Below are positions 1 to 64,000 of a DNA stretch of 64,000 nt, in pieces. A model generated the notes under the pieces. It made no database searches. It was not told where the DNA came from and was given only the letters and a program-made list of their open reading frames with translations. The stretch is from assembly GCF_017872555.1 (NCBI RefSeq), contig NZ_JAEDOX010000001.1:930001-994000 (forward strand), read 5' to 3'. This stretch comes from Ruegeria sp. HKCCSA071 (lineage in GTDB: Bacteria; Pseudomonadota; Alphaproteobacteria; Rhodobacterales; Rhodobacteraceae). Position 1 is the stretch's first letter. Each line of letters starts with the position of its first letter. The translations under genes and the position numbers were made by a program.

Positions 1-2076
1 CGAGTCGATGCGGGATTTGACAAGTTCAACCTCGCGCTTGGCGGAAACCAGCGGGATCATCACTTCGGGTACCACCGGGGCACCGTTTTTTCGGGCCTCA
101 AGCGTGGCTTCGAAAATCGCACGCGCCTGCATGTCGTAGATCTCGGGCACGGTGACACCCAGACGAACGCCGCGCAGGCCAAGCATGGGGTTGTATTCTG
201 TCATCGCCTCGACCCGGCGTTCGACGTCGGACACGGGCAGGTCCAGCGCCTCGGCCAGTTCCCGTTGCCCGGTGCGCGTTGTCGGCAGGAATTCATGCAA
301 GGGGGGATCGAACAGGCGGATGCAGACAGGCTGGCCTTCCATGATCCTGAACAGCTGAACAAAATCCTCGCGCTGCATCGGAAGCAGGCGTGCCAGCACT
401 GCCGCCCTGCCCGCCGAGGTTTGCGCAAAGATCATTTCGCGCATCACGATCAGACGACCGGGATCAAAGAACATATGTTCGGTCCGGCAAAGACCGATCC
501 CCTGAGCCTGAAAGTTCCGGGCCGTCTGCGCGTCAGCCGGTGTGTCAGCATTGGCGCGGATGTCAATGTCACGCTCGGCATCGGCCCAGCCCATCAGCGT
601 CTGGAAACAGTCATCCAATGCGGCCTCGAGCATGGCGGGCTGGCCGGCCAGCACCTGCCCAGAGCTGCCATCAATGGTGACAATATCGCCGGTTTTGAAC
701 ACGCGCCCATCCGGTGCAGTCAGCATCTTGTCTTTCGTCTGAAACCGCATTTCCGAGGCCCCGACGATACAGGGCAGGCCCAATCCGCGCCCGATCACGG
801 CCGCGTGGCTGGTCATGCCGCCCTTTTCCGTCAGAACCGCTACAGCGGCGTGCATCCCGCGCACATCCTCGGGCGAGGTTTCCCGGCGCACCAGAACACA
901 CGCCTCGCCCCGAGCGGCACTGGCCTGTGCTTCGGCCGAGGTGAACACGATCTTGCCGGTCGAGGCACCGGGGCTGGCACCAATGGCCGTGGTCAGCACA
1001 TCGCGGCGCGCATCGGGGTGGACCTGACGGTGCAGAAGTTCGTTCAGCGCGTGCGGGTCGACACGCATCACCGCCTCTTGCGGCGGTATGATACCGTCTT
1101 CGGCAAGACGTACGGCAATGCGCATGGCCGCGCGGGCCGATCTCTGCACCCGGACGCCATCCAGAATATGCACAGTGCCATCCTGAATGACGAATTCGAC
1201 CTGCATCTCTTCGCGCAGTTTCTGGCGCATCAGGGCGGCATGCGCTTTGACATCGGCAAAAGCTTTGGGCGCGACCTCTTCCAGCGAGGGGCCGCGCGGG
1301 TCTTTTTCCAGAAACAGGGCTGCCACATCTTTGCCCAGCGCATCGCGCCCCTGGCTCTGACTTAGGTAGCGACCGGTGATCTGTGGCATTCCGGTTGTGG
1401 AATCAACCAGTTGCAGAACACCCGATCCGCATTCCCCTTTGCCGACGCCGGGGATCATCTCTTGGATGACCAACCCAAGCCCGGCATCAGCGGGTGCCCC
1501 CTTGGCCTGCCGCAGCAAGCGCGCGGACGTCCCGTCCCATGCACGTGCCATCGAGCGCAGAACACCGATCAACTGTTCGCCCCTGTCCTGCGGAAAGACC
1601 TCGTCGGTTTCGTCCTCGTAGGCGCGCAGCGAATGGCGCAGCCCTTCGCGGCCGTCGGCGTCAATGTCATCAAACACATCCGCATCCAGCCGCGCCACGT
1701 GGATCGCATAGCTTTGAACGAACCTCAGATACAGGGCTGCGGCGGCCTCGGCCCCCATGGTGTCGGACAGGTCGACATAACGGGCATCGTTCATTCCGAT
1801 ATTGAGAACCGCGCCGGGACCGCCCCAATCGGGATCTTCGGAACTGGGCCGGACGCATAGCAACGAGGTCGGATCGAACTGTTCGAGGATCGCCGCAATA
1901 TCCGGGGTTGTCCCTTCGGCGATCTGGTGAACGGCATCAAATGACAGCGCAACGGTTCGGGGCACGGGCAGGTTCAGCCGGACCAGACGTTGCAGACATT
2001 TGGCCCGCCCGCCATGTGTATGGGCGGTGACAGGCGCGTCGGATGTGATGAGCGTCGTATTCGGATTATTCTGCAC
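1..2076 (-). CDS. ppdK: Pyruvate, phosphate dikinase / PEP-utilising enzyme, 3' end outside window
   Basis: Interconverts pyruvate + ATP + phosphate with PEP + AMP + PPi in the cytoplasm. The 692 visible codons read without a stop to the window edge, about three quarters of a usual ~880-residue enzyme. The N-terminal ATP-grasp region comes first, then the swivelling phosphohistidine domain with GGMTSHAAV (His424), then the start of the PEP/pyruvate barrel. The catalytic cysteine region lies beyond the window. I chose the GTG at 2076 because AAAGG stands 7 nt upstream and the following residues (QNNPNTTLIT) look like a native N-terminus. It lies downstream of glyS on the same strand, behind two tandem hairpins. 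A non-PPDK PEP synthase-like relative is possible. Confidence 0.88.
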   Translation of the reverse strand, partial: MQNNPNTTLITSDAPVTAHTHGGRAKCLQRLVRLNLPVPRTVALSFDAVHQIAEGTTPDIAAILEQFDPTSLLCVRPSSEDPDWGGPGAVLNIGMNDARYVDLSDTMGAEAAAALYLRFVQSYAIHVARLDADVFDDIDADGREGLRHSLRAYEDETDEVFPQDRGEQLIGVLRSMARAWDGTSARLLRQAKGAPADAGLGLVIQEMIPGVGKGECGSGVLQLVDSTTGMPQITGRYLSQSQGRDALGKDVAALFLEKDPRGPSLEEVAPKAFADVKAHAALMRQKLREEMQVEFVIQDGTVHILDGVRVQRSARAAMRIAVRLAEDGIIPPQEAVMRVDPHALNELLHRQVHPDARRDVLTTAIGASPGASTGKIVFTSAEAQASAARGEACVLVRRETSPEDVRGMHAAVAVLTEKGGMTSHAAVIGRGLGLPCIVGASEMRFQTKDKMLTAPDGRVFKTGDIVTIDGSSGQVLAGQPAMLEAALDDCFQTLMGWADAERDIDIRANADTPADAQTARNFQAQGIGLCRTEHMFFDPGRLIVMREMIFAQTSAGRAAVLARLLPMQREDFVQLFRIMEGQPVCIRLFDPPLHEFLPTTRTGQRELAEALDLPVSDVERRVEAMTEYNPMLGLRGVRLGVTVPEIYDMQARAIFEATLEARKNGAPVVPEVMIPLVSAKREVELVKSRIDS

Positions 2077-2137
2077 TGCAGCACCTTTTGGTTTGCCTGC
2101 AGCATAAGCGCTTGCGCCCTTCACGCAAGAGCGTTGT

Positions 2138-2159
2138 GGGCGCGCGTGCCAGCGCGCCC
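2138..2159 (-). other. Strong intergenic hairpin between glyS and ppdK
   Basis: An 8-bp perfect GC stem (GGGCGCGC / GCGCGCCC, 6-nt loop) lies 6 bp after the glyS stop. A second weaker stem (CTTGCG / CGCAAG, about 2110-2130) follows. No T-run follows either, so this is better read as an mRNA-processing or attenuating structure than a clean intrinsic terminator. Confidence 0.45.
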
Positions 2160-2165
2160 GGTCGT

Positions 2166-4385
2166 TTACCCTTCGATCCGGGTCAGATCGGCCACGCTGG
2201 AGCAGATCTGACGGATCTGGCTGAGCAGGTTCAGCCGGTTGCGGCGAACAATGTCATTATCGGTGTTGACCTGCACATCCTCAAAGAACGCATCCACCGG
2301 CCCGCGCAGCCCCGCCATGGCGGCCATGGCCGTGGGGAAATCTTCGGATTTCAGCGCGGGTTCGATTTTTGCCTGTGCTGCGTTCAAGGCCGCAAACAAT
2401 GCCTTTTCGCTGTCGGTTTCGGCGAATTTCACATCCGCACCGTAGGAATATTCCACCCCATCCTTTTCCTCGGCCTGGGTCAGGATGTTGTTTGCGCGCT
2501 TGAAACCCTGCACAAGGTTTTCGCCATCCTCAGTCGCGATCACCGCGTTCAGCGCGCGGGCGCGTTTGACCAGCAGATTGAGGTCGTCATTGCCGTCCAT
2601 CGCGATACAGGCATCGATGACGTCATGGCGGATGCCCTCGTCGCGGAGGAAGACCTTGAGGCGGTCGTGGAAGAAGGAGAGGAGATCGTCGGATGCGTCG
2701 GGGATCTTCTTTTCAAGGCTCAGGAAATCGGCGCCCGACACTTCGCCCAGCCTTTCCTTGACAGTCTGGAAGGCTGCGCCAAACACGCCGTGATCTGCGA
2801 TTTCATCCAAAAGTTCGTCAACGTTTTCCGCCGCCAGCGCCTCGTTTGCAGCGCTTTCAGCACGCAGCAGCTGCCCGTCGAAGAACCGATCCAGATGCAG
2901 ACGCAGGTCATTGTCGAGCACCAACCGGATAACCCCCAGCGCTGCCCGGCGCAGAGCAAACGGGTCTTTTGAGCCGGTAGGCTTTTCATCAATCGCCCAG
3001 AACCCCGCCAGCGTGTCCAGCTTGTCGGCCAATGCAACGGTCACCGACAGCGGAGCCGTGGGCACGTCGTCTGATGGCCCCAAAGGCGAGTAGTGCTCTT
3101 GCGCGACGGCGGCCACGGCAGCATCTTCGCCTGCCGCTTCGATGTAATACCGCCCCATAAGGCCCTGAAGTTCAGGGAATTCGTAGACCATTTCCGAGCT
3201 GAGGTCGGCCTTGGCCAGGCACGCGGCTTTTTTGGCCTGATCGGCATCGGCACCGGTCACTGGCGCCAGTTCGCGGGCCAGCGCGGCGATACGGCCGATC
3301 CGGTCAGCTTGCGTTCCCAGTTTGTTGTGGAAGGTGACGTTTTCCAGCGCGCGGGTCCATTGTGCAATGTCCGATTTGGCGATGCGCAGGTCATTTTCCC
3401 AAAAGAACTTGGCATCCGCCAGACGGGCCGACAGAACTTTCTGATTGCCCGCCAGAATGGTCGCGCCATTGTCAGCGGTTTCGCGGTTCGCAACAGTGAC
3501 GAACCGTTCAATCCGGCCCGTTTTGGGATTGCGGACCGAGAAGAACTTTTGGTGTTCTTTCATCGAGGTCTGCAGCACCTCGGGCGGCAGGTCGAGAAAT
3601 TCGTCGTCAATCTGTCCCATCAGGACGACCGGCCATTCGACCAGCCCGGCGACCTCGGCCAGCAGGCCCTTGTCTTCGACCAGCTCAAGACCAGCGGCAA
3701 AGGCCATGTTCTGGGCGTCGTTCCAGATGTGCTGGGCGCGTTCCTCGGGGGAAAGAACCACGAAAGCCCGCTTCAGCTTGGCCGCGTAATCGTCGAAAGA
3801 CGTGACCGAAAAGCGGCTGGGCGCCATGAAGCGGTGGCCTGCTGTGGTGTCGCCGGACGAAATGCCATCGACATCCATTGGCACGACTTGCGCCCCGGTC
3901 TCATCCGTCAGAATGCACAGGATCGAATGCAGCGGGCGCACCCAGCGCAAGCTGCCACTGCCCCAGCGCATTGATTTTGGCCAAGGAAAATTGCGGGTGG
4001 TGGTTTCGAGCACTTCGGCAATGATCTCGGCCGCGGGGCGACCAGCCTTTTCGATGGTGGCGAAATAGATGGCCCCCTTGGGGGTTTCGCGTTCTTCCAG
4101 CTGATCACGGGTCAGGCCCGCGCCGCGCAGAAACCCTTCGATTGCTTTATCAGGCGCGCCGACCTTTGGACCCTTGCGTTCTTCCCGGATGGTGGGGCTT
4201 TTCGCCAGCAGCCCTTCGACCGCCAGCGTCAGGCGGCGGGGCGTGGTCAGGGCGGCCGCGCTTGCATAGGTCAGACCGGCCTCGACCAGACCATCGGTAA
4301 TCCGCTTTTTCAGATCCTCGCCGGCACGGGCTTGCATCCGTGCGGGGATCTCTTCGGAGAACAGTTCGATCAGCAGGTCGGGCAT
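2166..4385 (-). CDS. glyS: Glycine--tRNA ligase beta subunit
   Basis: Beta chain of the heterotetrameric (alpha2beta2) glycyl-tRNA synthetase, which recognises and holds tRNA-Gly while the alpha chain activates glycine. The 739-residue product starts MPDLLIELFSEEIPARMQ, the family's hallmark N-terminus. It continues through the HD-like central region to the C-terminal anticodon-binding part. Length is normal for alphaproteobacteria (about 690-750). The ATG lies 9 bp after the stop of the upstream symporter gene. The alpha subunit (glyQ) is on the same strand about 2.5 kb upstream, separated by gltS, a DUF6446 gene and the oppositely oriented marC. Confidence 0.97.
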   Translation of the reverse strand: MPDLLIELFSEEIPARMQARAGEDLKKRITDGLVEAGLTYASAAALTTPRRLTLAVEGLLAKSPTIREERKGPKVGAPDKAIEGFLRGAGLTRDQLEERETPKGAIYFATIEKAGRPAAEIIAEVLETTTRNFPWPKSMRWGSGSLRWVRPLHSILCILTDETGAQVVPMDVDGISSGDTTAGHRFMAPSRFSVTSFDDYAAKLKRAFVVLSPEERAQHIWNDAQNMAFAAGLELVEDKGLLAEVAGLVEWPVVLMGQIDDEFLDLPPEVLQTSMKEHQKFFSVRNPKTGRIERFVTVANRETADNGATILAGNQKVLSARLADAKFFWENDLRIAKSDIAQWTRALENVTFHNKLGTQADRIGRIAALARELAPVTGADADQAKKAACLAKADLSSEMVYEFPELQGLMGRYYIEAAGEDAAVAAVAQEHYSPLGPSDDVPTAPLSVTVALADKLDTLAGFWAIDEKPTGSKDPFALRRAALGVIRLVLDNDLRLHLDRFFDGQLLRAESAANEALAAENVDELLDEIADHGVFGAAFQTVKERLGEVSGADFLSLEKKIPDASDDLLSFFHDRLKVFLRDEGIRHDVIDACIAMDGNDDLNLLVKRARALNAVIATEDGENLVQGFKRANNILTQAEEKDGVEYSYGADVKFAETDSEKALFAALNAAQAKIEPALKSEDFPTAMAAMAGLRGPVDAFFEDVQVNTDNDIVRRNRLNLLSQIRQICSSVADLTRIEG

Positions 4386-4394
4386 TGTCGGTCC

Positions 4395-5606
4395 TTAGAA
4401 ATTGACGATCGTCTGAATGACGATGGCATTGGCGATATCCACAAAGAAGGCGGATACAAGGGGCAGCACGATAAAGGCAATAGGCGATGGGCCATATCGC
4501 TTGGTCACGGCTGTCATATTTGCGATAGCGGTGGGTGTGGCCCCCAACGCAAAGCCGCCAAATCCGGCGGCAAGTACAGCCGCGCGATAGTTGGACCCCA
4601 TGACCGGGAACAGCACCCAGAGGACGAACAGCACCGCGAACACCGTCTGCGCTGTCATGATCACGGCAATGGCCATGCCAAGCTGCGCAATGGTCCAGAG
4701 TTGCAGGCTCATCAGCGACATTGCCAGAAACGCGCCCAGCGCAAATTCCGAAATCAGCGCCAGCGATGGTGTGCGCGACACTTTCGGAGCGCCGGGAAAC
4801 AGCGCGTCCCGCAGATTGGCGATCACGATGCCCATGATCAGGCAAGGCACGAACAGCGGCAGTTTCAGCCCGGCGGCAGCAATTGATTCATTCAGTGCAT
4901 ATCCCAAGATGATCGCCAGGTTCAGGTGCAGCAGGACGCGCATGACGGTCAGATGATCGATGCTTGTGGTGTGCCCGTCATGCTCATCCGGCAATCCGAC
5001 GCTGGGTTCTTCGTCAGGGCGGTCAGGCGTCAGGCCGCGCCGTTCGACCAGCAGGCGCGCAATCGGGCCGCCAACTAGCGCGGCAAGCACCAATCCAAGG
5101 GTGGCGACGGCCACACCCAGTTCGGTCGCGCCGTCTAACCCCGTTGCCTGCGCCACGTCCGGCGCCCATGCGATTGCCGTACCGTGCCCACCGATCAGGG
5201 CGGCCGATCCGAACAACACACCGGCCTGTGCGGGATAGCCGAAGATCGCCGCCCCAGCGGCACCAATCACATTCTGAAAGACAATCGTCGCCAGAGTGAG
5301 AATCAAAAGCAAGATTAACGGCTTACCGCCCGCAATGAGGTCAGACAGGCGGGCATTCAGGCCGATCCCGGCAAAAAACAGGACCAGCAGGAAATCGCGG
5401 GCCGTCAGGCCAAAGGACAGTTCAATCCCGAATACCAGATAGAACGTCAGAACCACCAGCGAAGCCAGCAGGCCCCCTGTTACGGGTTCCGGGATGTTGA
5501 AATTGCGCAGGGTTGCCACACGGGCATTGATCTCGGCCCCGATCAGAAAGACCGCAAACCCCAGAGTGGCCGTCAGGAAATCGGGGATTTCTATGACATG
5601 GCCCAC
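4395..5606 (-). CDS. gltS: GltS-type sodium/glutamate symporter family protein
   Basis: Inner-membrane secondary transporter of the ESS (glutamate:Na+ symporter) family. The 403 residues form about ten hydrophobic helices in two halves with a charged central loop around residues 205-225. Family-like features are the IPEPVTGGLLA stretch in the first third and GGHGTAIAW in the middle. I chose the GTG at 5606 because AAGGAG ends 6 nt upstream and partly overlaps the stop of the preceding gene. An in-frame ATG 12 codons earlier would overlap that gene. It sits between DUF6446 and glyS and probably shares their transcript. The substrate is inferred from family only. Confidence 0.88.
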   Translation of the reverse strand: MGHVIEIPDFLTATLGFAVFLIGAEINARVATLRNFNIPEPVTGGLLASLVVLTFYLVFGIELSFGLTARDFLLVLFFAGIGLNARLSDLIAGGKPLILLLILTLATIVFQNVIGAAGAAIFGYPAQAGVLFGSAALIGGHGTAIAWAPDVAQATGLDGATELGVAVATLGLVLAALVGGPIARLLVERRGLTPDRPDEEPSVGLPDEHDGHTTSIDHLTVMRVLLHLNLAIILGYALNESIAAAGLKLPLFVPCLIMGIVIANLRDALFPGAPKVSRTPSLALISEFALGAFLAMSLMSLQLWTIAQLGMAIAVIMTAQTVFAVLFVLWVLFPVMGSNYRAAVLAAGFGGFALGATPTAIANMTAVTKRYGPSPIAFIVLPLVSAFFVDIANAIVIQTIVNF

Positions 5607-5617
5607 GGTCTGCTCCT

Positions 5618-6139
5618 TCAGTTTTCCGGGCGCGGCGGGCATTCCTCGCCCACGACGGTACCGTCATAAGCTTTTTCACCGCAATTGTTCAACGCGTGCC
5701 AGACATAGCCCTTGCCATCCGCGGAGATCGCCACGATCCGGTCGACGCCGAAGTGGATGTTCTTCACCCCCATGAACGCCCGCGCCTGCCCGGATTCAAG
5801 CGCATCCGCCAATGACACCGCATCGTAGCATTCAAACCATCCCGGTGCAGTCAGGGGTTCAGGGTTTTCGACAGGCACGTATCCAGCCATCTGGTCTGGC
5901 ATCAATTCGGTTTCGAAACAGGCGCGATACCGGATCGGCGAACTGTCCGCGTCGATTGCCTGAAACCCGGAATAGGCGATGGGCTCGGGCACACCGTTCG
6001 CATCCGTCGTCAGGGCAACGTCCTGCCCCGGTTGCGGTTCGACCTCATAATAATAGCCGTAGACCTGTAGATAATACATGCCGAGGCCTGCCACGATGGC
6101 CGACAGCAGCAGAAGAATTGCCAGCAGTTTTCCCGTCAT
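5618..6139 (-). CDS. DUF6446 family membrane-anchored protein
   Basis: 173 residues with an N-terminal hydrophobic anchor or uncleaved signal (about residues 4-22) followed by a polar, probably periplasmic domain. That domain contains three cysteines in motifs such as RYRACFETELM and NNCGEKAYD. I recognise it as the small protein that commonly sits beside glyS in Rhodobacteraceae (DUF6446). No catalytic motif is visible and its function is unknown. Its stop is 12 bp before the GTG of gltS, so the two are probably cotranscribed and may be translationally coupled. Confidence 0.8.
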   Translation of the reverse strand: MTGKLLAILLLLSAIVAGLGMYYLQVYGYYYEVEPQPGQDVALTTDANGVPEPIAYSGFQAIDADSSPIRYRACFETELMPDQMAGYVPVENPEPLTAPGWFECYDAVSLADALESGQARAFMGVKNIHFGVDRIVAISADGKGYVWHALNNCGEKAYDGTVVGEECPPRPEN

Positions 6140-6217
6140 CTTTCAGACCGCCTCTTTCAAGTTCTTGTAAAATAGGACAGGTTTCATCGGGGAACAGGTA
6201 GAAACGAGGTCTACACG

Positions 6218-6850
6218 ATGGAATCCACCTTTGCCGTCGGATTTTTCGGCGCATTGTTTGCGATCATGAACCCGGTCACCAACCTGCCGGTGTTTCTGAG
6301 CGTCACTCAGGACCTGTCTGCCACCGAACAGCGCAAGATTGCGGTCAAAACCGTGATCTACTGCCTGATCCTTGGCGGTGCCTTTGCCCTGGTCGGCAGT
6401 CAGGCGCTTGGCCTTTTTGGCATCAGCGTCAATCATCTGCGCGTCGCCGGTGGTCTGGTTGTAATGATGATCGGTCTGAACATGCTGAACGGACACGAAA
6501 GCACCTCTCATCACGGGACGAAGGGGGAAAAGGACGCTTACCCCGAACCCGACACCGTCGCCTTTTATCCGCTGGCCTTTCCCATTCTGGTCGGCCCCGG
6601 CACCATCACCACGCTGATCCTGTATGCGCACCAGATCAAGAAGCCCGTAGAAGCCTTTGTTTATGCAGGTGTATACCTTGCTATTGTCGGCCTGCTTCTG
6701 ATCACGTTCTGGAACGCGGCCTGGCTGGCCCAACGCCTGTCCGACACCGCGCGCGTGATCATGAGCCGCTTTATGGGGATGATTCTGGCGGCTATCGCCG
6801 TCAGCATGATTGCGGACGGCCTGAAAGCCCTGTTGCCGGGACTGGCCTGA
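6218..6850 (+). CDS. MarC family integral membrane protein
   Basis: 210-residue inner-membrane protein with six predicted helices. It has the family's NP-containing first helix (AIMNPVTNLPVF) and the conserved ILVGPGTITT motif around residue 125. MarC/UPF0056 proteins were once linked to antibiotic resistance, but their transported substrate is not established. The gene runs against its neighbours: it is divergent from the DUF6446 gene and convergent with glyQ, whose stop lies only 5 bp beyond its own. Confidence 0.9.
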   Translation: MESTFAVGFFGALFAIMNPVTNLPVFLSVTQDLSATEQRKIAVKTVIYCLILGGAFALVGSQALGLFGISVNHLRVAGGLVVMMIGLNMLNGHESTSHHGTKGEKDAYPEPDTVAFYPLAFPILVGPGTITTLILYAHQIKKPVEAFVYAGVYLAIVGLLLITFWNAAWLAQRLSDTARVIMSRFMGMILAAIAVSMIADGLKALLPGLA

Positions 6851-6855
6851 TCGCC

Positions 6856-7788
6856 TCATCCGGCGCTGAACCCGGCCGCCTCGGTCTGCACAAAGGCATC
6901 CGCGCATTGCTTGGCCAGCGCCCGCACGCGCCCGATATAGGCCTGCCGTTCGGTGACCGAGATCACGCCCCGCGCATCCAGCAGGTTGAAGATGTGTGAC
7001 GCCTTGATGCATTGGTCATAGGCCGGATGCGCCATGATGATGCGCTTGCCGGTTTTCGGATCGTCATGCGCCTGCGCCAGGATCGTGGCGCATTCAGCCT
7101 CGGCCTCTTCGAAATGGCGCAGCAGAACCTCGGTATTGGCGACGTCAAAATTCCAGCGGGCGTATTCCTCTTCGGTCTGTTTGAAGATGTCGCCATAGGT
7201 CAAAGCGCTGGGGGATTGCGGATCGTTGAACGGCATGTCCATCACGTGGTCGATGCCCAGCACATACATGGCCAGACGCTCGAGCCCATAGGTCAGCTCG
7301 CCCGAGACAGGCGCGCAGTCATGGCCGCCGACCTGCTGGAAGTAGGTGAACTGGCTGACTTCCATTCCGTCACACCAAACCTCCCAGCCAAGCCCCCACG
7401 CGCCGAGTGTAGGGCTTTCCCAGTCGTCTTCGACAAAGCGGATATCATGCAGATCCATGTCGATGCCAATGGCCTGAAGGCTGCCCAGATACAGCTCCTG
7501 CAAATCCGGCGGGCTGGGTTTGATCAGCACCTGGTACTGGTAGTAATGCTGAAGCCGGTTGGGGTTTTCGCCATAGCGCCCGTCCGTGGGACGGCGCGAC
7601 GGCTGAACATAGGCTGCGGCCCAGGCCTTGGACCCCAGCGCCCGCAAAGTGGTTGCGGGATGGAACGTCCCCGCCCCGACCTCCATGTCATAGGGTTGCA
7701 GAATCGCACAGCCTTTCGAGGCCCAGTAGGACTGAAGCCTGAGGATGATTTCCTGAAATGAACGCGGTGCGCTGGTCGGTTCGGTCAT
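6856..7788 (-). CDS. glyQ: Glycine--tRNA ligase alpha subunit
   Basis: Catalytic subunit of bacterial alpha2beta2 glycyl-tRNA synthetase; it forms glycyl-adenylate and charges tRNA-Gly. The 310 residues match the family's usual ~300. Recognisable stretches are [19 protein letters not shown] at the N-terminus, [15 protein letters not shown], and [19 protein letters not shown] in the middle. I chose the ATG at 7788; the reading frame extends 44 codons upstream, but that part is low-complexity and unlike the family. It faces marC tail to tail. Confidence 0.97.
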
Positions 7789-7995
7789 GACATTCCCTCT
7801 GGGCGCCCCGTGCGCCCGGTTCCGGTCGGTTTGGCCCTTCCTATGCAAGGGGCCGAGGGGCGTCAACGGGGCTTTGGGCTGCGGCTGTATCTGCGCGGCC
7901 ACACCACAAATTCCCCGCATTCACAGCATGGTATTTGGCAAATGAAATCGCGTATTCTGCCCCTCAGTACAAACACCGCATAACACGGGCAGACT

Positions 7996-9735
7996 ATGAC
8001 ACGCGTATTTTCAGCAGTTCTTTTGTTTCTTCTGGTCGGCCTGCGCGCCGCGACCGCTCAACAAGACCCCGGCGTCTGGGTTCAGGTCGAGGCGCAGCCG
8101 TCGCTGCGCGAAGCGCAGGACCGGGCGCAAGCCTATGCCAGCACCCTGCCCGACGTGAACGGGTTTCGGCTGAACAGTGGCTGGTATGCCATCGTGATCG
8201 GCCCTTATGCACGCGGGGATGCCGAGCAGGTATTGCGCGTTTACCGGGCCGAGGGGCAGATCCCGCGTGACAGCTTTGTCGCGTTTTCAAGCTCGTTGGG
8301 GCAACAGTTCTGGCCCGTCGGCGAAAACGCCCTGAACCGCGACGCTGTAAGCGCGCCGACGGAACCGGCAGCGCAGCCGCAAGAAACCCTGACAATCGCG
8401 ACCCCACAGGTTTCGGATGAAACCCGCGCACAAGCATTGCAGTCCGAGCGTCTTTTGACGGCGCAGGAACGGAAAGACTTGCAAACGGCCCTGCAAGCGG
8501 CTGGGTTCTATAATTCGACCATTGATGGTGCTTTCGGTCAGGGAACCCGCCGGTCGATGGGCGATTGGCAGCGGTTCAACGGGTATGAGGCGACGGGCGT
8601 TCTGACCACGGCTCAGCGCAAGGCCCTGATGGATGAATACAACGCGCCGCTGATCTCGGCCGGGATGGACCGGTATTCCGATGACGCGGCCGGAATTGCG
8701 CTGGACATGCCGTTGGGTACAGTCAGCTTTGACCGCTATGAGGCACCGTTCGTGCATTTCAAAAGCGCCTCGGATCTGAAGACCCAGGCCCTTTTGATCA
8801 GTCAGGAGGGTGACAAGAACACGCTGCGCGCCCTTTACCAGGTGATGCAGTCGCTTGAAATTGTTCCGCTGAACGGCCCGCGTGAGCTGGGCCGCGACCA
8901 GTTTACCCTTGAAGGGCGCGGCAATGGGATCGTTTCATTCACGCAGGCGCGGTTGGCCGATGGAATGATCAAGGGCTTTACGCTGGTCTGGCCCGAAGGG
9001 GACGAGGCGCGCCGCCTGCGTGTTCTGGCTGCGATGGCGACCAGCCTGAGCACAACGGACGCGGTTCTGGATGCCGCCGCCGGTGCGGATGCGGAACAGC
9101 GCATCGATCTGGTCTCGGGTCTTCAGATCCGCAAGCCGCGGCTGTCGCGGTCGGGCTTTTTCGCTGGTGCGGACGGCACGGTTCTGACGGTGTCGGAAGC
9201 CGCCGAAAGCTGCACCCGGATCACCCTGGAGGGGGATCAGGAGGTTCAACTGGCGCTGACGGACCAGGAGCTTGGTGTTTCGGTCCTGCGCCCTGCAAAA
9301 GCCCTTGCACCCATGAGTGTTGCTGCTTTCAGCACCACCCAGCCGCGCATTCAGTCCGAAGTGGCCGTATCCGGCTTTTCCTATCAGGGGGCTTTGGGCG
9401 CACCGACGCTGACCTACGGTCAAATCGCGGATATCCGTGGCCTGAACGGCGAGACAGGTATCAAACGGCTGGCCCTGAACGCACAGCCCGGCGATGCGGG
9501 CGGACCGGTCTTCAACGACAGTGGCAACGTGGTTGGCATGTTGCTGCCGACACCGTCAGAGGGGCGCACGCTGCCCGCGTCTGTCAGCCTTGCGGCAACG
9601 GTCGAGCGGTTGACAGAAATCCTGACGAAAGCCGGTGTTTCCGGTCTGTCGAGCGAGGAAACTACCCGGATTTCCCCCAACGAATTGAACCGGCGCGCAA
9701 CCGGAATGACGGTTCTGGTGCACTGCTGGGACTGA
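7996..9735 (+). CDS. Secreted SPOR-like / peptidoglycan-binding protein with inactive trypsin-like domain
   Basis: 579 residues. A signal peptide (residues 1-22, ending ATAQQ) is followed by a SPOR-like segment (about 27-95, with GWYAIVIGPYARGDAEQVLR). A PG_binding_1 domain lies at about 150-215 (AGFYNSTIDGAFGQGTRRSM). The C-terminal third is a chymotrypsin/HtrA-like fold (about 380-560). The position of the nucleophile reads GDAGGP with Ala501 where active enzymes have Ser. The His region (VLTVSEAAESC, 396-406) has no histidine and the usual Asp motif is not recognisable. It is probably periplasmic and wall-associated. It is followed by a strong bidirectional terminator. Confidence 0.82.
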   Translation: MTRVFSAVLLFLLVGLRAATAQQDPGVWVQVEAQPSLREAQDRAQAYASTLPDVNGFRLNSGWYAIVIGPYARGDAEQVLRVYRAEGQIPRDSFVAFSSSLGQQFWPVGENALNRDAVSAPTEPAAQPQETLTIATPQVSDETRAQALQSERLLTAQERKDLQTALQAAGFYNSTIDGAFGQGTRRSMGDWQRFNGYEATGVLTTAQRKALMDEYNAPLISAGMDRYSDDAAGIALDMPLGTVSFDRYEAPFVHFKSASDLKTQALLISQEGDKNTLRALYQVMQSLEIVPLNGPRELGRDQFTLEGRGNGIVSFTQARLADGMIKGFTLVWPEGDEARRLRVLAAMATSLSTTDAVLDAAAGADAEQRIDLVSGLQIRKPRLSRSGFFAGADGTVLTVSEAAESCTRITLEGDQEVQLALTDQELGVSVLRPAKALAPMSVAAFSTTQPRIQSEVAVSGFSYQGALGAPTLTYGQIADIRGLNGETGIKRLALNAQPGDAGGPVFNDSGNVVGMLLPTPSEGRTLPASVSLAATVERLTEILTKAGVSGLSSEETTRISPNELNRRATGMTVLVHCWD

Positions 9736-9758
9736 GCCCGCGCAGATATTGAAACACC

Positions 9759-9787
9759 AAAGCGCCGCATGAACCTGCGGCGCTTTT
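9759..9787. terminator. Bidirectional intrinsic terminator
   Basis: An 11-bp stem AAAGCGCCGCA / TGCGGCGCTTT with a 6-nt loop, flanked by T-rich sequence on the + strand and by A-rich sequence that gives T on the - strand. It lies between two convergent genes, the protease-like gene ending at 9735 and the ThDP enzyme gene ending at 9793, and suits both. Confidence 0.85.
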
Positions 9788-9792
9788 ATTTG

Positions 9793-11367
9793 TTACAGAA
9801 TGTCCGGGGTCACGTGGATCAAGGTCGGGACAGGTGCATCAAACGCCGCGCGAACCGCGCTCTGCATCTCAGCCAGAGATGAAGGCGCTGAGGCGCGCGC
9901 GCCAAAAGCCTCGGCCAGTTTGCAGAAATCCGGGTTATGCGCCACCACCGCATTGGGCGCGATCTGGCTGCGCACCATGCTGTCTTCGATTTCTTTCAGC
10001 TTGCCATTGTCCCACAGGATGATCGGCAGCGACAATCCCAGTTCGACCGCAACACCCAGTTCCTGCATCGTATAGTGGAACCCGTAATCCCCGGCGATTA
10101 CCGCCGTTGGTTTGCCGCGCCGCGCCACCGCTCCGCCAATTCCGGCCGGCAGACCATAGCCCAGCGTTCCGAACCCGGTCGGATGGTGCCAGTGATGCGG
10201 ATAGGCCATGTCCCACACCTCTTTCGCGACATAGGCGAATTGGGTCATGTCGGAATAGATCATGGTATCAGCAGGCATCGCGGCGCGCAGCGCATCGGCC
10301 ACTGCTGCAATTCCGGGCCGTTCGGCATCCACCTCGGCCCGCCACCGGGCGCGGGTTTCGGAAATTTCATCGGACAACCAGCCGGTTGCCGGTTTCAGGT
10401 TTTCGGTCGCCTGCCACAAGGCGCGGGCAAAGCTTTCGCTGTCGGTTTGCAGTTTAATCGCGGCGCGATGGTGGTCGGACAGGACTTCGGGATCAAGGTC
10501 AACCCGGATCAGCGTTGCCGAATGCCCAAGGTCGCTGCGCCACAGATCGACCTCGCCCAGTTCTGCGCCGACCGCGATGACCAGGTCCGCCGAAGCGATA
10601 ACCTCGGCGCTGCCAGGGCGCGGCAGGGATGCGCCGAAGTCCAGCGGATAGTTTGCGCCTGGCAGCCCGCGCCCTGCATAAGTGGTAAAGCAGGCCGCCC
10701 CTAGCTGTGTCAGAATCTGCCGCCAGTCATTGGATTTGCAACCACCCCCCAGAATGAACAGCGGCCTGCGCGCAAGGTTCAGCATCGAGACAACCGACGA
10801 TACGTCGGGTGGCAACGCCTTGGTGCGCAACGCGGGCTGGTTGGGGAAAGGTGCCGGGTCAGCCTCGGCCTGCAACTGCGCGATAGTCACCTGAATATGC
10901 TTGGGACGCGGGCGCAACAGCTCGAATTCTTCAAAGGCGCGTTCGACCAGTGCATAGGCGGCCTCGGCCGAGTTGGCCCGTGCCGACCAGTCGGCAACGG
11001 TTCCGGCCGCAAGACACTGGTCCTTCATCTGGTGCAACTGGCCGCGCAGGGCCTGTGTTTCATCAAGGCAGGACGACACCACCAGCATCGGCACCGAGTC
11101 GCTGTAGGCCTGCCCGATTGGCGTCATGATGTTGCACAGGCCGGGTCCGGTGATCACATAGGCAACCCCCGGCTTGCCGGTTGCGCGGGCATACCCATCG
11201 GCCATGAACCCCGCCCCCTGTTCGTGCCGGGCCAGAACATGTTGGATGCCAGCTTCTTCGATGCCGCGATACATTTCCTGATTGTGAACGCCGGGTATGC
11301 CGAAAATCACGTCCACGCCACGATCCTTGAGCATATGCGAAATCTGCGCGCCAAGGGGTCTTTTCAT
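9793..11367 (-). CDS. ThDP-dependent 2-keto acid decarboxylase / acetolactate synthase-like protein
   Basis: 524 residues with the three-domain layout of thiamine diphosphate enzymes. The N-terminal PYR domain carries the activating glutamate in RHEQGAGFMADGYA (about residue 50). A central FAD-type domain contains LFILGGGC. The C-terminal PP domain has GDYGFHYTMQELG and ILWDNGK for Mg-diphosphate binding. The closest match I can recall is the 5-guanidino-2-oxopentanoate decarboxylase group of Roseobacters, but acetolactate synthase-like activity cannot be excluded. The ATG at 11367 overlaps the trkH stop by one base (TGATG). The 218 in-frame codons further upstream are trkH in another frame. 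Confidence 0.85.
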   Translation of the reverse strand: MKRPLGAQISHMLKDRGVDVIFGIPGVHNQEMYRGIEEAGIQHVLARHEQGAGFMADGYARATGKPGVAYVITGPGLCNIMTPIGQAYSDSVPMLVVSSCLDETQALRGQLHQMKDQCLAAGTVADWSARANSAEAAYALVERAFEEFELLRPRPKHIQVTIAQLQAEADPAPFPNQPALRTKALPPDVSSVVSMLNLARRPLFILGGGCKSNDWRQILTQLGAACFTTYAGRGLPGANYPLDFGASLPRPGSAEVIASADLVIAVGAELGEVDLWRSDLGHSATLIRVDLDPEVLSDHHRAAIKLQTDSESFARALWQATENLKPATGWLSDEISETRARWRAEVDAERPGIAAVADALRAAMPADTMIYSDMTQFAYVAKEVWDMAYPHHWHHPTGFGTLGYGLPAGIGGAVARRGKPTAVIAGDYGFHYTMQELGVAVELGLSLPIILWDNGKLKEIEDSMVRSQIAPNAVVAHNPDFCKLAEAFGARASAPSSLAEMQSAVRAAFDAPVPTLIHVTPDIL

Positions 11368-12815
11368 CAGCCTCTCCAGAATTGAACGGTGAAGATCGCG
11401 TAAACGGCCAACAGCTCGAGCCGCCCCACCAGCATCCCGATTGTCAGCAACCATTTGGCCGTGTCGTTGAGATTTGCGAAATTGCCCGCTGGTCCGATCT
11501 GATCGCCCAGACCGGGACCGACATTGGCCAGCGCGGTCGCCGCCCCGGAAACGGCTGTGATGAAGTCCAGACCGGTCAGCGCCAGCGCCCAGGACAGCAC
11601 GCCCATCGACAGGACAAAGAACATGAAAAAGCTCATTACCGAGGTCAGAACACCCTGCCCCACGGGCCGCCCATCGTAGAGCGGCACGAACACGCCATGT
11701 GGAGACCTGATCCGTTTGATCTGGCTTTTGATCGAGGCAAACAGCAGCTGGTAGCGGAATATCTTGATCGAACATGCGGTCGATCCTGCGCAGCCGCCAA
11801 TCAGGCCGATCAGGAAGAACATCATGATCGGAAAGCTGCCCCAGCCCATGTAATCGACACTGGCATAGCCGGTCCCCGAGATGATCGAGGTGATGTTGAA
11901 CAGAGATTCCCGAAATGCCTGTTCCCAGTGATGCGGAAAGACCGATGTCAGGAATATCGACATGATGATGACCAGAACCAGAATGGTCGCCAGAAACGCG
12001 CGAATTTGACTGTCTTTCCACAAGGACGCTGTATGGCCGTTTGCCAGCTGGACATAGCGCACGAAAGGAAGCGCCGCCAAGATCATGAACACCGACGCCG
12101 CATATTCGGCAGGCCCCGAGAATGTTCCGAACGAGGCGTCATAGTTCGAGAACCCGCCCGTCGAAAGCGTTGTCAACGCATGTACCAGCGCATCGAAAAA
12201 GTTCATTCCCAGACCGGCGTAAACCAGCGCGCAGACCAGTGTCAGGAAAACATAGATGAGCGAAATCTGACCCGCGATCTCTTGCGCGCGAGGCAGAATT
12301 TTCCCCATTGTTTCAAAGCCTTCCGAGCGGAAAATCTGCATGCCACCAACGCGCAGCTCGGGCAGGAACACCATGGCGACGACAATGATCCCGATGCCCC
12401 CCAGCCATTGCAGGATACCGCGCCACAGCAAAAGCCCCTGCGGTAGCGTGTCCAACCCGGAAATCACCGTTGAACCTGTAGTTGTCAGGCCGGACATCGC
12501 CTCGAAATACGCATCGACAAAGCGCAGCTCGGTTTCACCGAACAGAAACGGAATTGCCCCAAACAGGGGCAACGCCGCCCAAACTCCGGTTGTCAACAGG
12601 AAGGTCTGGCGGATGGTCAGCCCTTCACCCACACCGTTCGAGCAGCTCATCGCCAGAACGGCCCCGGTCAGCGTCGTGATAATGGCGCTTTCCAGAAATA
12701 CCGGCCATTCGCCGCGCCCCTCGATCAGGTCCGCGAGCATAGGCAGCAGCATGGTCGCCCCAAGAATGGCGACCAGCAAGCCAATCACATATCCGACCGG
12801 GCGAAGATCCATCAT
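11367..12815 (-). CDS. trkH: TrkH family potassium uptake protein
   Basis: Inner-membrane K+ translocating subunit of the Trk/Ktr superfamily, which normally needs the cytosolic NAD-binding subunit TrkA (not in this window). The 482 residues contain four MPM repeats with selectivity-filter-like segments such as SGLTTTGSTV (first P-loop), LTTLSTGGFSN (second) and SGTGYASVD (third). GGCAGSTACSIKIFRY is the conserved family stretch late in the protein. Start is one of two consecutive ATGs (12815 or 12812). It is translationally coupled to the downstream ThDP enzyme gene; a functional link is not obvious. Confidence 0.94.
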   Translation of the reverse strand: MMDLRPVGYVIGLLVAILGATMLLPMLADLIEGRGEWPVFLESAIITTLTGAVLAMSCSNGVGEGLTIRQTFLLTTGVWAALPLFGAIPFLFGETELRFVDAYFEAMSGLTTTGSTVISGLDTLPQGLLLWRGILQWLGGIGIIVVAMVFLPELRVGGMQIFRSEGFETMGKILPRAQEIAGQISLIYVFLTLVCALVYAGLGMNFFDALVHALTTLSTGGFSNYDASFGTFSGPAEYAASVFMILAALPFVRYVQLANGHTASLWKDSQIRAFLATILVLVIIMSIFLTSVFPHHWEQAFRESLFNITSIISGTGYASVDYMGWGSFPIMMFFLIGLIGGCAGSTACSIKIFRYQLLFASIKSQIKRIRSPHGVFVPLYDGRPVGQGVLTSVMSFFMFFVLSMGVLSWALALTGLDFITAVSGAATALANVGPGLGDQIGPAGNFANLNDTAKWLLTIGMLVGRLELLAVYAIFTVQFWRG

Positions 12816-12874
12816 GACGCGCAGGGTTGGCGTGCCAACCCGACCGTGTCAAGCAGATGATCCCGGTTTACCCG

Positions 12875-13513
12875 TCAGTTTTTGACATCTGCTCCGGGCA
12901 TCACAGGTGGTTTGGACGGGGCGCGAGTTTTTCGCGCCTGCGGTTTGCGCGGTTCCGTCGCCGGGGCTGGTTTCGCCTGCACCTTGGCCGGGGCAGGATC
13001 GACCGGTGTCGGCTTGACCTGCGCTGCCTGAACAGGCGCCGGTGCCGCAGGGGCGGGATTGGGTGTTACGGGTGGCACGGTTGCGGTCGCAGGTGTCGCC
13101 GAGGATTCAACAGGCTTCACTGCTTTTTCATCATTAACCGCTGGTGTCGGTTTGGCTGCCGCCGGGGGGGCTGCCTTGGGCCGCGGACTGGCTGAAAACT
13201 CAACCGATTTGGCCGTCGGCTTGGCCGGCGCAGGTTTGCGGGCCAGCTTTTTCTTGGCCGTTGACGATTTCACCGGTACGCGTTTCGTGCGCGTCGCGGC
13301 GGGTTTGGGTTTGGCCGCCGGTTTTTCCGCCGGAGCTTTCACCACTGGACCCGGTGCTGATGCTGCCAGGTGCAGAGCGTGGACCGGCACCATCGGCAGT
13401 TCAAGTGCCGAACGGGTCATGATCTGTGCGATCTTGATCTGGTTGACGATCGCATAGCCAGCCATGCGTATAGCCGCGGCCTGAAGCTCCAGCGGTTGGG
13501 TAATCGGATTCAT
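12875..13513 (-). CDS. Ala/Lys/Pro-rich low-complexity protein, hypothetical
   Basis: 212 residues. The first ~55 (ITQPLELQAAAIRMAGYAIV onwards) look like an amphipathic helix domain. The remainder is almost wholly Ala, Pro, Lys, Thr and Val in short AKP/AAKP-type runs, resembling histone H1-like or phasin tails. I chose the ATG at 13513 because AGGAG lies 9 nt upstream; the open frame continues 56 codons further but without family character. No catalytic motif is visible. It could be a phasin-like or nucleoid-associated protein; neither can be shown here. It lies after folE2 and just upstream of trkH on the same strand. Confidence 0.65.
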   Translation of the reverse strand: MNPITQPLELQAAAIRMAGYAIVNQIKIAQIMTRSALELPMVPVHALHLAASAPGPVVKAPAEKPAAKPKPAATRTKRVPVKSSTAKKKLARKPAPAKPTAKSVEFSASPRPKAAPPAAAKPTPAVNDEKAVKPVESSATPATATVPPVTPNPAPAAPAPVQAAQVKPTPVDPAPAKVQAKPAPATEPRKPQARKTRAPSKPPVMPGADVKN

Positions 13514-13796
13514 TCCATAGATCTCCTGTGAAAACGATGCAGCCAGAAAAGTAAGGGTAAAGCGCCCTGCCCGCTCGGGGGGTCCGGGCGGAGGTTGGGG
13601 TCTTGCAGTCCAAGGCGTCTCACGTCTCGGCTTCCTTTCGGGTGACACACCATTGAGCGCGCCGGTGTGCCGAAGCTGCATTCCCCGTCAGGATACAGGA
13701 GTTTTTCGCGCAATTGCAGCATTTTTGCTGCGCTGCGGCGAATGAGCGCCGATCAGGTAAATCTCTGATTAAATTCTAGCCACTTACCCGAGACGT

Positions 13797-14900
13797 TCAG
13801 CCAACGTGAAACAGGGTCGTGAACAGTTTCGGGTCAAGGCTGGACGCGGCGAAGGTTGGGCCTTCGGTCAGAATCGACACGGCGTCATGGCTGTGCAGGC
13901 TTTCCTGATGGCTTGCGACAACGCGAAAATCACCGACGTGATGATCTGCCAGCAACTCGGCGCAGAACAGGCGCGCGGCATCTTCGACGAAGATCGGATT
14001 GGCTGCGTTCAATTCGGCAAAAGCCTGTTCATCTTCGCGCTTCACCATCACCTGCGTTTCCGTCGGAACCGCGCGGCGGCACAGCGCAATCAGGTCTTCA
14101 AACCACAGGCAATCCGCATCACAGTCCACGACAACCGAGATCCGTGCGACGGAGCGCTGCGAATGCGGCGTCGCCAGCTGACCGCGCATCGACCGGGCAT
14201 GTTCGCTGAGTTCCAGCGAACAGGGGCAGGTTGAGGAATAGACATAGTCAAGGTGCATGATCTTCTGACGCACACCGTTCTGTTCGACCAGTTCCAGCGC
14301 GATATCGTAATACTGATACCCCTCAAGGCCCGAGCGCAGGCTTTTGATCCTGTCCGGGTAGGAAAAGCGCATCTGGATACGGGCGTCGAAGCTGTCCAGA
14401 TCGGACATGTAATCGTCCAGGGCGGATTCCATGACCTCAAAGCTGAAGGTCCGTTCCGCATGTTTGTAGAACGACCGCATGATCCGGGACATGTTGATGC
14501 CCTTTTTCTCGGCCTCGAGGCTGACCGTGCCGGTGATCGAGGTTTCCAGAGTCAGGTCTTCGCCCTCTTTCCGGTGGAACCGGATCGGCAGGCGGAAGTT
14601 CGAAATACCCACATGTTGGATCTGCTGTTTGGCCCCACGGATCAGGCTGGACGGGCCGTTCTGCAAATCCGGCAAGGATGCGCGGTACGCCGCATCTACG
14701 GCAAAGTCATCGGGGTAAGCGCGCGAAAAGGGCGGATAGTTGCCCGCCGCCAGACCGGGCAGCAGCCGGGCCACAGCCGGGTCAAGCTGGTTTATCTCGG
14801 CTTCCGAGGCGGATTTGGCCCATTGCCGCAAAACGTTCAAAGCCTCGGCAGCCTTGTCCCGATCCGGTTTTTCATCAATGTCGCGCGGGTGAACATTCAT
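13797..14900 (-). CDS. folE2: GTP cyclohydrolase FolE2 (type IB)
   Basis: Converts GTP to 7,8-dihydroneopterin triphosphate, the first step of folate synthesis, using the metal-flexible type IB fold unrelated in sequence to FolE. The 367 residues carry the family motifs VGISNFRLPI near residue 95 and SSTCPCSLELSEH in the C-terminal half, with the catalytic cysteine. Start ATG 14900 has AAGGAA upstream; the preceding 39 in-frame codons are unconserved. FolE2 is often induced under zinc limitation, but I saw no convincing Zur palindrome upstream. An imperfect inverted repeat (GACTG...CAGTC, about 14938-14959) lies near the likely promoter. Confidence 0.94.
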   Translation of the reverse strand: MNVHPRDIDEKPDRDKAAEALNVLRQWAKSASEAEINQLDPAVARLLPGLAAGNYPPFSRAYPDDFAVDAAYRASLPDLQNGPSSLIRGAKQQIQHVGISNFRLPIRFHRKEGEDLTLETSITGTVSLEAEKKGINMSRIMRSFYKHAERTFSFEVMESALDDYMSDLDSFDARIQMRFSYPDRIKSLRSGLEGYQYYDIALELVEQNGVRQKIMHLDYVYSSTCPCSLELSEHARSMRGQLATPHSQRSVARISVVVDCDADCLWFEDLIALCRRAVPTETQVMVKREDEQAFAELNAANPIFVEDAARLFCAELLADHHVGDFRVVASHQESLHSHDAVSILTEGPTFAASSLDPKLFTTLFHVG

Positions 14901-15147
14901 CAGCGGCAGTTCCTTGGTTGGTCGTCGGACTATATATGACTGATGGTCTATTACCAGTCTAACCCGATACGTCGGCAATAGCAGCCCGGATTGAAAAATC
15001 CGGCGCAAAACCGTCATCTCGCAACAGTTAGCGCCTTTTGAAGGTGGGAACAGCGGGTGGCACGCCTGTCAGCCGCCCGAAACAAAATGGTCGCGTGGGC
15101 AGGCAGCCTGCCCCCCACGCACGCAAAGGGCGCGGGGGGGCTTTGGT

Positions 15148-16338
15148 TTATTTCTGCGATGCTTCCAACGCTTGCCGAAGGTCGGCCAGCAAGTCACCGG
15201 CATCCTCAAGCCCGACGGAAAAGCGGATCAGACCCGGTGTAATGCCCAGTTGGTCCTTCTGCGCGTCGCTGAGACGCTGGTGCGTTGTTGTCGCCGGGTG
15301 TGTCGCGATGGATTTCGCATCGCCCAGATTGTTCGAAATCACCGGGATGGTCATCGCATTCAGGAAGGCGAAAGCCGCATCCTTGCCGCCCTTGATGTCC
15401 AGCGATAGCACAGTCCCGCCCTTGCCGCCCAGTTGGGTCTGAGCCAGTGCGTTCTGGGCATGGGTTTTCAAACCGGGGTAAAGCGTCCGTTCCAATGCCG
15501 GGTGCCCTTCCAGCGCCTCGGCAATCTTTTGCGCGCTTTCGGCCTGCGCATTGACCCGCAGCGCCATCGTTTCAAGGCCCTTGAGCATGATCCACGCATT
15601 GAACGGGCTCAGCGCGCCACCGGTATGCTTGAGATAGGGTTCAACTGTTCCGCGGATGAAGTCCTTGGTTCCGATGATCACACCGCCCAGCGCACGACCC
15701 TGCCCGTCGATATGCTTGGTCGCTGAGTAGACGACCACATCCGCACCCTGCTGGATCGCGCGCGAGAACACCGGGGTCGAGAACACGTTGTCCACCACGA
15801 CAACGGCTCCGACCGCATGGGCCAGATCGGCCACAGAAGCGATATCGATTACCTCAAGCGTTGGGTTCGACATGGATTCAAAGAAAACGGCCTTGGTGTC
15901 CGGGCGGATCGCCGCCTTCCACTGTTCCAGGTCGGTGCCGTCCACAAAGGTCACCTCCACGCCATAGCGGCTCAGGATGTTTTCAAGGATATAGAGGCAC
16001 GAACCGAACAGCGCCTTGGCCGAAACGACATGGTCCCCGGCCTTGAGCATCGAGGTCAGCGCGCCGTTGACGGCGGCCATGCCCGAGGCCGTCGCAAAGG
16101 CATCTTCGCCGCCTTCCAGCGCCGCGATGCGCTGTTCGAACATGGACACGGTCGGGTTGCCGTACCGGGCATAGATGAACTCGTCGGGGCCACATTCCAG
16201 AAACCGGGCCTCGGCCTGTTCCGCGTTTTCGTAGACGAAACCCTGCGTCAGGAAAATCGCCTCGCTCACCTCGTTATACTGGCTGCGACGGATGCCGCCA
16301 TGGACGGCTTGGGTGCGTTTGTTCCAGTTCTCGCTCAT
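15148..16338 (-). CDS. metZ: O-succinylhomoserine sulfhydrylase
   Basis: PLP enzyme that makes homocysteine directly from O-succinylhomoserine and sulfide, a methionine-branch step. The 396 residues show the Cys/Met-metabolism fold: FIYARYGNPT near the N-terminus, ASGMAAV, VVVVDNVFSTP with the PLP-contacting Asp, and SATKHIDGQGR with the Schiff-base Lys. The start at 16338 has AAAGGA upstream and begins MSENWNKRTQ, as in relatives. An in-frame ATG at 16410 would add 24 residues (see riboswitch entry). Expression is expected to fall when S-adenosylmethionine is plentiful. Confidence 0.95.
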   Translation of the reverse strand: MSENWNKRTQAVHGGIRRSQYNEVSEAIFLTQGFVYENAEQAEARFLECGPDEFIYARYGNPTVSMFEQRIAALEGGEDAFATASGMAAVNGALTSMLKAGDHVVSAKALFGSCLYILENILSRYGVEVTFVDGTDLEQWKAAIRPDTKAVFFESMSNPTLEVIDIASVADLAHAVGAVVVVDNVFSTPVFSRAIQQGADVVVYSATKHIDGQGRALGGVIIGTKDFIRGTVEPYLKHTGGALSPFNAWIMLKGLETMALRVNAQAESAQKIAEALEGHPALERTLYPGLKTHAQNALAQTQLGGKGGTVLSLDIKGGKDAAFAFLNAMTIPVISNNLGDAKSIATHPATTTHQRLSDAQKDQLGITPGLIRFSVGLEDAGDLLADLRQALEASQK

Positions 16339-16370
16339 CTCATTCCTTTCAGCCTCGGGTGGAGGCAAAC

Positions 16371-16407
16371 AAAAAACCCCAGACGCGGCCAAGCGAAAGG
16401 GGTCTTT
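16371..16407 (-). terminator. Leader terminator between SAM-II riboswitch and metZ
   Basis: On the metZ strand GACCCC and GGGGTT pair around an 18-nt loop that itself can form CGC/GCG. The stem ends in a run of six T. It follows the riboswitch core by about 10 nt and precedes the metZ start by about 30 nt, so it could act as a transcription attenuator. Confidence 0.6.
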
Positions 16408-16415
16408 CATCCTGA

Positions 16416-16467
16416 CCTTTTAGCGGTGTTGTTTAGCGTGGCCCGCAATCCGGTAACAAATCGCCAC
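16416..16467 (-). promoter_or_regulatory. SAM-II riboswitch upstream of metZ
   Basis: The metZ-strand sequence shows the SAM-II layout. P1 is GTGGC (16467-16463) paired with GCCAC (16442-16438). The loop holds GATTT and ACCGGATTGC. The tail contains GCTAAAAGG, in which GCGG of the loop can pair with CCGC to form the pseudoknot. These conserved stretches match the SAM-II class I know from alphaproteobacterial met genes, where SAM binding hides the 3' purine-rich Shine-Dalgarno. Recognition is by eye, not by covariance model. Confidence 0.9.
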
Positions 16468-16600
16468 GTAGTTTCAGGATCGCAATACGCCTCGGGCGGT
16501 TCGCGGTCAAGCCCGGCCTGCGCTTTGGTCACGCTTTCGTAAGCGGTACTTGCCGAACCGGCAGAAACCCGCATGATCCCTGTCAACATCAGGAGAACAC

Positions 16601-17299
16601 ATGGCTGACCCGATTGATCTGTATTTCTGGCCGACGCCGAATGGCTGGAAAGTTTCCATCGCCCTGGAAGAGATGGAGCTGCCCTATACCACCCACCTGA
16701 TCAATATCGGCAAGGGTGACCAGTTCGATCCCGCATTCCTGAAGATCGCGCCCAACAACCGGATGCCCGCCATTGTCGATCCTGACGGGCCGGATGGCGC
16801 ACCTATTTCGGTTTTCGAAAGCGGCGCGATCCTGATGTATCTGGCCCGCAAGACCGGGCGGTTCTATGGCACGTCCGAGCGTGACCGGATCGCGGTCGAG
16901 GAATGGTTGATGTGGCAGATGGGCGGCGTTGGCCCGATGGCGGGTCAGGCGCATCACTTCCTGAAATATGCCCCGCAACTGGACCCGCCGCAGGACCTGC
17001 CCTATGCCAAGGACCGCTACCGCGCCGAGGTCGCGCGACTTTACGGCGTACTGGACCGGCGGCTGGCCGAAAACGAGTATGTCGCGGGCGATTTCTATTC
17101 CATCGCCGACATGTCGATCTGGGGCTGGGCCAGCCTGTGGGAAGGCCAGCAGCAGGTGCTGGAGGACAAACCGCACTTTGCCCGCTGGCTGGAGACCGTC
17201 AGCGCCCGCCCAGCCGTTCAGGCCGGACGCGCGTTGTATGCCGAGTTGCGAGGGGATCACCGGGACAAGCAGGCGCAGAGCGTTTTGTTCAAGCGGTAG
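16601..17299 (+). CDS. Glutathione S-transferase family protein (YfcG/YghU-like)
   Basis: 232-residue cytosolic thioredoxin-fold protein. The N-terminal GST domain includes FWPTPNGWKVSIALEEM, the NNRMPAIVDP cis-proline loop and VFESGAILMYLA (glutathione gamma-glutamyl contact). The helical C-terminal domain has YSIADMSIWGW, the N-capping/hydrophobic staple motif. The TPNGWK start resembles the nu-class YfcG/YghU disulfide-bond reductases rather than classic conjugating GSTs. Divergently transcribed from metZ. Confidence 0.9.
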   Translation: MADPIDLYFWPTPNGWKVSIALEEMELPYTTHLINIGKGDQFDPAFLKIAPNNRMPAIVDPDGPDGAPISVFESGAILMYLARKTGRFYGTSERDRIAVEEWLMWQMGGVGPMAGQAHHFLKYAPQLDPPQDLPYAKDRYRAEVARLYGVLDRRLAENEYVAGDFYSIADMSIWGWASLWEGQQQVLEDKPHFARWLETVSARPAVQAGRALYAELRGDHRDKQAQSVLFKR

Positions 17300-17431
17300 G
17301 TTTGATCCATGGCCGGTTTGCGGCCAATCTGACGTATGCTGCGTGATGCGCGAATATCCGCCTTTGCTATTGTATAGGTTTGGCAAATCATTACATGAGC
17401 GACGGAAATCCTTCAGAAAGACCCACTCAAG

Positions 17432-18388
17432 ATGTACGCGGCGTTAATTGTCGTATTTGGCCTTGTTGGCTTAGTGATCGGTGGCGAATTGGTGGTGCGC
17501 GGATCGGTTTCTGCTGCCAAGTCGTTCGGTATATCACCGATGGTCATCGGACTGACACTGGTCGGCTTCGGAACGTCAACACCGGAACTGGTTACAAGCT
17601 TGCAAGCCGCGCTTTCCGGTTCTTCAGGCATTTCGATTGGGAATGTTGTCGGCAGCAACATTGGAAACGTTCTTCTGATACTCGGCATCGCAGCACTCAT
17701 CGCGCCTATCGCCGTGAATCCGAGAGCACTCCGCCGGGATGGTACGGCGGTCGTGATAGTCACTCTCCTTTGTTTAAGCGTAGTTCTATACGGCGAAATC
17801 AGCCGGCTGATCGGCGCAGGGCTTGTCGTCACCTTGGCGGCCTATCTGGGCTTCACGCTGTGGTCTGAGTATAGGTCCGAAGGCACGCCAGCCGCAGCTG
17901 TCTACGAGAACGAAGCAGAAGCCGTAGTCGGCCCAGAAACATCTCTTGCCGTGTCGTTGCTGATCACCGTTGCAGGGCTGGCGATTACGATATTTGGGGC
18001 AAAGCTCTTGGTGACAGGTGCCGTGTCTCTTGCTGAGACAGCGGGGCTTTCGGAGACGGTAATCGGGCTGACGATTGTTGCAATCGGAACCTCAATGCCG
18101 GAGCTCGTCACTTCAATCATCGCAGTTCGGAAAGGTGAGGGAGATGTCGCACTCGGGAACGTCTTGGGCAGTAACATCTTCAACATCTTGGGTATCCTTG
18201 GTGTAACTGTCCTGGTGCAACCTATGGTCATCCCTGGCGAGATTATTCGTCTCGATATCTGGGTTCTGTGTGCCTCAACGCTTGTCCTTATCGGTTTTGC
18301 CCGAAGCGGCTGGTCAATCAGTCGGCGCGAGGGCGGGCTCTTTGTGCTTGCTTACATTGTCTATCTTGGTGTGCTTCTGGTTCGGTAA
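17432..18388 (+). CDS. Calcium/sodium antiporter (CaCA family, YrbG-like)
   Basis: 318-residue inner-membrane exchanger with the internal repeat of the cation/Ca2+ exchanger superfamily. The first alpha repeat contains [15 protein letters not shown] and [15 protein letters not shown] (about residues 45-90). The second contains [13 protein letters not shown] and [15 protein letters not shown] (about 210-255). The glutamates in the two PELVTS motifs are the expected ion ligands. About ten membrane helices. Probable role is Ca2+ extrusion; K+ dependence cannot be judged. No neighbour suggests a pathway. Codon choice is slightly less GC-rich than in nearby genes. Confidence 0.92.
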
Positions 18389-18536
18389 ACGTTCACTCGG
18401 ATAGCCTGGCTGTTTAGTGAAACCGACCGTTACAGCGGTGCAGGTATGGCCCGCTTTGTCCCCGTACTAGGTTACTCCGCCCCGCGCCAACACGACCAGC
18501 ACCCCCGGCAGCGGATCCTTGGCGTGGGGCGACCTG

Positions 18537-19034
18537 TCAGCGAAACTGGAATTCAGGTTCCGCGGGGAAAGACATGGATATGCCTGTCCAGTGCCCATTG
18601 CGCAGCCTTGCAACGTTCCGCCCGTCAACACGCATCCGGGTCGTCAGGACAAATGCGGCCTGCCCGTTGCGCGCCCCGGCTTTCTGGGCTGCGCCGTCAG
18701 AACGCTCGGCCCCGTCGAACAGCATCCCATCGGGTTTTGCCGACCGCCGGGACCGAAAGTTCGGAACCAAATGCGGCTTTCGATCCGTTTCGTCATACGA
18801 GCGCGACGCTTCAATCCGCTTGAGTTGCTGCAACTCTGACCGAAGCCTTTTTGCAGTCTCAGCCTGTCTGCGTTCGAAGGAATAAGCGCTCAACGCCTCA
18901 TCGATCATTCGGGCGGTGTGAACATACCCCGCAGAACGTGTGAGTTCCGAGAGCTCTGCCAGACGGTCGGAAATCCGGCTTTCGTCCCGTGAGACGGTTT
19001 TTTCGAGCGATCCTTGGTGTGTTGCGTTGGGCAT
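18537..19034 (-). CDS. Hypothetical protein, uncertain
   Basis: 165 residues beginning MPNATHQGSL. The central part (about 15-75) is a plausible long helix or coiled coil (LAELSELTRSAGYVHTARMI and following). The C-terminal half is Arg/Gly/Ala-rich and ends RLRNGHWTGISM. No family is recognised. The ATG at 19034 is one choice; the frame is open 40 codons upstream. It lies alone in an ~890-bp stretch between the exchanger gene and the dnaE2 remnant, and in-frame + strand shadows of similar size exist, so it may not be real. Confidence 0.42.
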   Translation of the reverse strand: MPNATHQGSLEKTVSRDESRISDRLAELSELTRSAGYVHTARMIDEALSAYSFERRQAETAKRLRSELQQLKRIEASRSYDETDRKPHLVPNFRSRRSAKPDGMLFDGAERSDGAAQKAGARNGQAAFVLTTRMRVDGRNVARLRNGHWTGISMSFPAEPEFQFR

Positions 19035-19274
19035 CCGAACTGACTCTGAAAAGACGTTGAGTGATGCGCAATCCGGCCCGAGCTTTGACACAAGCCGATG
19101 CGCAAAGATGCGTGTCACTACGCGCCCGGCGCCGGAGAGTCGACCATCCCGCATTCAAGTGGCGGAAAAGCGCCTTAAACACACATTTGAGGCAAAGAAA
19201 ACATATCGCCCGCTCTCCAGACGCGGGTTTGCGGCACTGCGACGGACAATGTTGGATTGATCCGCACGACAGAC

Positions 19275-19646
19275 CTAACCCTGCCCCTGCACCAGCAGGT
19301 CCAGCATGTCCGAGATATCCTCGATCTCTTCCGCGATCACATGGGTCACCGAATGCGCCCGCTGCATCCGGCCTGTCACCTTCAGCAACCGCCCCGAGAT
19401 CACCGCACGGCGGAAGCGTTCGTAGATCTTGCGCCAGACCACCACGTTGACGATCCCGGTCTCATCCTCAAGCGTCAGAAAGATCACGCCTTTGGCCGTC
19501 CCCGGCCGCTGCCGCAGGATCACCAGCCCGGCCACGGCCACACGCGCCCCTTCGGGCGGGGCATCCAACTGGGCGGAGGGCAGACAGGACGGCGGTCGCG
19601 GCCAGTTCCGGTTTGAAACCGCGTGGTGAAAAGGGGCAACAAGCAT
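19275..19646 (-). pseudogene. dnaE2: 3' remnant of error-prone DNA polymerase dnaE2 fused to an SOS promoter
   Basis: The frame encodes 123 residues. From about residue 28 it matches the C-terminal OB-fold of DnaE2: VAVAGLVILRQRPGTAKGVI, then LTLEDETGIVNVVVW, then RLLKVTGRMQR and HVIAEEIEDISDML. All upstream polymerase domains (over 900 residues) are absent, and the usual basic tail after the OB-fold is cut short by a TAG. The first ATG lies 2 bp after a perfect LexA box, so the SOS promoter now abuts the tail of the operon. I read this as a deletion remnant of an imuA-imuB-dnaE2 cassette. A short expressed OB-fold protein cannot be excluded. Confidence 0.72.
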
Positions 19647-19648
19647 GA

Positions 19649-19663
19649 GAACAAAAATAGAAC
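19649..19663 (-). promoter_or_regulatory. LexA box (GTTC-N7-GTTC)
   Basis: On the - strand the site reads GTTC-TATTTTT-GTTC, a perfect alphaproteobacterial SOS box. It lies immediately upstream of the dnaE2 remnant. On the + strand it is about 110 bp upstream of the ferredoxin gene, which is less likely to be its target. Confidence 0.85.
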
Positions 19664-19707
19664 AAAATACAGGAAAGTCCAGACACGGCGTAAGGAGTCG
19701 CAAATGA

Positions 19708-20096
<389 letters not shown>

Positions 20097-20097
<1 letters not shown>

Positions 20098-20840
20098 TGC
20101 CCAACAAAGCGCCGCGTCAGCCCGCCCGCCTGTGGCAATGTCGGGTGCGCAGCGCTTTGCTCCCTTTTGGCCTGTGGTGCGCGCTGCCAATCGCCGTCGC
20201 GGCGGATACCATCACCGACGCCCGCTTCGCGGAACCAACCACGCGATACGCGCATGGCGTTTTGGGTGACAATATCGAATACGGCGCGCTGGAACTTGTG
20301 GTCGATGACACAGTCGTAACGGTTCGTCTGCCACAGGACCGTGTATTCGAAGACCTTGCGCCGCGTCTGGCAGACATCGACAGGGACGGCGCGGTTGAAG
20401 CAATTGTCGTTGAAACGCAGGACACAACAGGCGCTCAGCTTGCGATCTACAACGCCGCTGGCGAAAAAATCGCAGCCACACCTCATATCGGCGCACGATT
20501 CCGCTGGCTCGCCCCGGTCGGTGCTGCTGATCTGGATGGTGACGGCACTATTGAAATCGCCTATATTGACCGCCCCCACCTGGCCAAAACCCTGCGCATC
20601 TGGCGCTTCAAAGATGGTGGACTGACCGAAATCGCTGCTCTGCCCGGCCTGACCAACCACAAGATCGGTGAGGATTTCATTTCCGGCGGCCTGAGGAGCT
20701 GTGGCGACCATCCCGAAATGATCCTCGCCAGCGCCGACTGGTCGCGGATCATCCGCGTTTCCTATCAGGATGGCTGGCATCTGACGGACCTCGGTCCGCT
20801 CAAACACCGCGACAATCTCACATCAGCCCTGGATTGCTGA
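20097..20840 (+). CDS. Secreted VCBS/FG-GAP repeat protein
   Basis: 247 residues with an N-terminal signal peptide (about 18-35, ending AVAAD). Beta-propeller-like repeats follow, each with a Ca2+-binding Asp motif: ADIDRDGAVEAI (about 90) and AADLDGDGTIEIAY (about 140). Cys202 and Cys247 could form a disulfide. Its function is unknown; such domains often mediate extracytoplasmic binding. The TGATG overlap with the ferredoxin gene implies coupled translation, although one product is cytosolic and the other exported. Confidence 0.8.
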
Positions 20841-20845
20841 TCCGC

Positions 20846-20971
20846 TTCTTCATCTGGCCAAAAAGATCCTGGAGGGTGAGCAGTTGAAAGGAAATCGTCC
20901 AGTGGACGATTTCAACCGCGAACGCGCGCAGCGCCGGGAGGCCGCAAGGCCGAGGGGGCAAAGCCCCCTGC
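20846..20971. repeat. Interspersed palindromic repeat element, copy A
   Basis: Begins with CTTCATCTGGCC...ATCCTGGAGGG, a diverged form of the motif at 26833 and 43647. Three hairpins follow: AAATCGTCC/GGACGATTT (20892-20912), GGCC-GCAA-GGCC (20940-20951) and GGGGGC-AAA-GCCCCC (20954-20968). It fills the gap between the convergent VCBS gene and purD and may terminate both. Confidence 0.7.
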
Positions 20972-20975
20972 CCGA

Positions 20976-22244
20976 TCATCCCTCCAAAGCGCGCCAGCCG
21001 ATATCGCTGCGATAGAACCCTTCGGGCCAATCCACGGCATCAACCATCTGGTACACCCGGTCGCGCGCCTCTTGCAGCGTTTTTCCGCGCGCGGTCACGT
21101 TCAGAACGCGCCCGCCGACGGCCTGCACCTGCCCCGCAGCCTCGCTTGTGCCCGCATGAAACACCATGTTGCTGCTGTCCTCGGGCAAGCTGTCCAACCC
21201 TTTGATGACCGTGCCCTTCTCGTAGGTTCCCGGATAACCTTTGGCCGCCATCACGACCGTCATCGCGTGATCGTCAGCCCAGTTGACCCGCATTTCGCCC
21301 AGCCGCCCTTCGGCGGTGGCATGCAACAGGTCCATCGCCTGCGCGCCCAGACGCATCATCAGGACCTGACATTCCGGATCCCCGAAACGGACGTTATATT
21401 CCACAAGGCGCGGCTGGCCGTCCTTGATCATCAGCCCCGCATAAAGAATTCCCTGAAACGGCGTGCCCCGGCGCTTCATCTCGGCAATGGTGGGGCGCAC
21501 GATCTCTTCCATCGCGCGCGCTTCAACTTCCGCGCTCAGGACCGGCGCCGGAGAATAGGCACCCATCCCCCCGGTGTTCAGACCGGTATCCCCTTCGCCC
21601 ACCCGCTTGTGGTCTTGGGCCGTGCCGATAGACAGGATGTTTTGGCCGTCGCACAGAACAAACAAAGACGCCTCTTCGCCGTCCATAAACTCTTCGATCA
21701 CGACCTCGGCCCCGGCCCCGCCAAAGGCACCGCCGAACATGTCGTCAATGGCGTCAACCGCCGTGTCTTCGTCCATGGCCACGATCACGCCCTTGCCGGC
21801 GGCCAGACCATCGGCCTTGACCACGATGGGCGCGCCCTGTTCGCGGATATAGGCCTTGGCGGGCTCGGGCGCGGTGAACCGCGCATAAGCGGCGGTGGGC
21901 GCATGTGCCGCGTCGCAGATTTCCTTGGTAAAGCTTTTCGAGGCTTCCAGCCGGGCCGCTTCGGCAGACGGTCCGAAAACCAGCACCCCGGCCTCGCGCA
22001 AGCGATCCGCCACTCCGGCGGCCAAGGGGGCCTCGGGACCGACAATCACGAAATCAATCGCGTTTTCCTCGGCAAAGCTGACGACGGCCCCGCCGTTTTC
22101 GATATCCAGAGCGGCACACTCCGCGATCTGAGCGATCCCGGCATTGCCCGGCGCCACGATCAGACGGTCGCATTTGGGGTTTTGCATCACTGCCCAGGCC
22201 AGGCTGTGTTCGCGCCCGCCGCTGCCGAGAATAAGGATGTTCAT
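20976..22244 (-). CDS. purD: Phosphoribosylamine--glycine ligase
   Basis: Second step of purine synthesis: 5-phosphoribosylamine + glycine + ATP to GAR. The 422 residues begin [17 protein letters not shown]. The ATP-grasp region contains [16 protein letters not shown] and [16 protein letters not shown] (about residues 115-155). The conserved TGGMGAYSP occurs near 220 and [17 protein letters not shown] near 285. Start ATG 22244 is set by the family N-terminus; 73 in-frame codons upstream overlap xseA. It is divergent from xseA with about 75 bp between them. Confidence 0.97.
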
Positions 22245-22320
22245 GGGGTCGTCTCCGATCTGCTTGGCCTCGCCTGCGCGGCGTTCTAAGCTGGGTGAGC
22301 AATTGAAACAAGGCGCTGAA

Positions 22321-23805
22321 ATGTCCGACCTGCTTGATGACCCGATTCCGGGCCAAAACACCCCTGAATACACGGTTTCCGAGGTATCGGGCGAGGTGAA
22401 GCGCACGCTGGAAGGCGCGTTCGGGCGAATCCGCGTGCGCGGCGAAGTTGGCCGCGTGTTCAAGGCCCGATCCGGGCACCTGTACTACGACATCAAGGAC
22501 GACCGTAACGTTTTGGCCTGCACGACATGGAAGGGTCAGGTTTCCAGCCTCTCAGTCGTGCCAGAGGAAGGACTGGAGGTTGTCGTCACCGGTCGCCTGA
22601 CCGCTTTTGGCGCACAGTCCAAATACAACCTGAATGTCGATGAAGTTGCCGTTGCCGGTCAGGGCGCACTTATGGCCTTGCTGGAAAAGCGCAAGAAACA
22701 GCTTGAGGCCGAAGGTTTGTTTGCGCCCGAGCGTAAGAAGCCCCTGCCGTATCTTCCGCAGATCATCGGCGTTGTGACATCGCCTTCGGGCGCGGTGATC
22801 CGTGACATTCTGCACCGGCTTCGGGACAGGTTCCCGCGCAAGGTGCTGATCTGGCCGGTGGCCGTGCAGGGTGCAAACTGCGCCCCCGAGGTTACCCGCG
22901 CCATCGAAGGGTTCAACCAGTTGACACCCGGTGGCGCGCTGCCCCGTCCTGACCTGATCATCGTGGCCCGTGGCGGTGGGTCGATCGAAGATCTTTGGGG
23001 CTTCAACGAAGAGAGTGTCGCGCGCGCCGCCGCCGCATCGGACATACCGCTGATTTCGGCCGTTGGGCATGAAACCGACACGACCCTGATCGATTTCGTT
23101 TCGGACCGCCGTGCGCCTACACCCACAGCTGCGGCAGAGCTGGCCGTGCCGGTCCGCATCGAACTGCTCGCCTGGACCGGCGAGCAAGGCGCCCGCCTGT
23201 CGCGCGCGGCAACGGATGCGGTGCAGCGCCGTTCGCAAAGGCTGCGCGATTTGTCCCGCGCCCTGCCGCGCCCGGAAAGTTTGTTGAATTCCCCCCGTCA
23301 ACGCCTTGATTTGATTGCGGATCGCTTGACCCCGGCTTTGACACGAGGAGTGCAAAACCGTCGCCTGCAAGTGGTGGAACTGTCGGCCCATCTGCGCCCG
23401 TCAACTCTGCGCACTCTGGTCTCGGCCCGGCAGGAATCATTGCGCAACCTGTCTTCACGCCTGTCCCTGCGCCCGTTTCAACGCGAGATCGGCCAGCACG
23501 CGCAAAACCTTGCCCGGCTTGCTGATCGGATGAACGCGGCGCAGACCACGCGGCTGGATCGTCTGAAACATCAGCTTGAGGCCACTGACCGCCTGCGCGA
23601 AACGCTCAGCTACAAGGCGACGCTGGAACGCGGATATGCCGTGGTCCGCGCAGATGGGAATGTCATCACGACCAAAGCCGAGGCCGCAAAACATACAGCG
23701 CTGGACATCGAATTCGCCGATGGCATCCTTGGCACCGGGACAGCCGTAAAGCAGCCCAACCGGAAATCCAAACCGGATGCACCAGATCAGGGATCGTTGT
23801 TCTAA
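22321..23805 (+). CDS. xseA: Exodeoxyribonuclease VII large subunit
   Basis: Large subunit of the XseA/XseB complex that degrades single-stranded DNA into oligonucleotides. The 494 residues have the N-terminal OB-fold (about 25-125, with IRVRGEVGRVFKARSGHLYY). The catalytic region follows with GVVTSPSGAVIRDILHRL, IIVARGGGSIEDLWGFN and ISAVGHETDTTLIDFVSDRR. A helical XseB-binding part ends near LERGYAVVRA. The start at 22321 is set by the OB-fold; upstream in-frame codons overlap purD on the other strand. xseB is not in the window. Confidence 0.97.
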   Translation: MSDLLDDPIPGQNTPEYTVSEVSGEVKRTLEGAFGRIRVRGEVGRVFKARSGHLYYDIKDDRNVLACTTWKGQVSSLSVVPEEGLEVVVTGRLTAFGAQSKYNLNVDEVAVAGQGALMALLEKRKKQLEAEGLFAPERKKPLPYLPQIIGVVTSPSGAVIRDILHRLRDRFPRKVLIWPVAVQGANCAPEVTRAIEGFNQLTPGGALPRPDLIIVARGGGSIEDLWGFNEESVARAAAASDIPLISAVGHETDTTLIDFVSDRRAPTPTAAAELAVPVRIELLAWTGEQGARLSRAATDAVQRRSQRLRDLSRALPRPESLLNSPRQRLDLIADRLTPALTRGVQNRRLQVVELSAHLRPSTLRTLVSARQESLRNLSSRLSLRPFQREIGQHAQNLARLADRMNAAQTTRLDRLKHQLEATDRLRETLSYKATLERGYAVVRADGNVITTKAEAAKHTALDIEFADGILGTGTAVKQPNRKSKPDAPDQGSLF

Positions 23806-23808
23806 GCC

Positions 23809-24450
23809 ATGCTGACAATCTGGGGCCGCAAAACGTCATCGAATGTTCAGGCCCTGATGTGGTGCGTCGGAGAGCTGGATCTGCGCTGTCATCGCCACGA
23901 TGCAGGGCACAGGTTCGGCGGGCTGGACACCGATGCCTTTCGCAAGCTGAACCCGAACGGCACCATCCCAGTATTACAGGATGGCAATAACCCACCGCTG
24001 TGGGAGACCGGCGCAATCCTGCGCTATCTGGCGAATGCCTATGGCGGGAATGCCTTCTGGCCACGCGACCCGGTTCAACGGGCCGAAATCGACAAATGGG
24101 CGGAATGGGCCAAGATCAATGTCGCAATGGATTTCACAGTGCCCGTGTTCTGGCAGGTTGTGCGGACGGCCCCGGCGCAGCAGGACCAACACGCGATTGA
24201 GCAGGCCGTTGCCGCACTGGACAGCAAACTGGAACTTGCCGACACCCGGCTGTCAGAAAACACCTACCTGTGCGGGTCCGATCTGACGCTGGCCGATATT
24301 CAGCTGGGACATATCCTTTACCGCTATTACGACATCGGCATATCCCGCGCGCTCCTGCCAAACCTGCGTCGCTATTACGAAAAGCTGACAGAAAGACGCC
24401 CGTATCAGGAGCATGTCATGCTCAGCTATGATGAGCTTCGAGTGACCTAG
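23809..24450 (+). CDS. Glutathione S-transferase family protein
   Basis: 213 residues. The N-terminal thioredoxin-like domain has GRKTSSNVQALMW, the active-site Ser motif of theta/beta-like GSTs, followed by NPNGTIPVLQDG and WETGAILRYLA. The C-terminal helical domain has SDLTLADIQLGHILY. Substrate unknown. It starts 3 bp after the xseA stop and meets the next gene tail to tail with zero spacing. Confidence 0.92.
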   Translation: MLTIWGRKTSSNVQALMWCVGELDLRCHRHDAGHRFGGLDTDAFRKLNPNGTIPVLQDGNNPPLWETGAILRYLANAYGGNAFWPRDPVQRAEIDKWAEWAKINVAMDFTVPVFWQVVRTAPAQQDQHAIEQAVAALDSKLELADTRLSENTYLCGSDLTLADIQLGHILYRYYDIGISRALLPNLRRYYEKLTERRPYQEHVMLSYDELRVT

Positions 24451-24846
24451 TCAGACCCCGACATCGGGGCCATAACACACCATTTCTTCCCCGATATCTT
24501 CCGCCTCGTACAGCTCGGTCGCCTGCGGGTCGCCTTCAAACTGCGCGACAAGGCCACCGCCAGATCGCGTAAAGACCCAGCATTGCGGGTCAAACCGGTC
24601 TTCGTAGATGAAACAAATCTGCTCTTCCTGCTGATACCAGACACCTTCCTTGCAATCGCCATCCAGAAAAGACCAGATCACGCGGCGGTTGGGCAAATAA
24701 CGTTCGACCCCGTAGACCTGCCCTTCGAACCCGTAAAACAGGGTCTTGCCCCGCGTATAGGTGTCGAATTCGGGGCCGGACAAAGGGGTTTGGGCCGCAG
24801 CGGGCAGCGTGGCAAAACAGGCGAGAATCATCAGCGCTCGGAACAT
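24451..24846 (-). CDS. Secreted hypothetical protein
   Basis: 131 residues with a signal peptide (1-18, ending AAAQ). The mature domain is rich in aromatic residues and has four cysteines (CKEG, QICF, PQCW, MVCYG), which could form two disulfides in the periplasm. No known family is recognised, but the composition and signal look genuine. Its TGA abuts the stop of the convergent GST gene. Confidence 0.72.
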   Translation of the reverse strand: MFRALMILACFATLPAAAQTPLSGPEFDTYTRGKTLFYGFEGQVYGVERYLPNRRVIWSFLDGDCKEGVWYQQEEQICFIYEDRFDPQCWVFTRSGGGLVAQFEGDPQATELYEAEDIGEEMVCYGPDVGV

Positions 24847-24986
24847 ATGCCCATTGTGTCAGATGCGATCCCGCTATGCCATTCACCCTTTGGCCAGGGG
24901 TTAGGGAAACACGCTTAACTCCACGTAAGCGCTTGATTATATGCCGCGCTCGGGATGAAGGTATTCGAAAACCGCGGTGAGGTCAC

Positions 24987-25625
24987 ATGACAACCCTTCT
25001 CTTTTGGATCGCCCTAGGCTGCGCATTGGGATACCTGCCCCTGACGGCCCGACCGGCCGGTTCCTTGCGCACTGTGCTGAAGACCGCCTCGGTCGCCATG
25101 CTGGCAGCCATTGCGATTCTGCAAGGCGGCCCATGGATGCTGGTCGTTGCGCTTGCCCTGTGCGCGACCGGGGACGCGTTGTTGTCGCGTGAAACGGATG
25201 CCACGTTCATGGCCGGCATTGCCGCTTTTGCCGCCGGGCATCTCGCCTATATCGCCCTGTTCCTGTCTCATCCCGCCAGTTCCGCCAGCCTGATCTGGGA
25301 TGCCCCCGCGATCGTGTGGTCTCTGGTCATTCTGGGCATTGTCATGGCCACCCTGCTTGCCCCCCGCGCCGGAGACCTGAAAGGCCCTGTTCTGGCCTAT
25401 ATACCGATCATCCTTGGCATGGGGATCACCGTGCTGGCCCTGCCCCAGACAGGTGCCTTGCGATGGGCGTTCCCTGCTGCAATCGCCTTCATCGCGTCCG
25501 ATCTGATCCTTGCAACGGAAAAGTTCCTGCTGTCTGCGAACCATCCCGCCCACAAGCTGACGCCCTATCTGATCTGGCCGCTCTACTGGGGCGCGCAATT
25601 TGGTTTCGTCTTCGCTTTTGCGTGA
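24987..25625 (+). CDS. Lysoplasmalogenase family (YhhN/TMEM86) membrane protein
   Basis: 212 residues, seven or eight membrane helices. The family's acidic motifs are present: ATGDALLSRE near residue 60 and FIASDLILATEKF near residue 170. TMEM86 relatives cleave the vinyl-ether bond of lysoplasmalogens; the bacterial role is inferred. The C-terminus has the typical YLIWPLYWGAQ. It lies upstream of ftsY on the same strand. Confidence 0.88.
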   Translation: MTTLLFWIALGCALGYLPLTARPAGSLRTVLKTASVAMLAAIAILQGGPWMLVVALALCATGDALLSRETDATFMAGIAAFAAGHLAYIALFLSHPASSASLIWDAPAIVWSLVILGIVMATLLAPRAGDLKGPVLAYIPIILGMGITVLALPQTGALRWAFPAAIAFIASDLILATEKFLLSANHPAHKLTPYLIWPLYWGAQFGFVFAFA

Positions 25626-25683
25626 CCCTTTGCAACTGCCGCAAATCCGCATTAGGTGAAAGGAACACCTGCGGAGACCAAAT

Positions 25684-26826
25684 ATGGCGTTTTTCTCAAA
25701 GCTAAAGGACAAGCTGTTCAAATCCTCATCCCGCCTCGAACAGGGGCTGGACGCCATCGTCGAGGATGGTGGCGAGGAAACCGCCGCGCCCGACCCTGTC
25801 CTCCCCGAACCTGAGCCCGCGCCGCAACCGGTTCCCGAAATCCCGACCACTGAACCGGCTCTGGAACCGCCTGAACAACCTGCCCCCGCCCCGGCGGACC
25901 CCAAGCCCATTGCCCCGCCACCAGAAATCCCTGAATCCAAAGGCATCCTGAACCGCCTGTTCAGCCGCGGCAGCGCTGCCACAGAAATGCGCCGCACGCT
26001 GGATGACGATATGCTCGAGCAGCTCGAAGAGCTGCTGATTGCTTCTGACATGGGCGTCGACACCGCCCTGCGTGTCACCTCGAACATGGCCGAGGGACGC
26101 TTTGGACGCAAACTCTCGACCCGGGAAATCAAACAGTTGCTGGCGCAGGAAGTGGCCCGCGTGATGGAACCTGTGGCCAGGCCTCTGCCGATCTATCCCA
26201 AACGTCCACAAGTGGTGCTGGTCGTCGGTGTCAACGGTTCGGGCAAGACCACGACCATCGGCAAACTGGCCAGCCAGTTCAAGCAGGCTGGCAAAAAAGT
26301 CGTCATCGCCGCCGGTGACACCTTTCGTGCTGCGGCCGTCGAACAGCTGCAAGTCTGGGGCGACCGCGCCGGGGTTCCGGTTCTGACCGCGCCCGAGGGC
26401 TCGGACCCCGCCAGCCTCGCCTTTGACGCGCTGACCCGGGCTCAGGCCGAAGGCGCGGACCTGCTGATGATCGACACCGCCGGACGCCTGCAAAACCGCA
26501 CCGACCTGATGGAGGAGCTGGCCAAGATCGTCCGCGTCATCCGCAAGGTTGACGATACCGCGCCGCACAACACCTTGCTGGTCCTCGACGCCACTACAGG
26601 TCAGAACGCGCTGAGCCAGGTGGAAACCTTTCGCAAGCTGGCCGATGTCTCGGGCCTGATCATGACCAAGCTGGACGGAACCGCCAAGGGCGGCGTGCTG
26701 GTCGCTCTGGCCGACAAGTTCGGCCTGCCGATCCATGCAATCGGGGTGGGAGAGCAAATCGATGACCTTGCCCCCTTCGACCCCGATGAATTCGCCGCCG
26801 CCCTGACCGGGCTCGACAAGGGCTGA
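25684..26826 (+). CDS. ftsY: Signal recognition particle receptor FtsY
   Basis: SRP receptor GTPase that docks ribosome-nascent chain complexes to SecYEG. The 380 residues have a membrane-targeting start (FFSKLKDKLFKSSSRLE), a Pro/Glu-rich linker (about 40-90), the helical N domain, then the G domain. G-domain motifs are GVNGSGKTTTIGKLA (G1), GDTFRAAAVEQL (G2), DTAGRLQ (G3) and TKLDGTAKGG (G4). Length and order are normal. A repeat element follows directly after the stop. Confidence 0.97.
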   Translation: MAFFSKLKDKLFKSSSRLEQGLDAIVEDGGEETAAPDPVLPEPEPAPQPVPEIPTTEPALEPPEQPAPAPADPKPIAPPPEIPESKGILNRLFSRGSAATEMRRTLDDDMLEQLEELLIASDMGVDTALRVTSNMAEGRFGRKLSTREIKQLLAQEVARVMEPVARPLPIYPKRPQVVLVVGVNGSGKTTTIGKLASQFKQAGKKVVIAAGDTFRAAAVEQLQVWGDRAGVPVLTAPEGSDPASLAFDALTRAQAEGADLLMIDTAGRLQNRTDLMEELAKIVRVIRKVDDTAPHNTLLVLDATTGQNALSQVETFRKLADVSGLIMTKLDGTAKGGVLVALADKFGLPIHAIGVGEQIDDLAPFDPDEFAAALTGLDKG

Positions 26827-26832
26827 TCCGCC

Positions 26833-26883
26833 TCTTCATCTGGCCCTAAATATCCTCGGGGGTGTGGGGGCAGACAGCCCCCA
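26833..26883. repeat. Interspersed palindromic repeat element, copy B
   Basis: CTTCATCTGGCCCTAAATATCCTCGGGGG is followed by the hairpin TGGGGGC-AGACA-GCCCCCA (26865-26883). This is the same core as at 43647 and the diverged copy at 20846. It separates ftsY from the DMT permease gene. Confidence 0.75.
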
Positions 26884-26914
26884 CCCCTCTCCGCCCGGCA
26901 AAAGGTTTGCGTAT

Positions 26915-27817
26915 TTGAGCAACTGGCTGATCTCACTTGAAGGCACCGAAGCCGGTCACCAACTGGCGCTGGCACTGGCGTTGATGGCTGCCTTCCTGCA
27001 CGCCGCGTTCGGGGCGCTACAGAAAGGCCGCCATGATCCATGGCTGTCCCGTGGCGCCATTGACGCCAGCTATGGTCTGATGGCCGCCCCGTTTGCTTTT
27101 TTCGTGGTGCCCTGGCCTGAACCTCATATGTGGCCGATCTTCGCCCTCGCCTGGCTGATCCACATTGCCTACAAGACGCTGCAAGCCGCAGCGTACACCA
27201 AAGGGTCCTACACGGTCGTCTATCCGGTGGTGCGCGGGACAGGTCCGCTGTTCACTGTCATCGGTGCCTATCTTCTGTTCGGCGAAACATTCTCGGCCGT
27301 TCAATGGCTGGGCGTGGCCACCTTGTTGGCCGGGATATTTGGGTTGGCCGCCTACAACTTCAGGTTCCTGGAAACCAACAGGGATACGCTGGGCATCGCG
27401 TTGACACTGGCGATCATCACAGGCCTGTTTGTCGCCCTCTACACCACCTATGACGCCTATGGCATTCGCGCCACCGCCGACCCGTTCACATTTCTGGCCT
27501 GGTTCTTCATGATCGACGGCGCGGCCATGCCGATCTATGCCTTCCTCAGATGGCGCGCGATGACGCATCGCCCTGCACCCGGCCCGCTGATGTTGCGGGG
27601 GCTGGCCGGCGGGATCATCGCGCCTTTGTCCTTCGGTTCGATCATGCTGGCCACACGACTGGACAAAGTCGGCGAAGCCGCCGTGCTGCGCGAAACCTCA
27701 ACCGTCTTTGCGGCGCTGATCGGCTGGCTTGTCCTGAAGGAAACCGTTGGCCCAAGGCGCATTGCATTGATGGCATTGATTGCACTCGGCGCCGTAATAG
27801 TTGAAATGGGCGGGTAA
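26915..27817 (+). CDS. EamA/DMT-type transporter
   Basis: 300-residue inner-membrane permease with about ten helices in two EamA halves; the second half ends LIGWLVLKETVGPRRIALM. I place the start at TTG 26915 because AAAAGG lies about 9 nt upstream. The alternative GTG at 26864 lies inside the palindromic repeat and would add 17 repeat-derived residues. The substrate cannot be inferred. The motif VVYPVVRGTGPLFTV in the first half is conserved in this subgroup. Followed at 16 bp by ispZ. Confidence 0.85.
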   Translation: MSNWLISLEGTEAGHQLALALALMAAFLHAAFGALQKGRHDPWLSRGAIDASYGLMAAPFAFFVVPWPEPHMWPIFALAWLIHIAYKTLQAAAYTKGSYTVVYPVVRGTGPLFTVIGAYLLFGETFSAVQWLGVATLLAGIFGLAAYNFRFLETNRDTLGIALTLAIITGLFVALYTTYDAYGIRATADPFTFLAWFFMIDGAAMPIYAFLRWRAMTHRPAPGPLMLRGLAGGIIAPLSFGSIMLATRLDKVGEAAVLRETSTVFAALIGWLVLKETVGPRRIALMALIALGAVIVEMGG

Positions 27818-27833
27818 GCAGCAGGACATACCG

Positions 27834-28439
27834 ATGACAGCCAAAAAAGACATCAACCCATTTCTGAAACAGGCGTTGGAGCTTGGCCCGCCGCTGGCCT
27901 TCTTCTTCATCTACCTGCGCTTGCGTGATGACAGCTTTCTGATCGGTGGCACCGAATATTCCGGCTTTATCATCGCGACGATTATCTTCGTCCCCCTGAT
28001 GCTGGGGGCAATGGGTATCCTGTGGTACCTCACCGGCCAGCTTAGCCGGATGCAGATTTTCACGGCCTTCATGGTTATTTTCTTCGGCAGCCTGACCGCA
28101 TGGTTCAATGACGAGCGGTTTTTCAAGATGAAAACCACGCTTGTCTATGGCCTGTTCGCCCTGATCCTTGGCATCGGGTTGCTGCAAAAGAAATCTTATC
28201 TGGCCTACGTATTGGATGAATTGCTGCCTATGAAGCACGAAGGCTGGATGATTCTGACACGCCGCCTTTGCGCCTGTTTCGCTGTTCTGGCCGCGGCAAA
28301 CGAGTTTGTCTGGCGCACCATGTCGACCGACCTTTGGGTCAAGATCGAGACCTTCGGATTTCCCATTGCGCTGATGGCCTTCCTGATGCTGCAATTCAGC
28401 ATCCTGCAACGCTATATGGACGACCCGGAACAGAAATAG
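27834..28439 (+). CDS. yciB: Inner membrane-spanning protein YciB / septation protein IspZ
   Basis: 201 residues with five or six helices. Family motifs are ELGPPLAFFFIY at the start, FGSLTAWFNDERFFKMKTTL in the middle and ANEFVWRTMSTDLWVKIETF near the end. YciB/IspZ proteins act in cell envelope maintenance and septation. The start at ATG 27834 has AGCAGGA upstream. Probably cotranscribed with the DMT gene before it. Confidence 0.94.
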   Translation: MTAKKDINPFLKQALELGPPLAFFFIYLRLRDDSFLIGGTEYSGFIIATIIFVPLMLGAMGILWYLTGQLSRMQIFTAFMVIFFGSLTAWFNDERFFKMKTTLVYGLFALILGIGLLQKKSYLAYVLDELLPMKHEGWMILTRRLCACFAVLAAANEFVWRTMSTDLWVKIETFGFPIALMAFLMLQFSILQRYMDDPEQK

Positions 28440-28553
28440 CTGTTCTGACGTCGCCATACCTGCAAAATCAAACAAAATTCTTGGCTTAGCCGCCGAGCTA
28501 TGGGAAGTTGTGTCACCACCCACACTCACACCTTGCCCAAGATCGGTGTATAC

Positions 28554-29222
28554 ATGACGGCCTTTCCCACCAGCGGCTTCCTTTCCGAAGCCTCCGACGG
28601 GCTTAGAGAGATGCTTTCCGCGCAGGCGACCGACATCTCGCTGGCTCAAGGAGAAACCCTTTTCGAACAAGGCGATGAAGGGGATTCGCTCTATGCCATT
28701 CTGGCAGGCACGCTTGAAGTGTCCTTTCTGGCGATGAGCGGTCGAAAGCTGACGCTGACGCTGATGCGCCCAGGTGAAGTTTTTGGCGAGATTGCGCTGT
28801 TTGACAACGGCCCGCGCACGGCAACCATTGCGGCGGCCGAGCCATCGCGCGTCCTGCGTGTGCGTCGCAATGACGTCATGAACCAGATCAGAAAACAGCC
28901 TGATCTTGCCGTGGATCTGATCCGATTGGCCGGGCTGCGGATGCGATGGATGGGGTTGCAGCTGAACGAGCAGGTCTTTTTGCCCATGCCCATTCGGCTG
29001 GCCCGAAAGCTGCTGCATCTGTCGGAATTGCAGGACGACCCGACGCAGCGCATCACCCTGTCGCAGAGCGAACTTGCCGAATTTGTCGGGGCCACGCGCG
29101 AGGCCGTTTCCAAGACGATCTCGATCTGGAAACGCGACAATATTGTCGAATCCTCGCGCGGCGGCTTGTTGATTCAGGATTTCGACGCATTGCGGGAACT
29201 GGCCGATTCCGAACTTATCTGA
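28554..29222 (+). CDS. Crp/Fnr family transcriptional regulator
   Basis: 222 residues. The N-terminal cyclic nucleotide-binding-like beta-roll (about 10-120) contains GDEGDSLYAILAGTLEVS and RPGEVFGEIALFDNGPRTA, close to the cAMP phosphate cassette. The C-terminal winged helix has LSQSELAEFVGATREAVSK. Its recognition helix R-E-x-x-S-K corresponds to the R-E-T-V-G-R contacts of E. coli CRP. No Fnr-type N-terminal cysteines are seen. An ATG 18 codons earlier (28500) is an alternative start; neither has a good Shine-Dalgarno. A perfect Crp-type site lies 6 bp after its stop. Confidence 0.9.
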   Translation: MTAFPTSGFLSEASDGLREMLSAQATDISLAQGETLFEQGDEGDSLYAILAGTLEVSFLAMSGRKLTLTLMRPGEVFGEIALFDNGPRTATIAAAEPSRVLRVRRNDVMNQIRKQPDLAVDLIRLAGLRMRWMGLQLNEQVFLPMPIRLARKLLHLSELQDDPTQRITLSQSELAEFVGATREAVSKTISIWKRDNIVESSRGGLLIQDFDALRELADSELI

Positions 29223-29227
29223 ACCAG

Positions 29228-29243
29228 TGTGATCTGGTTCACA
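29228..29243. promoter_or_regulatory. Perfect Crp-type operator TGTGA-N6-TCACA
   Basis: The site TGTGA-TCTGGT-TCACA is palindromic in its half sites and matches the CRP consensus exactly. It lies 6 bp after the stop of the Crp/Fnr-like gene. It is centred about 60 bp before the predicted start of the small transcript that follows, the class I activator spacing. It also overlaps a 7-bp hairpin GAACCAG/CTGGTTC (29221-29240). Confidence 0.7.
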
Positions 29244-29294
29244 TACGAAGGGGCCGGTGTTGACCTAAGGTGAAGTTGTTACCGTAGGAGGTCA

Positions 29295-29378
29295 GAGAAT
29301 CATCCCCGATATCTGTCCACTGATCTCTCCCTGTATCTGAGCCATACGCAATTTCAGCGTATGGCTCATTTTCTTTCT
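29295..29378 (+). ncRNA. Candidate Crp-controlled small RNA (about 80 nt)
   Basis: No ORF is present. A -35-like TTGACC (29260-29265) is followed after 17 bp by a weak -10 (CGTAGG), giving a start near 29295. The predicted transcript has a pyrimidine-rich single-stranded part containing ATCTCTCCCTG, able to pair with ribosome-binding sites. It ends in an 11-bp terminator hairpin (29339-29367) followed by ATTTTCTTTCT. This is a prediction from architecture alone. A simple terminator of the Crp gene is the main alternative. Confidence 0.45.
29339..29378 (+). terminator. Intrinsic terminator
   Basis: Perfect 11-bp stem GAGCCATACGC / GCGTATGGCTC with a 7-nt loop, followed by ATTTTCTTTCT on the + strand. 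It ends transcription from the regulator gene and/or the candidate small RNA. Confidence 0.85.
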
Positions 29379-29407
29379 GCATGCCTCTTCAGGTGTTCAG
29401 GCAATGA

Positions 29408-29436
29408 AAAAGGCCGGGCGCTTGTCCCGGCCTTTT
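29408..29436 (-). terminator. Intrinsic terminator of the Deg protease gene
   Basis: AAAAGGCCGGG / CCCGGCCTTTT, 11-bp stem with a 7-nt loop, A-rich before and T-rich after on both strands. It lies 4 bp beyond the stop of the Deg protease gene, so it mainly serves the - strand. Confidence 0.88.
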
Positions 29437-29440
29437 CAAA

Positions 29441-30934
29441 TCACTCTTCCAGGCTTAGCGCCACAAATCGCGGCTCGCCCCCCCTGCGGACCAAAAGCAG
29501 CAGGGATTTGCGCCCAGCCTCTCGCGATTGGTCCATCCTGGCTTCCAGATCCGCGATGCTTTCCACCTTTTGCTGACCCGCTTCGGTGATCAGGTCACCC
29601 GCGCGCAACCCTTTCGCGTAAGCCTCAGACGCTTCGTCGACATTCGAAATCACCAGACCCTGGGCATCTGCGTCCAATCCCATATCCGCGCGCAGCGTAT
29701 CTGTGAGCGGGGAGATGGTCAGCCCGAGAATATCGGCGTTTTCTTCGACCGGAGCCTCCTGCGTTTCTTCTTCGTCATCGTCTTTGCTTTCTGCGTCCTC
29801 ACGGCGTCCCAGCGTGACCAGAATTGTTTGCGTGCCGCCATCACGGTGTACAATGACCCGGACGGCTTTGCCGACTTCTGTTTCACCGACCTGACGGACC
29901 AGACCACGGGTGTCTTCAACTTCGACACCGTCAAAGCTGATGATCACGTCGCCTGCTTTCAGACCGGCCTCCTGGGCGGGGCCTTCTGGGACATCGCTGA
30001 TCAGCGCGCCGCCGGGTTTCTCCAGCCCCATGGCCTCGGCCATGTCTTCGGTCACGTCCTGAATGCGGACACCCAGCCAGCCGCGCCGGGTTTCGCCAAA
30101 TTCGCGCAGCTGATCGACGACCTTCACCACCACGTTTGATGCCATCGAAAAGCCGATGCCGATCGAGCCACCGTTGGGTGACAGGATGGCTGTGTTCACG
30201 CCGATCACTTCGCCGTCCATATTGAACAATGGACCGCCCGAGTTGCCCCGGTTGATCGCCGCATCTGTCTGGATGTAATCGTCATATGATCCGCTGAGCG
30301 CCCGGTTGCGGGCCGATACGATACCAGCGGATACAGAAAAGCCCTGGCCCAGCGGATTGCCCATGGCAATCACCCAGTCCCCCACACGCGCCACGTCGCT
30401 GTCGCCAAATTGCACGTATTTCAAGGGGCCGGACGCTTCGACCTTGAGCAGTGCAATATCGGTCTTCTCATCGGTTCCGATGACTTTGGCCACCAGTTCT
30501 TTTTTGGGCTGCCCGTCGCCGGGGAAGAATTCCACAAGGATTTCATCAGCTTCCGCAATGACGTGATTGTTGGTGACAATGAAGCCATCTTCAGAGATCA
30601 CAAAACCCGACCCAAGGGCGTTGCTGCGTCGGGGCGGGCTGTTGTCATTGCCGCCATTGCGATCCTGAAACTCGCGAAAGAAATCCTCGAACGGAGACCC
30701 CTCGGGCACGATACCCTGTGGGCCTGTCTGACCTTCGATCAGGGTGCTTGTGGTGATGTTCACCACGGCCGGGCTGATCTTTTCCGCCAAGGGCGCCAGG
30801 CTTTCGCCTCTGGCCTGGGCGGAAACCGACTGCGCCAGCACAAGCAGTGTACCGGCAAAGGCCAGCCACAACAGCCGCATCCAAACACTCACGTCGTCCC
30901 ACCGGACGGATAAACTGCGCGCTTTCGCCTGCAC
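29441..30934 (-). CDS. degP: Do/DegP-family periplasmic serine endoprotease
   Basis: 497-residue quality-control protease. An N-terminal membrane/signal segment (about 20-40, ending SVSAQA) precedes the trypsin-like domain. Its complete triad is His in VTNNHVIAEAD, Asp in EKTDIALLK and Ser in INRGNSGGPLF. Two PDZ domains follow, about 270-360 and 400-495, joined by an acidic linker with EDAESKDDDEEETQ. I chose GTG 30934 because AAGGAG lies 7 nt upstream; the ATG at 30880 would still leave a signal peptide. It is the last gene of the run hflK-hflC-DUF2065-degP, a common alphaproteobacterial arrangement for membrane protein quality control. Confidence 0.95.
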   Translation of the reverse strand: MQAKARSLSVRWDDVSVWMRLLWLAFAGTLLVLAQSVSAQARGESLAPLAEKISPAVVNITTSTLIEGQTGPQGIVPEGSPFEDFFREFQDRNGGNDNSPPRRSNALGSGFVISEDGFIVTNNHVIAEADEILVEFFPGDGQPKKELVAKVIGTDEKTDIALLKVEASGPLKYVQFGDSDVARVGDWVIAMGNPLGQGFSVSAGIVSARNRALSGSYDDYIQTDAAINRGNSGGPLFNMDGEVIGVNTAILSPNGGSIGIGFSMASNVVVKVVDQLREFGETRRGWLGVRIQDVTEDMAEAMGLEKPGGALISDVPEGPAQEAGLKAGDVIISFDGVEVEDTRGLVRQVGETEVGKAVRVIVHRDGGTQTILVTLGRREDAESKDDDEEETQEAPVEENADILGLTISPLTDTLRADMGLDADAQGLVISNVDEASEAYAKGLRAGDLITEAGQQKVESIADLEARMDQSREAGRKSLLLLVRRGGEPRFVALSLEE

Positions 30935-31061
30935 TTGAGCTCTCCTTGTCGACAATCTTGCCAAGGCCTGTTTCGGCCTTTCTTAGTTTCCAATGTAGTC
31001 AGTTTAACCCGGTGAGCAACTCGGGATCGCAGGGAAATCACCCGCACGTGAAACCGCCCCG

Positions 31062-31259
31062 TCAAAAGCCCAGTTGATATGCCCCCCAGAGCAGGATCAA
31101 ACCGCTGACAACACAAAGCAACCCGGCCAGTCGCCGGCCCTGTTCGGGCATGGCGCGCAGCGCCTCCAGCATCCGTTCGATAAGCGAAGGGGCCAGCGCA
31201 TAGGCCAGCCCCTCGACAATCAGTACCAGCCCGAAGGCCAGAAGGATCATACCCATCAT
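31062..31259 (-). CDS. DUF2065 small membrane protein
   Basis: 65 residues with two membrane helices (about 3-22 and 45-63) joined by a short charged loop. It belongs to the DUF2065/YjeT-like group that typically follows hflC. Function unknown; context suggests an accessory to the HflKC-FtsH machinery. Two adjacent ATGs are possible (31259, 31256), and both overlap the hflC stop. Confidence 0.88.
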   Translation of the reverse strand: MMGMILLAFGLVLIVEGLAYALAPSLIERMLEALRAMPEQGRRLAGLLCVVSGLILLWGAYQLGF

Positions 31260-32152
31260 TCGGACGGCACCGCCACCGGTGCCCGCCGACCTGTTGGCGA
31301 GCTGAGGTAGTTGAAGAAGTCCGAATCCGGGCTTAGCACCAACGAGCTGTTTCCGCCCTGAAGCGCATTTTCATAGGCAGACAGAGAGCGGTAGAACTCA
31401 AAGAACTCGGGGTCTGCTCCGTAGGCATCCGCAAAGATCGCGTTGCGTTCGGCGTCGGCCTCACCGCGAACAATTTCAGATTCGCGGCGGGCATCCGACA
31501 CCAGTTCCACCACCGTACGATCGGCCTGCGCGCGGATACGCTGTGCGGCTTCCTCACCACGGGCCACTTCATCTGCCGCTTCACGCTCGCGTTCGGCACG
31601 CATACGCGCAAAAGTGGCTTCGAGGTTGGCTTGCGGCAGGTCAGTGCGTTTGAGCCGGACGTCGATCACTTCAAGACCCAAATCACGCGCTTCGGTAATG
31701 GCCCCATTGCGGATGCGCAGCATCAGCGCCGCCCGATCCGAGCTGAGGATATCGTTCGAGCTGACGGAACCCAAAACTTCGCGCGTTTTCGCCCGCAAAA
31801 TGGAATCCAGCCGCTGTTCTGCGGTATCGATGCCACCCGCACCCACCGCTTCGCGGAACTGGCGCACATCGGTAATCCGATAGCGTGCAAACGCGTCAAC
31901 CACCAGACGACGGTCATCCAGAGGTGTCACCTCTAGTGGTCCGACCTCGCGGCTCAGAATACGGTCGTCATAGCGGACGACTTCCTGAATGACCGGAATC
32001 TTGAACGCAAGACCCGGATCTTCCTTGACATCAATGACGCGACCGAATTGCAGAACCAGTGCTTTTTCCCGTTCGTCGACGATGAAGATCGACGATAGCG
32101 CAGCCACTACAAGAACAAAAATGACAGGCAGAACAAAAGTTGATTTACGCAT
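31256..32152 (-). CDS. hflC: Protease modulator HflC
   Basis: 298-residue SPFH/prohibitin-domain protein anchored by an N-terminal helix (about 5-24) and facing the periplasm. With HflK it forms the large ring that surrounds and restrains the FtsH protease. Family features are DEREKALVLQFGRVIDV after the anchor and the long Ala/Glu/Arg-rich helix ERAREREAADEVARGEE-like at about 185-245. Its ATG is 3 bp after the hflK stop, and its stop overlaps the DUF2065 start. Confidence 0.95.
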   Translation of the reverse strand: MRKSTFVLPVIFVLVVAALSSIFIVDEREKALVLQFGRVIDVKEDPGLAFKIPVIQEVVRYDDRILSREVGPLEVTPLDDRRLVVDAFARYRITDVRQFREAVGAGGIDTAEQRLDSILRAKTREVLGSVSSNDILSSDRAALMLRIRNGAITEARDLGLEVIDVRLKRTDLPQANLEATFARMRAEREREAADEVARGEEAAQRIRAQADRTVVELVSDARRESEIVRGEADAERNAIFADAYGADPEFFEFYRSLSAYENALQGGNSSLVLSPDSDFFNYLSSPTGRRAPVAVPSE

Positions 32153-32155
32153 CTT

Positions 32156-33298
32156 TTAGTTCCCCTCGCCCGAGTTGCGGCGCAATTCGTTCAGCGGCAG
32201 ATACGGGACAACGCCCTGCCCCTGCCCACCGGCATTCTCATCCAGAATGATCTTGTTTACGTCGCCAAGGACCTGCTCCATCCGCTCAAGATACAGACGC
32301 TTGCGCGTCACGTCCGGCGCTTTGGCGTATTCCGCCAAAACCGCGCTGAAGCGGCTGGCCTCACCCTGAGCTTCGTTCACGACCTGGGCGCGATAGGCTT
32401 CGGCTTCTTCCAGAACCTGTGCCGCTTCACCGCGCGCACCGGCGAGAACCCGGTTGGCATAGGCATCAGCCTGCTTTTCAAGCCGGTCACGTTCCTGACC
32501 CGCTGACTGAACCTCGCGGAATGCGTCCTTGACCGGTTCTGGTGGGTCGGCACCATCAAAGTTCACACGAACAATATTGATGCCTGAACTATAGCTGTCG
32601 AGCGTGGATTGAATCAGCTCCTCAAGCCGTTCTGCGATAACCGCACGGTCGCGGTTCAGGATCGGTGCAAGCGAAGATTGCGCGATAATTTCGCGCATCG
32701 CTGATTCCGAAACCGCCTGAATCGTTTGTCTGGGATCACGCAGGTTGAAGAGGAAATCTGCCGGATTGGAGATGTTCCAGACCACCTGAAAATCGATATC
32801 GACAATGTTTTCATCGCCCGTAAGCATCAGACCCGCATCGCTTCCACGACCACCCGAGCCGATGGTTTCCGTCTGTTCGACCTTCACCGGAATAACTTCG
32901 GCCGTCACAACCGGCCATGGGGCAAAGTTGAGACCTTCTGTACCGATCCCCGAGAAGCGACCAAACAGCAGCTCGACCGATTGTTCTTCGGGTTTGACCG
33001 TATAGGCGCTGGCCACGCCCCACATCACCAGAGCGGCGACGCCGCCCAGCAGCAGGGTGCCCTTGGTAAAGGCCGGGCCACCGCCGCCCTGACCGCTACG
33101 GCCACCGCGGCCAGAACCACCACGACCGCCCATGAGAACGCGCAGCTGCTCCTGGCCTTTTTTCATCAGTTCGTCGATCTCGGGAATATGCGGGCCATCG
33201 CTTTCGGGGGGCTTGCGCCCGTCCCCGTTGTTACCCCGATTTCCTCCGCCACCGGATGAGCCTCCGCCCCCCCAGGGGCCTCCGCTATTGCCCGCCAT
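32156..33298 (-). CDS. hflK: FtsH protease activity modulator HflK
   Basis: 380 residues. A Gly/Asn/Arg-rich cytosolic N-terminus (1-85, with SGGPWGGGGSSGGGGNRGNN) is followed by one membrane helix (about 87-107). The SPFH domain (VKPEEQSVELLFGRFSG) and a long helical region complete it. Partner of HflC in the FtsH-restraining ring. ATG 33298 has AAGGAA upstream; an in-frame ATG 12 codons earlier is less likely. First gene of the hflK-hflC-DUF2065-degP unit, downstream of gor on the same strand. Confidence 0.95.
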   Translation of the reverse strand: MAGNSGGPWGGGGSSGGGGNRGNNGDGRKPPESDGPHIPEIDELMKKGQEQLRVLMGGRGGSGRGGRSGQGGGGPAFTKGTLLLGGVAALVMWGVASAYTVKPEEQSVELLFGRFSGIGTEGLNFAPWPVVTAEVIPVKVEQTETIGSGGRGSDAGLMLTGDENIVDIDFQVVWNISNPADFLFNLRDPRQTIQAVSESAMREIIAQSSLAPILNRDRAVIAERLEELIQSTLDSYSSGINIVRVNFDGADPPEPVKDAFREVQSAGQERDRLEKQADAYANRVLAGARGEAAQVLEEAEAYRAQVVNEAQGEASRFSAVLAEYAKAPDVTRKRLYLERMEQVLGDVNKIILDENAGGQGQGVVPYLPLNELRRNSGEGN

Positions 33299-33370
33299 AT
33301 GTATCTTTTCCTTCGTTTTGGACCGTGTGATCACGGGTTCCCTTGTAACGTGTGTGCGCGCGCTTGCAAA

Positions 33371-34729
33371 TCAAGCCGTGCGCACAGGTTGCCGCATTGT
33401 CACCAGTTCTTCGGCCATGACCGGGTGAACTGCAACCGTTCGGTCAAAATCTTCCTTGGTCGCGCCCATCTTTACAGCGATTCCCGCCAGCTGGATCATC
33501 TCGCCGGCACCGGGGGCGACAATATGGCAACCCAGCACCTTGCGCGTGGCCTGAGAGACGATGAGTTTCATCAGTACCCGCTGCGTGCCGCCAGCAAAGG
33601 ATTTCTGCATCGGCTTGAAAGACGTGGCATAAACCTCAATCGGTTCCTGTTCCGCTGCCTCTTCTTCGCTGAGGCCGACAGTTCCCATCTCAGGCTGAGT
33701 AAAGATCGCGGTCGGAATCAAGTCGTGATCCACCGGTGTCGGATTGCCCTTGAACACGGTTTCCACAAAGGCCATCCCCTCGCGGATCGCCACCGGGGTC
33801 AGGTTCACCCGGTCGGTCACATCGCCAATGGCAAAGATCGAGGGCACAGCGGTCTGGCTGTACTCATCCACGATGATCTCGCCCTTACGGCCGCGTTCAA
33901 CGCCCAAAGCCTCCAGCCCAAGGTTATCGGCATTCGGCGCACGGCCCGTGGCATACATCACCACATCAAAACTCTGCTCGGAGCCGTTGGTGGCCTTGAC
34001 CCAGATCTTGTCGCCCTGCTTTTTCATCTCGAGCACATTGGTGCCCAGATGCAGGTCGATGCCGTTCTGGCACATTTCTTCGCTGATCAGTCCACGCGCC
34101 TCGTCATCAAAACCCCGAAGAATCTGTGCACCGCGATAGAACTGAGTCGTCCTAACCCCTAGCCCGTTCATAATCCCGGCAAATTCACAGGCGATATAAC
34201 CGCCACCTACGATCAGGATGCTTTCAGGCAGCTTGTCCAAATGGAATATCTCGTTCGAGGTAATCGCCAGTTCCGAGCCCGGAAAATCCGGAACAACCGG
34301 GCGACCGCCGGTGGCGATCAGAATGTGTTTGGCCGTTTTGCGGGTTCCGTCGGCCAGCTCGACCGTGTGGGCATCCACAAGGCGCGCACGATGGTCAAAG
34401 CTTTCGACGCCGTTGTTCTTCAGGATATTGCGATATATCCCTTCCAACCGATCAAGCTCGGCCACCAGCTTGCCGTGGAAAGTGTTCCAGTTGAACGCGC
34501 CGGGCTGAATGTCCCAGCCATAGGCCTGCGCATCCCCGACCATGCCCGAGTATTCGCTGGCAAAGACCATCAGCTTCTTTGGCACGCAGCCCCGGATCAC
34601 ACAGGTGCCGCCATACCGGTCTTCTTCGGCCAGCGCGACCTTGGCACCGGTTTCACCCGCCGCAACACGCGCCGCGCGGACCCCGCCCGAACCTCCGCCG
34701 ATGACAAAAAGATCATAGTCAAAGCTCAT
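33371..34729 (-). CDS. gor: Glutathione-disulfide reductase
   Basis: 452-residue FAD/NADPH enzyme that regenerates reduced glutathione. The N-terminal FAD fingerprint is FVIGGGSGGVRAARVAA. The redox disulfide is Cys43/Cys48 in GGTCVIRGCVPKK. The NADPH-binding GGGYIACEFAGIMNGLG is near residue 175, ATGRAPNADNLG precedes FAIGDVTDRV, and the C-terminal dimerisation domain has the catalytic His-Glu pair in VHPVMAEE. Start ATG 34729 follows AAGGAA. It lies downstream of rpiA on the same strand. Confidence 0.96.
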   Translation of the reverse strand: MSFDYDLFVIGGGSGGVRAARVAAGETGAKVALAEEDRYGGTCVIRGCVPKKLMVFASEYSGMVGDAQAYGWDIQPGAFNWNTFHGKLVAELDRLEGIYRNILKNNGVESFDHRARLVDAHTVELADGTRKTAKHILIATGGRPVVPDFPGSELAITSNEIFHLDKLPESILIVGGGYIACEFAGIMNGLGVRTTQFYRGAQILRGFDDEARGLISEEMCQNGIDLHLGTNVLEMKKQGDKIWVKATNGSEQSFDVVMYATGRAPNADNLGLEALGVERGRKGEIIVDEYSQTAVPSIFAIGDVTDRVNLTPVAIREGMAFVETVFKGNPTPVDHDLIPTAIFTQPEMGTVGLSEEEAAEQEPIEVYATSFKPMQKSFAGGTQRVLMKLIVSQATRKVLGCHIVAPGAGEMIQLAGIAVKMGATKEDFDRTVAVHPVMAEELVTMRQPVRTA

Positions 34730-34853
34730 GCCGGGTTCCTTCATTCAACTTTCAAAATTCTCTGAATATCTGGGCGTAAAAAACCCTGTGCCAACCCCCG
34801 GCGCGGAAAATTCGAACTTTCATAGCCACTTGCCGAAGGGACCTGCACGATAC

Positions 34854-35642
34854 TCAGTCCGAAAAATCGGAAAACAGGTTATCGCGCGACCCGCTGAGCA
34901 GCTGATCCAGTTCGACCGTGCCCGCGTTGATATCACGCAGCTCGACCCGGCCATCGCCATGGCCGATCACGACCTTGTCGCAGATGTCGATGAACAGGCC
35001 ATTTTCCACAACACCGGGCACCTGGTTCAGGATCAGCGCCATCTGGCGCGGGTTGCCGATGCGCTTGAGGTGCAGGTCAAGGATGTGGTTGCCCTCATCC
35101 GTCACAAACGGCGCCTCGCCATTCATGCGCAGCGCCGAGGATGTCCCAAGCACATCCATCGTATCCAGGGCTTCCTCGATCAATGTGCGCGTTGTCTGCC
35201 AGCCAAAGGGAATGACCTCGACAGGCAGCGGAAAGGCCCCCAGAGTTTCAACTTCTTTACCTGCATCGGCGATGACGATCATCTGGTCGCTGGCCGTGGC
35301 CACAATCTTTTCCTGCAGATGCGCACCGCCACCGCCCTTGATCAGGTTCAGGTCCTGATCGAACTCATCCGCGCCGTCGATGGTCATGTCCAGCCAACCG
35401 GCCTGATCCAGTGAAATGACGTCAATACCAACCTCGCGGGCAAGCTGCGCCGTGCGGGTCGAGGTTGGAACACCCTTGATCCGCAGTCCGTCTTCGCGCA
35501 CCCGTTCACCCAGACGGCGCACCAGCCAGGCGGCTGTCGATCCTGTGCCAAGGCCCACGCGCATCCCGTCTTCGACCATGTCGGCGGCACGGTACGCGGC
35601 AACATATTTCGCGGTGTCGATTGGCGACAGATCTCTGGTCAT
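34854..35642 (-). CDS. rpiA: Ribose-5-phosphate isomerase A
   Basis: Interconverts ribose 5-phosphate and ribulose 5-phosphate in the pentose phosphate pathway. The 262 residues have MRVGLGTGSTAAWLVRRLG (phosphate loop, about 27-45), DMTIDGADEFDQDLNLIKGGGGAH with the catalytic Asp/Lys region at about 85-105, and PVEVIPFGW. Normal length for the alphaproteobacterial form. NADPH from the same pathway supports the neighbouring gor product, an inferred link. Divergent from the following GST gene. Confidence 0.96.
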   Translation of the reverse strand: MTRDLSPIDTAKYVAAYRAADMVEDGMRVGLGTGSTAAWLVRRLGERVREDGLRIKGVPTSTRTAQLAREVGIDVISLDQAGWLDMTIDGADEFDQDLNLIKGGGGAHLQEKIVATASDQMIVIADAGKEVETLGAFPLPVEVIPFGWQTTRTLIEEALDTMDVLGTSSALRMNGEAPFVTDEGNHILDLHLKRIGNPRQMALILNQVPGVVENGLFIDICDKVVIGHGDGRVELRDINAGTVELDQLLSGSRDNLFSDFSD

Positions 35643-35809
35643 GGCAGCTTTCCCAGTTTATTCTGACGGAGTTATAGGGAATGCGTCAGACGACTGCGAC
35701 CCCATTTTGCGATCCGACAGGTGTTAAGATGTCTCAGGACTACGCGTTTCCTGTCGGAAAAGTCGCAATCATGTCTTACACCCACATCTTTGCGCTGTAA
35801 GTTGCGCGC

Positions 35810-36511
35810 ATGTTGACCCCGTACCGCCTGCACTATGCCCCTGACAACGCCTCGCTGGTGATCCGGCTGGCGCTGGACGAGATAGGCGTGGCTTATGAAA
35901 CCGTGCTGGTGGACCGCCGCCAGAACGAGCAGGACAGCGACGCGTACCGGTCGCTTAATCCCAACGGGCTGATCCCGGTACTGGAAACGCCGCAGGGCCC
36001 GATCTTTGAAACCGCGGCGATCCTGCTTTGGCTGACAGAGCGCCATGGTCAACTGGCCCCGGCGGCGGATGATCCTGAACGCGCCGGATTTCTGAAATGG
36101 CTGTTCTTCGCGTCCAACACGTTGCATGCGGATCTGCGCATCCTGTTCTACGCTGAAAAATACATAGACGCCTCACAGGCCGACACGCTGCGCGCGGGCA
36201 TCCGACCCCGGTTGCAGCAGCACCTGCGGCTGCTGGATGCGCTGGCGCAACGCGGACCTGAGTGGTTTCGCGCAGGTGTCCCATCGGTTCTGACCTATTA
36301 TGTCGCCTGCATGATGCGCTGGATGGCCCTGTACCCAGTAAGTGCTGACCGCAGCTGGTATCAACAGGCCGACACGCCGCATCTGCTGAAAATGCTTCTG
36401 CACCTTGAGACACGCCCTGCCACCCGTTCGGCAATCGCTGCGGAAGGTTTGGGCGTTACACCCTTCACATCCCCTACTTACGCTAATCCCCCGGAAGGCT
36501 CGGCTATCTGA
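35810..36511 (+). CDS. Glutathione S-transferase family protein
   Basis: 233 residues with N-terminal LDEIGVAYETVLVDRRQNEQ, LNPNGLIPVLETP and IFETAAILLWLTERHG, typical of the GST thioredoxin-like domain. The C-terminal domain is longer than in the other two GSTs of this window. ATG 35810 is the first in the frame. The serine dehydratase gene starts one base after its stop, so the two are very likely cotranscribed. Confidence 0.9.
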   Translation: MLTPYRLHYAPDNASLVIRLALDEIGVAYETVLVDRRQNEQDSDAYRSLNPNGLIPVLETPQGPIFETAAILLWLTERHGQLAPAADDPERAGFLKWLFFASNTLHADLRILFYAEKYIDASQADTLRAGIRPRLQQHLRLLDALAQRGPEWFRAGVPSVLTYYVACMMRWMALYPVSADRSWYQQADTPHLLKMLLHLETRPATRSAIAAEGLGVTPFTSPTYANPPEGSAI

Positions 36512-36512
36512 T

Positions 36513-37886
36513 ATGTTCCTATCTGTCTTCGATATGTTCAAAGTGGGCATTGGCCCGTCTTCATCGCACACAATGGGCCCGATGGTGGCCGCGGCGCGCT
36601 TTCTGGACATGATGCGCGCGTCCCCCTTTGAATTTACCGGTCTGAAAGGATCGCTGCACGGCTCGCTTGCCTTCACCGGCGTCGGCCACGCGACCGATCG
36701 GGCGACCATTCTGGGTCTGGCGGGCTTTGTTCCCGACACCTATGACAACGAAAAGGCCGAGGCCGCGCTGGCCGATATCGCCCGCACGCACACCGTAACG
36801 CCCGAAGGCCTGCCGACGCTTCAGTTCGATCCCAAGGCGGATCTGATCTTTGACTACGACAACAATTTGCCCGGGCACGCCAACGGGATGATCCTGATGG
36901 CCACCGACGCACAGGGCGATGTGATCCTGCGGCAGGTGTTTTATTCGATCGGCGGCGGCTTTGTCCTGACCGAGGAAGAACTGGCCGAAGGGAAAGACAC
37001 CGATGAAGGCGACCCGGTCCCGTTCCCGTTCAAATCCGCCGCAGAAATGCTTGAGATGGCCAAATCCAGTGGCAAGACCATAGCCGGGATGAAGCGCGCG
37101 AACGAGATCGCGCGGGGCTGCGCCGACAGTTTCGCGAAAGGATCGGCCCGTTTGTGGGACGTCATGAATGCCTGTATCGAGCGTGGCTTGACCACTGACG
37201 GCATCCTTCCGGGCGGCCTGAAAGTGCGCCGCCGCGCGAAAGGCATCTATGATGCGCTGATGGCCGAGCGCGGCATGAACCTGACCGCGCCGCACACGAT
37301 CAACGACTGGATGAGCGTCTATGCCATGGCGGTCAACGAGGAAAACGCGGCGGGCGGGCAAGTTGTCACTGCGCCCACCAACGGGGCCGCAGGTGTTCTG
37401 CCCGCTGTTCTGCGCTATTACCTGGATCACGTACCGGGCGCGTCCGAAAGCCATATCGAGGATTTCCTGCTGACCGCAGCGGCCATTGGCGGGTTGGTGA
37501 AGTACAACGCCTCGATCTCGGGTGCCGAAGCGGGATGTCAGGCTGAAGTTGGCAGCGCCGCTGCCATGGCGGCAGCCGGGCTTTGCGCCGTGATGGGCGG
37601 AACCCCCGAACAGGTGGAAAATGCCGCCGAGATTGCGCTGGAGCATCATCTGGGCATGACCTGCGACCCCGTTGCCGGGCTGGTTCAGGTTCCTTGTATC
37701 GAACGAAACGGGTTAGGCGCTATCAAAGCAGTTTCAGCCGCCTCACTGGCCTTGCGCGGGGACGGTCAGCATTTCGTGCCGCTGGACGCGGTGATCGAGA
37801 CGATGCGCCAAACCGGCCATGACATGCATGAGAAATACAAGGAAACCTCGCTGGGCGGTCTGGCTGTGAACGTACCGAACTGCTGA
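36513..37886 (+). CDS. sdaA: L-serine ammonia-lyase (iron-sulfur type)
   Basis: Deaminates L-serine to pyruvate and ammonia using a [4Fe-4S] cluster. The 457 residues join the beta domain ([17 protein letters not shown] at residues 10-26) and the catalytic alpha domain in a single chain. Cluster cysteines are in [20 protein letters not shown] and [28 protein letters not shown] is also family-specific. I chose ATG 36513, one base after the GST stop; 36 upstream in-frame codons overlap the GST gene. Confidence 0.96.
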
Positions 37887-37906
37887 AACAGAAAGCGAGG
37901 GGCGAC

Positions 37907-38323
37907 ATGCGTGGACATTGTCTGTGCGGCAAGATCCGGTTCGAGGTCGACCCTCCGGTACTGTCATGCGTCACCTGCCATTGCGACAGTTGCCGTCGCC
38001 AATGCGCAGCGCCGATGACAACGTATTTCGGAGTTCGGGATGGCCATTGGCGGTGGACCGGTGAAGAGCCCAAGCATTTCAACTCCTCTCCCGGTGTCGA
38101 GCGCAGCTTCTGCGCGCACTGCGGCACGCCAATGTCCTTCCGTTCAACCGCCATGTCGGATGTGATGCACCTTTATGTCGCGACACTGGACTCTCCTGAC
38201 ACACTGGAACCTACGTTGCATGTCGCGCATGAAGAAAAGCTGAAATGGCTGAAATTGGAGGATGGTTTGCCCACCTGCATCGGGCCGGATTACACCAAGG
38301 TTCATCCCCTGCCCGACCGCTGA
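37907..38323 (+). CDS. GFA family zinc protein (glutathione-dependent formaldehyde-activating-like)
   Basis: 138 residues of the beta-tent Mss4/GFA fold. Zinc cysteines appear in HCLCGKIRF, SCVTCHCDSCRR and SFCAHCGTPMSF. The family name comes from Paracoccus Gfa, which binds S-hydroxymethylglutathione; most members have no proven substrate. It starts 20 bp after sdaA. Confidence 0.9.
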   Translation: MRGHCLCGKIRFEVDPPVLSCVTCHCDSCRRQCAAPMTTYFGVRDGHWRWTGEEPKHFNSSPGVERSFCAHCGTPMSFRSTAMSDVMHLYVATLDSPDTLEPTLHVAHEEKLKWLKLEDGLPTCIGPDYTKVHPLPDR

Positions 38324-38368
38324 CAACAGCGCTTCCCTCTGCGTCGCGAAACAGATAGCGTCGCGCTC

Positions 38369-39283
38369 ATGACCCAGGACAGACCCGTCTTTGGCATCTT
38401 TTTGATGCTTGGTTTTTGCGTGCTCGCACCCTTGGGGGATGCGATGGCGAAGCTGTTGGGTGAAACCACACCGCTGGGTCTGCTGGTCATGGTGCGTTTC
38501 GCGGTGCAAGCGGTGATCCTGATCCCCCTGGTTGCGGTGACGGGGCGACCCTGGCGGATGCGCGGCCGCATCCTGCGGCTGACCCTGCTACGGACGCTGC
38601 TGCATATCATCGGCATTTCGGCCATGTTCAGCGCGCTGCAATTCCTGCCCTTGGCGGATGCCGTTGCAATTGCCTTTGTCATGCCATTCATCATGCTGCT
38701 GCTGGGCAAATATGTTCTGGAGGAAGAGGTCGGTTCCCGCCGTCTTGCCGCCTGCGTCGTTGGGTTCATCGGCACATTGCTGGTCATTCAACCCAGCTTT
38801 GCCGAGGTGGGTGCACCTGCGTTGCTGCCACTGATCGTTGCCGTGGTTTTTGCCATGTTCATGCTGGTCACCCGGCAAGTCGCGAAAGAGTCCGATCCGG
38901 TGTCGTTGCAAGCCGTGTCCGGCGTATTTGCGACGATCCTTCTGGCACCGCTCCTTCTGATTGGCACGCAAATGAACATTCAGGAGCTCTCGATGACCCT
39001 GCCATCCAGCGATCTGAACTGGCTGCTGATTGCGATCGGGGTGTTGGGTACGGTCGCGCATCTGCTGATGACGTGGTCGCTGCGCTATGCGCCCTCTGCC
39101 ACACTGGCCCCGATGCAATATCTGGAAATCCCGGTTGCAACCCTGATCGGATGGGTGATTTTCAACGACCTGCCCGATGGATTGGCTGCGGCTGGCATCG
39201 TCATCACCATTGCCGCAGGCCTGTACGTCATTCTGCGCGAGCGGGCCAGCGCCCGGTCTGCCCCGACAGAAACACCTGCATAA
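38369..39283 (+). CDS. EamA/DMT family transporter
   Basis: 304 residues with ten membrane helices in two EamA repeats. The first ends VMPFIMLLLGKYVLEEEVGS and the second IGWVIFNDLPDGLAAAG. Substrate unknown. Its last 56 bases overlap, on opposite strands, the 3' end of the thiamine pyrophosphokinase gene; both C-termini look plausible for their families. Confidence 0.9.
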   Translation: MTQDRPVFGIFLMLGFCVLAPLGDAMAKLLGETTPLGLLVMVRFAVQAVILIPLVAVTGRPWRMRGRILRLTLLRTLLHIIGISAMFSALQFLPLADAVAIAFVMPFIMLLLGKYVLEEEVGSRRLAACVVGFIGTLLVIQPSFAEVGAPALLPLIVAVVFAMFMLVTRQVAKESDPVSLQAVSGVFATILLAPLLLIGTQMNIQELSMTLPSSDLNWLLIAIGVLGTVAHLLMTWSLRYAPSATLAPMQYLEIPVATLIGWVIFNDLPDGLAAAGIVITIAAGLYVILRERASARSAPTETPA

Positions 39284-39935
39284 GCGGATCAAGTGCTGTG
39301 CGCGGGATCATCACCAGCAGGCCCGGCCCATCCATCTTCAGCTCGACAGGCGCCAGTGCACGGTTGGATGTTCCCACCTGCCCGTCCGGCTGAAAGGCCA
39401 GATTATCAATCGGCCATTCCAGCCCGGTACTGCGCCCCGTCACCGGCTGCATCGGAAACAGCGAGACCACATCGCCGGGCGCAACCGGCAGCTTGATCTC
39501 TGGCGGCGCATGAAAAACCAGTTCACGTTCGCCCAGCAATATGCAGGCCTGATCCTGCCGCCGGACCAGAACGTTCAGAACGGCCAGTTGATGATCAAGT
39601 CGCCCGCCAAGAAACCCAGCCCCCAGAACCAGAGGAGCGTGCAGATTGCGCAGGGCCTTGTCGAAATCGGTGCTGTCCTGTTCGCGGATGGCAAACAGGC
39701 GATCCGTGGGAATTTTAGCTTGCGTCGCTTTGCTCAGCGAATCGAAGTCACCAATCACCGCATCGGGAATCCGGCCTGATTCTGTCAAAATGTCCGCTCC
39801 GCCATCGGCGGCAACGACCGAATTGACGCGATTCAGCACCAGATTCAGGTCTCCAGATCCGATAAATCCCCCTCCGAACAGCCCGATTGGATCGATAGAG
39901 CGTACAATTGGCTCGATTTTCCTAAGATTGGCCAT
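39228..39935 (-). CDS. Thiamine diphosphokinase
   Basis: Transfers pyrophosphate from ATP to thiamine to make ThDP. The 235 residues carry the family motifs VVAADGGADIL (about 40), AVIGDFDSLSK (about 60), STDFDKALRNL (about 90) and GGRLDHQLAVLNVL (about 110). ATG 39935 is preferred over an in-frame GTG ten codons upstream, though neither has a strong Shine-Dalgarno. It is divergent from the acidic protein gene and overlaps the DMT gene tail to tail by 56 bp. Confidence 0.9.
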   Translation of the reverse strand: MANLRKIEPIVRSIDPIGLFGGGFIGSGDLNLVLNRVNSVVAADGGADILTESGRIPDAVIGDFDSLSKATQAKIPTDRLFAIREQDSTDFDKALRNLHAPLVLGAGFLGGRLDHQLAVLNVLVRRQDQACILLGERELVFHAPPEIKLPVAPGDVVSLFPMQPVTGRSTGLEWPIDNLAFQPDGQVGTSNRALAPVELKMDGPGLLVMIPRTALDPLMQVFLSGQTGRWPARAE

Positions 39936-40058
39936 TTTTCCCGGATTTGGACACATTAAGACCACAAAATGATAGGTTCATGCATAAAGTTCAGAGCCTT
40001 CGTGTGCTCCCGATTCCGGGTAAGTGGGCTCTCGTAGTTTGTAAAGGACGTGCGTCTG

Positions 40059-41762
40059 ATGGTACAGAATAACAAGGTATTAACCGTTTCATATGGAACC
40101 TTCTCCTGCACTTTGGAAGGATTTGATGATTCCTTTGAAACGATGAAAGCCATCGCCGAGTATTTCCGCGATCTCGCAGCGGATGACCGTTACTTCGGTT
40201 CGGAACCCCCGCAACCTGATGCCGAAATGCTGACCCGCATCGCCCGGCGTGATGCATCACAGCGCGTCGAAGCCCGTCAGAACGAATCCGGCCTGTTGCT
40301 GCGTGCCACTCAGACAACCGAAGCGCCAGTTGCTGCTGAAGAACCGGCCCCGCACACGGCCGCAGTCAATGTAGCCGAAACTCCCGCTCATGTTCAGCCA
40401 CAACCGACCCCTGCGCAGACCGGGTTCGCCGAGGCAGAACCTGTCGCAGACACCCCGCCCCCGGCTGCTGACAGCATCGCGGCGAAACTGCAGCGTATTC
40501 GCGCGGTCGTCTCTCATTCCGATGTGCCCGCTGCCGAGTATTCCGAAGACGAAGACTCGTCTCTGCTGGCCAAATCCGCTCCTCCGGTAGATGCTGTGGC
40601 CGCCGCGTTTGAGGCTGGTGCTCTCAGCGCGGATGACTTTGCCGAACCCAAAGAGCCTGAAACCCAGGAAACCGAAGAACTGGCGGCACCTGCGGTTGAC
40701 AAGGCGCTTGACGAGGAGGCCGCGGAACCACAAGCGGCTGAGACAGTTGATGCGCTGATCCCCGAAGTTGCTGAAACTCAGATCGAAGAAACCGTTGACT
40801 TGCAGGTGCCCCTGACCCCCCAGCCCCTGCAAATCGACGAGATCGAAGACGCGCCGGTGGCGGATCAGTCCGCCGCCGAGCCTCTGTTGGCTGATCTCGA
40901 AGACGTTGCCGAAGACGATTTCGACGAAGAGGATGCCCCCAACATCCTCAACGTAGAAGACGTAGCAATTGAATCCGACGATGAACCGGTCGAGGACGAT
41001 CTGGCGCAGGGTGTTTTGACCGCAGACGACGAAATGCACCTGCTGACCGAAATATCCGAGATCGAACAGCACCTGTCCGGTCGTTCGAGCCAAAAACTGG
41101 CGGACGATGCGGATCCCGATCAGGATATGTCGCGCCTTATGGCAAAGACCGGCGAGCATATGGATGATCCCAGCAGCAGCGATGCGCGCGAAACCTATTC
41201 GCACCTGCGCACCGCTGTCGCTGCAACCGAAGCCGACCGCGACGGTCAGGCACGCTCGGAAGAGGCGGCCGACAAAGAATACCGCGGTGATCTGGCATCC
41301 GTGGTCAGCCCACGGCGACCCGAAATCAAGGTGACCAGCATGCGTCCGGCACCGGAAGCTCCGGCACCGCTCAAGCTGGTGGCCGAGCAACGGGTGGATG
41401 AGCACGGAACATCCGCAAACCCGGTCTCGCCACGTCGTGTCACTACAGACCAGGAAACATCCGGGTCCGAGGAAGGCGGTTTCGCACAGTTTGCACAGGA
41501 ACAGGGTGCGCAATCTCTGCCTGATCTTCTGGAAGCGGCTGCCGCCTATCTGTCCTTCATCGAAGGTCAGGAGCAGTTTTCGCGCCCGCAGCTGATGAAC
41601 AAAGTGCGTTCACTGAAACAGGATGAGTTCAATCGCGAAGAAAGCCTGCGTTCTTTTGGGCAGTTGCTGCGCGATGGTAAGATTGAGAAGGCCGGGGGCG
41701 GGCGTTTTGCGGCGTCCAACCTGATCGGTTTTCGCCCCGATGACGAGCGTGCCGTAGGCTGA
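40059..41762 (+). CDS. Large acidic low-complexity protein with conserved ends
   Basis: 567 residues. A folded-looking N-terminal domain (1-65: VLTVSYGTFSCTLEGFDDSF, then KAIAEYFRDLAADDRYFG) is followed by about 400 residues rich in Glu, Asp, Ala, Pro and Val, almost certainly disordered. A C-terminal domain (about 480-560) contains RPQLMNKVRSLKQDEFNREE and LLRDGKIEKAGGGRFAAS, which resembles a winged helix. No signal peptide or membrane helix. ATG 40059 has AAAGGA upstream. I know similar Rhodobacterales proteins only as hypothetical. A strong terminator follows, so it is a monocistronic unit. Confidence 0.85.
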   Translation: MVQNNKVLTVSYGTFSCTLEGFDDSFETMKAIAEYFRDLAADDRYFGSEPPQPDAEMLTRIARRDASQRVEARQNESGLLLRATQTTEAPVAAEEPAPHTAAVNVAETPAHVQPQPTPAQTGFAEAEPVADTPPPAADSIAAKLQRIRAVVSHSDVPAAEYSEDEDSSLLAKSAPPVDAVAAAFEAGALSADDFAEPKEPETQETEELAAPAVDKALDEEAAEPQAAETVDALIPEVAETQIEETVDLQVPLTPQPLQIDEIEDAPVADQSAAEPLLADLEDVAEDDFDEEDAPNILNVEDVAIESDDEPVEDDLAQGVLTADDEMHLLTEISEIEQHLSGRSSQKLADDADPDQDMSRLMAKTGEHMDDPSSSDARETYSHLRTAVAATEADRDGQARSEEAADKEYRGDLASVVSPRRPEIKVTSMRPAPEAPAPLKLVAEQRVDEHGTSANPVSPRRVTTDQETSGSEEGGFAQFAQEQGAQSLPDLLEAAAAYLSFIEGQEQFSRPQLMNKVRSLKQDEFNREESLRSFGQLLRDGKIEKAGGGRFAASNLIGFRPDDERAVG

Positions 41763-41780
41763 TCACGCTGGAAGTTTTCA

Positions 41781-41816
41781 AGCAAGGCCGGGTTAACCCC
41801 CGGCCTTTTTGCTTTT
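41781..41816 (+). terminator. Intrinsic terminator after the acidic protein gene
   Basis: AGCAAGGCCGGG / CCCGGCCTTTTTGC, a nearly perfect palindrome with a GTTAAC loop and a T-run within the 3' arm. It lies 19 bp after the stop. Confidence 0.88.
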
Positions 41817-41961
41817 GGCCCTTGGACCAAACGCCCGTCCTGAATGACAAAGCCCGAACGTTTCGACTGATACCAGACAGCCGACACTATACCGCCGAGG
41901 ACCGCGCGTTTTCCTGCGCAGTGCTCAGCAGGCCCGGTCATTCAGACATACCTGACGAGCG

Positions 41962-42198
41962 CTAGGACTGATCGGGGTCTTCTTTGCCGACGCCGCGAAA
42001 CACGAACTTGAACGGCAGGGCCCAAAGGATGCCCAGCACGACATAAACCAGTAACTCAATCCAGATCGGAGGACGCCCCAGCAAGTTCACGATCGTCACC
42101 ACGGCGATGATGTACAGCGGAAGACCAAGCACAAGGATCACCAGCGACCAGCGCCGGCGTGCCTTATAACTCAGCCCTGTCTTCTGTTTCTCGCGCAT
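41962..42198 (-). CDS. DUF2842 small membrane protein
   Basis: 78 residues. A basic N-terminus (KQKTGLSYKARRRW) precedes two membrane helices (about 16-38 and 45-65); the conserved LPFKFVFRGVG lies near the end. DUF2842 is an alphaproteobacterial family of unknown function. Its ATG overlaps the purA stop by one base (TGATG), so translation is coupled to purA. Confidence 0.85.
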   Translation of the reverse strand: MREKQKTGLSYKARRRWSLVILVLGLPLYIIAVVTIVNLLGRPPIWIELLVYVVLGILWALPFKFVFRGVGKEDPDQS

Positions 42199-43493
42199 CA
42201 GTCTGCAAAGGGGTCTGTCACCAGAATGGTGTCGTCCCGCTCCGGACTGGTGGACAAAAGCGCCACCGGGCATTCGATCAATTCTTCGACCCGACGCACA
42301 TATTTGATCGCATTTGCAGGTAAATCCGCCCAGCTGCGCGCGCCTTCGGTCGATTCGCTCCACCCCGGCATTTCTTCGTAAATCGGGGTACAGCGGGCTT
42401 GCTGATCAGCAGCGGTCGGAAGGTAATCCAAACGCTCGCCATCCAGCTCATACCCCGTGCAGATCTTAAGGGTCTCAAACCCGTCCAGAACATCCAGCTT
42501 GGTCAGCGATATGCCGTTCACGCCGCTGGTTGCGCAGGTCTGGCGCACCAGGCAGGCGTCGAACCAGCCGCAGCGGCGCTTGCGGCCTGTTGTCGTCCCG
42601 AATTCGTGCCCGCGTTCACCCAGCCGCTGACCGTCCGCGTCCTCCAACTCGGTCGGGAACGGCCCTTCTCCAACGCGGGTGGTATAGGCCTTAACAATGC
42701 CAAGCACGAAATTGATCGAGCCCGGACCGATTCCAACACCGGTTGCCGCCTGCCCCGCAATCACGTTTGACGAGGTCACGAAGGGATAGGTGCCAAAATC
42801 GATATCCAGCAGCGCACCCTGCGCCCCTTCAAACAGGATGCGTTTCCCGGCTTTGCGCTTTTCGTTCAGCACTTTCCAGACAGGCGCCGCAAACGGCAGA
42901 ATTTGTTGCGCGATCTCTTTGAGTTGAGCAATCAGCGCGTCGCGGTCAACCGGCTCGATACCCAGACCCTTGCGCAACGGATCGTGGTGTTGCAATGCGC
43001 GGTCCACGCGGGCCTCCAGCGTGGCTTCATCCGCCAGATCGGCAACGCGAACGGAACGCCGCCCAACCTTGTCTTCATAGGCCGGGCCGATTCCACGACC
43101 GGTTGTTCCGATCTTGGTGCCTTTGCTCGCAGCTTCTTCGCGCGCACGGTCCAACTCGCCGTGAATCGGCAGAATCAACGGCGTGTTTTCGGCAATCATC
43201 AGCGTGTCGGGAGTGATTTCAACACCCTGCGCGCGGATGGTTGCGATCTCATTGACCAGATGCCAGGGGTCCAGAACCACACCATTGCCGATAACGCTCA
43301 GCTTGCCGCCGCGTACTACACCCGAAGGAAGCGCGTGCAGCTTATAGACCTCACCGTCGATCACCAGCGTATGACCGGCATTGTGACCGCCCTGAAAACG
43401 CGCGATTACGTCCGCCCTTTCGCTGAGCCAGTCGACAATCTTGCCTTTTCCTTCGTCGCCCCATTGGGCGCCGACAACAACCACGTTGGCCAT
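42198..43493 (-). CDS. purA: Adenylosuccinate synthetase
   Basis: GTP-dependent conversion of IMP and aspartate to adenylosuccinate, the first committed step to AMP. The 431 residues begin [23 protein letters not shown], whose first half is the switch/P-loop. They also contain [53 protein letters not shown] (split region about 220-240) and [11 protein letters not shown]. Length and order are normal. Confidence 0.98.
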
Positions 43494-43599
43494 ATCCGGT
43501 CCTTTTCGTGCTGAGTGATCAAACCCGGCTCATATAGCGGGCCAAAAACCGCAGGGAAACCGATATTTCGCCGCAGAGGAAAATCGCGCAAGCGCGCGA

Positions 43600-43710
43600 T
43601 GCCTCCGGCGGGGATATTTGCAGCCAGATGAAGAGCGGATCCCTTGCTTCATCTGGCTGTAAATATCCCGGGGGAGGCGCCCGGAACGGGCGGCGGGGGC
43701 AGAGCCCCCT
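43600..43710. repeat. Interspersed palindromic repeat element, copy C (inverted pair)
   Basis: Two copies of the ~32-bp core face each other: 43601-43633 (CCTCCGGCGGGGATATTTG... AGATGAAG) and 43647-43677 (CTTCATCTGGCTG...CCCGGGGGAGGC), about 90% complementary. A short hairpin GGGGGC-AGA-GCCCCC follows at 43695-43709. It occupies the gap between purA and the nitrile hydratase operon and could form a long cruciform or RNA hairpin. Confidence 0.82.
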
Positions 43711-43717
43711 AACACTG

Positions 43718-44047
43718 TCATCCTAAGTGGACAGGTTGCCCGTGCGGAGTGGTCAGGTAAGCCTCTTCCCAGGCCTGATGCACATCCTGCACATCTTTCG
43801 GCATGGCAGCGCCCTGTTCGGCCAGCAATGTCTCAAGCGTTTCCAGCCATGCGTGGAAGTAATCGTCACCGCCATCCAGTTCCCGGGCAAGTCCATTGCG
43901 TTTCAGTATCGCTGAAAAGCGCGCCGCCCAATCCGCCCATTCGAACCGCCCAGCCTCGTTCAGCGCGACGGTGACGGCAAAGACCTGAGCGTGCCAGGGC
44001 TGAGCAAAAACCGGCTCGGGGGCTCCGTATGAGATACAGTCGTTCAT
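43718..44047 (-). CDS. Nitrile hydratase accessory protein (activator)
   Basis: 109-residue homologue of the N-terminal part of the beta subunit. PVFAQPWHAQVFAVTVALNE near the start matches the beta subunit's [17 protein letters not shown]. In cobalt nitrile hydratases this small protein escorts the alpha subunit and brings in the cobalt. It overlaps nthB by 4 bases (ATGA). Third and last gene of the operon. Confidence 0.88.
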   Translation of the reverse strand: MNDCISYGAPEPVFAQPWHAQVFAVTVALNEAGRFEWADWAARFSAILKRNGLARELDGGDDYFHAWLETLETLLAEQGAAMPKDVQDVHQAWEEAYLTTPHGQPVHLG

Positions 44048-44721
44048 GCCGGTTGCAGGTAGCTTTGCCAGAGGTCCAGAACCACCTGGTCGGCGGGATG
44101 TTCGGGGGCGGCCCAGAGCTCAGATGTCGCAAAGGCCACTGCATAAATCGGCTCTGGCGCCTCACCCAACCCATGCGCATTGGAATCGGGCAGAACATGG
44201 GTTCCGTGCAGGCGCAGGATTCGCCCCCTGGCACCGGATGCATAAACAGGCAGGCGCGTGTGACCCCCATCCACGAGACGATTTGCTGCCGGTCGGACCG
44301 TGACAACCTCTTGCCCCACAGAAAACAGCGCCGCAACATTGGAAGGCCTGTCCGCAGGCCCGCCTTTGGCCAGCGCTGCGGACACCGCTTCCGCCTTGAG
44401 CGCTCTGTCTGCCAAGGGGTGCGGTTTGTCGCCACGCACGCCACGCAGATCTTCCAATGTCAGAACACCCTTTTCGACAAGCAGATCGGCCAGACCGGAT
44501 ATCCATTTCTCATAATACGAAAACCGGGTGTAGTCCTTCGGGGACAGGCGTTCGCGCGCGTGGCGTGAAACGTCGATGTTCCACTGCCCCAGAAAACCAG
44601 ATGCAAGTGTGACCGCAAGAGCGCGGGCGTGCCAGTCTTCAGCAAAGACCGGCGCATTCTCTGCCTCTGGACGTATCGGACCATCACCGAAACGGCCTCC
44701 CATATCGTGAACGCGGGTCAT
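44044..44721 (-). CDS. nthB: Nitrile hydratase beta subunit
   Basis: 225 residues beginning [14 protein letters not shown], the universal beta start. [17 protein letters not shown], then [20 protein letters not shown], and the C-terminal SH3-like barrel follow ([29 protein letters not shown] onwards, about 145-220). It pairs with the alpha subunit to hydrate nitriles to amides. Overlaps both neighbours by 4 bases. Confidence 0.94.
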
Positions 44722-45332
44722 GCGGGCACCCTGGGAAGGCCAGTGCCGATCATGCTGTCGCGCGTCACAAGCGCGGTTAGTTCATCTTCGTTCATCCCGT
44801 CTGTGCCTTCAGGGCGCATGGGCAAGACAAGGTAGCGAATTTCGGCCGTCGAATCCCAAACCCGTACAGAGGTGTCTTGGGGCAAGGTGACGCCGAACTC
44901 GGCCAGCACCTTGCGCGGTTCTCGCACCGCGCGGGCTCGGTAGGCGTCGGACTTGTACCATCCGGGCGGGATACCCAGCAGTGGCCAAGGGTAACAGCTG
45001 CACAGGGTGCAGACGACCATGTTGTGCCGATCCGGTGTGTTCTCGACAACCACCATATGTTCGCCTTGGCGGCCATAATAGCCAAGGTCGGCTACGACCG
45101 GAGTGGCGTCTTCAAGCAGGGCGGCTTTGAAGGCAGGGTCGCTCCAGGCTTTGGCAACGACGCGCGCACCGTTTTGCGGCCCGATCCTGTTCTGATAGGT
45201 GTCGATGATCTCATCCAGAGCCGCCGGATCGATCAGCCCTTTGCGAGTCAGAATCGTCTCAAGCGCTTTGACGCGCAATGCGGGTTCGGGTGGCAACAGG
45301 GCATGCGGGTGGTCGTGATCGTCATGTGGCAT
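44718..45332 (-). CDS. nthA: Nitrile hydratase alpha subunit, cobalt type
   Basis: 204 residues. The metal claw is C-T-L-C-S-C (Cys108, Cys111, Ser112, Cys113) inside [15 protein letters not shown]. Thr rather than Ser after the first Cys marks the cobalt (not iron) class; two of the cysteines are normally oxidised to sulfenic and sulfinic acids. A His-rich start ([10 protein letters not shown]) could bind metal. ATG 45332 is chosen; a GTG 6 codons upstream (45350) is possible, and neither has a clear Shine-Dalgarno. First gene of alpha-beta-activator. Confidence 0.93.
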
Positions 45333-45482
45333 GGCCGCAGCCTGCGTCACAACTCAACGCACTGTCCAGTCCCTTTGACGTGATGGGATACATCAAGGAA
45401 GTTGATGCCAACTCCTGACTTGCCCCCGCTGGCAAACTTGCATAAGTACCACGCGATACACGCCACGCTGTACAGGACCACC

Positions 45483-45845
45483 ATGGAAAACGTCGTTCTC
45501 ATCATCCATCTTCTTCTGGCTCTGGGCCTGATCGCCGTTGTCCTGATGCAGCGGTCTGAAGGCGGTGGCCTTGGCATGGGCGGTGGCGGTGGTGCGATGA
45601 CCGGTCGCGCGGCAGCGACGGCTTTGGGCAAGCTGACCTGGATACTTGCAGCGTGTTTCATCGTCACCTCGATCACGCTGACCATTCTTGCGGCTCAGAA
45701 ATCTTCGGGCAGCTCGGTAATCGACCGTCTGGGCGTTCCGGCACCGGCTTCGACCGAGGAAAGCGCACCGGCTATTCCGTCGGTTGATGATCTTCTGCCG
45801 CCGGCACAGGACGACAACGCGCCGCTGATCCCGCAGGCGGATTGA
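45483..45845 (+). CDS. secG: Preprotein translocase subunit SecG
   Basis: 120 residues with two membrane helices (3-22 and 55-74) around the conserved LMQRSEGGGLGMGGGGGAMTGR-type loop, and an extended acidic Pro-rich tail typical of alphaproteobacteria. Assists SecYE-driven export. ATG 45483 is set by the family N-terminus. It precedes pyrG, as is common in this order. Confidence 0.95.
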   Translation: MENVVLIIHLLLALGLIAVVLMQRSEGGGLGMGGGGGAMTGRAAATALGKLTWILAACFIVTSITLTILAAQKSSGSSVIDRLGVPAPASTEESAPAIPSVDDLLPPAQDDNAPLIPQAD

Positions 45846-45898
45846 TCCACAAAACCTAGAAACCTGAAAGAGGACTGCAACAGCATCTTGCGGTTCTC

Positions 45899-45927
45899 TT
45901 GCGCTTTTGGCGCGAATCCTTTATACG
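45899..45927 (+). promoter_or_regulatory. Possible pyrG promoter
   Basis: TTGCGC and TATACG are separated by 17 bp in the 160-bp secG-pyrG gap, about 80 bp upstream of the pyrG start. The -35 is weak, so pyrG may also be read through from secG. Confidence 0.35.
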
Positions 45928-46005
45928 TGAAGTCCCGTGATGCAGCGGTTTTTCGGAACCGCCGGGCAGCTGATTTTGACGTCTCACGGGAGCAGCCGAA
46001 AAACT

Positions 46006-47649
46006 ATGGCACGTTTTATTTTCATCACCGGTGGTGTGGTTTCGTCCTTGGGCAAAGGGCTGGCTTCGGCAGCTTTGGGCGCTTTGTTGCAGGCCCGCGG
46101 TTATTCGGTGCGTCTACGCAAGCTGGACCCCTATCTGAACGTCGATCCCGGCACGATGTCGCCCTTTGAGCATGGCGAAGTATTTGTCACTGATGATGGC
46201 GCCGAGACCGATCTGGACCTTGGCCATTACGAACGCTTCACCGGTGTCGCGGCACGCAAGACCGACTCGGTCAGTTCCGGGCGGATTTATTCAAACGTGC
46301 TGGAAAAGGAACGCCGCGGCGATTACCTCGGCAAGACCATTCAGGTGATCCCGCACGTCACCAACGAGATCAAGGATTTCATCGCCATCGGCGAGGATGA
46401 GGTTGATTTCATGCTGTGTGAGATTGGCGGTACCGTGGGTGACATCGAAGGCCTGCCCTTCTTTGAAGCCATCCGACAGTTCAGTCAGGACAAGCCGCGC
46501 GGTCAGTGCATCTTTATGCACCTGACGCTGCTGCCCTATATCAAGGCGTCCGGTGAGTTGAAAACCAAACCGACCCAACACTCGGTGAAAGAACTGCGCT
46601 CAATCGGTCTGGCCCCCGATATTCTGGTCTGCCGGTCCGAAGGGCCGATCCCGACCAAGGAACGGGAAAAGCTGGCCCTGTTCTGCAACGTGCGTCCAGA
46701 CAGCGTGATCGCAGCGCAGGACCTGTCCACCATTTACGACGCGCCGCTGGCCTATCACCGCGAGGGGCTGGATCAGGCCGTTCTGGATGCCTTCCAGATC
46801 AGCCCCGCCCCCAAGCCCGATCTGGCCAAATGGGAAGATGTCAGCGACCGCATCCACAACGCCGAAGGCGAAGTGAAAGTGGCAATTGTCGGCAAATACA
46901 CGCAACTTGAAGACGCCTATAAGTCGATTGCCGAGGCGCTGACCCATGGCGGTATGGCCAACCGCGTGAAGGTCAAGATCGAGTGGGTGGATGCCGAGGT
47001 TTTCGATACCGAAGACGCAGCCCCGCATCTGGAAGGCTTCCACGCCATCCTTGTCCCCGGTGGTTTTGGCGAGCGTGGCACCGAAGGCAAGATCAAGGCG
47101 GCGCAATACGCGCGCGAGCACAAGGTTCCCTATCTGGGCATTTGTCTTGGCATGCAGATGGCGGTGATCGAGGCCGCACGAAACGCTGCGGGTATCACCG
47201 AAGCCGGGTCCGAGGAATTCGACCATGAGGCCGGGAAGAAACGGTTTGAACCGGTGGTCTATCACCTCAAGGAGTGGGTACAGGGCAACCACAAGGTCGA
47301 GCGCAAGGTCGGCGATGACAAGGGCGGCACAATGCGCCTTGGCGCTTACAACGCAGTATTGGCGGACGGATCCAAAGTGGCCGAGGTCTATGGCGGCACG
47401 CAGATCGAGGAACGTCACCGCCACCGCTATGAGGTGGACATCAAGTATCGCGACAAACTTGAAAAAGCGGGCCTGAAGTTTTCGGGCATGTCGCCGGACG
47501 GACGTCTGCCCGAAATCGTGGAATGGGCGGATCACCCGTGGTTCATCGGCGTTCAGTACCATCCGGAACTGAAGTCCAAGCCGTTTGACCCGCATCCGCT
47601 GTTTCGCGAATTTGTGCGGGCCGCGAAAGACACCTCGCGCCTGGTTTGA
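46006..47649 (+). CDS. pyrG: CTP synthase
   Basis: Amidates UTP to CTP with glutamine and ATP. The 547 residues begin [18 protein letters not shown] (P-loop-like synthetase domain). [20 protein letters not shown] follows, then the glutamine amidotransferase domain with the nucleophile in [10 protein letters not shown] (Cys near residue 383) and catalytic His/Glu in GVQYHPE (about residue 517). Full length. ATG 46006 is preferred; 23 in-frame upstream codons are not family-like. Confidence 0.98.
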
Positions 47650-47672
47650 TCCCTGACTGTGTCGGACTGTCA

Positions 47673-47692
47673 CCCCACGTTGTTTCGTGGGG
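47673..47692 (+). terminator. Possible terminator hairpin after pyrG
   Basis: CCCCACG / CGTGGGG with a TTGTTT loop, 24 bp after the pyrG stop. No T-run follows, so termination efficiency is uncertain. Confidence 0.4.
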
Positions 47693-47761
47693 GCTGACCT
47701 CTTAACTGTGTGGAGAGGCAGGTTTTCTGCTTTTGCATTTCACGGTTTCAGGAGATTTCCG

Positions 47762-48244
47762 ATGAGCAACGCGACAACGATCACAAACCTTCAGCAAGCG
47801 CTTCATATGGAGCTTACTGCCGCGCACCAATACCAGTTGCACGCGCACGTTCTGGACGACTGGGGCCTTGACATTCTGGCTGAGAAAATGCGGGGCGAGA
47901 TGCAGGAAGAGTTGGTGCATTCTGACGCCTTTATCGAACGTATCCTGTTTCTGGGTGGAACCCCCGAGCTTGCGTTTCAGAAAAGCCCGGCCGCAGCAGG
48001 CACGCTGGAAGAGATGTTCGCCTCTGATCTCAAAGACGAGAGTGAGGCCGTCGACTTCTACACCAATGCAGCGCAACAGGCGGCTGAGGCCGGTGATGTT
48101 GGTTCGCGTACACTGTTTGAACGCATCCTGATGGAAGAAGAAGGTCACAAAGCCTGGCTGGAGACACAGCTGAGTCTTCTGCAACGTCTGGGCGAATCTG
48201 CGTTTAGCGCGAAATTCGTCTCTGGCGCCGTGGGCGAAGCCTGA
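47762..48244 (+). CDS. bfr: Bacterioferritin-like iron storage protein lacking the heme methionine
   Basis: 160-residue four-helix ferritin-like protein. Ferroxidase residues are present: Glu17 (HMELTAAHQYQLHAHVLDDW), Glu50 and His53 (EMQEELVH), and Glu/His in ILMEEEGHKAWLE. The E. coli Bfr heme ligand Met52 aligns with Leu51 here, so heme binding between subunits may be lost. Other Bfr signatures (SDAFIERILFLGG) remain. ATG 47762 is set by the family N-terminus. Not linked to a bfd gene in this window. Confidence 0.88.
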   Translation: MSNATTITNLQQALHMELTAAHQYQLHAHVLDDWGLDILAEKMRGEMQEELVHSDAFIERILFLGGTPELAFQKSPAAAGTLEEMFASDLKDESEAVDFYTNAAQQAAEAGDVGSRTLFERILMEEEGHKAWLETQLSLLQRLGESAFSAKFVSGAVGEA

Positions 48245-48321
48245 GACCTTGGTTTCAAACCGATGCAAGTCACAGGTGCTGTGCGAAGCTGACGCAATCT
48301 GTGCCTGTGCCGTCACCTCAA

Positions 48322-48360
48322 AATGACCTGGCTGGTCGCAAAAACTCTGGCCGGGTCATT
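48322..48360 (+). other. Stable hairpin between bfr and the PEP mutase-like gene
   Basis: AATGACCTGGC pairs with GCCGGGTCATT (11 bp with one G-U) around a 17-nt loop. No long T-run follows on the + strand. It may be a weak terminator or an mRNA 5' structure of the next gene, whose ATG is 45 bp on. Confidence 0.45.
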
Positions 48361-48404
48361 GTCGCAGCGTTAGCTGTAGGATTCGCGACAACAGGAGAGT
48401 TCCG

Positions 48405-49175
48405 ATGACCAGCCAATCCCAGAAAGCCGTGACCTTTACCAGCCTTCACAAGAAGGGCGATCCTGTCATCCTGTTTAATATCTGGGACGCTGGCAGCGCT
48501 GGGGCTGTTCGGGACGCTGGTGCCCAGGCCATCGCGACCGGCAGTGCCCCTGTTGCCATGGCGCATGGTTATGGCGACGGGCAGAACATTCCACTTGAGG
48601 CCGCGTTGGACAATGCACGCCGTATCGTTGCGGCTGTTGATCTGCCGGTAACACTGGATTTCGAGGGGGCTTATGCCGAAGACCCGCAAGGGATCGCGCA
48701 AAACGTTCGGCGCGCGCTGGACTGCGGTGTTGTCGGGTTCAACTTTGAAGACCAGATCATAGGTGGCGACGGTCTCTATGACATCGCCACTCAGGCCAAA
48801 CGTGTTGAAGCGGTAAGCGACGCTTGCGCGCGCGCGACTATTCCCGCCTATGTCAATGCGCGCACAGATATCTTCCTGAAGGCCGAAGCGGACACCCATG
48901 ACGACACGATGCTGGATGAGGCCATTGCCCGTGCCAATGCCTATGCTGATGCAGGCGCCAGCGGATTCTTTGCACCCGGGCTAAAGAGCGAAGCCCTGAT
49001 CGCCCGGCTTTGCGAGTCCACGGCCTTACCGGTCAATATCATCGCCCTGCCCGGCACGCCGGATACGCCCACTCTGGCAAAGCTCGGGGTCGCGCGGATC
49101 AGCTACGGCCCGGTTCCCTATCGCCAAATGCTGGCCTGGTTGCAGAACACGGCCAAAGAGGCCATGGCCGGGTAA
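48405..49175 (+). CDS. Isocitrate lyase / PEP mutase superfamily protein
   Basis: 256-residue TIM-barrel enzyme of the C-C or P-C bond lyase superfamily. Metal/substrate motifs seen are FNIWDAGSAG near the start, TLDFEGAYAED (Asp/Glu ligands, about 84-94), GFNFEDQIIGGDGLYD and YVNARTDIF. The KKCGH loop of true isocitrate lyases is absent, so the reaction (2-methylisocitrate-, oxaloacetate- or carboxyPEP-like) cannot be assigned. Confidence 0.88.
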   Translation: MTSQSQKAVTFTSLHKKGDPVILFNIWDAGSAGAVRDAGAQAIATGSAPVAMAHGYGDGQNIPLEAALDNARRIVAAVDLPVTLDFEGAYAEDPQGIAQNVRRALDCGVVGFNFEDQIIGGDGLYDIATQAKRVEAVSDACARATIPAYVNARTDIFLKAEADTHDDTMLDEAIARANAYADAGASGFFAPGLKSEALIARLCESTALPVNIIALPGTPDTPTLAKLGVARISYGPVPYRQMLAWLQNTAKEAMAG

Positions 49176-49355
49176 ATACAGGTTTCTGTTTCCTCAGGAC
49201 AAATTGCAACCCATCGATATTGGTCAACGATTGATTGTCGGCCTGTGCGTACCCGGTGCCGCGCAGTTCTGATTCAGCGTGGGACATACGCCATACTATA
49301 GCAAGACCGACATTTCGTGCTTGGCCGATCACGACCTGTCGTCTAGGTGTTTGTT

Positions 49356-49805
49356 ATGTTGAAAAGGTTCTTTAAGGCGCTCAGACCGCCTCATCATGAA
49401 CAATTGCCGGACCCGGATGCAGAACTTGCTCTGGGTGCTCTGATGGTGCGTGTCGCGCAGGCAGATCGCGATTACAAGCTGGAAGAGATCAGTCTGATCG
49501 ACAAGATACTGGCCCGTCTTTACCAGCATAACGCGATTGAGGCGGCCAAGGTTCGGGCCACCTGCGAAAAGCTACATGCTGCGGCACCGGAAACTGATAC
49601 GTTCGGCAAACTGATCCGGGAAACCACGGACCTGAAAGAGCGGCTGGCAGCCCTTGACGCGTTGTGGGAAATCGTTCTGGCGGATGGCAGTTCGGACGAG
49701 GGCGAGATAAAGATCGTCGAAGAAGCCCGCATTGCCATGGGCTTGAGCTATAATGACAGTCAGGCAGCGCGCGAGCGCGTCCAAAGCCGCTTGGATGTGA
49801 GTTAA
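49356..49805 (+). CDS. TerB family protein, first of a tandem pair
   Basis: 149 residues, all-helical. The internal two-fold repeat is typical of TerB/DjlA domains: ALMVRVAQADRDYKLEEISLID (about 27-48) and ALWEIVLADGSSDEGEIKIVEE (about 104-125), each with acidic residues that can bind metal. ATG 49356; a GTG three codons upstream is possible. No terZ/terD/terC is present, so tellurite resistance is not implied. The paralogue follows at 20 bp. Confidence 0.88.
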   Translation: MLKRFFKALRPPHHEQLPDPDAELALGALMVRVAQADRDYKLEEISLIDKILARLYQHNAIEAAKVRATCEKLHAAAPETDTFGKLIRETTDLKERLAALDALWEIVLADGSSDEGEIKIVEEARIAMGLSYNDSQAARERVQSRLDVS

Positions 49806-49825
49806 GCGCCCGCTATATCTAACCC

Positions 49826-50263
49826 ATGTTCAGTGACTTTCTTTCCAGGCTCACACAGCCCAAGCCCGACCCGCTTGTCGAAGATGATGCCCGCCTGGCC
49901 CTGACGGCCCTGCTGGTGCGACTGGCACGATCTGACAACGATTATTCTGATTCCGAGATGGCGCGCATCGACCGCATCTCGGCTGAACGATACGGTTTGT
50001 CCCCATTCGAAAGCGCGGCTTTGCGCGCCCGTGCCGAAGATCTGGAGGCTGAAGCCCCCGACACGGTCCGTTTTACCCGTGCCATCAAGGAAGCAGTCGC
50101 TTATGAAAACCGGCTGGCGGTGGTTCAGGCGCTGTGGTCAGTGGCCCTGGCTGATGGCCACCGTACGGGTGAGGAGGATTCGCTTCTGCGTCTGGTTGTC
50201 AGCCTGCTGGGGGTCAGCGACGTAGATTCGGCTTTGGCCCGGCAAAAGGCCGCCAAATCTTGA
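49826..50263 (+). CDS. TerB family protein, second of a tandem pair
   Basis: 145 residues with the same architecture as the preceding gene: ALLVRLARSDNDYSDSEMARID and ALWSVALADGHRTGEEDSLLR carry the two acidic repeats. Sequence similarity between the pair is clear but moderate, so the duplication is not recent. Function unknown. Its stop is 5 bp before the ATG of the PhnD-like gene. Confidence 0.88.
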   Translation: MFSDFLSRLTQPKPDPLVEDDARLALTALLVRLARSDNDYSDSEMARIDRISAERYGLSPFESAALRARAEDLEAEAPDTVRFTRAIKEAVAYENRLAVVQALWSVALADGHRTGEEDSLLRLVVSLLGVSDVDSALARQKAAKS

Positions 50264-50268
50264 TAGCC

Positions 50269-51009
50269 ATGCTTGGCATGTACGACATGCCCGAGGTTCA
50301 GGCCGCCAATGACCGGTTCTGGGGGTTGATTCGCACGCATCTGGGACATGGTCCGGAACAGCTGACCCGAGGCGCCGATGTTTGGCAGGTCTGGCTTGAT
50401 CCCGATCTGGTGCTGGCACAGACCTGTGGAATGCCCTATCGCACACGCTTGCATGATCGGGTTCAACTGGTGGGCACCCCGGATTACGGCCTTCCCGGTT
50501 GTCCTGCCGGGCATTATTGCTCGGTCTTTGTGGCGCGGCGCGACGACAACCGCACGCTGGCGGGCATGACTGACGGTATCTTCGCGTATAACGAAGCGCT
50601 GTCCCAATCCGGCTGGGCAGCACCGATCACACATCTGTCCCGGGAGAACCTGCATCCTGCGTCGCTGTTGGAGACAGGCGGTCACGCGCTGTCGGCGCAG
50701 GCGGTCTCGGACGGGAAGGCAGATTTCGCCGCACTGGATGCGTTGACCTGGATGATGTTGCAGGAACATACCGATCTGGGCGAAAGCCTGCGCGAACTGG
50801 CAAAAACCTCTCCGACACCGACCCTGCCCTATATTACCGGACCCGACCAAAACGTTGATCAGGTCGCAGACGCAGTTCGAGTTGCGATAAACAGCCTTAC
50901 CGAACACGACCGCAAAACGCTGCACATTCAGGGGCTGGTCGACATCCCGGCGGAGGGGTACCTGTCCGTACCGACCCCGCCACCGCCATACGCACAGCGA
51001 ATAATCTGA
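50269..51009 (+). CDS. PhnD-like (phosphonate/phosphate-binding) domain protein without signal peptide
   Basis: 246 residues. The fold is suggested by GMYDMPEVQAANDRFW at the start, GADVWQVWLDPDLVLAQTCG, GTPDYGLPGCPAGHYCSVFV and SDGKADFAALDALTWMMLQE, all characteristic of the PhnD-like periplasmic-binding family. There is no export signal, and no permease/ATPase of the phosphonate type beside it. It may act as a cytosolic ligand-binding protein. ATG 50269 is chosen; a TTG at 50260 overlaps the terB stop. Confidence 0.8.
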   Translation: MLGMYDMPEVQAANDRFWGLIRTHLGHGPEQLTRGADVWQVWLDPDLVLAQTCGMPYRTRLHDRVQLVGTPDYGLPGCPAGHYCSVFVARRDDNRTLAGMTDGIFAYNEALSQSGWAAPITHLSRENLHPASLLETGGHALSAQAVSDGKADFAALDALTWMMLQEHTDLGESLRELAKTSPTPTLPYITGPDQNVDQVADAVRVAINSLTEHDRKTLHIQGLVDIPAEGYLSVPTPPPPYAQRII

Positions 51010-51137
51010 TGACCAAATTGTCGGGTGCATTTGGTCAATTTGGCTGTTTCCGACCCTGAATTTGCGAATTGCGCATTGCATTGAGCAAATTTTTCGGCCC
51101 TAGTACCGCACCAACACCACAAACTACTGGACTGCCC

Positions 51138-51914
51138 GTGACAGAAACCGCTCCCGTCATCGAAATCAAAAACCTTCACAAAAGCTTCGGCAATCTGGAA
51201 GTGTTGAAGGGGGTGGATATCACAGCACATGGCGGCGACGTGGTCTCGCTGATCGGGTCATCGGGGTCAGGAAAATCAACTTTGCTGCGCTGCTGCAATC
51301 TGCTGGAAGACAGCCAGCAGGGTGAAATCCTGTTCAAAGGCGAGCCTGTCAAATGGTCGGGCGATAGCCATGGGCGTCGCCCCGCGGACCCCAAGCAGGT
51401 TCTGCGCATCCGCACCAACCTGTCGATGGTGTTTCAACAGTTCAATCTGTGGGCGCATATGACCATACTACAAAATGTGATGGAAGCCCCTGTGACCGTT
51501 CTGGGCCGCGACAAGGCCGAAGTGGAAGACAGCGCGCGCAAATACCTTGAGAAAGTTGGTATTGGTGACAAATGCGACGCCTATCCGGCACAATTGTCCG
51601 GCGGTCAGCAACAGCGCGCCGCGATCGCACGGGGGCTGTGCATGGAACCGCAGGCGTTGTTGTTCGACGAACCGACCTCAGCGCTGGATCCCGAACTGGA
51701 ACAGGAAGTGATCAAGGTGATCAAGGATCTCGCAGCCGAAGGGCGCACCATGATTATCGTGACTCATGACATGAAAATGGCAGCAGATATCTCGAGCCAC
51801 GTGGTATTTCTTCATCAGGGCCTGATCGAGGAAGAAGGTTTGCCCGAAGATATCTTTACGTCACCCGAATCCGAGCGGCTTCGGGGCTTTCTCTCCGCCA
51901 CTCAGGCGGCTTAA
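51138..51914 (+). CDS. Polar amino acid ABC transporter ATP-binding protein
   Basis: 258-residue ATPase of the HisP/AapP group: Walker A GSSGSGKSTLL (about 40-50), Q-loop MVFQQFNLWAHMT, signature LSGGQQQRAAIARGL, Walker B ALLFDEPTSALDPE and switch His in IIVTHDMKMA. GTG 51138 gives the usual family length but lacks a Shine-Dalgarno; an in-frame TTG at 51069 would add 23 residues. First gene of a four-gene importer (ATPase, binding protein, two permeases). Confidence 0.93.
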   Translation: MTETAPVIEIKNLHKSFGNLEVLKGVDITAHGGDVVSLIGSSGSGKSTLLRCCNLLEDSQQGEILFKGEPVKWSGDSHGRRPADPKQVLRIRTNLSMVFQQFNLWAHMTILQNVMEAPVTVLGRDKAEVEDSARKYLEKVGIGDKCDAYPAQLSGGQQQRAAIARGLCMEPQALLFDEPTSALDPELEQEVIKVIKDLAAEGRTMIIVTHDMKMAADISSHVVFLHQGLIEEEGLPEDIFTSPESERLRGFLSATQAA

Positions 51915-51947
51915 CTTCAAGAACAGAACCAAACTGGGGAGTAACCA

Positions 51948-52697
51948 ATGAAAAACCTGATTCTGTCCACTGCAGCCCTGGCGCTGACTGCTGGTATCGC
52001 GATGGCCGACACAGTCCGCATGGGCACCGAGGGCGCCTACCCTCCTTACAACTTCATCAACGATGCAGGTGAAATCGACGGGTTCGAGCGTGAGGTCGGC
52101 GACGAGCTGTGCAAACGCGCCAACCTGGAGTGTGAATGGGTCAAGAACGACTGGGATTCGATCATTCCGAACCTGGTCTCGGGCAACTACGACACCATCA
52201 TCGCCGGTATGTCGATCACTGCCGAACGTGATGAGGTCATCGACTTTACCCAAGACTATTACCCACCGACCGCGTCGGCCTATGTTGCGACCTCTGACTC
52301 GGCAGACGTAACTGGTGGTGTCGTTGCGGCGCAAACCTCCACGATCCAGGCAGGCCACGTTGCCGAATCCGGTGCAACCCTGGTCGAATTCGCGACCCCG
52401 GAAGAAACCATTGCAGCCGTCCGTAACGGCGAAGCCGATGCCGTTCTGGCCGACCGCGACTATCTGGTGCCGCTGGTCGAGGAATCGGGCGGTGAGCTGG
52501 TCTTTGTCGGCGATCCGGTTCCGCTGGGCGGCGGCGTCGGCATGGGGCTGCGTGAAAGCGACGGTGAACTGCGCGGCAAGTTCGACGAAGCCATCACGTC
52601 GATGAAAGCGGATGGCACGCTGAACGAGATGCTGATCAAGTGGTTCGGTGAAGGCACCGCCACATACGGTACTGACGGTTCGGTCGTCACCAACTAA
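51948..52697 (+). CDS. Periplasmic amino acid-binding protein of ABC transporter
   Basis: 249 residues with a signal peptide (1-20, ending GIAMAD). Family motifs: RMGTEGAYPPYNFIND at the mature start, FEREVGDELCKRANLECEW, NYDTIIAGMSITAERDEVIDFT and AVRNGEADAVLADRDYL. The Cys pair near residues 55-62 suits the LAO/histidine-binding type. Basic amino acids are a reasonable guess, not a demonstrated substrate. A stable hairpin follows. Confidence 0.93.
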   Translation: MKNLILSTAALALTAGIAMADTVRMGTEGAYPPYNFINDAGEIDGFEREVGDELCKRANLECEWVKNDWDSIIPNLVSGNYDTIIAGMSITAERDEVIDFTQDYYPPTASAYVATSDSADVTGGVVAAQTSTIQAGHVAESGATLVEFATPEETIAAVRNGEADAVLADRDYLVPLVEESGGELVFVGDPVPLGGGVGMGLRESDGELRGKFDEAITSMKADGTLNEMLIKWFGEGTATYGTDGSVVTN

Positions 52698-52712
52698 GAC
52701 CTGACCAATCCC

Positions 52713-52736
52713 GGTCCGGCGCTTCTGTGCCGGGCC
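52713..52736 (+). other. Post-binding-protein mRNA hairpin
   Basis: GGTCCGGC / GCCGGGCC (8 bp, one G-U) with an 8-nt loop and no T-run. It lies 15 bp after the binding-protein stop and 40 bp before the permease start. Such hairpins in ABC operons typically stabilise the upstream mRNA so that the binding protein is made in excess. Confidence 0.6.
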
Positions 52737-52776
52737 GCTTCCGGCTTGGCCGGAACAGACGTTGGAAAGACGCCAT

Positions 52777-53664
52777 ATGTTCTCGTACTGCGCTGATCCT
52801 GACACGCTGGGCACGTTCCGCTGGTTTTCATGCTACCTGACCAATGGCGTCCACTGGTCATTCTACCTGTCTTTCATCAAGGTTTTGGCCTTGCTGGCTG
52901 TGACCGCCCCTGTCGCTCTTGGCTTCGGGTTTGCCGGTGCCATGGCAGCGCGCTCGCATTTCCCCCCGCTCAGCTGGTTGGGCAAAGGGTATATTGCGAT
53001 TGTGCGCGGCGTGCCCGACATTGCGTTTTTCCTGTTTTTCGTCATCGCGCTGGATCAGGCGTTCGAGTGGACGCGGCATAAGATCTTGTGCCCGGACTGG
53101 ACCGACCCAATCCGCCAGGGCAATGATTTCATCGTTTGTCAGGCCGCCAAGCTGCCACTTGGAACCGCGCCTGAATGGGTGCATGAAACCTATGGGTTTT
53201 TCCTTGCGGTCATCACCTTCTCTATCGTTTTTGGCGCCTTTGCGGCCAATGTCCTGTTCGGCGGAATGCGCGCCGTACCACATGCGCAACTGGAAACGGC
53301 CGAAGCCTATGGTATGAATCGCCGCCAGACGTTCTGGAAAATCCTCGTACCTCAGATGTGGGTCTACGCGCTGCCCGGCCTGTCCAATCTATGGATGGTG
53401 CTGATCAAGGCGACACCCCTGCTCTTCCTGCTGGGCGTCGAAGATATCGTGTATTGGGCGCGCGAACTTGGCGGCACCAAAACCTCGAAATTCACGCAAT
53501 ATCCACATGGCGATTGGCGCATGTGGTATTTCCTGTTCCTGCTGATCTTCTACCTTGGCATGACCCGTTTCTCGGAGATTGGGCTGGAAAAACTGATGCG
53601 GCGATTGTCCCACGGACAGGCCACTTCCGGCGGAGAGCTTCTGCGCAAGGAGACCACGGCATGA
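52777..53664 (+). CDS. Amino acid ABC transporter permease 1
   Basis: 295 residues with five or six helices. The EAA loop that contacts the ATPase is AQLETAEAYGMNRRQTFWKI (about 175-195). It has an unusually long insert between helices 2 and 3 (RHKILCPDWTDPIRQGN) compared with HisQ. ATG 52777 has GGAAAG upstream. Its stop overlaps the start of a 32-codon ORF. Confidence 0.92.
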   Translation: MFSYCADPDTLGTFRWFSCYLTNGVHWSFYLSFIKVLALLAVTAPVALGFGFAGAMAARSHFPPLSWLGKGYIAIVRGVPDIAFFLFFVIALDQAFEWTRHKILCPDWTDPIRQGNDFIVCQAAKLPLGTAPEWVHETYGFFLAVITFSIVFGAFAANVLFGGMRAVPHAQLETAEAYGMNRRQTFWKILVPQMWVYALPGLSNLWMVLIKATPLLFLLGVEDIVYWARELGGTKTSKFTQYPHGDWRMWYFLFLLIFYLGMTRFSEIGLEKLMRRLSHGQATSGGELLRKETTA

Positions 53665-53759
53665 TGATCCGCGTTCACGACAGCAACCGGGTGCCGCACG
53701 CGATTGCACAGCAATCTCTTTCGCGCCCGCAATCTCCTTTCCAAGGAGCCCGATCATGA
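53661..53759 (+). CDS. 32-residue coupled micro-ORF between two permease genes
   Basis: Encodes 32 residues starting MMIRVHDSNRVPHAIAQQ and ending QGARS. AAGGAG lies 8 nt before its ATG. The ATG overlaps the upstream permease stop (ATGA), and its TGA overlaps the downstream permease ATG (ATGA). No homologue is recognised. It could be a real small protein or simply a translated spacer that carries ribosomes from one permease gene to the next. Confidence 0.5.
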   Translation: MMIRVHDSNRVPHAIAQQSLSRPQSPFQGARS

Positions 53760-54562
53760 GCTGCATCCAGACCATTCAGGATTACGGCCTGCGGTCGTTT
53801 GGCTTTGGCGAGCGCCTGCTGCCTAAAACCGATTTCACCCTGTGCGAACAATTCACCCTGATCGGCTCGGGCATGATCTGGAACATCTATTTCGGCGTCA
53901 TGGCGCTGGCGACCGGGTTCTTTCTGGCCACTGCACTGGCCGTCGGCAAAGCCTCGACCAACAAATGGCTGCGCAAACCTGCCGAATGGTTCATCTTTCT
54001 GTTCCGGGGCTCGCCTCTCTTTATCCAGTTCTTCTTTGCTTATTTCTTCTTCCTGTCGCTGAAGAAAACATATCCGATGTTCGACGCCTTTACCTCTGCC
54101 TGGCTGGGGGCGCTGATCGTGCTGTTCCTGAACACTGCCGCTTATTCGGGTGAGATTTTTTACGGTGCCCTGCGCTCGATCCCCAAGGGAGATATCGAAG
54201 CGGCAGATGCCTATGGCATGTCCGGCTGGTCGCGGTTTCGGCGGATCGTCTGGCCCACCATGCTGCGTCTGGCCTGGCCGGCCTACACAAACGAGGCGAT
54301 CTTTCTGTTCCATGCCACCACGCTGGTCTTCTTCTCGGCCTTTCCGGCCTGGCAGCAACGTGGCGACGCGCTCTATTACGCCAGCTATTTCGCGGACAAA
54401 ACGTTCAACCCCTTCATCCCCTATCCAATTCTGGCCTTCTATTTCATCTTGCTGACATTGGTGATTGTCGGGGGATTTGGCCTGATCAACAAACGCCTGA
54501 ACCGCCACCTGCCCACCGCCAAACGGGCAAAAATGCGGTTCAAACTGAACCTGGCGCGCTAA
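53756..54562 (+). CDS. Amino acid ABC transporter permease 2
   Basis: 268 residues, HisM-like. Membrane helices are interrupted by FLFRGSPLFIQFFFAYF (about 82-98) and the EAA loop GDIEAADAYGMSGWSRFRRI (about 142-162). AAGGAG lies 8 nt upstream of ATG 53756. Forms the heteromeric channel with permease 1. Confidence 0.93.
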   Translation: MSCIQTIQDYGLRSFGFGERLLPKTDFTLCEQFTLIGSGMIWNIYFGVMALATGFFLATALAVGKASTNKWLRKPAEWFIFLFRGSPLFIQFFFAYFFFLSLKKTYPMFDAFTSAWLGALIVLFLNTAAYSGEIFYGALRSIPKGDIEAADAYGMSGWSRFRRIVWPTMLRLAWPAYTNEAIFLFHATTLVFFSAFPAWQQRGDALYYASYFADKTFNPFIPYPILAFYFILLTLVIVGGFGLINKRLNRHLPTAKRAKMRFKLNLAR

Positions 54563-54654
54563 AGGTCATCGCCCCGGACATACCGGCGTTCAAGCCTACA
54601 CTACACTTGTAATACGCTTGGCGGTGCGAACACGGACAGTCGATTTTGGGGGAA

Positions 54655-54731
54655 TGGTACCGCCTCCCTGGCTTGAACAGGGGACCTCTGGATCCACAAT
54701 CCAGCGCTCTAACCAACTGAGCTAAGGCGGC
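54655..54731 (-). tRNA. tRNA-His (GTG)
   Basis: 77 nt with encoded CCA. The anticodon arm is CTGGA-TTGTGGA-TCCAG with anticodon GTG. The T arm is CCCTG-TTCAAGC-CAGGG. The acceptor GCCGCCT pairs with AGGCGGT, so pair 1:72 is G-U and the discriminator is A73. The base before G1 is T, so the usual G-1 of tRNA-His is not encoded. Confidence 0.97.
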
Positions 54732-54779
54732 ACTTTGTGAGGGGCGATGTACCGAACGCGCCCGGGGAATGCAAGAGGA

Positions 54780-55262
54780 TTAAAGCCGAATTCTCCAGCT
54801 TTGTTCGACAAGGTCGACCCCAAAGGAATGCACCGGTTTGCTGTCGATCAGTTCCCAGCCAAACGCCCTGTAAAGCGCGCAGGCAGCCGTATGGCTTTCA
54901 TGGGTCCACAGAACCATTTCCCGAAATCCGGCCTCGCGTGCGAAGTCTGTACAGGTCTGCAACAGCTGTTTCCCCAACCCAAGTCCCCGCGCCTCGGGGA
55001 CTAGCAGGAAGAGGCGCAGTTTGGCGGTTGTCTGGTCAACACGCACGCTGAAAATACTACCCAATCTTTGCCCAGCCCGTTCAGCAATCCAGCCTTTTTC
55101 AAAGGACGGGTCATTGTTGGCAATGAACTCCTCAAGGATGCGCGCAACCAATGGGGCAAAGCTGTCATCAAATCCTTCGTCGCGCGCATAGAGCAACCCG
55201 TGCTGTTCGACCAGCCACGCGGCATCATCGGGGCGAAACGTTCTGAGAACCACATTTTCCAT
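54780..55262 (-). CDS. GNAT family N-acetyltransferase
   Basis: 160 residues with the acetyl-CoA motif A: LFLLVPEARGLGLGKQLLQ (about 84-102), followed by CTDFAREAGFREMVLWTHES and a typical ACALYRAFGWELI end. Acceptor unknown. It lies 49 bp upstream of tRNA-His on the same strand. Confidence 0.9.
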   Translation of the reverse strand: MENVVLRTFRPDDAAWLVEQHGLLYARDEGFDDSFAPLVARILEEFIANNDPSFEKGWIAERAGQRLGSIFSVRVDQTTAKLRLFLLVPEARGLGLGKQLLQTCTDFAREAGFREMVLWTHESHTAACALYRAFGWELIDSKPVHSFGVDLVEQSWRIRL

Positions 55263-55339
55263 GTTTTATCTGACCGCAAAGGTGACTTGATTCTCAACCC
55301 CGTGCGCGCTAGCACGAATGCTCAGTCTCGGAGGCATAG

Positions 55340-55528
55340 ATGGGCATCAATACCGAACGCGATATTCAGGCCAACCTGCAAATCGGTCCGACCGATCAAG
55401 GGATGGTACGCTTGTTCATCGAAGCCGACGGCATCGAGATTCCGATGGATTTCGACCCGGAAGAAGCTGAAGAAATCGCCGATGAGATCCGCGCTGCGAT
55501 ACAGGCCGCCCTCGCCGTCAAAGGCTGA
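55340..55528 (+). CDS. DUF6324 small protein
   Basis: 62 residues, acidic: NLQIGPTDQGMVRLFIEADG, then IPMDFDPEEAEEIADEIRAA. I recognise it as the short conserved Rhodobacteraceae family DUF6324. Probably soluble with a beta hairpin and one helix; function unknown. It sits between the GNAT gene and the convergent mmcB (4 bp between stops). Confidence 0.78.
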   Translation: MGINTERDIQANLQIGPTDQGMVRLFIEADGIEIPMDFDPEEAEEIADEIRAAIQAALAVKG

Positions 55529-55532
55529 GCTT

Positions 55533-55964
55533 TTATAAGCGCGGATCGCGCAGCGCATGCAGTCGGCGTGCCGCATCTGTCGCAAATTTCTGGATCATCT
55601 TCTTGCGCCGCGCCGGGGCAAGCTTGTCCTCAGGCGCCATGCGCACGATCTCGGCATCATAGGCGTCAGCAATGATCAAGCCCGTTTCGTCAGGCAACAG
55701 ATCGGTCGGAAACTCGGTATCCACGGCCCAGAAGAATCGGTCACACCATTCCAGATAGCCCTGCCATTTGGCATCCGATTGATAATCGGCACGGCTGGAT
55801 TTGCATTCGATCACCCAAATCTCACCTTTGGGACCCAGCCCCATCACATCGACACGCAAACCACGTGCCGGAACGAATTCTTCAACAGAAACAAAACCAT
55901 GCGCGGCAAGGTGGCGTGCGACGCCACGCGCCAGTTTCTGTCCGGGCTGCAAATCTAACAACAT
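55533..55964 (-). CDS. mmcB: MmcB family DNA repair protein
   Basis: 143 residues of a PD-(D/E)XK nuclease-like fold: Asp39 in LRVDVMGLG and E53-C-K55 in WVIECKSSRADY make the putative metal site. MmcB is an SOS-induced repair factor first characterised in Caulobacter. Consistent with this, a perfect LexA box begins 11 bp upstream of its ATG. Confidence 0.9.
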   Translation of the reverse strand: MLLDLQPGQKLARGVARHLAAHGFVSVEEFVPARGLRVDVMGLGPKGEIWVIECKSSRADYQSDAKWQGYLEWCDRFFWAVDTEFPTDLLPDETGLIIADAYDAEIVRMAPEDKLAPARRKKMIQKFATDAARRLHALRDPRL

Positions 55965-55975
55965 ACCTCAAATGT

Positions 55976-55990
55976 GAACAATTGGTGAAC
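55976..55990 (-). promoter_or_regulatory. LexA box upstream of mmcB
   Basis: Reads GTTC-ACCAATT-GTTC on the mmcB strand, a perfect alphaproteobacterial SOS operator, 11 bp before the start codon. Confidence 0.88.
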
Positions 55991-56013
55991 AAAAGTAAAG
56001 CGCTCCATCGCGC

Positions 56014-56061
56014 TTGACATAATACCATTTGGTATCATATTAATACGATACCAAATGGTAT
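56014..56061 (+). promoter_or_regulatory. arsR promoter with two near-identical palindromic operators
   Basis: TTGACA (56014-56019) and TATTAA (56038-56043) are separated by 18 bp. Operator 1, ATACCA-TT-TGGTAT (56022-56035), fills the spacer. Operator 2, ATACCA-AA-TGGTAT (56048-56061), covers the expected transcription start. Centres are 26 bp apart. This layout predicts tight autorepression by the ArsR protein encoded downstream. Confidence 0.78.
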
Positions 56062-56078
56062 CTCTTCTGGAGTTGCTT

Positions 56079-56399
56079 ATGGATAACCGAACTCAAAACG
56101 CGTTCCGTGCGCTGGCCGATCCCACACGTAGGGACATTGTACAATTGCTCTCGTCTCAGGACATGACCATCGGGCAGTTGACAGACCAGTTCGACATGAC
56201 CCGGGCCGCGGTCAAAAAGCATCTGACCGTGCTATCCGACGGCGGCTTGATCACCGTCGAAACCCGTGGCCGCGAACGCATTAACCGTCTTGAACCACAG
56301 GGGATGGCCCCCGTTCTGGACTGGCTCAGGTATTTTGACCAGTTCTGGGACGATCGCCTCAACTCTCTCAAGGAAGCTGTTGAAAGGAAATCGAAATGA
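56079..56399 (+). CDS. ArsR/SmtB-family winged-helix repressor
   Basis: 106 residues: NAFRALADPTRRDIVQLLSS (helices 1-2), MTIGQLTDQFDMTRAAVKKHLTVL (HTH, recognition helix TRAAVKKHL) and a wing with ETRGRERINRL. No metal-binding cysteines are present, so this is the metal-independent subgroup usually paired with SRPBCC/AHSA1 proteins, as here. Start ATG 56079 has GGAG upstream. Overlaps the next gene by 4 bases. Confidence 0.92.
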   Translation: MDNRTQNAFRALADPTRRDIVQLLSSQDMTIGQLTDQFDMTRAAVKKHLTVLSDGGLITVETRGRERINRLEPQGMAPVLDWLRYFDQFWDDRLNSLKEAVERKSK

Positions 56400-56821
56400 C
56401 CGATGCAGTTCTGAAGAAATCGATCTTTCTGAGGGCCGAACCGGAAACGGTATGGGCTTATCTTACAGACCCGGATCGTCTGGCGGAATGGTTCCACAAA
56501 CCTCAACACCCTCTGTCCGCGGGTCAAAAGTTGGAGATGTTTGGCACGACAAGCGGCGACCTGTTGATTTGGGGTGAGGTTCGCGTTGCCAACCCTCCCA
56601 AATATCTGGAATACACGTTCACCGTAAAACCGATGGGCGACGCGGTGAGCGTGGTCAAGTGGACCCTGGAACCCGTCGCAGGAGGGACGCGCCTTGACCT
56701 GCGGCATGAAGGCCTGCCGCAGGGGGCCGATGCCTTTGGCCTGATCCTGGCGCTAGACAAGGGATGGGACGAACACTTTGGCAAGATGCGCACGGCATTG
56801 CACGAAACTGTTGATGCCTGA
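56396..56821 (+). CDS. SRPBCC (AHSA1/START-like) domain protein
   Basis: 141 residues of helix-grip fold: LRAEPETVWAYLTDPDRLAEW at the start, then PPKYLEYTFTV in the middle and GWDEHFGKMRTAL at the end. Binds hydrophobic ligands or assists chaperones in known relatives; the ligand here is unknown. Translationally coupled to arsR (ATGA). Confidence 0.92.
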   Translation: MTDAVLKKSIFLRAEPETVWAYLTDPDRLAEWFHKPQHPLSAGQKLEMFGTTSGDLLIWGEVRVANPPKYLEYTFTVKPMGDAVSVVKWTLEPVAGGTRLDLRHEGLPQGADAFGLILALDKGWDEHFGKMRTALHETVDA

Positions 56822-57035
56822 CCTCTTGTGCGAACCCGTCAGACGCCCTACTTAAGCGCGTGGCGGGTTCTGCCCTTCTTGTGACAGGTAGCATTCTGGT
56901 GGCCTTAAGCAATTCCGAGGGGGCTGGCTCTGTTCAGGTCCTGGCCTGATTACCTGGCGCCCACCTGTATATACAGGTCCTCGGGAATCAAACCACACGG
57001 TTGTTTGGTGGTCCCGCCACATTTTCCCCTGAAAT

Positions 57036-57341
57036 TCAGCGCCCTGCTGGGGCTTCCTGCTTTGCGACCGCCGGTTTAAAGCTGTGTACAACAGGGGTGC
57101 CCCGGCGCGGGCCTTGCGGCTTTTCTGCCATGCTCATGATCTTGTAGGCGAACTGGACACCCGCAAAGACAATGCCGTTCATGAACCAGATCATCACCAA
57201 AGCGATAAGGCCGATTTCCGAACTGGTTATCAGATGGCGCAGGTTTGCAACATTCAGCGCCAACAGGACGCCGACAAACACAGCCGAAATGACAAAGCCC
57301 CAGGCAACTTGCGTGATATAAAGGCGGATCAGTTTGGGCAT
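57036..57341 (-). CDS. Hypothetical membrane protein
   Basis: 101 residues with two membrane helices (about 13-33 and 42-65) and a basic cytosolic tail (EKPQGPRRGTPVV onwards). I recognise the type as conserved upstream of nothing in particular in Roseobacters but no family name. It is the gene after nusB on the same strand. The 215 bp between its stop and the SRPBCC gene hold nothing I can identify. Confidence 0.7.
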   Translation of the reverse strand: MPKLIRLYITQVAWGFVISAVFVGVLLALNVANLRHLITSSEIGLIALVMIWFMNGIVFAGVQFAYKIMSMAEKPQGPRRGTPVVHSFKPAVAKQEAPAGR

Positions 57342-57400
57342 GGCGAACCTCTTTGCGCGATGACATTCAAGTTAGCGCATATTTGGTTCTCGTAAAGGCG

Positions 57401-57883
57401 TCAGAATGCCTCGGGCTGTGCCTCACGCGCCATGTGATCCAGCACTGCGTTGACGAATTTCGGCTCTTTGCCTTCCGGGAAAAACGCACGCGCCACATCG
57501 ACGAATTCGGTAATGACAACCTTTGGCGGCGTGTCGCTTTGGGTCAGCTCGGCACCTGCGGCACGGAACACCGCACGAAGGGTTGGATCGATGCGCGCAA
57601 TCGGCCATTTGGCCACCAGTGCACGGTCGGTCATCTGGTCGATGGCCGCCTGATAGTTCACCGCATTGTCAACCAGGGACCGGAAAACCGAGATGTCGCC
57701 ATCCAACATCTCCTCACCCTCATAGACAGCGCCAAAACGGTGATCCAGAAACTCATTCACGACAGCTTCGGTCGTTTGCCCGGACTGTTCCATCTGGAAC
57801 AGCGCCTGCACGGCATAAAGCCGGGCGGCGGATTTCATCAGGCGTTTCTGGTTGGCCGGTTTCGGCGCGTCTGTCTTGGTCAT
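57401..57883 (-). CDS. nusB: Transcription antitermination factor NusB
   Basis: 160-residue all-helical RNA-binding protein that, with NusE, binds boxA and promotes rRNA antitermination. Motifs: SAARLYAVQALFQMEQSG near the start, then RIDPTLRAVFRAAGAEL and KVVITEFVDVARAFF. ATG 57883 overlaps the ribH stop by 4 bases, the common ribH-nusB coupling. Confidence 0.95.
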   Translation of the reverse strand: MTKTDAPKPANQKRLMKSAARLYAVQALFQMEQSGQTTEAVVNEFLDHRFGAVYEGEEMLDGDISVFRSLVDNAVNYQAAIDQMTDRALVAKWPIARIDPTLRAVFRAAGAELTQSDTPPKVVITEFVDVARAFFPEGKEPKFVNAVLDHMAREAQPEAF

Positions 57884-58431
57884 GCTGTCGAGGGTCCGTT
57901 GCTGTCGCCCGCCACGAGGATGGACTCGGACGGCGGTTTGAAACCGACGCCCTTTTTGGAAGAGCCCCACTTACGGCTGAGCGCGATCAGATGCAAGGCC
58001 GCAGCAGCAGCCCCACCCCCTTTATTCATCTTTTTGGGGTTCGCGCGGACTTCGGCCTGCGCATCATTTTCTACGGTCAGAATACCGTTACCGATGCACA
58101 GGCCCTGCAGGCCCATCAACTGGATGGCCCGGCTAGAGTCGTTGCAAACGGTTTCGTAATGCGTTGTCTCGCCACGAATGACGCAGCCCAGCGCGACGTA
58201 GCCGTCAAAGTTGCACTGACGATCGGCCATTGCGATAGCGGTCGGGATTTCCAGCGCGCCGGGCACCTCGACTACTTCGCAGGTTCCACCCGCGGCTTCG
58301 ATTTCGGCCTTCGCGCCCGTGATCAGGTTATCTGCAATCGCACGGTAAAACGGCGCCGCCACGATCAGCAGCTTGACCGGCTTGTCAAATGTCGGTGTCG
58401 GCAGAACGCCATGTTCGTCTTGAGCAGCCAT
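57880..58431 (-). CDS. ribH: 6,7-dimethyl-8-ribityllumazine synthase
   Basis: Condenses DHBP with the ribityl-pyrimidine. 183 residues with APFYRAIADNLITGAK, VEVPGALEIPTAIAMA, YVALGCVIRGETTHYETVCN (catalytic His in the T-H-Y segment) and GNGILTVENDAQA. An unusually long basic C-terminal tail carries RKWGSSKKGVGF. It lies 2 bp after ribBA. Confidence 0.96.
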   Translation of the reverse strand: MAAQDEHGVLPTPTFDKPVKLLIVAAPFYRAIADNLITGAKAEIEAAGGTCEVVEVPGALEIPTAIAMADRQCNFDGYVALGCVIRGETTHYETVCNDSSRAIQLMGLQGLCIGNGILTVENDAQAEVRANPKKMNKGGGAAAAALHLIALSRKWGSSKKGVGFKPPSESILVAGDSNGPSTA

Positions 58432-58433
58432 GA

Positions 58434-59555
58434 TCAGTCTTCCTTCAGGATCGAACGGGTGCCGACGATGGACAGGCCAAACGCGTCAAGCCCCAGATAT
58501 ACGGTTTGCGGCGAGTCGGTCAGCAGAACCAGTTCCTGAATTCCCATCTTGGACAGGATCTGCGCCCCCAGACCGGTTTGTTTGATTGTGCGCGGCCCCT
58601 CGTCGCCCGTGGCATATAGCGAGTTGCGCGGTTGACGGAACAGGCAGACCACGCCCCGTCCTTCTTCAGCAATCTTTTCCATGGCGCGCGGCAGTTCGCG
58701 CGAGGATTTCGGACCAAGACCCAGAATATCGGGGGCCTCGTGCAGAGCATGGGTGCGGGTCAACACCGGTTCGGGTGTGGTGATATCGCCCTTGATCATG
58801 ACCACATGTTCGATGCCATGGGTCTGATCGGTGAACAGCCGCATCTCCCACTCGCCGCCATATTCTGACGTCACCATCTGACGCGAGGTTTCAACCACCA
58901 GATTGTCGTTGCGCGACCGGTACGCGATCAGGTCACTGATCGTGCCGATCTTCATGTTGTGCTCTTGCGCAAACTCAACCAGATCAGGCAGACGCGCCAT
59001 GGTGCCGTCGGGTTTCATGATCTCGCAGATCACGCCCGAGGGATTCAGACCGGCCAGACGTGAGATATCAACGGCAGCCTCGGTATGACCGGCACGCACT
59101 AGCACCCCGCCCCGCTTGGCGCGCAAGGGGAAGACGTGGCCGGGCGTTGCGATATGAGCCATCGTGTTCTGCTCGTTGATCGCAGTCGCCACGGTCAGCG
59201 CACGGTCGGCGGCAGAAATCCCGGTACTGACCCCTTCGCGCGCCTCGATTGACACGGTGAATGCGGTTTCGTGCCGGGACGAGTTGTTCACCGCCATCAT
59301 CGGCAGCCCAAGTGCTTCGACCCGTTCTGCTGTCATCGGCAGACAGATCAGGCCACGGCCATGGGTGGCCATAAAGTTAATGGCCTCGGCATCGGCGAAC
59401 TCGGCAGCAATCACCAGATCGCCCTCGTTTTCGCGATCCTCGTGGTCGACCAGGATATACATCCGGCCCGCACGCGCCTCTTCAATAATGTCTTCGATCG
59501 GGCTGATCGCGTCGCGCAGCCGGGCCTCGACCGGGCCGGGTGTCTCAAAGCTCAT
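58434..59555 (-). CDS. ribBA: 3,4-dihydroxy-2-butanone 4-phosphate synthase with degenerate GTP cyclohydrolase II domain
   Basis: 373 residues. The N-terminal RibB domain is intact: [59 protein letters not shown] and [13 protein letters not shown]. The C-terminal half has the RibA fold, but the zinc-binding stretch after [15 protein letters not shown] lacks the three cysteines of active GTP cyclohydrolase II. It should supply DHBP only; a separate ribA would be needed elsewhere. ATG 59555 is set by the family start. Confidence 0.93.
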
Positions 59556-59659
59556 TGGGCAGCCTTTCGCATGGCATGTTTGAACGGCGGAATAGACCAC
59601 TGAGGGCACAAAGACCAGTCCACAAACGGCGCAGGTCTGTTCCGACGCGACGTATCGTA

Positions 59660-60247
59660 TCAGGGCATTTCGGCCAGACGCGCCACATAACGGGCCAGCG
59701 TATCGATCTCAAGATTGACCCTGTCACCGACCTGCACGTCACCCCAAGTGGTGACCTCTTTGGTGTGTGGAATGAAGTTGATGCCAAAATCGCAATCTGT
59801 CACGTCATTGACCGTCAGGGATGTGCCGTTCAGTGCCACCGACCCTTTGGGCGCGATAAACCGTGCAAGATCTTTTGGCGCGCGTAGGGTGACGCGGGTG
59901 CTGTCGCCGTCTTCCTTGATCGCGATCACCTCGGCTACGCCATCCACATGGCCCGAAACGATGTGACCGCCCAGTTCGTCACCAACCTTCAGGGCGCGTT
60001 CCAGATTGACACGCTTGCCGACAGCCCAGGTGTCGAGATTGGTTTTCGAAACGGTTTCCGCGCTGATCTGGACGTCATACCAATCGTCGCCCAACGCGAT
60101 CACGGTCAGGCACACACCGTCACTGGCAATCGAGGCCCCGATATCGATGCCCGCAGTGTCATAGGTGGTCCTGATCCGCGCACGCAGGTCTCCCTGCTGC
60201 TCCAGCTCGGCGACGGTGCCCATGTCGGTGACGATCCCTGTAAACAT
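59660..60247 (-). CDS. ribE: Riboflavin synthase alpha subunit
   Basis: Dismutates two lumazines to riboflavin. 195 residues formed of two lumazine-binding repeats; MFTGIVTDMGTV at the start, SDGVCLTVI and HIVSGHVDGVAEV. It heads the ribE-ribBA-ribH-nusB run; ribD is not next to it. No FMN riboswitch was seen upstream. Confidence 0.95.
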   Translation of the reverse strand: MFTGIVTDMGTVAELEQQGDLRARIRTTYDTAGIDIGASIASDGVCLTVIALGDDWYDVQISAETVSKTNLDTWAVGKRVNLERALKVGDELGGHIVSGHVDGVAEVIAIKEDGDSTRVTLRAPKDLARFIAPKGSVALNGTSLTVNDVTDCDFGINFIPHTKEVTTWGDVQVGDRVNLEIDTLARYVARLAEMP

Positions 60248-60388
60248 TCCGTTAACCCTCAGTTCCTAACCTGTGCCTGACTTTCACCGTCGAGGTAAGG
60301 CCAACGGGCCGCGCGGGCAAGCCCTGCCTTGCCGTACACCCACCAAACGGGCATAGTTTTGGCAACAACAACAATACGAGCAGTTCGG

Positions 60389-61687
60389 ATGCCGCACCCG
60401 CCTTCAAGGTCTCATGATCGGGTCTTCCTGTTCCTTCAGGGCCCGCACGGACCTTTTTTCCCGGCCTTGGGGCGTATGTTACGCGCCACGGGGGCCCGGG
60501 TCTGGCGGGTTGGGTTCAATGCAGGTGATCAGGCGTTCTGGTTCGACAAGGCAAGTTACATCCCGTTTCAGGACAAACCGGAAAACTGGCCCGCAACACT
60601 GTCCTCTTTGATCGCTGAAAAAGCTGTTACGGATATTGTTCTTTATGGCGACACCAGACCCATCCATGCGCGTGCGGTCGAAATCGCGCGGTCGTGCGGA
60701 GTTACCGTACATGTATTCGAGGAAGGGTATCTGCGCCCCTGGTGGGTGACTTATGAGCGGGACGGGTCAAATGGAAACTCAATGCTGATGTCGCTGGATA
60801 TTCAGCAGATGCGTCAGGCCATGGCCCTGTCCGACCGAAAGGCACCGCCGCCCCCGTCGCATTGGGGAGACATGCGGCACCATATCTTCTATGGCGCCCT
60901 TTATCATTGGTTCGTGATGGCCCTGAACTGTCGCTACCGCAACTTTCAACCGCACAGGGAATTGCCTGTCTCGCAGGAATTCAGATTGTACCTCAAGCGA
61001 CTGTTTTTGATGCCTTTTCACCGTCTTCAGCGAAGTTTGGCGACGGCGCGGGTCAGATGGGGCGGATACCCCTATCATCTGGTACTGTTGCAGCTTGGGC
61101 ATGACAGTTCGGTGCAGGCTCATTCCAGCTTTTCGGGTATGTGTGAATTTCTTGAGCTGGTAATCGAAGGATTTGCACAAGGCGCGCCCGCCCATCACAG
61201 GCTGGTGGTAAAGGAACACCCCTTGGAAAACCATCGCGAACCGTTGCGACGCCGGGCCCGTGAAATTGCCAGAAAACACGGCATCGGCGACCGTGTTCAT
61301 TATGTGCCGGGCGGCAAGCTGGCCAGATTGCTGGATGAGGCGAGTTCGGCCGTCACCGTGAATTCCACCGCTGGACAGCAGGTCCTGTGGCGGGGTATTC
61401 CATTGCGCATTTTCGGGCGTTCGGTTTACGACAAGCCCGATTTCGTCTCACAGCAGCCGATCGCAGCGTTTTTCGCCGATCCCCGCCACCCGGATACCGA
61501 GGCCTATCGCTGTTATCGGCAATTTCTTCTGGAAACCAGTCAGGTACCCGGCGGGTTCTATTCAAGACAAGGCCGCCGTCAGCTGCTGCGCCGCGCCGTG
61601 GATATGCTTTTGGACACCAACGATCCTTACCAATCGGTCCTGAATACGAACGAGGCGCGAACGACACAGTTGAAAGTCGTCGAATGA
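60389..61687 (+). CDS. kpsS: Capsular polysaccharide export protein KpsS-like (LipB)
   Basis: 432-residue predicted beta-Kdo transferase that helps build the Kdo linker on the lipid end of ABC-exported capsule. Family motifs are FLFLQGPHGPFFPALGRML, LYGDTRPIHARAVEIA, VFEEGYLRPWWVTYE, VKEHPLE and VNSTAGQQVLWRGIP. ATG 60389 fits the family; a GTG 20 codons upstream is possible. First of three capsule genes on the + strand. Confidence 0.93.
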   Translation: MPHPPSRSHDRVFLFLQGPHGPFFPALGRMLRATGARVWRVGFNAGDQAFWFDKASYIPFQDKPENWPATLSSLIAEKAVTDIVLYGDTRPIHARAVEIARSCGVTVHVFEEGYLRPWWVTYERDGSNGNSMLMSLDIQQMRQAMALSDRKAPPPPSHWGDMRHHIFYGALYHWFVMALNCRYRNFQPHRELPVSQEFRLYLKRLFLMPFHRLQRSLATARVRWGGYPYHLVLLQLGHDSSVQAHSSFSGMCEFLELVIEGFAQGAPAHHRLVVKEHPLENHREPLRRRAREIARKHGIGDRVHYVPGGKLARLLDEASSAVTVNSTAGQQVLWRGIPLRIFGRSVYDKPDFVSQQPIAAFFADPRHPDTEAYRCYRQFLLETSQVPGGFYSRQGRRQLLRRAVDMLLDTNDPYQSVLNTNEARTTQLKVVE

Positions 61688-61767
61688 AACGGGTGGTGTG
61701 TGACTGGAAGTTAAGCAACTTACCAGCTAGTCTTCACGCAACTACAAAAGACTGAGGGTATCGGGCG

Positions 61768-62901
61768 GTGAAAGTCTCTCCTAGGCGATGGATGCGGGGT
61801 GTGTCCCTTGTGGCTGCAATTGGTCTGCTGGCTGCGTGCCAGTTGCCAAAATCCGGACCGAACAAATCCGAAATTCTGGCCGGTTCAGTTCAAAACGGGG
61901 GCAACGCATATGTCGTTGAAGTTGACGACAATGTCACACGCGCGACGTCCGCCATTCCTCAGTATGGCTTTTCGTCCTCCTTCAGCAGTGCCCAGACATT
62001 GACCGCAGATACCGTCCGCCCTGGTGACGTGCTGGGGCTGACCATCTGGGAAAACGTCGACGATGGCTTGCTGTCAGGCGAAACCGGTCTTGCGACCGCG
62101 TTGAACGAGGTTCAGGTCGATAGTGACGGATTTATCTTTGTCCCCTATGCAGGCCGGATTCGGGCCGCGGGAAACACGCCGGAACAGCTGCGCGTTCTGA
62201 TCACAGACAAGCTTCAGGAACAAACGCCGGACCCGCAGGTCGAAGTACGGCGCGTCGCGGGTGACGGGTCCACCGTCTCGCTGACGGGCACGGTCGCCGC
62301 ACCGGGCATTTATCCGATTGAACGGCCAACCCGATCGCTGCTTGGTATGTTGTCCCAGGCGGGCGGGGTCTCGGTCGCGTCGGACATCGCGCTGGTGACC
62401 CTGATCCGGGGCGATCAGAAGGGTACCGTTTGGTACGAGGACCTGTTCCGCAACCCCAAGCTGGACGTCGCCCTGCGCGGTGGCGACCGCATTCTGGTGG
62501 AAGAGGACAGCAGATCGTATATCGCCCTTGGCGCAACCGGGGGCCAGTCGCGCGTGGCATTTGAAAGTCAGGACCTGTCGGCTCTGGAAGCCTTGGCGCA
62601 GGTCGGTGGTCTGCTGACGCTTTCCTCGGATCCAACGGGAATATTCATTCTGCGCAAGGAACGTCAGGATGTCGCCCGCAGTATCACCGGACGCGCCGAC
62701 CTCAAAGGGGATCAGCGCATGATCTACCTGCTGAACCTGACAGCCCCCAACGGCCTGTTCATTGCACGCGATTTCGTGATCCGGGATGATGATACAATCT
62801 ACGTGACCGAAGCGCCCTATGCGCAGTGGAGCAAGTCGATCTCACTTATCGCAGGCGGTCTGACGCCCGTTGCAAACGTTGCCACGCTAACTGGCAATTG
62901 A
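61768..62901 (+). CDS. Wza/KpsD-like polysaccharide export lipoprotein
   Basis: 377 residues. A lipobox (LLAAC, Cys24) follows a basic hydrophobic leader, so the mature protein is a lipoprotein. The export domain has RPGDVLGLTIWENVDDGLL near residue 90, then VDSDGFIFVPYAGRIRAAG, SLTGTVAAPGIYPIE and a second SLBB-like repeat ending DDDTIYVTEAP. It should form the outer-membrane polysaccharide pore. Start is GTG 61768. Confidence 0.92.
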   Translation: MKVSPRRWMRGVSLVAAIGLLAACQLPKSGPNKSEILAGSVQNGGNAYVVEVDDNVTRATSAIPQYGFSSSFSSAQTLTADTVRPGDVLGLTIWENVDDGLLSGETGLATALNEVQVDSDGFIFVPYAGRIRAAGNTPEQLRVLITDKLQEQTPDPQVEVRRVAGDGSTVSLTGTVAAPGIYPIERPTRSLLGMLSQAGGVSVASDIALVTLIRGDQKGTVWYEDLFRNPKLDVALRGGDRILVEEDSRSYIALGATGGQSRVAFESQDLSALEALAQVGGLLTLSSDPTGIFILRKERQDVARSITGRADLKGDQRMIYLLNLTAPNGLFIARDFVIRDDDTIYVTEAPYAQWSKSISLIAGGLTPVANVATLTGN

Positions 62902-62904
62902 TGC

Positions 62905-64000
62905 ATGCGTCCCGATCCCGACACGTCAGCCGGGAGCGGGCTAAATCGGCTGTTTGTCTATAACGGCGGCTTTCTGACCCAGAAACGTCTGAGACGAATT
63001 CTGACGCTTTCGGGTTACGACATTTGTCTGGGACTTCCGAAAGAAGGCGATTGCGTAGGCGTCTGGGGCAACAGCCCGACAGCACATCGCGGCCTTAAGA
63101 TCGCCGAAAAACACGCTGCCCCGGTTCTGCGGGTCGAGGACGCCTTTCTCAGATCTCGGCACCCGGGCCGGAATGGCGAGCCCCCCTTGGGGCTGTTGCT
63201 GGATCGTTCCGGCCTGCATTTCGATGCCGCCACGCCGTCTGAACTTGAGACAGTGCTGACCACGCACCCTCTGGATGACACGGCCCTGCTGGACCGTGCC
63301 CGCGCCGCGATCACGCGGATCAGAGAGCTTAACCTCAGCAAATATTCCGCCTTCGATCTCGATCTTGATCCACCCGATCCGGGTTATGTTCTGGTGATCG
63401 ATCAGACGGTCGGCGATGCTTCAGTAACTGCAAGCGGAGCGGACCGCGCCCGGTTTCTTGAAATGCTTGTCTTGGCGCAGGAGGAAAACCCCGGCGCGCG
63501 TATCCTGATCAAGACACATCCTGAAACACTGGCGGGTCACCGTCAGGGGCATTTCACCGATCAGGACTTGTCAGACCGGATATCACGGTTCAACGACCCG
63601 ATCAGCCCATGGCCGTTGCTTGAAGGGGCCGTTGCTGTTTACACCGTGTCCTCGCAACTGGGGTTCGAGGCAATTCTGGCGGGCCACAAACCGCGTGTGT
63701 TCGGCCAACCTTTCTATGCCGGATGGGGCCTGACGCAGGATGACAGACCCGTTCCGCGCCGCCAGCGCAGCCTGACACGGGCGCAATTGTTCGCGGCCGC
63801 CATGCTGCTGTACCCGACTTGGTACGATCCCTATCGCGATCAACTGTGCGAGCTGGAAACGGTGCTGAACACGTTAGAGGCACAGACCCGCGCCTGGCGA
63901 CAGGACAAGAACGGCTGGACGGCATCCGGGATGCGCTTGTGGAAACGCAGGCATTTGCAACAGTTTTTCGGGCAACATGGAACGCTGCGTTTCACGGCAT
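62905..64000 (+). CDS. kpsC: Capsular polysaccharide biosynthesis protein KpsC-like (LipA), 3' end outside window
   Basis: 365 codons are visible of a protein usually near 670 residues; the frame is open to the window edge. It is the first of two glycosyltransferase modules of the dual beta-Kdo transferase KpsC: VYNGGFLTQKRLRRIL and GVWGNSPTAHRGLKIAEKHA near the start, then VLRVEDAFLRS, VIDQTVGDASV, IKTHPETLAGH and VFGQPFYAGWGLTQD. ATG 62905 is 3 bp after the preceding stop; an ATG at 62901 is in a different frame. Confidence 0.92.
   Translation, partial: MRPDPDTSAGSGLNRLFVYNGGFLTQKRLRRILTLSGYDICLGLPKEGDCVGVWGNSPTAHRGLKIAEKHAAPVLRVEDAFLRSRHPGRNGEPPLGLLLDRSGLHFDAATPSELETVLTTHPLDDTALLDRARAAITRIRELNLSKYSAFDLDLDPPDPGYVLVIDQTVGDASVTASGADRARFLEMLVLAQEENPGARILIKTHPETLAGHRQGHFTDQDLSDRISRFNDPISPWPLLEGAVAVYTVSSQLGFEAILAGHKPRVFGQPFYAGWGLTQDDRPVPRRQRSLTRAQLFAAAMLLYPTWYDPYRDQLCELETVLNTLEAQTRAWRQDKNGWTASGMRLWKRRHLQQFFGQHGTLRFTA

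Follow-up and report, generated by a model that had tools for sequence, protein, structure and literature searches.

In the 4.1-Mb genome of this Ruegeria strain, a gene for a Crp-like regulator is followed by a Crp operator, a non-coding stretch, a terminator hairpin, a second hairpin and a convergent protease gene. This order raises the question whether the regulator drives the expression of a small RNA directly behind its own gene. Ruegeria and its roseobacter relatives serve as models of marine carbon degradation, and the function of only few of their small RNAs is understood. In this study, the locus was analyzed within a window of 64,000 nt (the whole stretch of DNA considered here) and compared with homologous loci. 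A previous sequence-only reading had proposed that the regulator drives a trailing small RNA; conservation of site and hairpin behind orthologous regulators supports this link, whereas the promoter anatomy proposed with it, i.e. class I activation and a start near 29295, was not supported. With a probability of roughly 0.68, we consider the locus to be a small-RNA gene transcribed from a separate Crp-dependent promoter, located in tandem behind the regulator gene whose product most likely controls it, with a class II start at 29277/29278 and a non-coding RNA of about 98 nt whose C-rich loop probably pairs with targets. The features are listed in Table 1.

Table 1. Features of the regulator and small-RNA locus, with positions in the window.
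Feature	Position	Strand	Basis and remarks
Crp-like regulator gene	28554..29222	+	222 aa from ATG 28554; PF00027, PF13545
Crp operator TGTGA-N6-TCACA (TGTGATCTGGTTCACA)	29228..29243	+	Centre 29235.5; perfect in 48/49 Ruegeria-clade loci
-10 hexamer TAAGGT (predicted)	29266..29271	+	30.5 nt from Crp centre; TAnnnT footprint of the clade
Predicted small RNA, about 98 nt	29278..29375	+	Start 29277 or 29278; GTTACCG start at fixed operator distance; fold; model R2
8-bp stem, 5′ arm GAGGTCAG	29288..29295	+	Covariation, both-side changes in 5/8 pairs
Invariant loop stretch ATCATCCCCGATATCTGTCC	29299..29318	+	Identical in 43/43 aligned rows
8-bp stem, 3′ arm CTGATCTC	29320..29327	+	Covariation
Intrinsic terminator hairpin, followed by TTTTCTTTCT (T-rich tail)	29338..29368	+	Covariation in 6/11 pairs
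Second hairpin GGCCGGGC...GTCCCGGCC with A and T runs	29404..29439		Between small RNA and convergent gene; probably the terminator of the convergent gene
Convergent gene, trypsin-like protease with PDZ domains	29441..30964	-	Domain match

The first gene had been read as encoding a Crp/Fnr protein with the recognition helix R-E-A-V-S-K, and this was confirmed by domain matches above cut-off (PF00027, 82.5 bits; PF13545, 57.8 bits) and by the motif TREAVSK. The reading frame is open from 28500; the ATG at 28554 was favored as start codon because relatives align from the second residue of a query beginning at 28551. For comparison, the best 80 of 386 relatives found were fetched, the nearest ones coming from Ruegeria species. 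The extended helix motif ATREAVSK is shared without change by 86 of 88 distinct relatives and agrees with the CRP-like pattern R-E-x-x-x-[RK], which is derived from the contacts made by CRP. A phosphate-binding cassette of the type GE...R[TS]A is present, with F77, G78, E79, R88, T89 and A90 invariant in 37 of 37 sequences. Among solved proteins, the closest sequence is CRP of Mycobacterium tuberculosis, and the predicted fold (mean pLDDT 85.2, pTM 0.60) matches GlxR, MtbCRP, Clr and E. coli CRP. These nearest solved relatives share the cyclic-nucleotide cassette and the CRP-type helix, but the identity in the listed fold matches is 22–31%. Also, the score for the CRP equivalog model PRK11753 of NCBIfam reached 63.8 bits vs a cut-off of 266, so the protein is CRP-like and not CRP itself. 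As judged from sequence and structure model, it is a member of the Crp/Fnr regulators of CRP type. The genome encodes 17 class III nucleotide cyclase domains, pointing to extensive cyclic-nucleotide signaling and making a cyclic nucleotide a plausible ligand of the regulator. Inspection of 13 of the 19 PF13545 matches revealed a single further helix of this kind, TAREVVSR (R-E-x-x-S-R) in the paralogue L173, so that another protein could read the operator, too. CrpK of Rhodobacter sphaeroides was considered as a counterpart and set aside because it shares FnrL-type sites according to the available part of PMC4263372.

The perfect Crp operator reported for this locus is indeed present, starting 5 bp (not 6 bp) after the stop codon TGA at 29220–29222. 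It is the only match with at most one mismatch in the window, where 1.56 would be expected by chance. The genome contains six perfect sites in 4.1 Mb, so the operator is weak evidence as long as a single genome is considered. With up to one mismatch, 72 genomic sites were found vs 37 for the reversed control, a modest excess which alone shows no regulon; the surroundings of the other five perfect sites were viewed by eye. A chance match was ruled out by conservation rather than by these one-genome counts. In the Ruegeria clade (48 loci plus the window, nominally one per species), all 49 loci carry the site 2–37 nt past the stop codon of the regulator gene, and it is perfect in 48 of them, with one base changed in L020; among random 60-base windows of these loci, 0.7% contain a perfect site. 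A further 40 loci comprised 32 from the set of 80 relatives and eight from a search of family genomes, with four repeating contigs omitted. Here, a Crp-like site according to a looser pattern is located within 240 nt of the stop codon in 38 loci (exceptions L055 and L067), compared with 5.6% of random 270-base windows, and sites are perfect in 23 of the 32 loci from the relative set. Thus, the operator adjoins the regulator gene in 87 of the 89 loci examined. In L118 and L122, the operator downstream of the regulator reads TGTAA-N6-TTACA, and the helix ATREAVSK is unchanged. In the window genome, the Crp site is overlapped by a perfect 7-bp inverted repeat, GAACCAG-TGTGAT-CTGGTTC (29221–29240), which is not kept in those relatives whose downstream sequences were read.

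The distance from the stop codon to the operator varies freely between loci. The distance from the Crp centre to the first RNA base (G of GTTACC) is nearly fixed: it is 40.5–43.5 nt in 56 of 81 loci and exactly 42.5 nt in 45, the remainder consisting of 23 loci lacking one of the two marks and two with a spurious match. A footprint from 44 distinct sequences shows the operator followed by TAC/GAC, about 17 weakly conserved bases, T-A...T and the start GTTACCG, with no conserved -35 element. The motif TAnnnT is found 29.5 nt from the Crp centre in 40 of the 49 Ruegeria-clade loci and one base further (30.5 nt) in the window; in the 38 more distant loci having a site, it is enriched at no position. 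A classical class II operator is centred at -41.5. With the hexamer at -12 to -7, the operator lies at -41.5 and therefore at the class II place, covering the position of a -35 element and accompanied by a -10 element in the Ruegeria clade. On the basis of these sequence features, the promoter is predicted to be of class II, with the Crp centre at about -41.5/-42.5 and the start near 29277/29278. The -35/-10 pair assumed before was not recovered, as a consensus scan of 28400–29500 found no sigma-70 pair.

For analysis of the RNA itself, a first alignment (A1) contained 52 distinct sequences, i.e. the 56 loci with the usual spacing minus the identical L028, L029, L037 and L052. In A1 and the covariance model R1 the divergent loops were out of register, and both were superseded by alignment A2 and model R2. 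A2 comprises 43 Ruegeria-clade rows; L045, L046, L047, L049, L050, L051, L056, L060 and L081 were left out, and all nine match R2. For L007 and L049, the ends of the terminator were placed manually. Both-side changes were observed in 11 of the 19 pairs formed by the 8-bp stem and the 11-bp terminator, and 99.4% of the cells are paired. None of 500 shuffles reached any of five covariation measures, and slid controls fell to 33–55% paired. The 11-bp terminator noted previously was confirmed, and the T-rich tail past it is compatible with binding of Hfq or another chaperone. The loop is rich in C and U, in agreement with the pyrimidine-rich loop described before; the length of the non-coding segment, given as about 80 nt, should be about 98 nt. 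Its invariant stretch of 20 bases exceeds the length that many pairing seeds need. Ahead of the terminator, 40 of the 43 aligned sequences have no ATG, GTG or TTG.

Eight representatives were folded from the predicted start, and each folded better than all of its 200 shuffles (z -5.7 for the window sequence). In the window fold, AUCCCC (29302–29307) is exposed on a 3-bp inner helix, and in the other five Ruegeria-clade representatives it is exposed by an inner helix of 3–4 bp, small differences aside. If the window sequence is extended upstream before folding, its minimum-energy structure is built from other pairs, which would either favor the start at 29277/29278 or argue against a single stable fold. 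Promoter footprint, terminator and absence of start codons are the sequence features of an independent non-coding transcript, and the invariant stretch with its exposed AUCCCC has those of a conserved pairing region. As judged from this comparison, the small-RNA gene is genuine and conserved, and its Crp-type promoter is conserved, too.

Model R2 detects one good copy in the genome (113.5 bits); the next matches score 20.2 bits (the palindromic terminator on the other strand), 16.0 and 15.7 bits. A position-blind search of 394 family genomes, taken irrespective of whether they have the regulator, yielded 16 genomes with a match at E ≤ 0.01. In 14 of the 16, the match follows a regulator orthologue on the same strand at a distance of up to about 450 nt. 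The matches in L123 and L124 (25.8 bits) are not beside the regulator and were taken as chance. In more distant or divergent loci, R2 locates the RNA in 22 of 35 at E ≤ 0.001. No Rfam 15 model matched at its gathering score at the RNA locus or across 17 homologous loci; the best sub-threshold small RNA overlapping on the same strand was ar35 (12.8 vs 45 bits). An account of a regulator-operator-RNA unit was not found in the titles and abstract beginnings of the open-licence literature. For R. pomeroyi, 99 small RNAs including 30 trans RNAs were catalogued by Rivers et al. 2016 (PMC4809877, as far as its available part shows), and the Ruegeria RNA may be one of these 30.

According to the proposed mechanism, the active regulator, probably in its cyclic-nucleotide-bound form, would bind TGTGATCTGGTTCACA centred about 41.5–42.5 nt upstream of the start, replace the -35 element as a class II activator and recruit the polymerase to TAAGGT. 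Transcription would then proceed from 29277/29278 to the terminator hairpin and yield the non-coding RNA, which would display the C-rich loop on its 8-bp stem. The loop probably pairs with G-rich stretches near the ribosome-binding sites of target mRNAs, thereby causing repression. A search of the genome for the 20-base complement with up to three mismatches returned, apart from the locus itself, a single match, which is antisense to a coding frame. The 10-base complement occurs at 45 places in two genomes (the window genome and a related one), and the 30 read as loci are mostly intragenic and share no gene start by eye. Scanning 48 loci around the gene for duplexes brought up no convincing place either. 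The loop may also have a protein-binding role.

Several other explanations of the locus were weighed. The start near 29295 goes back to class I activation, with TACCGT (29280–29285), probably the hexamer taken for the -10 element in the sequence-only reading, and a start near 29292–29295 for an RNA about 80 nt long. TACCGT does fit TAnnnT, and 42 of the 49 Ruegeria-clade loci have it at a distance of 44.5 nt from the Crp centre, but this conservation is explained by its being part of the conserved RNA start. It is disfavored as a -10 element because transcription beginning 6–8 bases later would start within the covarying 8-bp stem, in its 5′ arm. Also, the operator would come to lie at about -56 to -59 and not at -61.5 as is usual for class I, and a conserved -35 element is missing. 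We consider class I activation very unlikely. That the sequence is a 3′-untranslated part of the regulator mRNA, freed by processing and without a promoter of its own, would agree with its tandem position behind the regulator and a shared terminator. It is highly improbable, as operator, spacing and -10 footprint would be left unexplained. Equally, a minus-strand gene converges on this interval (Table 1), which might be a mere terminator region between convergent genes with operator and loop lacking any function for an RNA gene; the second covarying stem, the 20-nt invariant stretch and the nearly fixed operator spacing make this hardly credible.

A different concern is the role of the adjacent regulator. 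The RNA might be made while the operator mediates repression or is occupied mainly by a different Crp/Fnr paralogue; the neighboring gene product would then not be the activator. We regard this as rather unlikely: an operator at -41.5/-42.5 without a conserved -35 element is typical of activation, and the site accompanies the gene of this very regulator in nearly all loci (87 of 89). In favor of it, the helix TAREVVSR of the paralogue has to be taken into account, and the known Crp-controlled small RNAs described in the available part of PMC8672173 include the repressed Spot 42 and VcdRP. Activation by the adjacent regulator from a class II promoter is still the preferred reading.

In nine loci encoding eight distinct proteins, namely L059, L071, L072, L073, L074 (= L125), L076, L079 and L128, the Crp-like site after the regulator is followed by a gene of about 50 codons belonging to one small-protein family. 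Its members have the motif W-[VLM]-x6-F-R-x-[AT]-Q near their end. A profile built with five of the eight proteins as seeds recovered the remaining ones (L071, L073 and L079) at E values of 8e-8 or better. Three members showed no Pfam or NCBIfam match, and with one member as query there was no credible match elsewhere in the window genome (best E 0.27). In L074 and L128, the small-protein gene is followed by a GC-rich stem whose loop is rich in C, and by a GAG[CT]CA terminator; the loop of L074 contains CCATCCCAACTGTCC, which is close to CATCCC...CTGTCC of Ruegeria. L072 and L076 have a terminator with a similar GCCATG core and no such stem was seen; this terminator type is absent from L059, L071, L073 and L079. 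In 25 of the 38 distant loci, which are related and not independent, CATCCC begins 24–140 bases past the start of the site, compared with 3.9% of random 116-base windows. For the short stem-loops, homology would be based on position, motif and terminator.

From these observations we tentatively propose, at somewhat below even odds, that the most conserved output of the regulator is the transcript behind its own gene, the content of which changed within a single group of bacteria. In Ruegeria and Phaeobacter relatives it would be a stand-alone RNA, and elsewhere the mRNA of a small protein of about 50 amino acids, the 3′ part of which in some cases contains a similar C-rich stem-loop and terminator. 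If true, this would be a natural series in which the 3′ end of an mRNA and an independent small RNA turn into each other under one conserved operator. The relatives with a small-protein gene in the same slot offer a series for studying how either kind of transcript, small RNA or small-protein mRNA, can give rise to the other. The branch of the regulator tree that holds the small-protein loci is weakly supported (81/23), so either RNA or small protein may have come first. The tree labels were assigned by simple patterns; L041 is labeled "none" solely since its terminator begins with AAGCC, yet it is an RNA locus of A2. In L080, a stem GAGGTC...GACCTC with a C-rich loop was observed by eye within about 200 bases past the regulator stop codon, directly upstream of an RBS-like sequence and an ATG; this stem-loop may be part of a 5′-untranslated region.

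The genes cyaR and spf are not known to be adjacent to crp, whereas the Ruegeria RNA is located behind the regulator gene. CyaR is an enterobacterial small RNA whose promoter is directly controlled and activated by Crp (available part of PMC8672173); RNAs of this type resemble the Ruegeria RNA, for which Crp control is predicted, and differ from it also in that the latter has no Rfam match. The same part of that source describes VcdRP of Vibrio cholerae and SgrS/SgrT as dual-function RNAs combining a small protein with a base-pairing segment, VcdRP being Crp-controlled and repressed by CRP. The small-protein form in some relatives may likewise be dual-function on one Crp-controlled transcript. 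The Ruegeria RNA has no protein part, and the likeness is one of layout, irrespective of any kinship between the small proteins. In Sinorhizobium meliloti, the small RNA AbcR1 is encoded beside the gene of its activating regulator LsrB and acts with anti-Shine-Dalgarno motifs on mRNAs of transport proteins, as stated in the available part of PMC8844928. The Ruegeria RNA is similarly an alphaproteobacterial, intergenic small RNA beside the gene of its presumed activator. Its C-rich loop suggests the same RBS-directed pairing as used by AbcR1 and NfeR1 of Sinorhizobium (same part of PMC8844928). In contrast, LsrB is of LysR type, while the Ruegeria regulator is of Crp type with a tandem class II Crp site, and no AbcR model of Rfam matched at the RNA locus.

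Judged by these comparisons, the locus appears to encode a regulator-adjacent small RNA under Crp-type control, and its unusual aspect would be the exchange between RNA and small protein among relatives. Present as a single copy, with 20 invariant nucleotides and linked to a regulator of cyclic-nucleotide type in 49 loci, the RNA would provide a direct and testable post-transcriptional output of such signaling in Ruegeria and related roseobacters. Elsewhere in the window, a SAM_alpha riboswitch was detected at 16400–16477 on the minus strand (57.3 bits).
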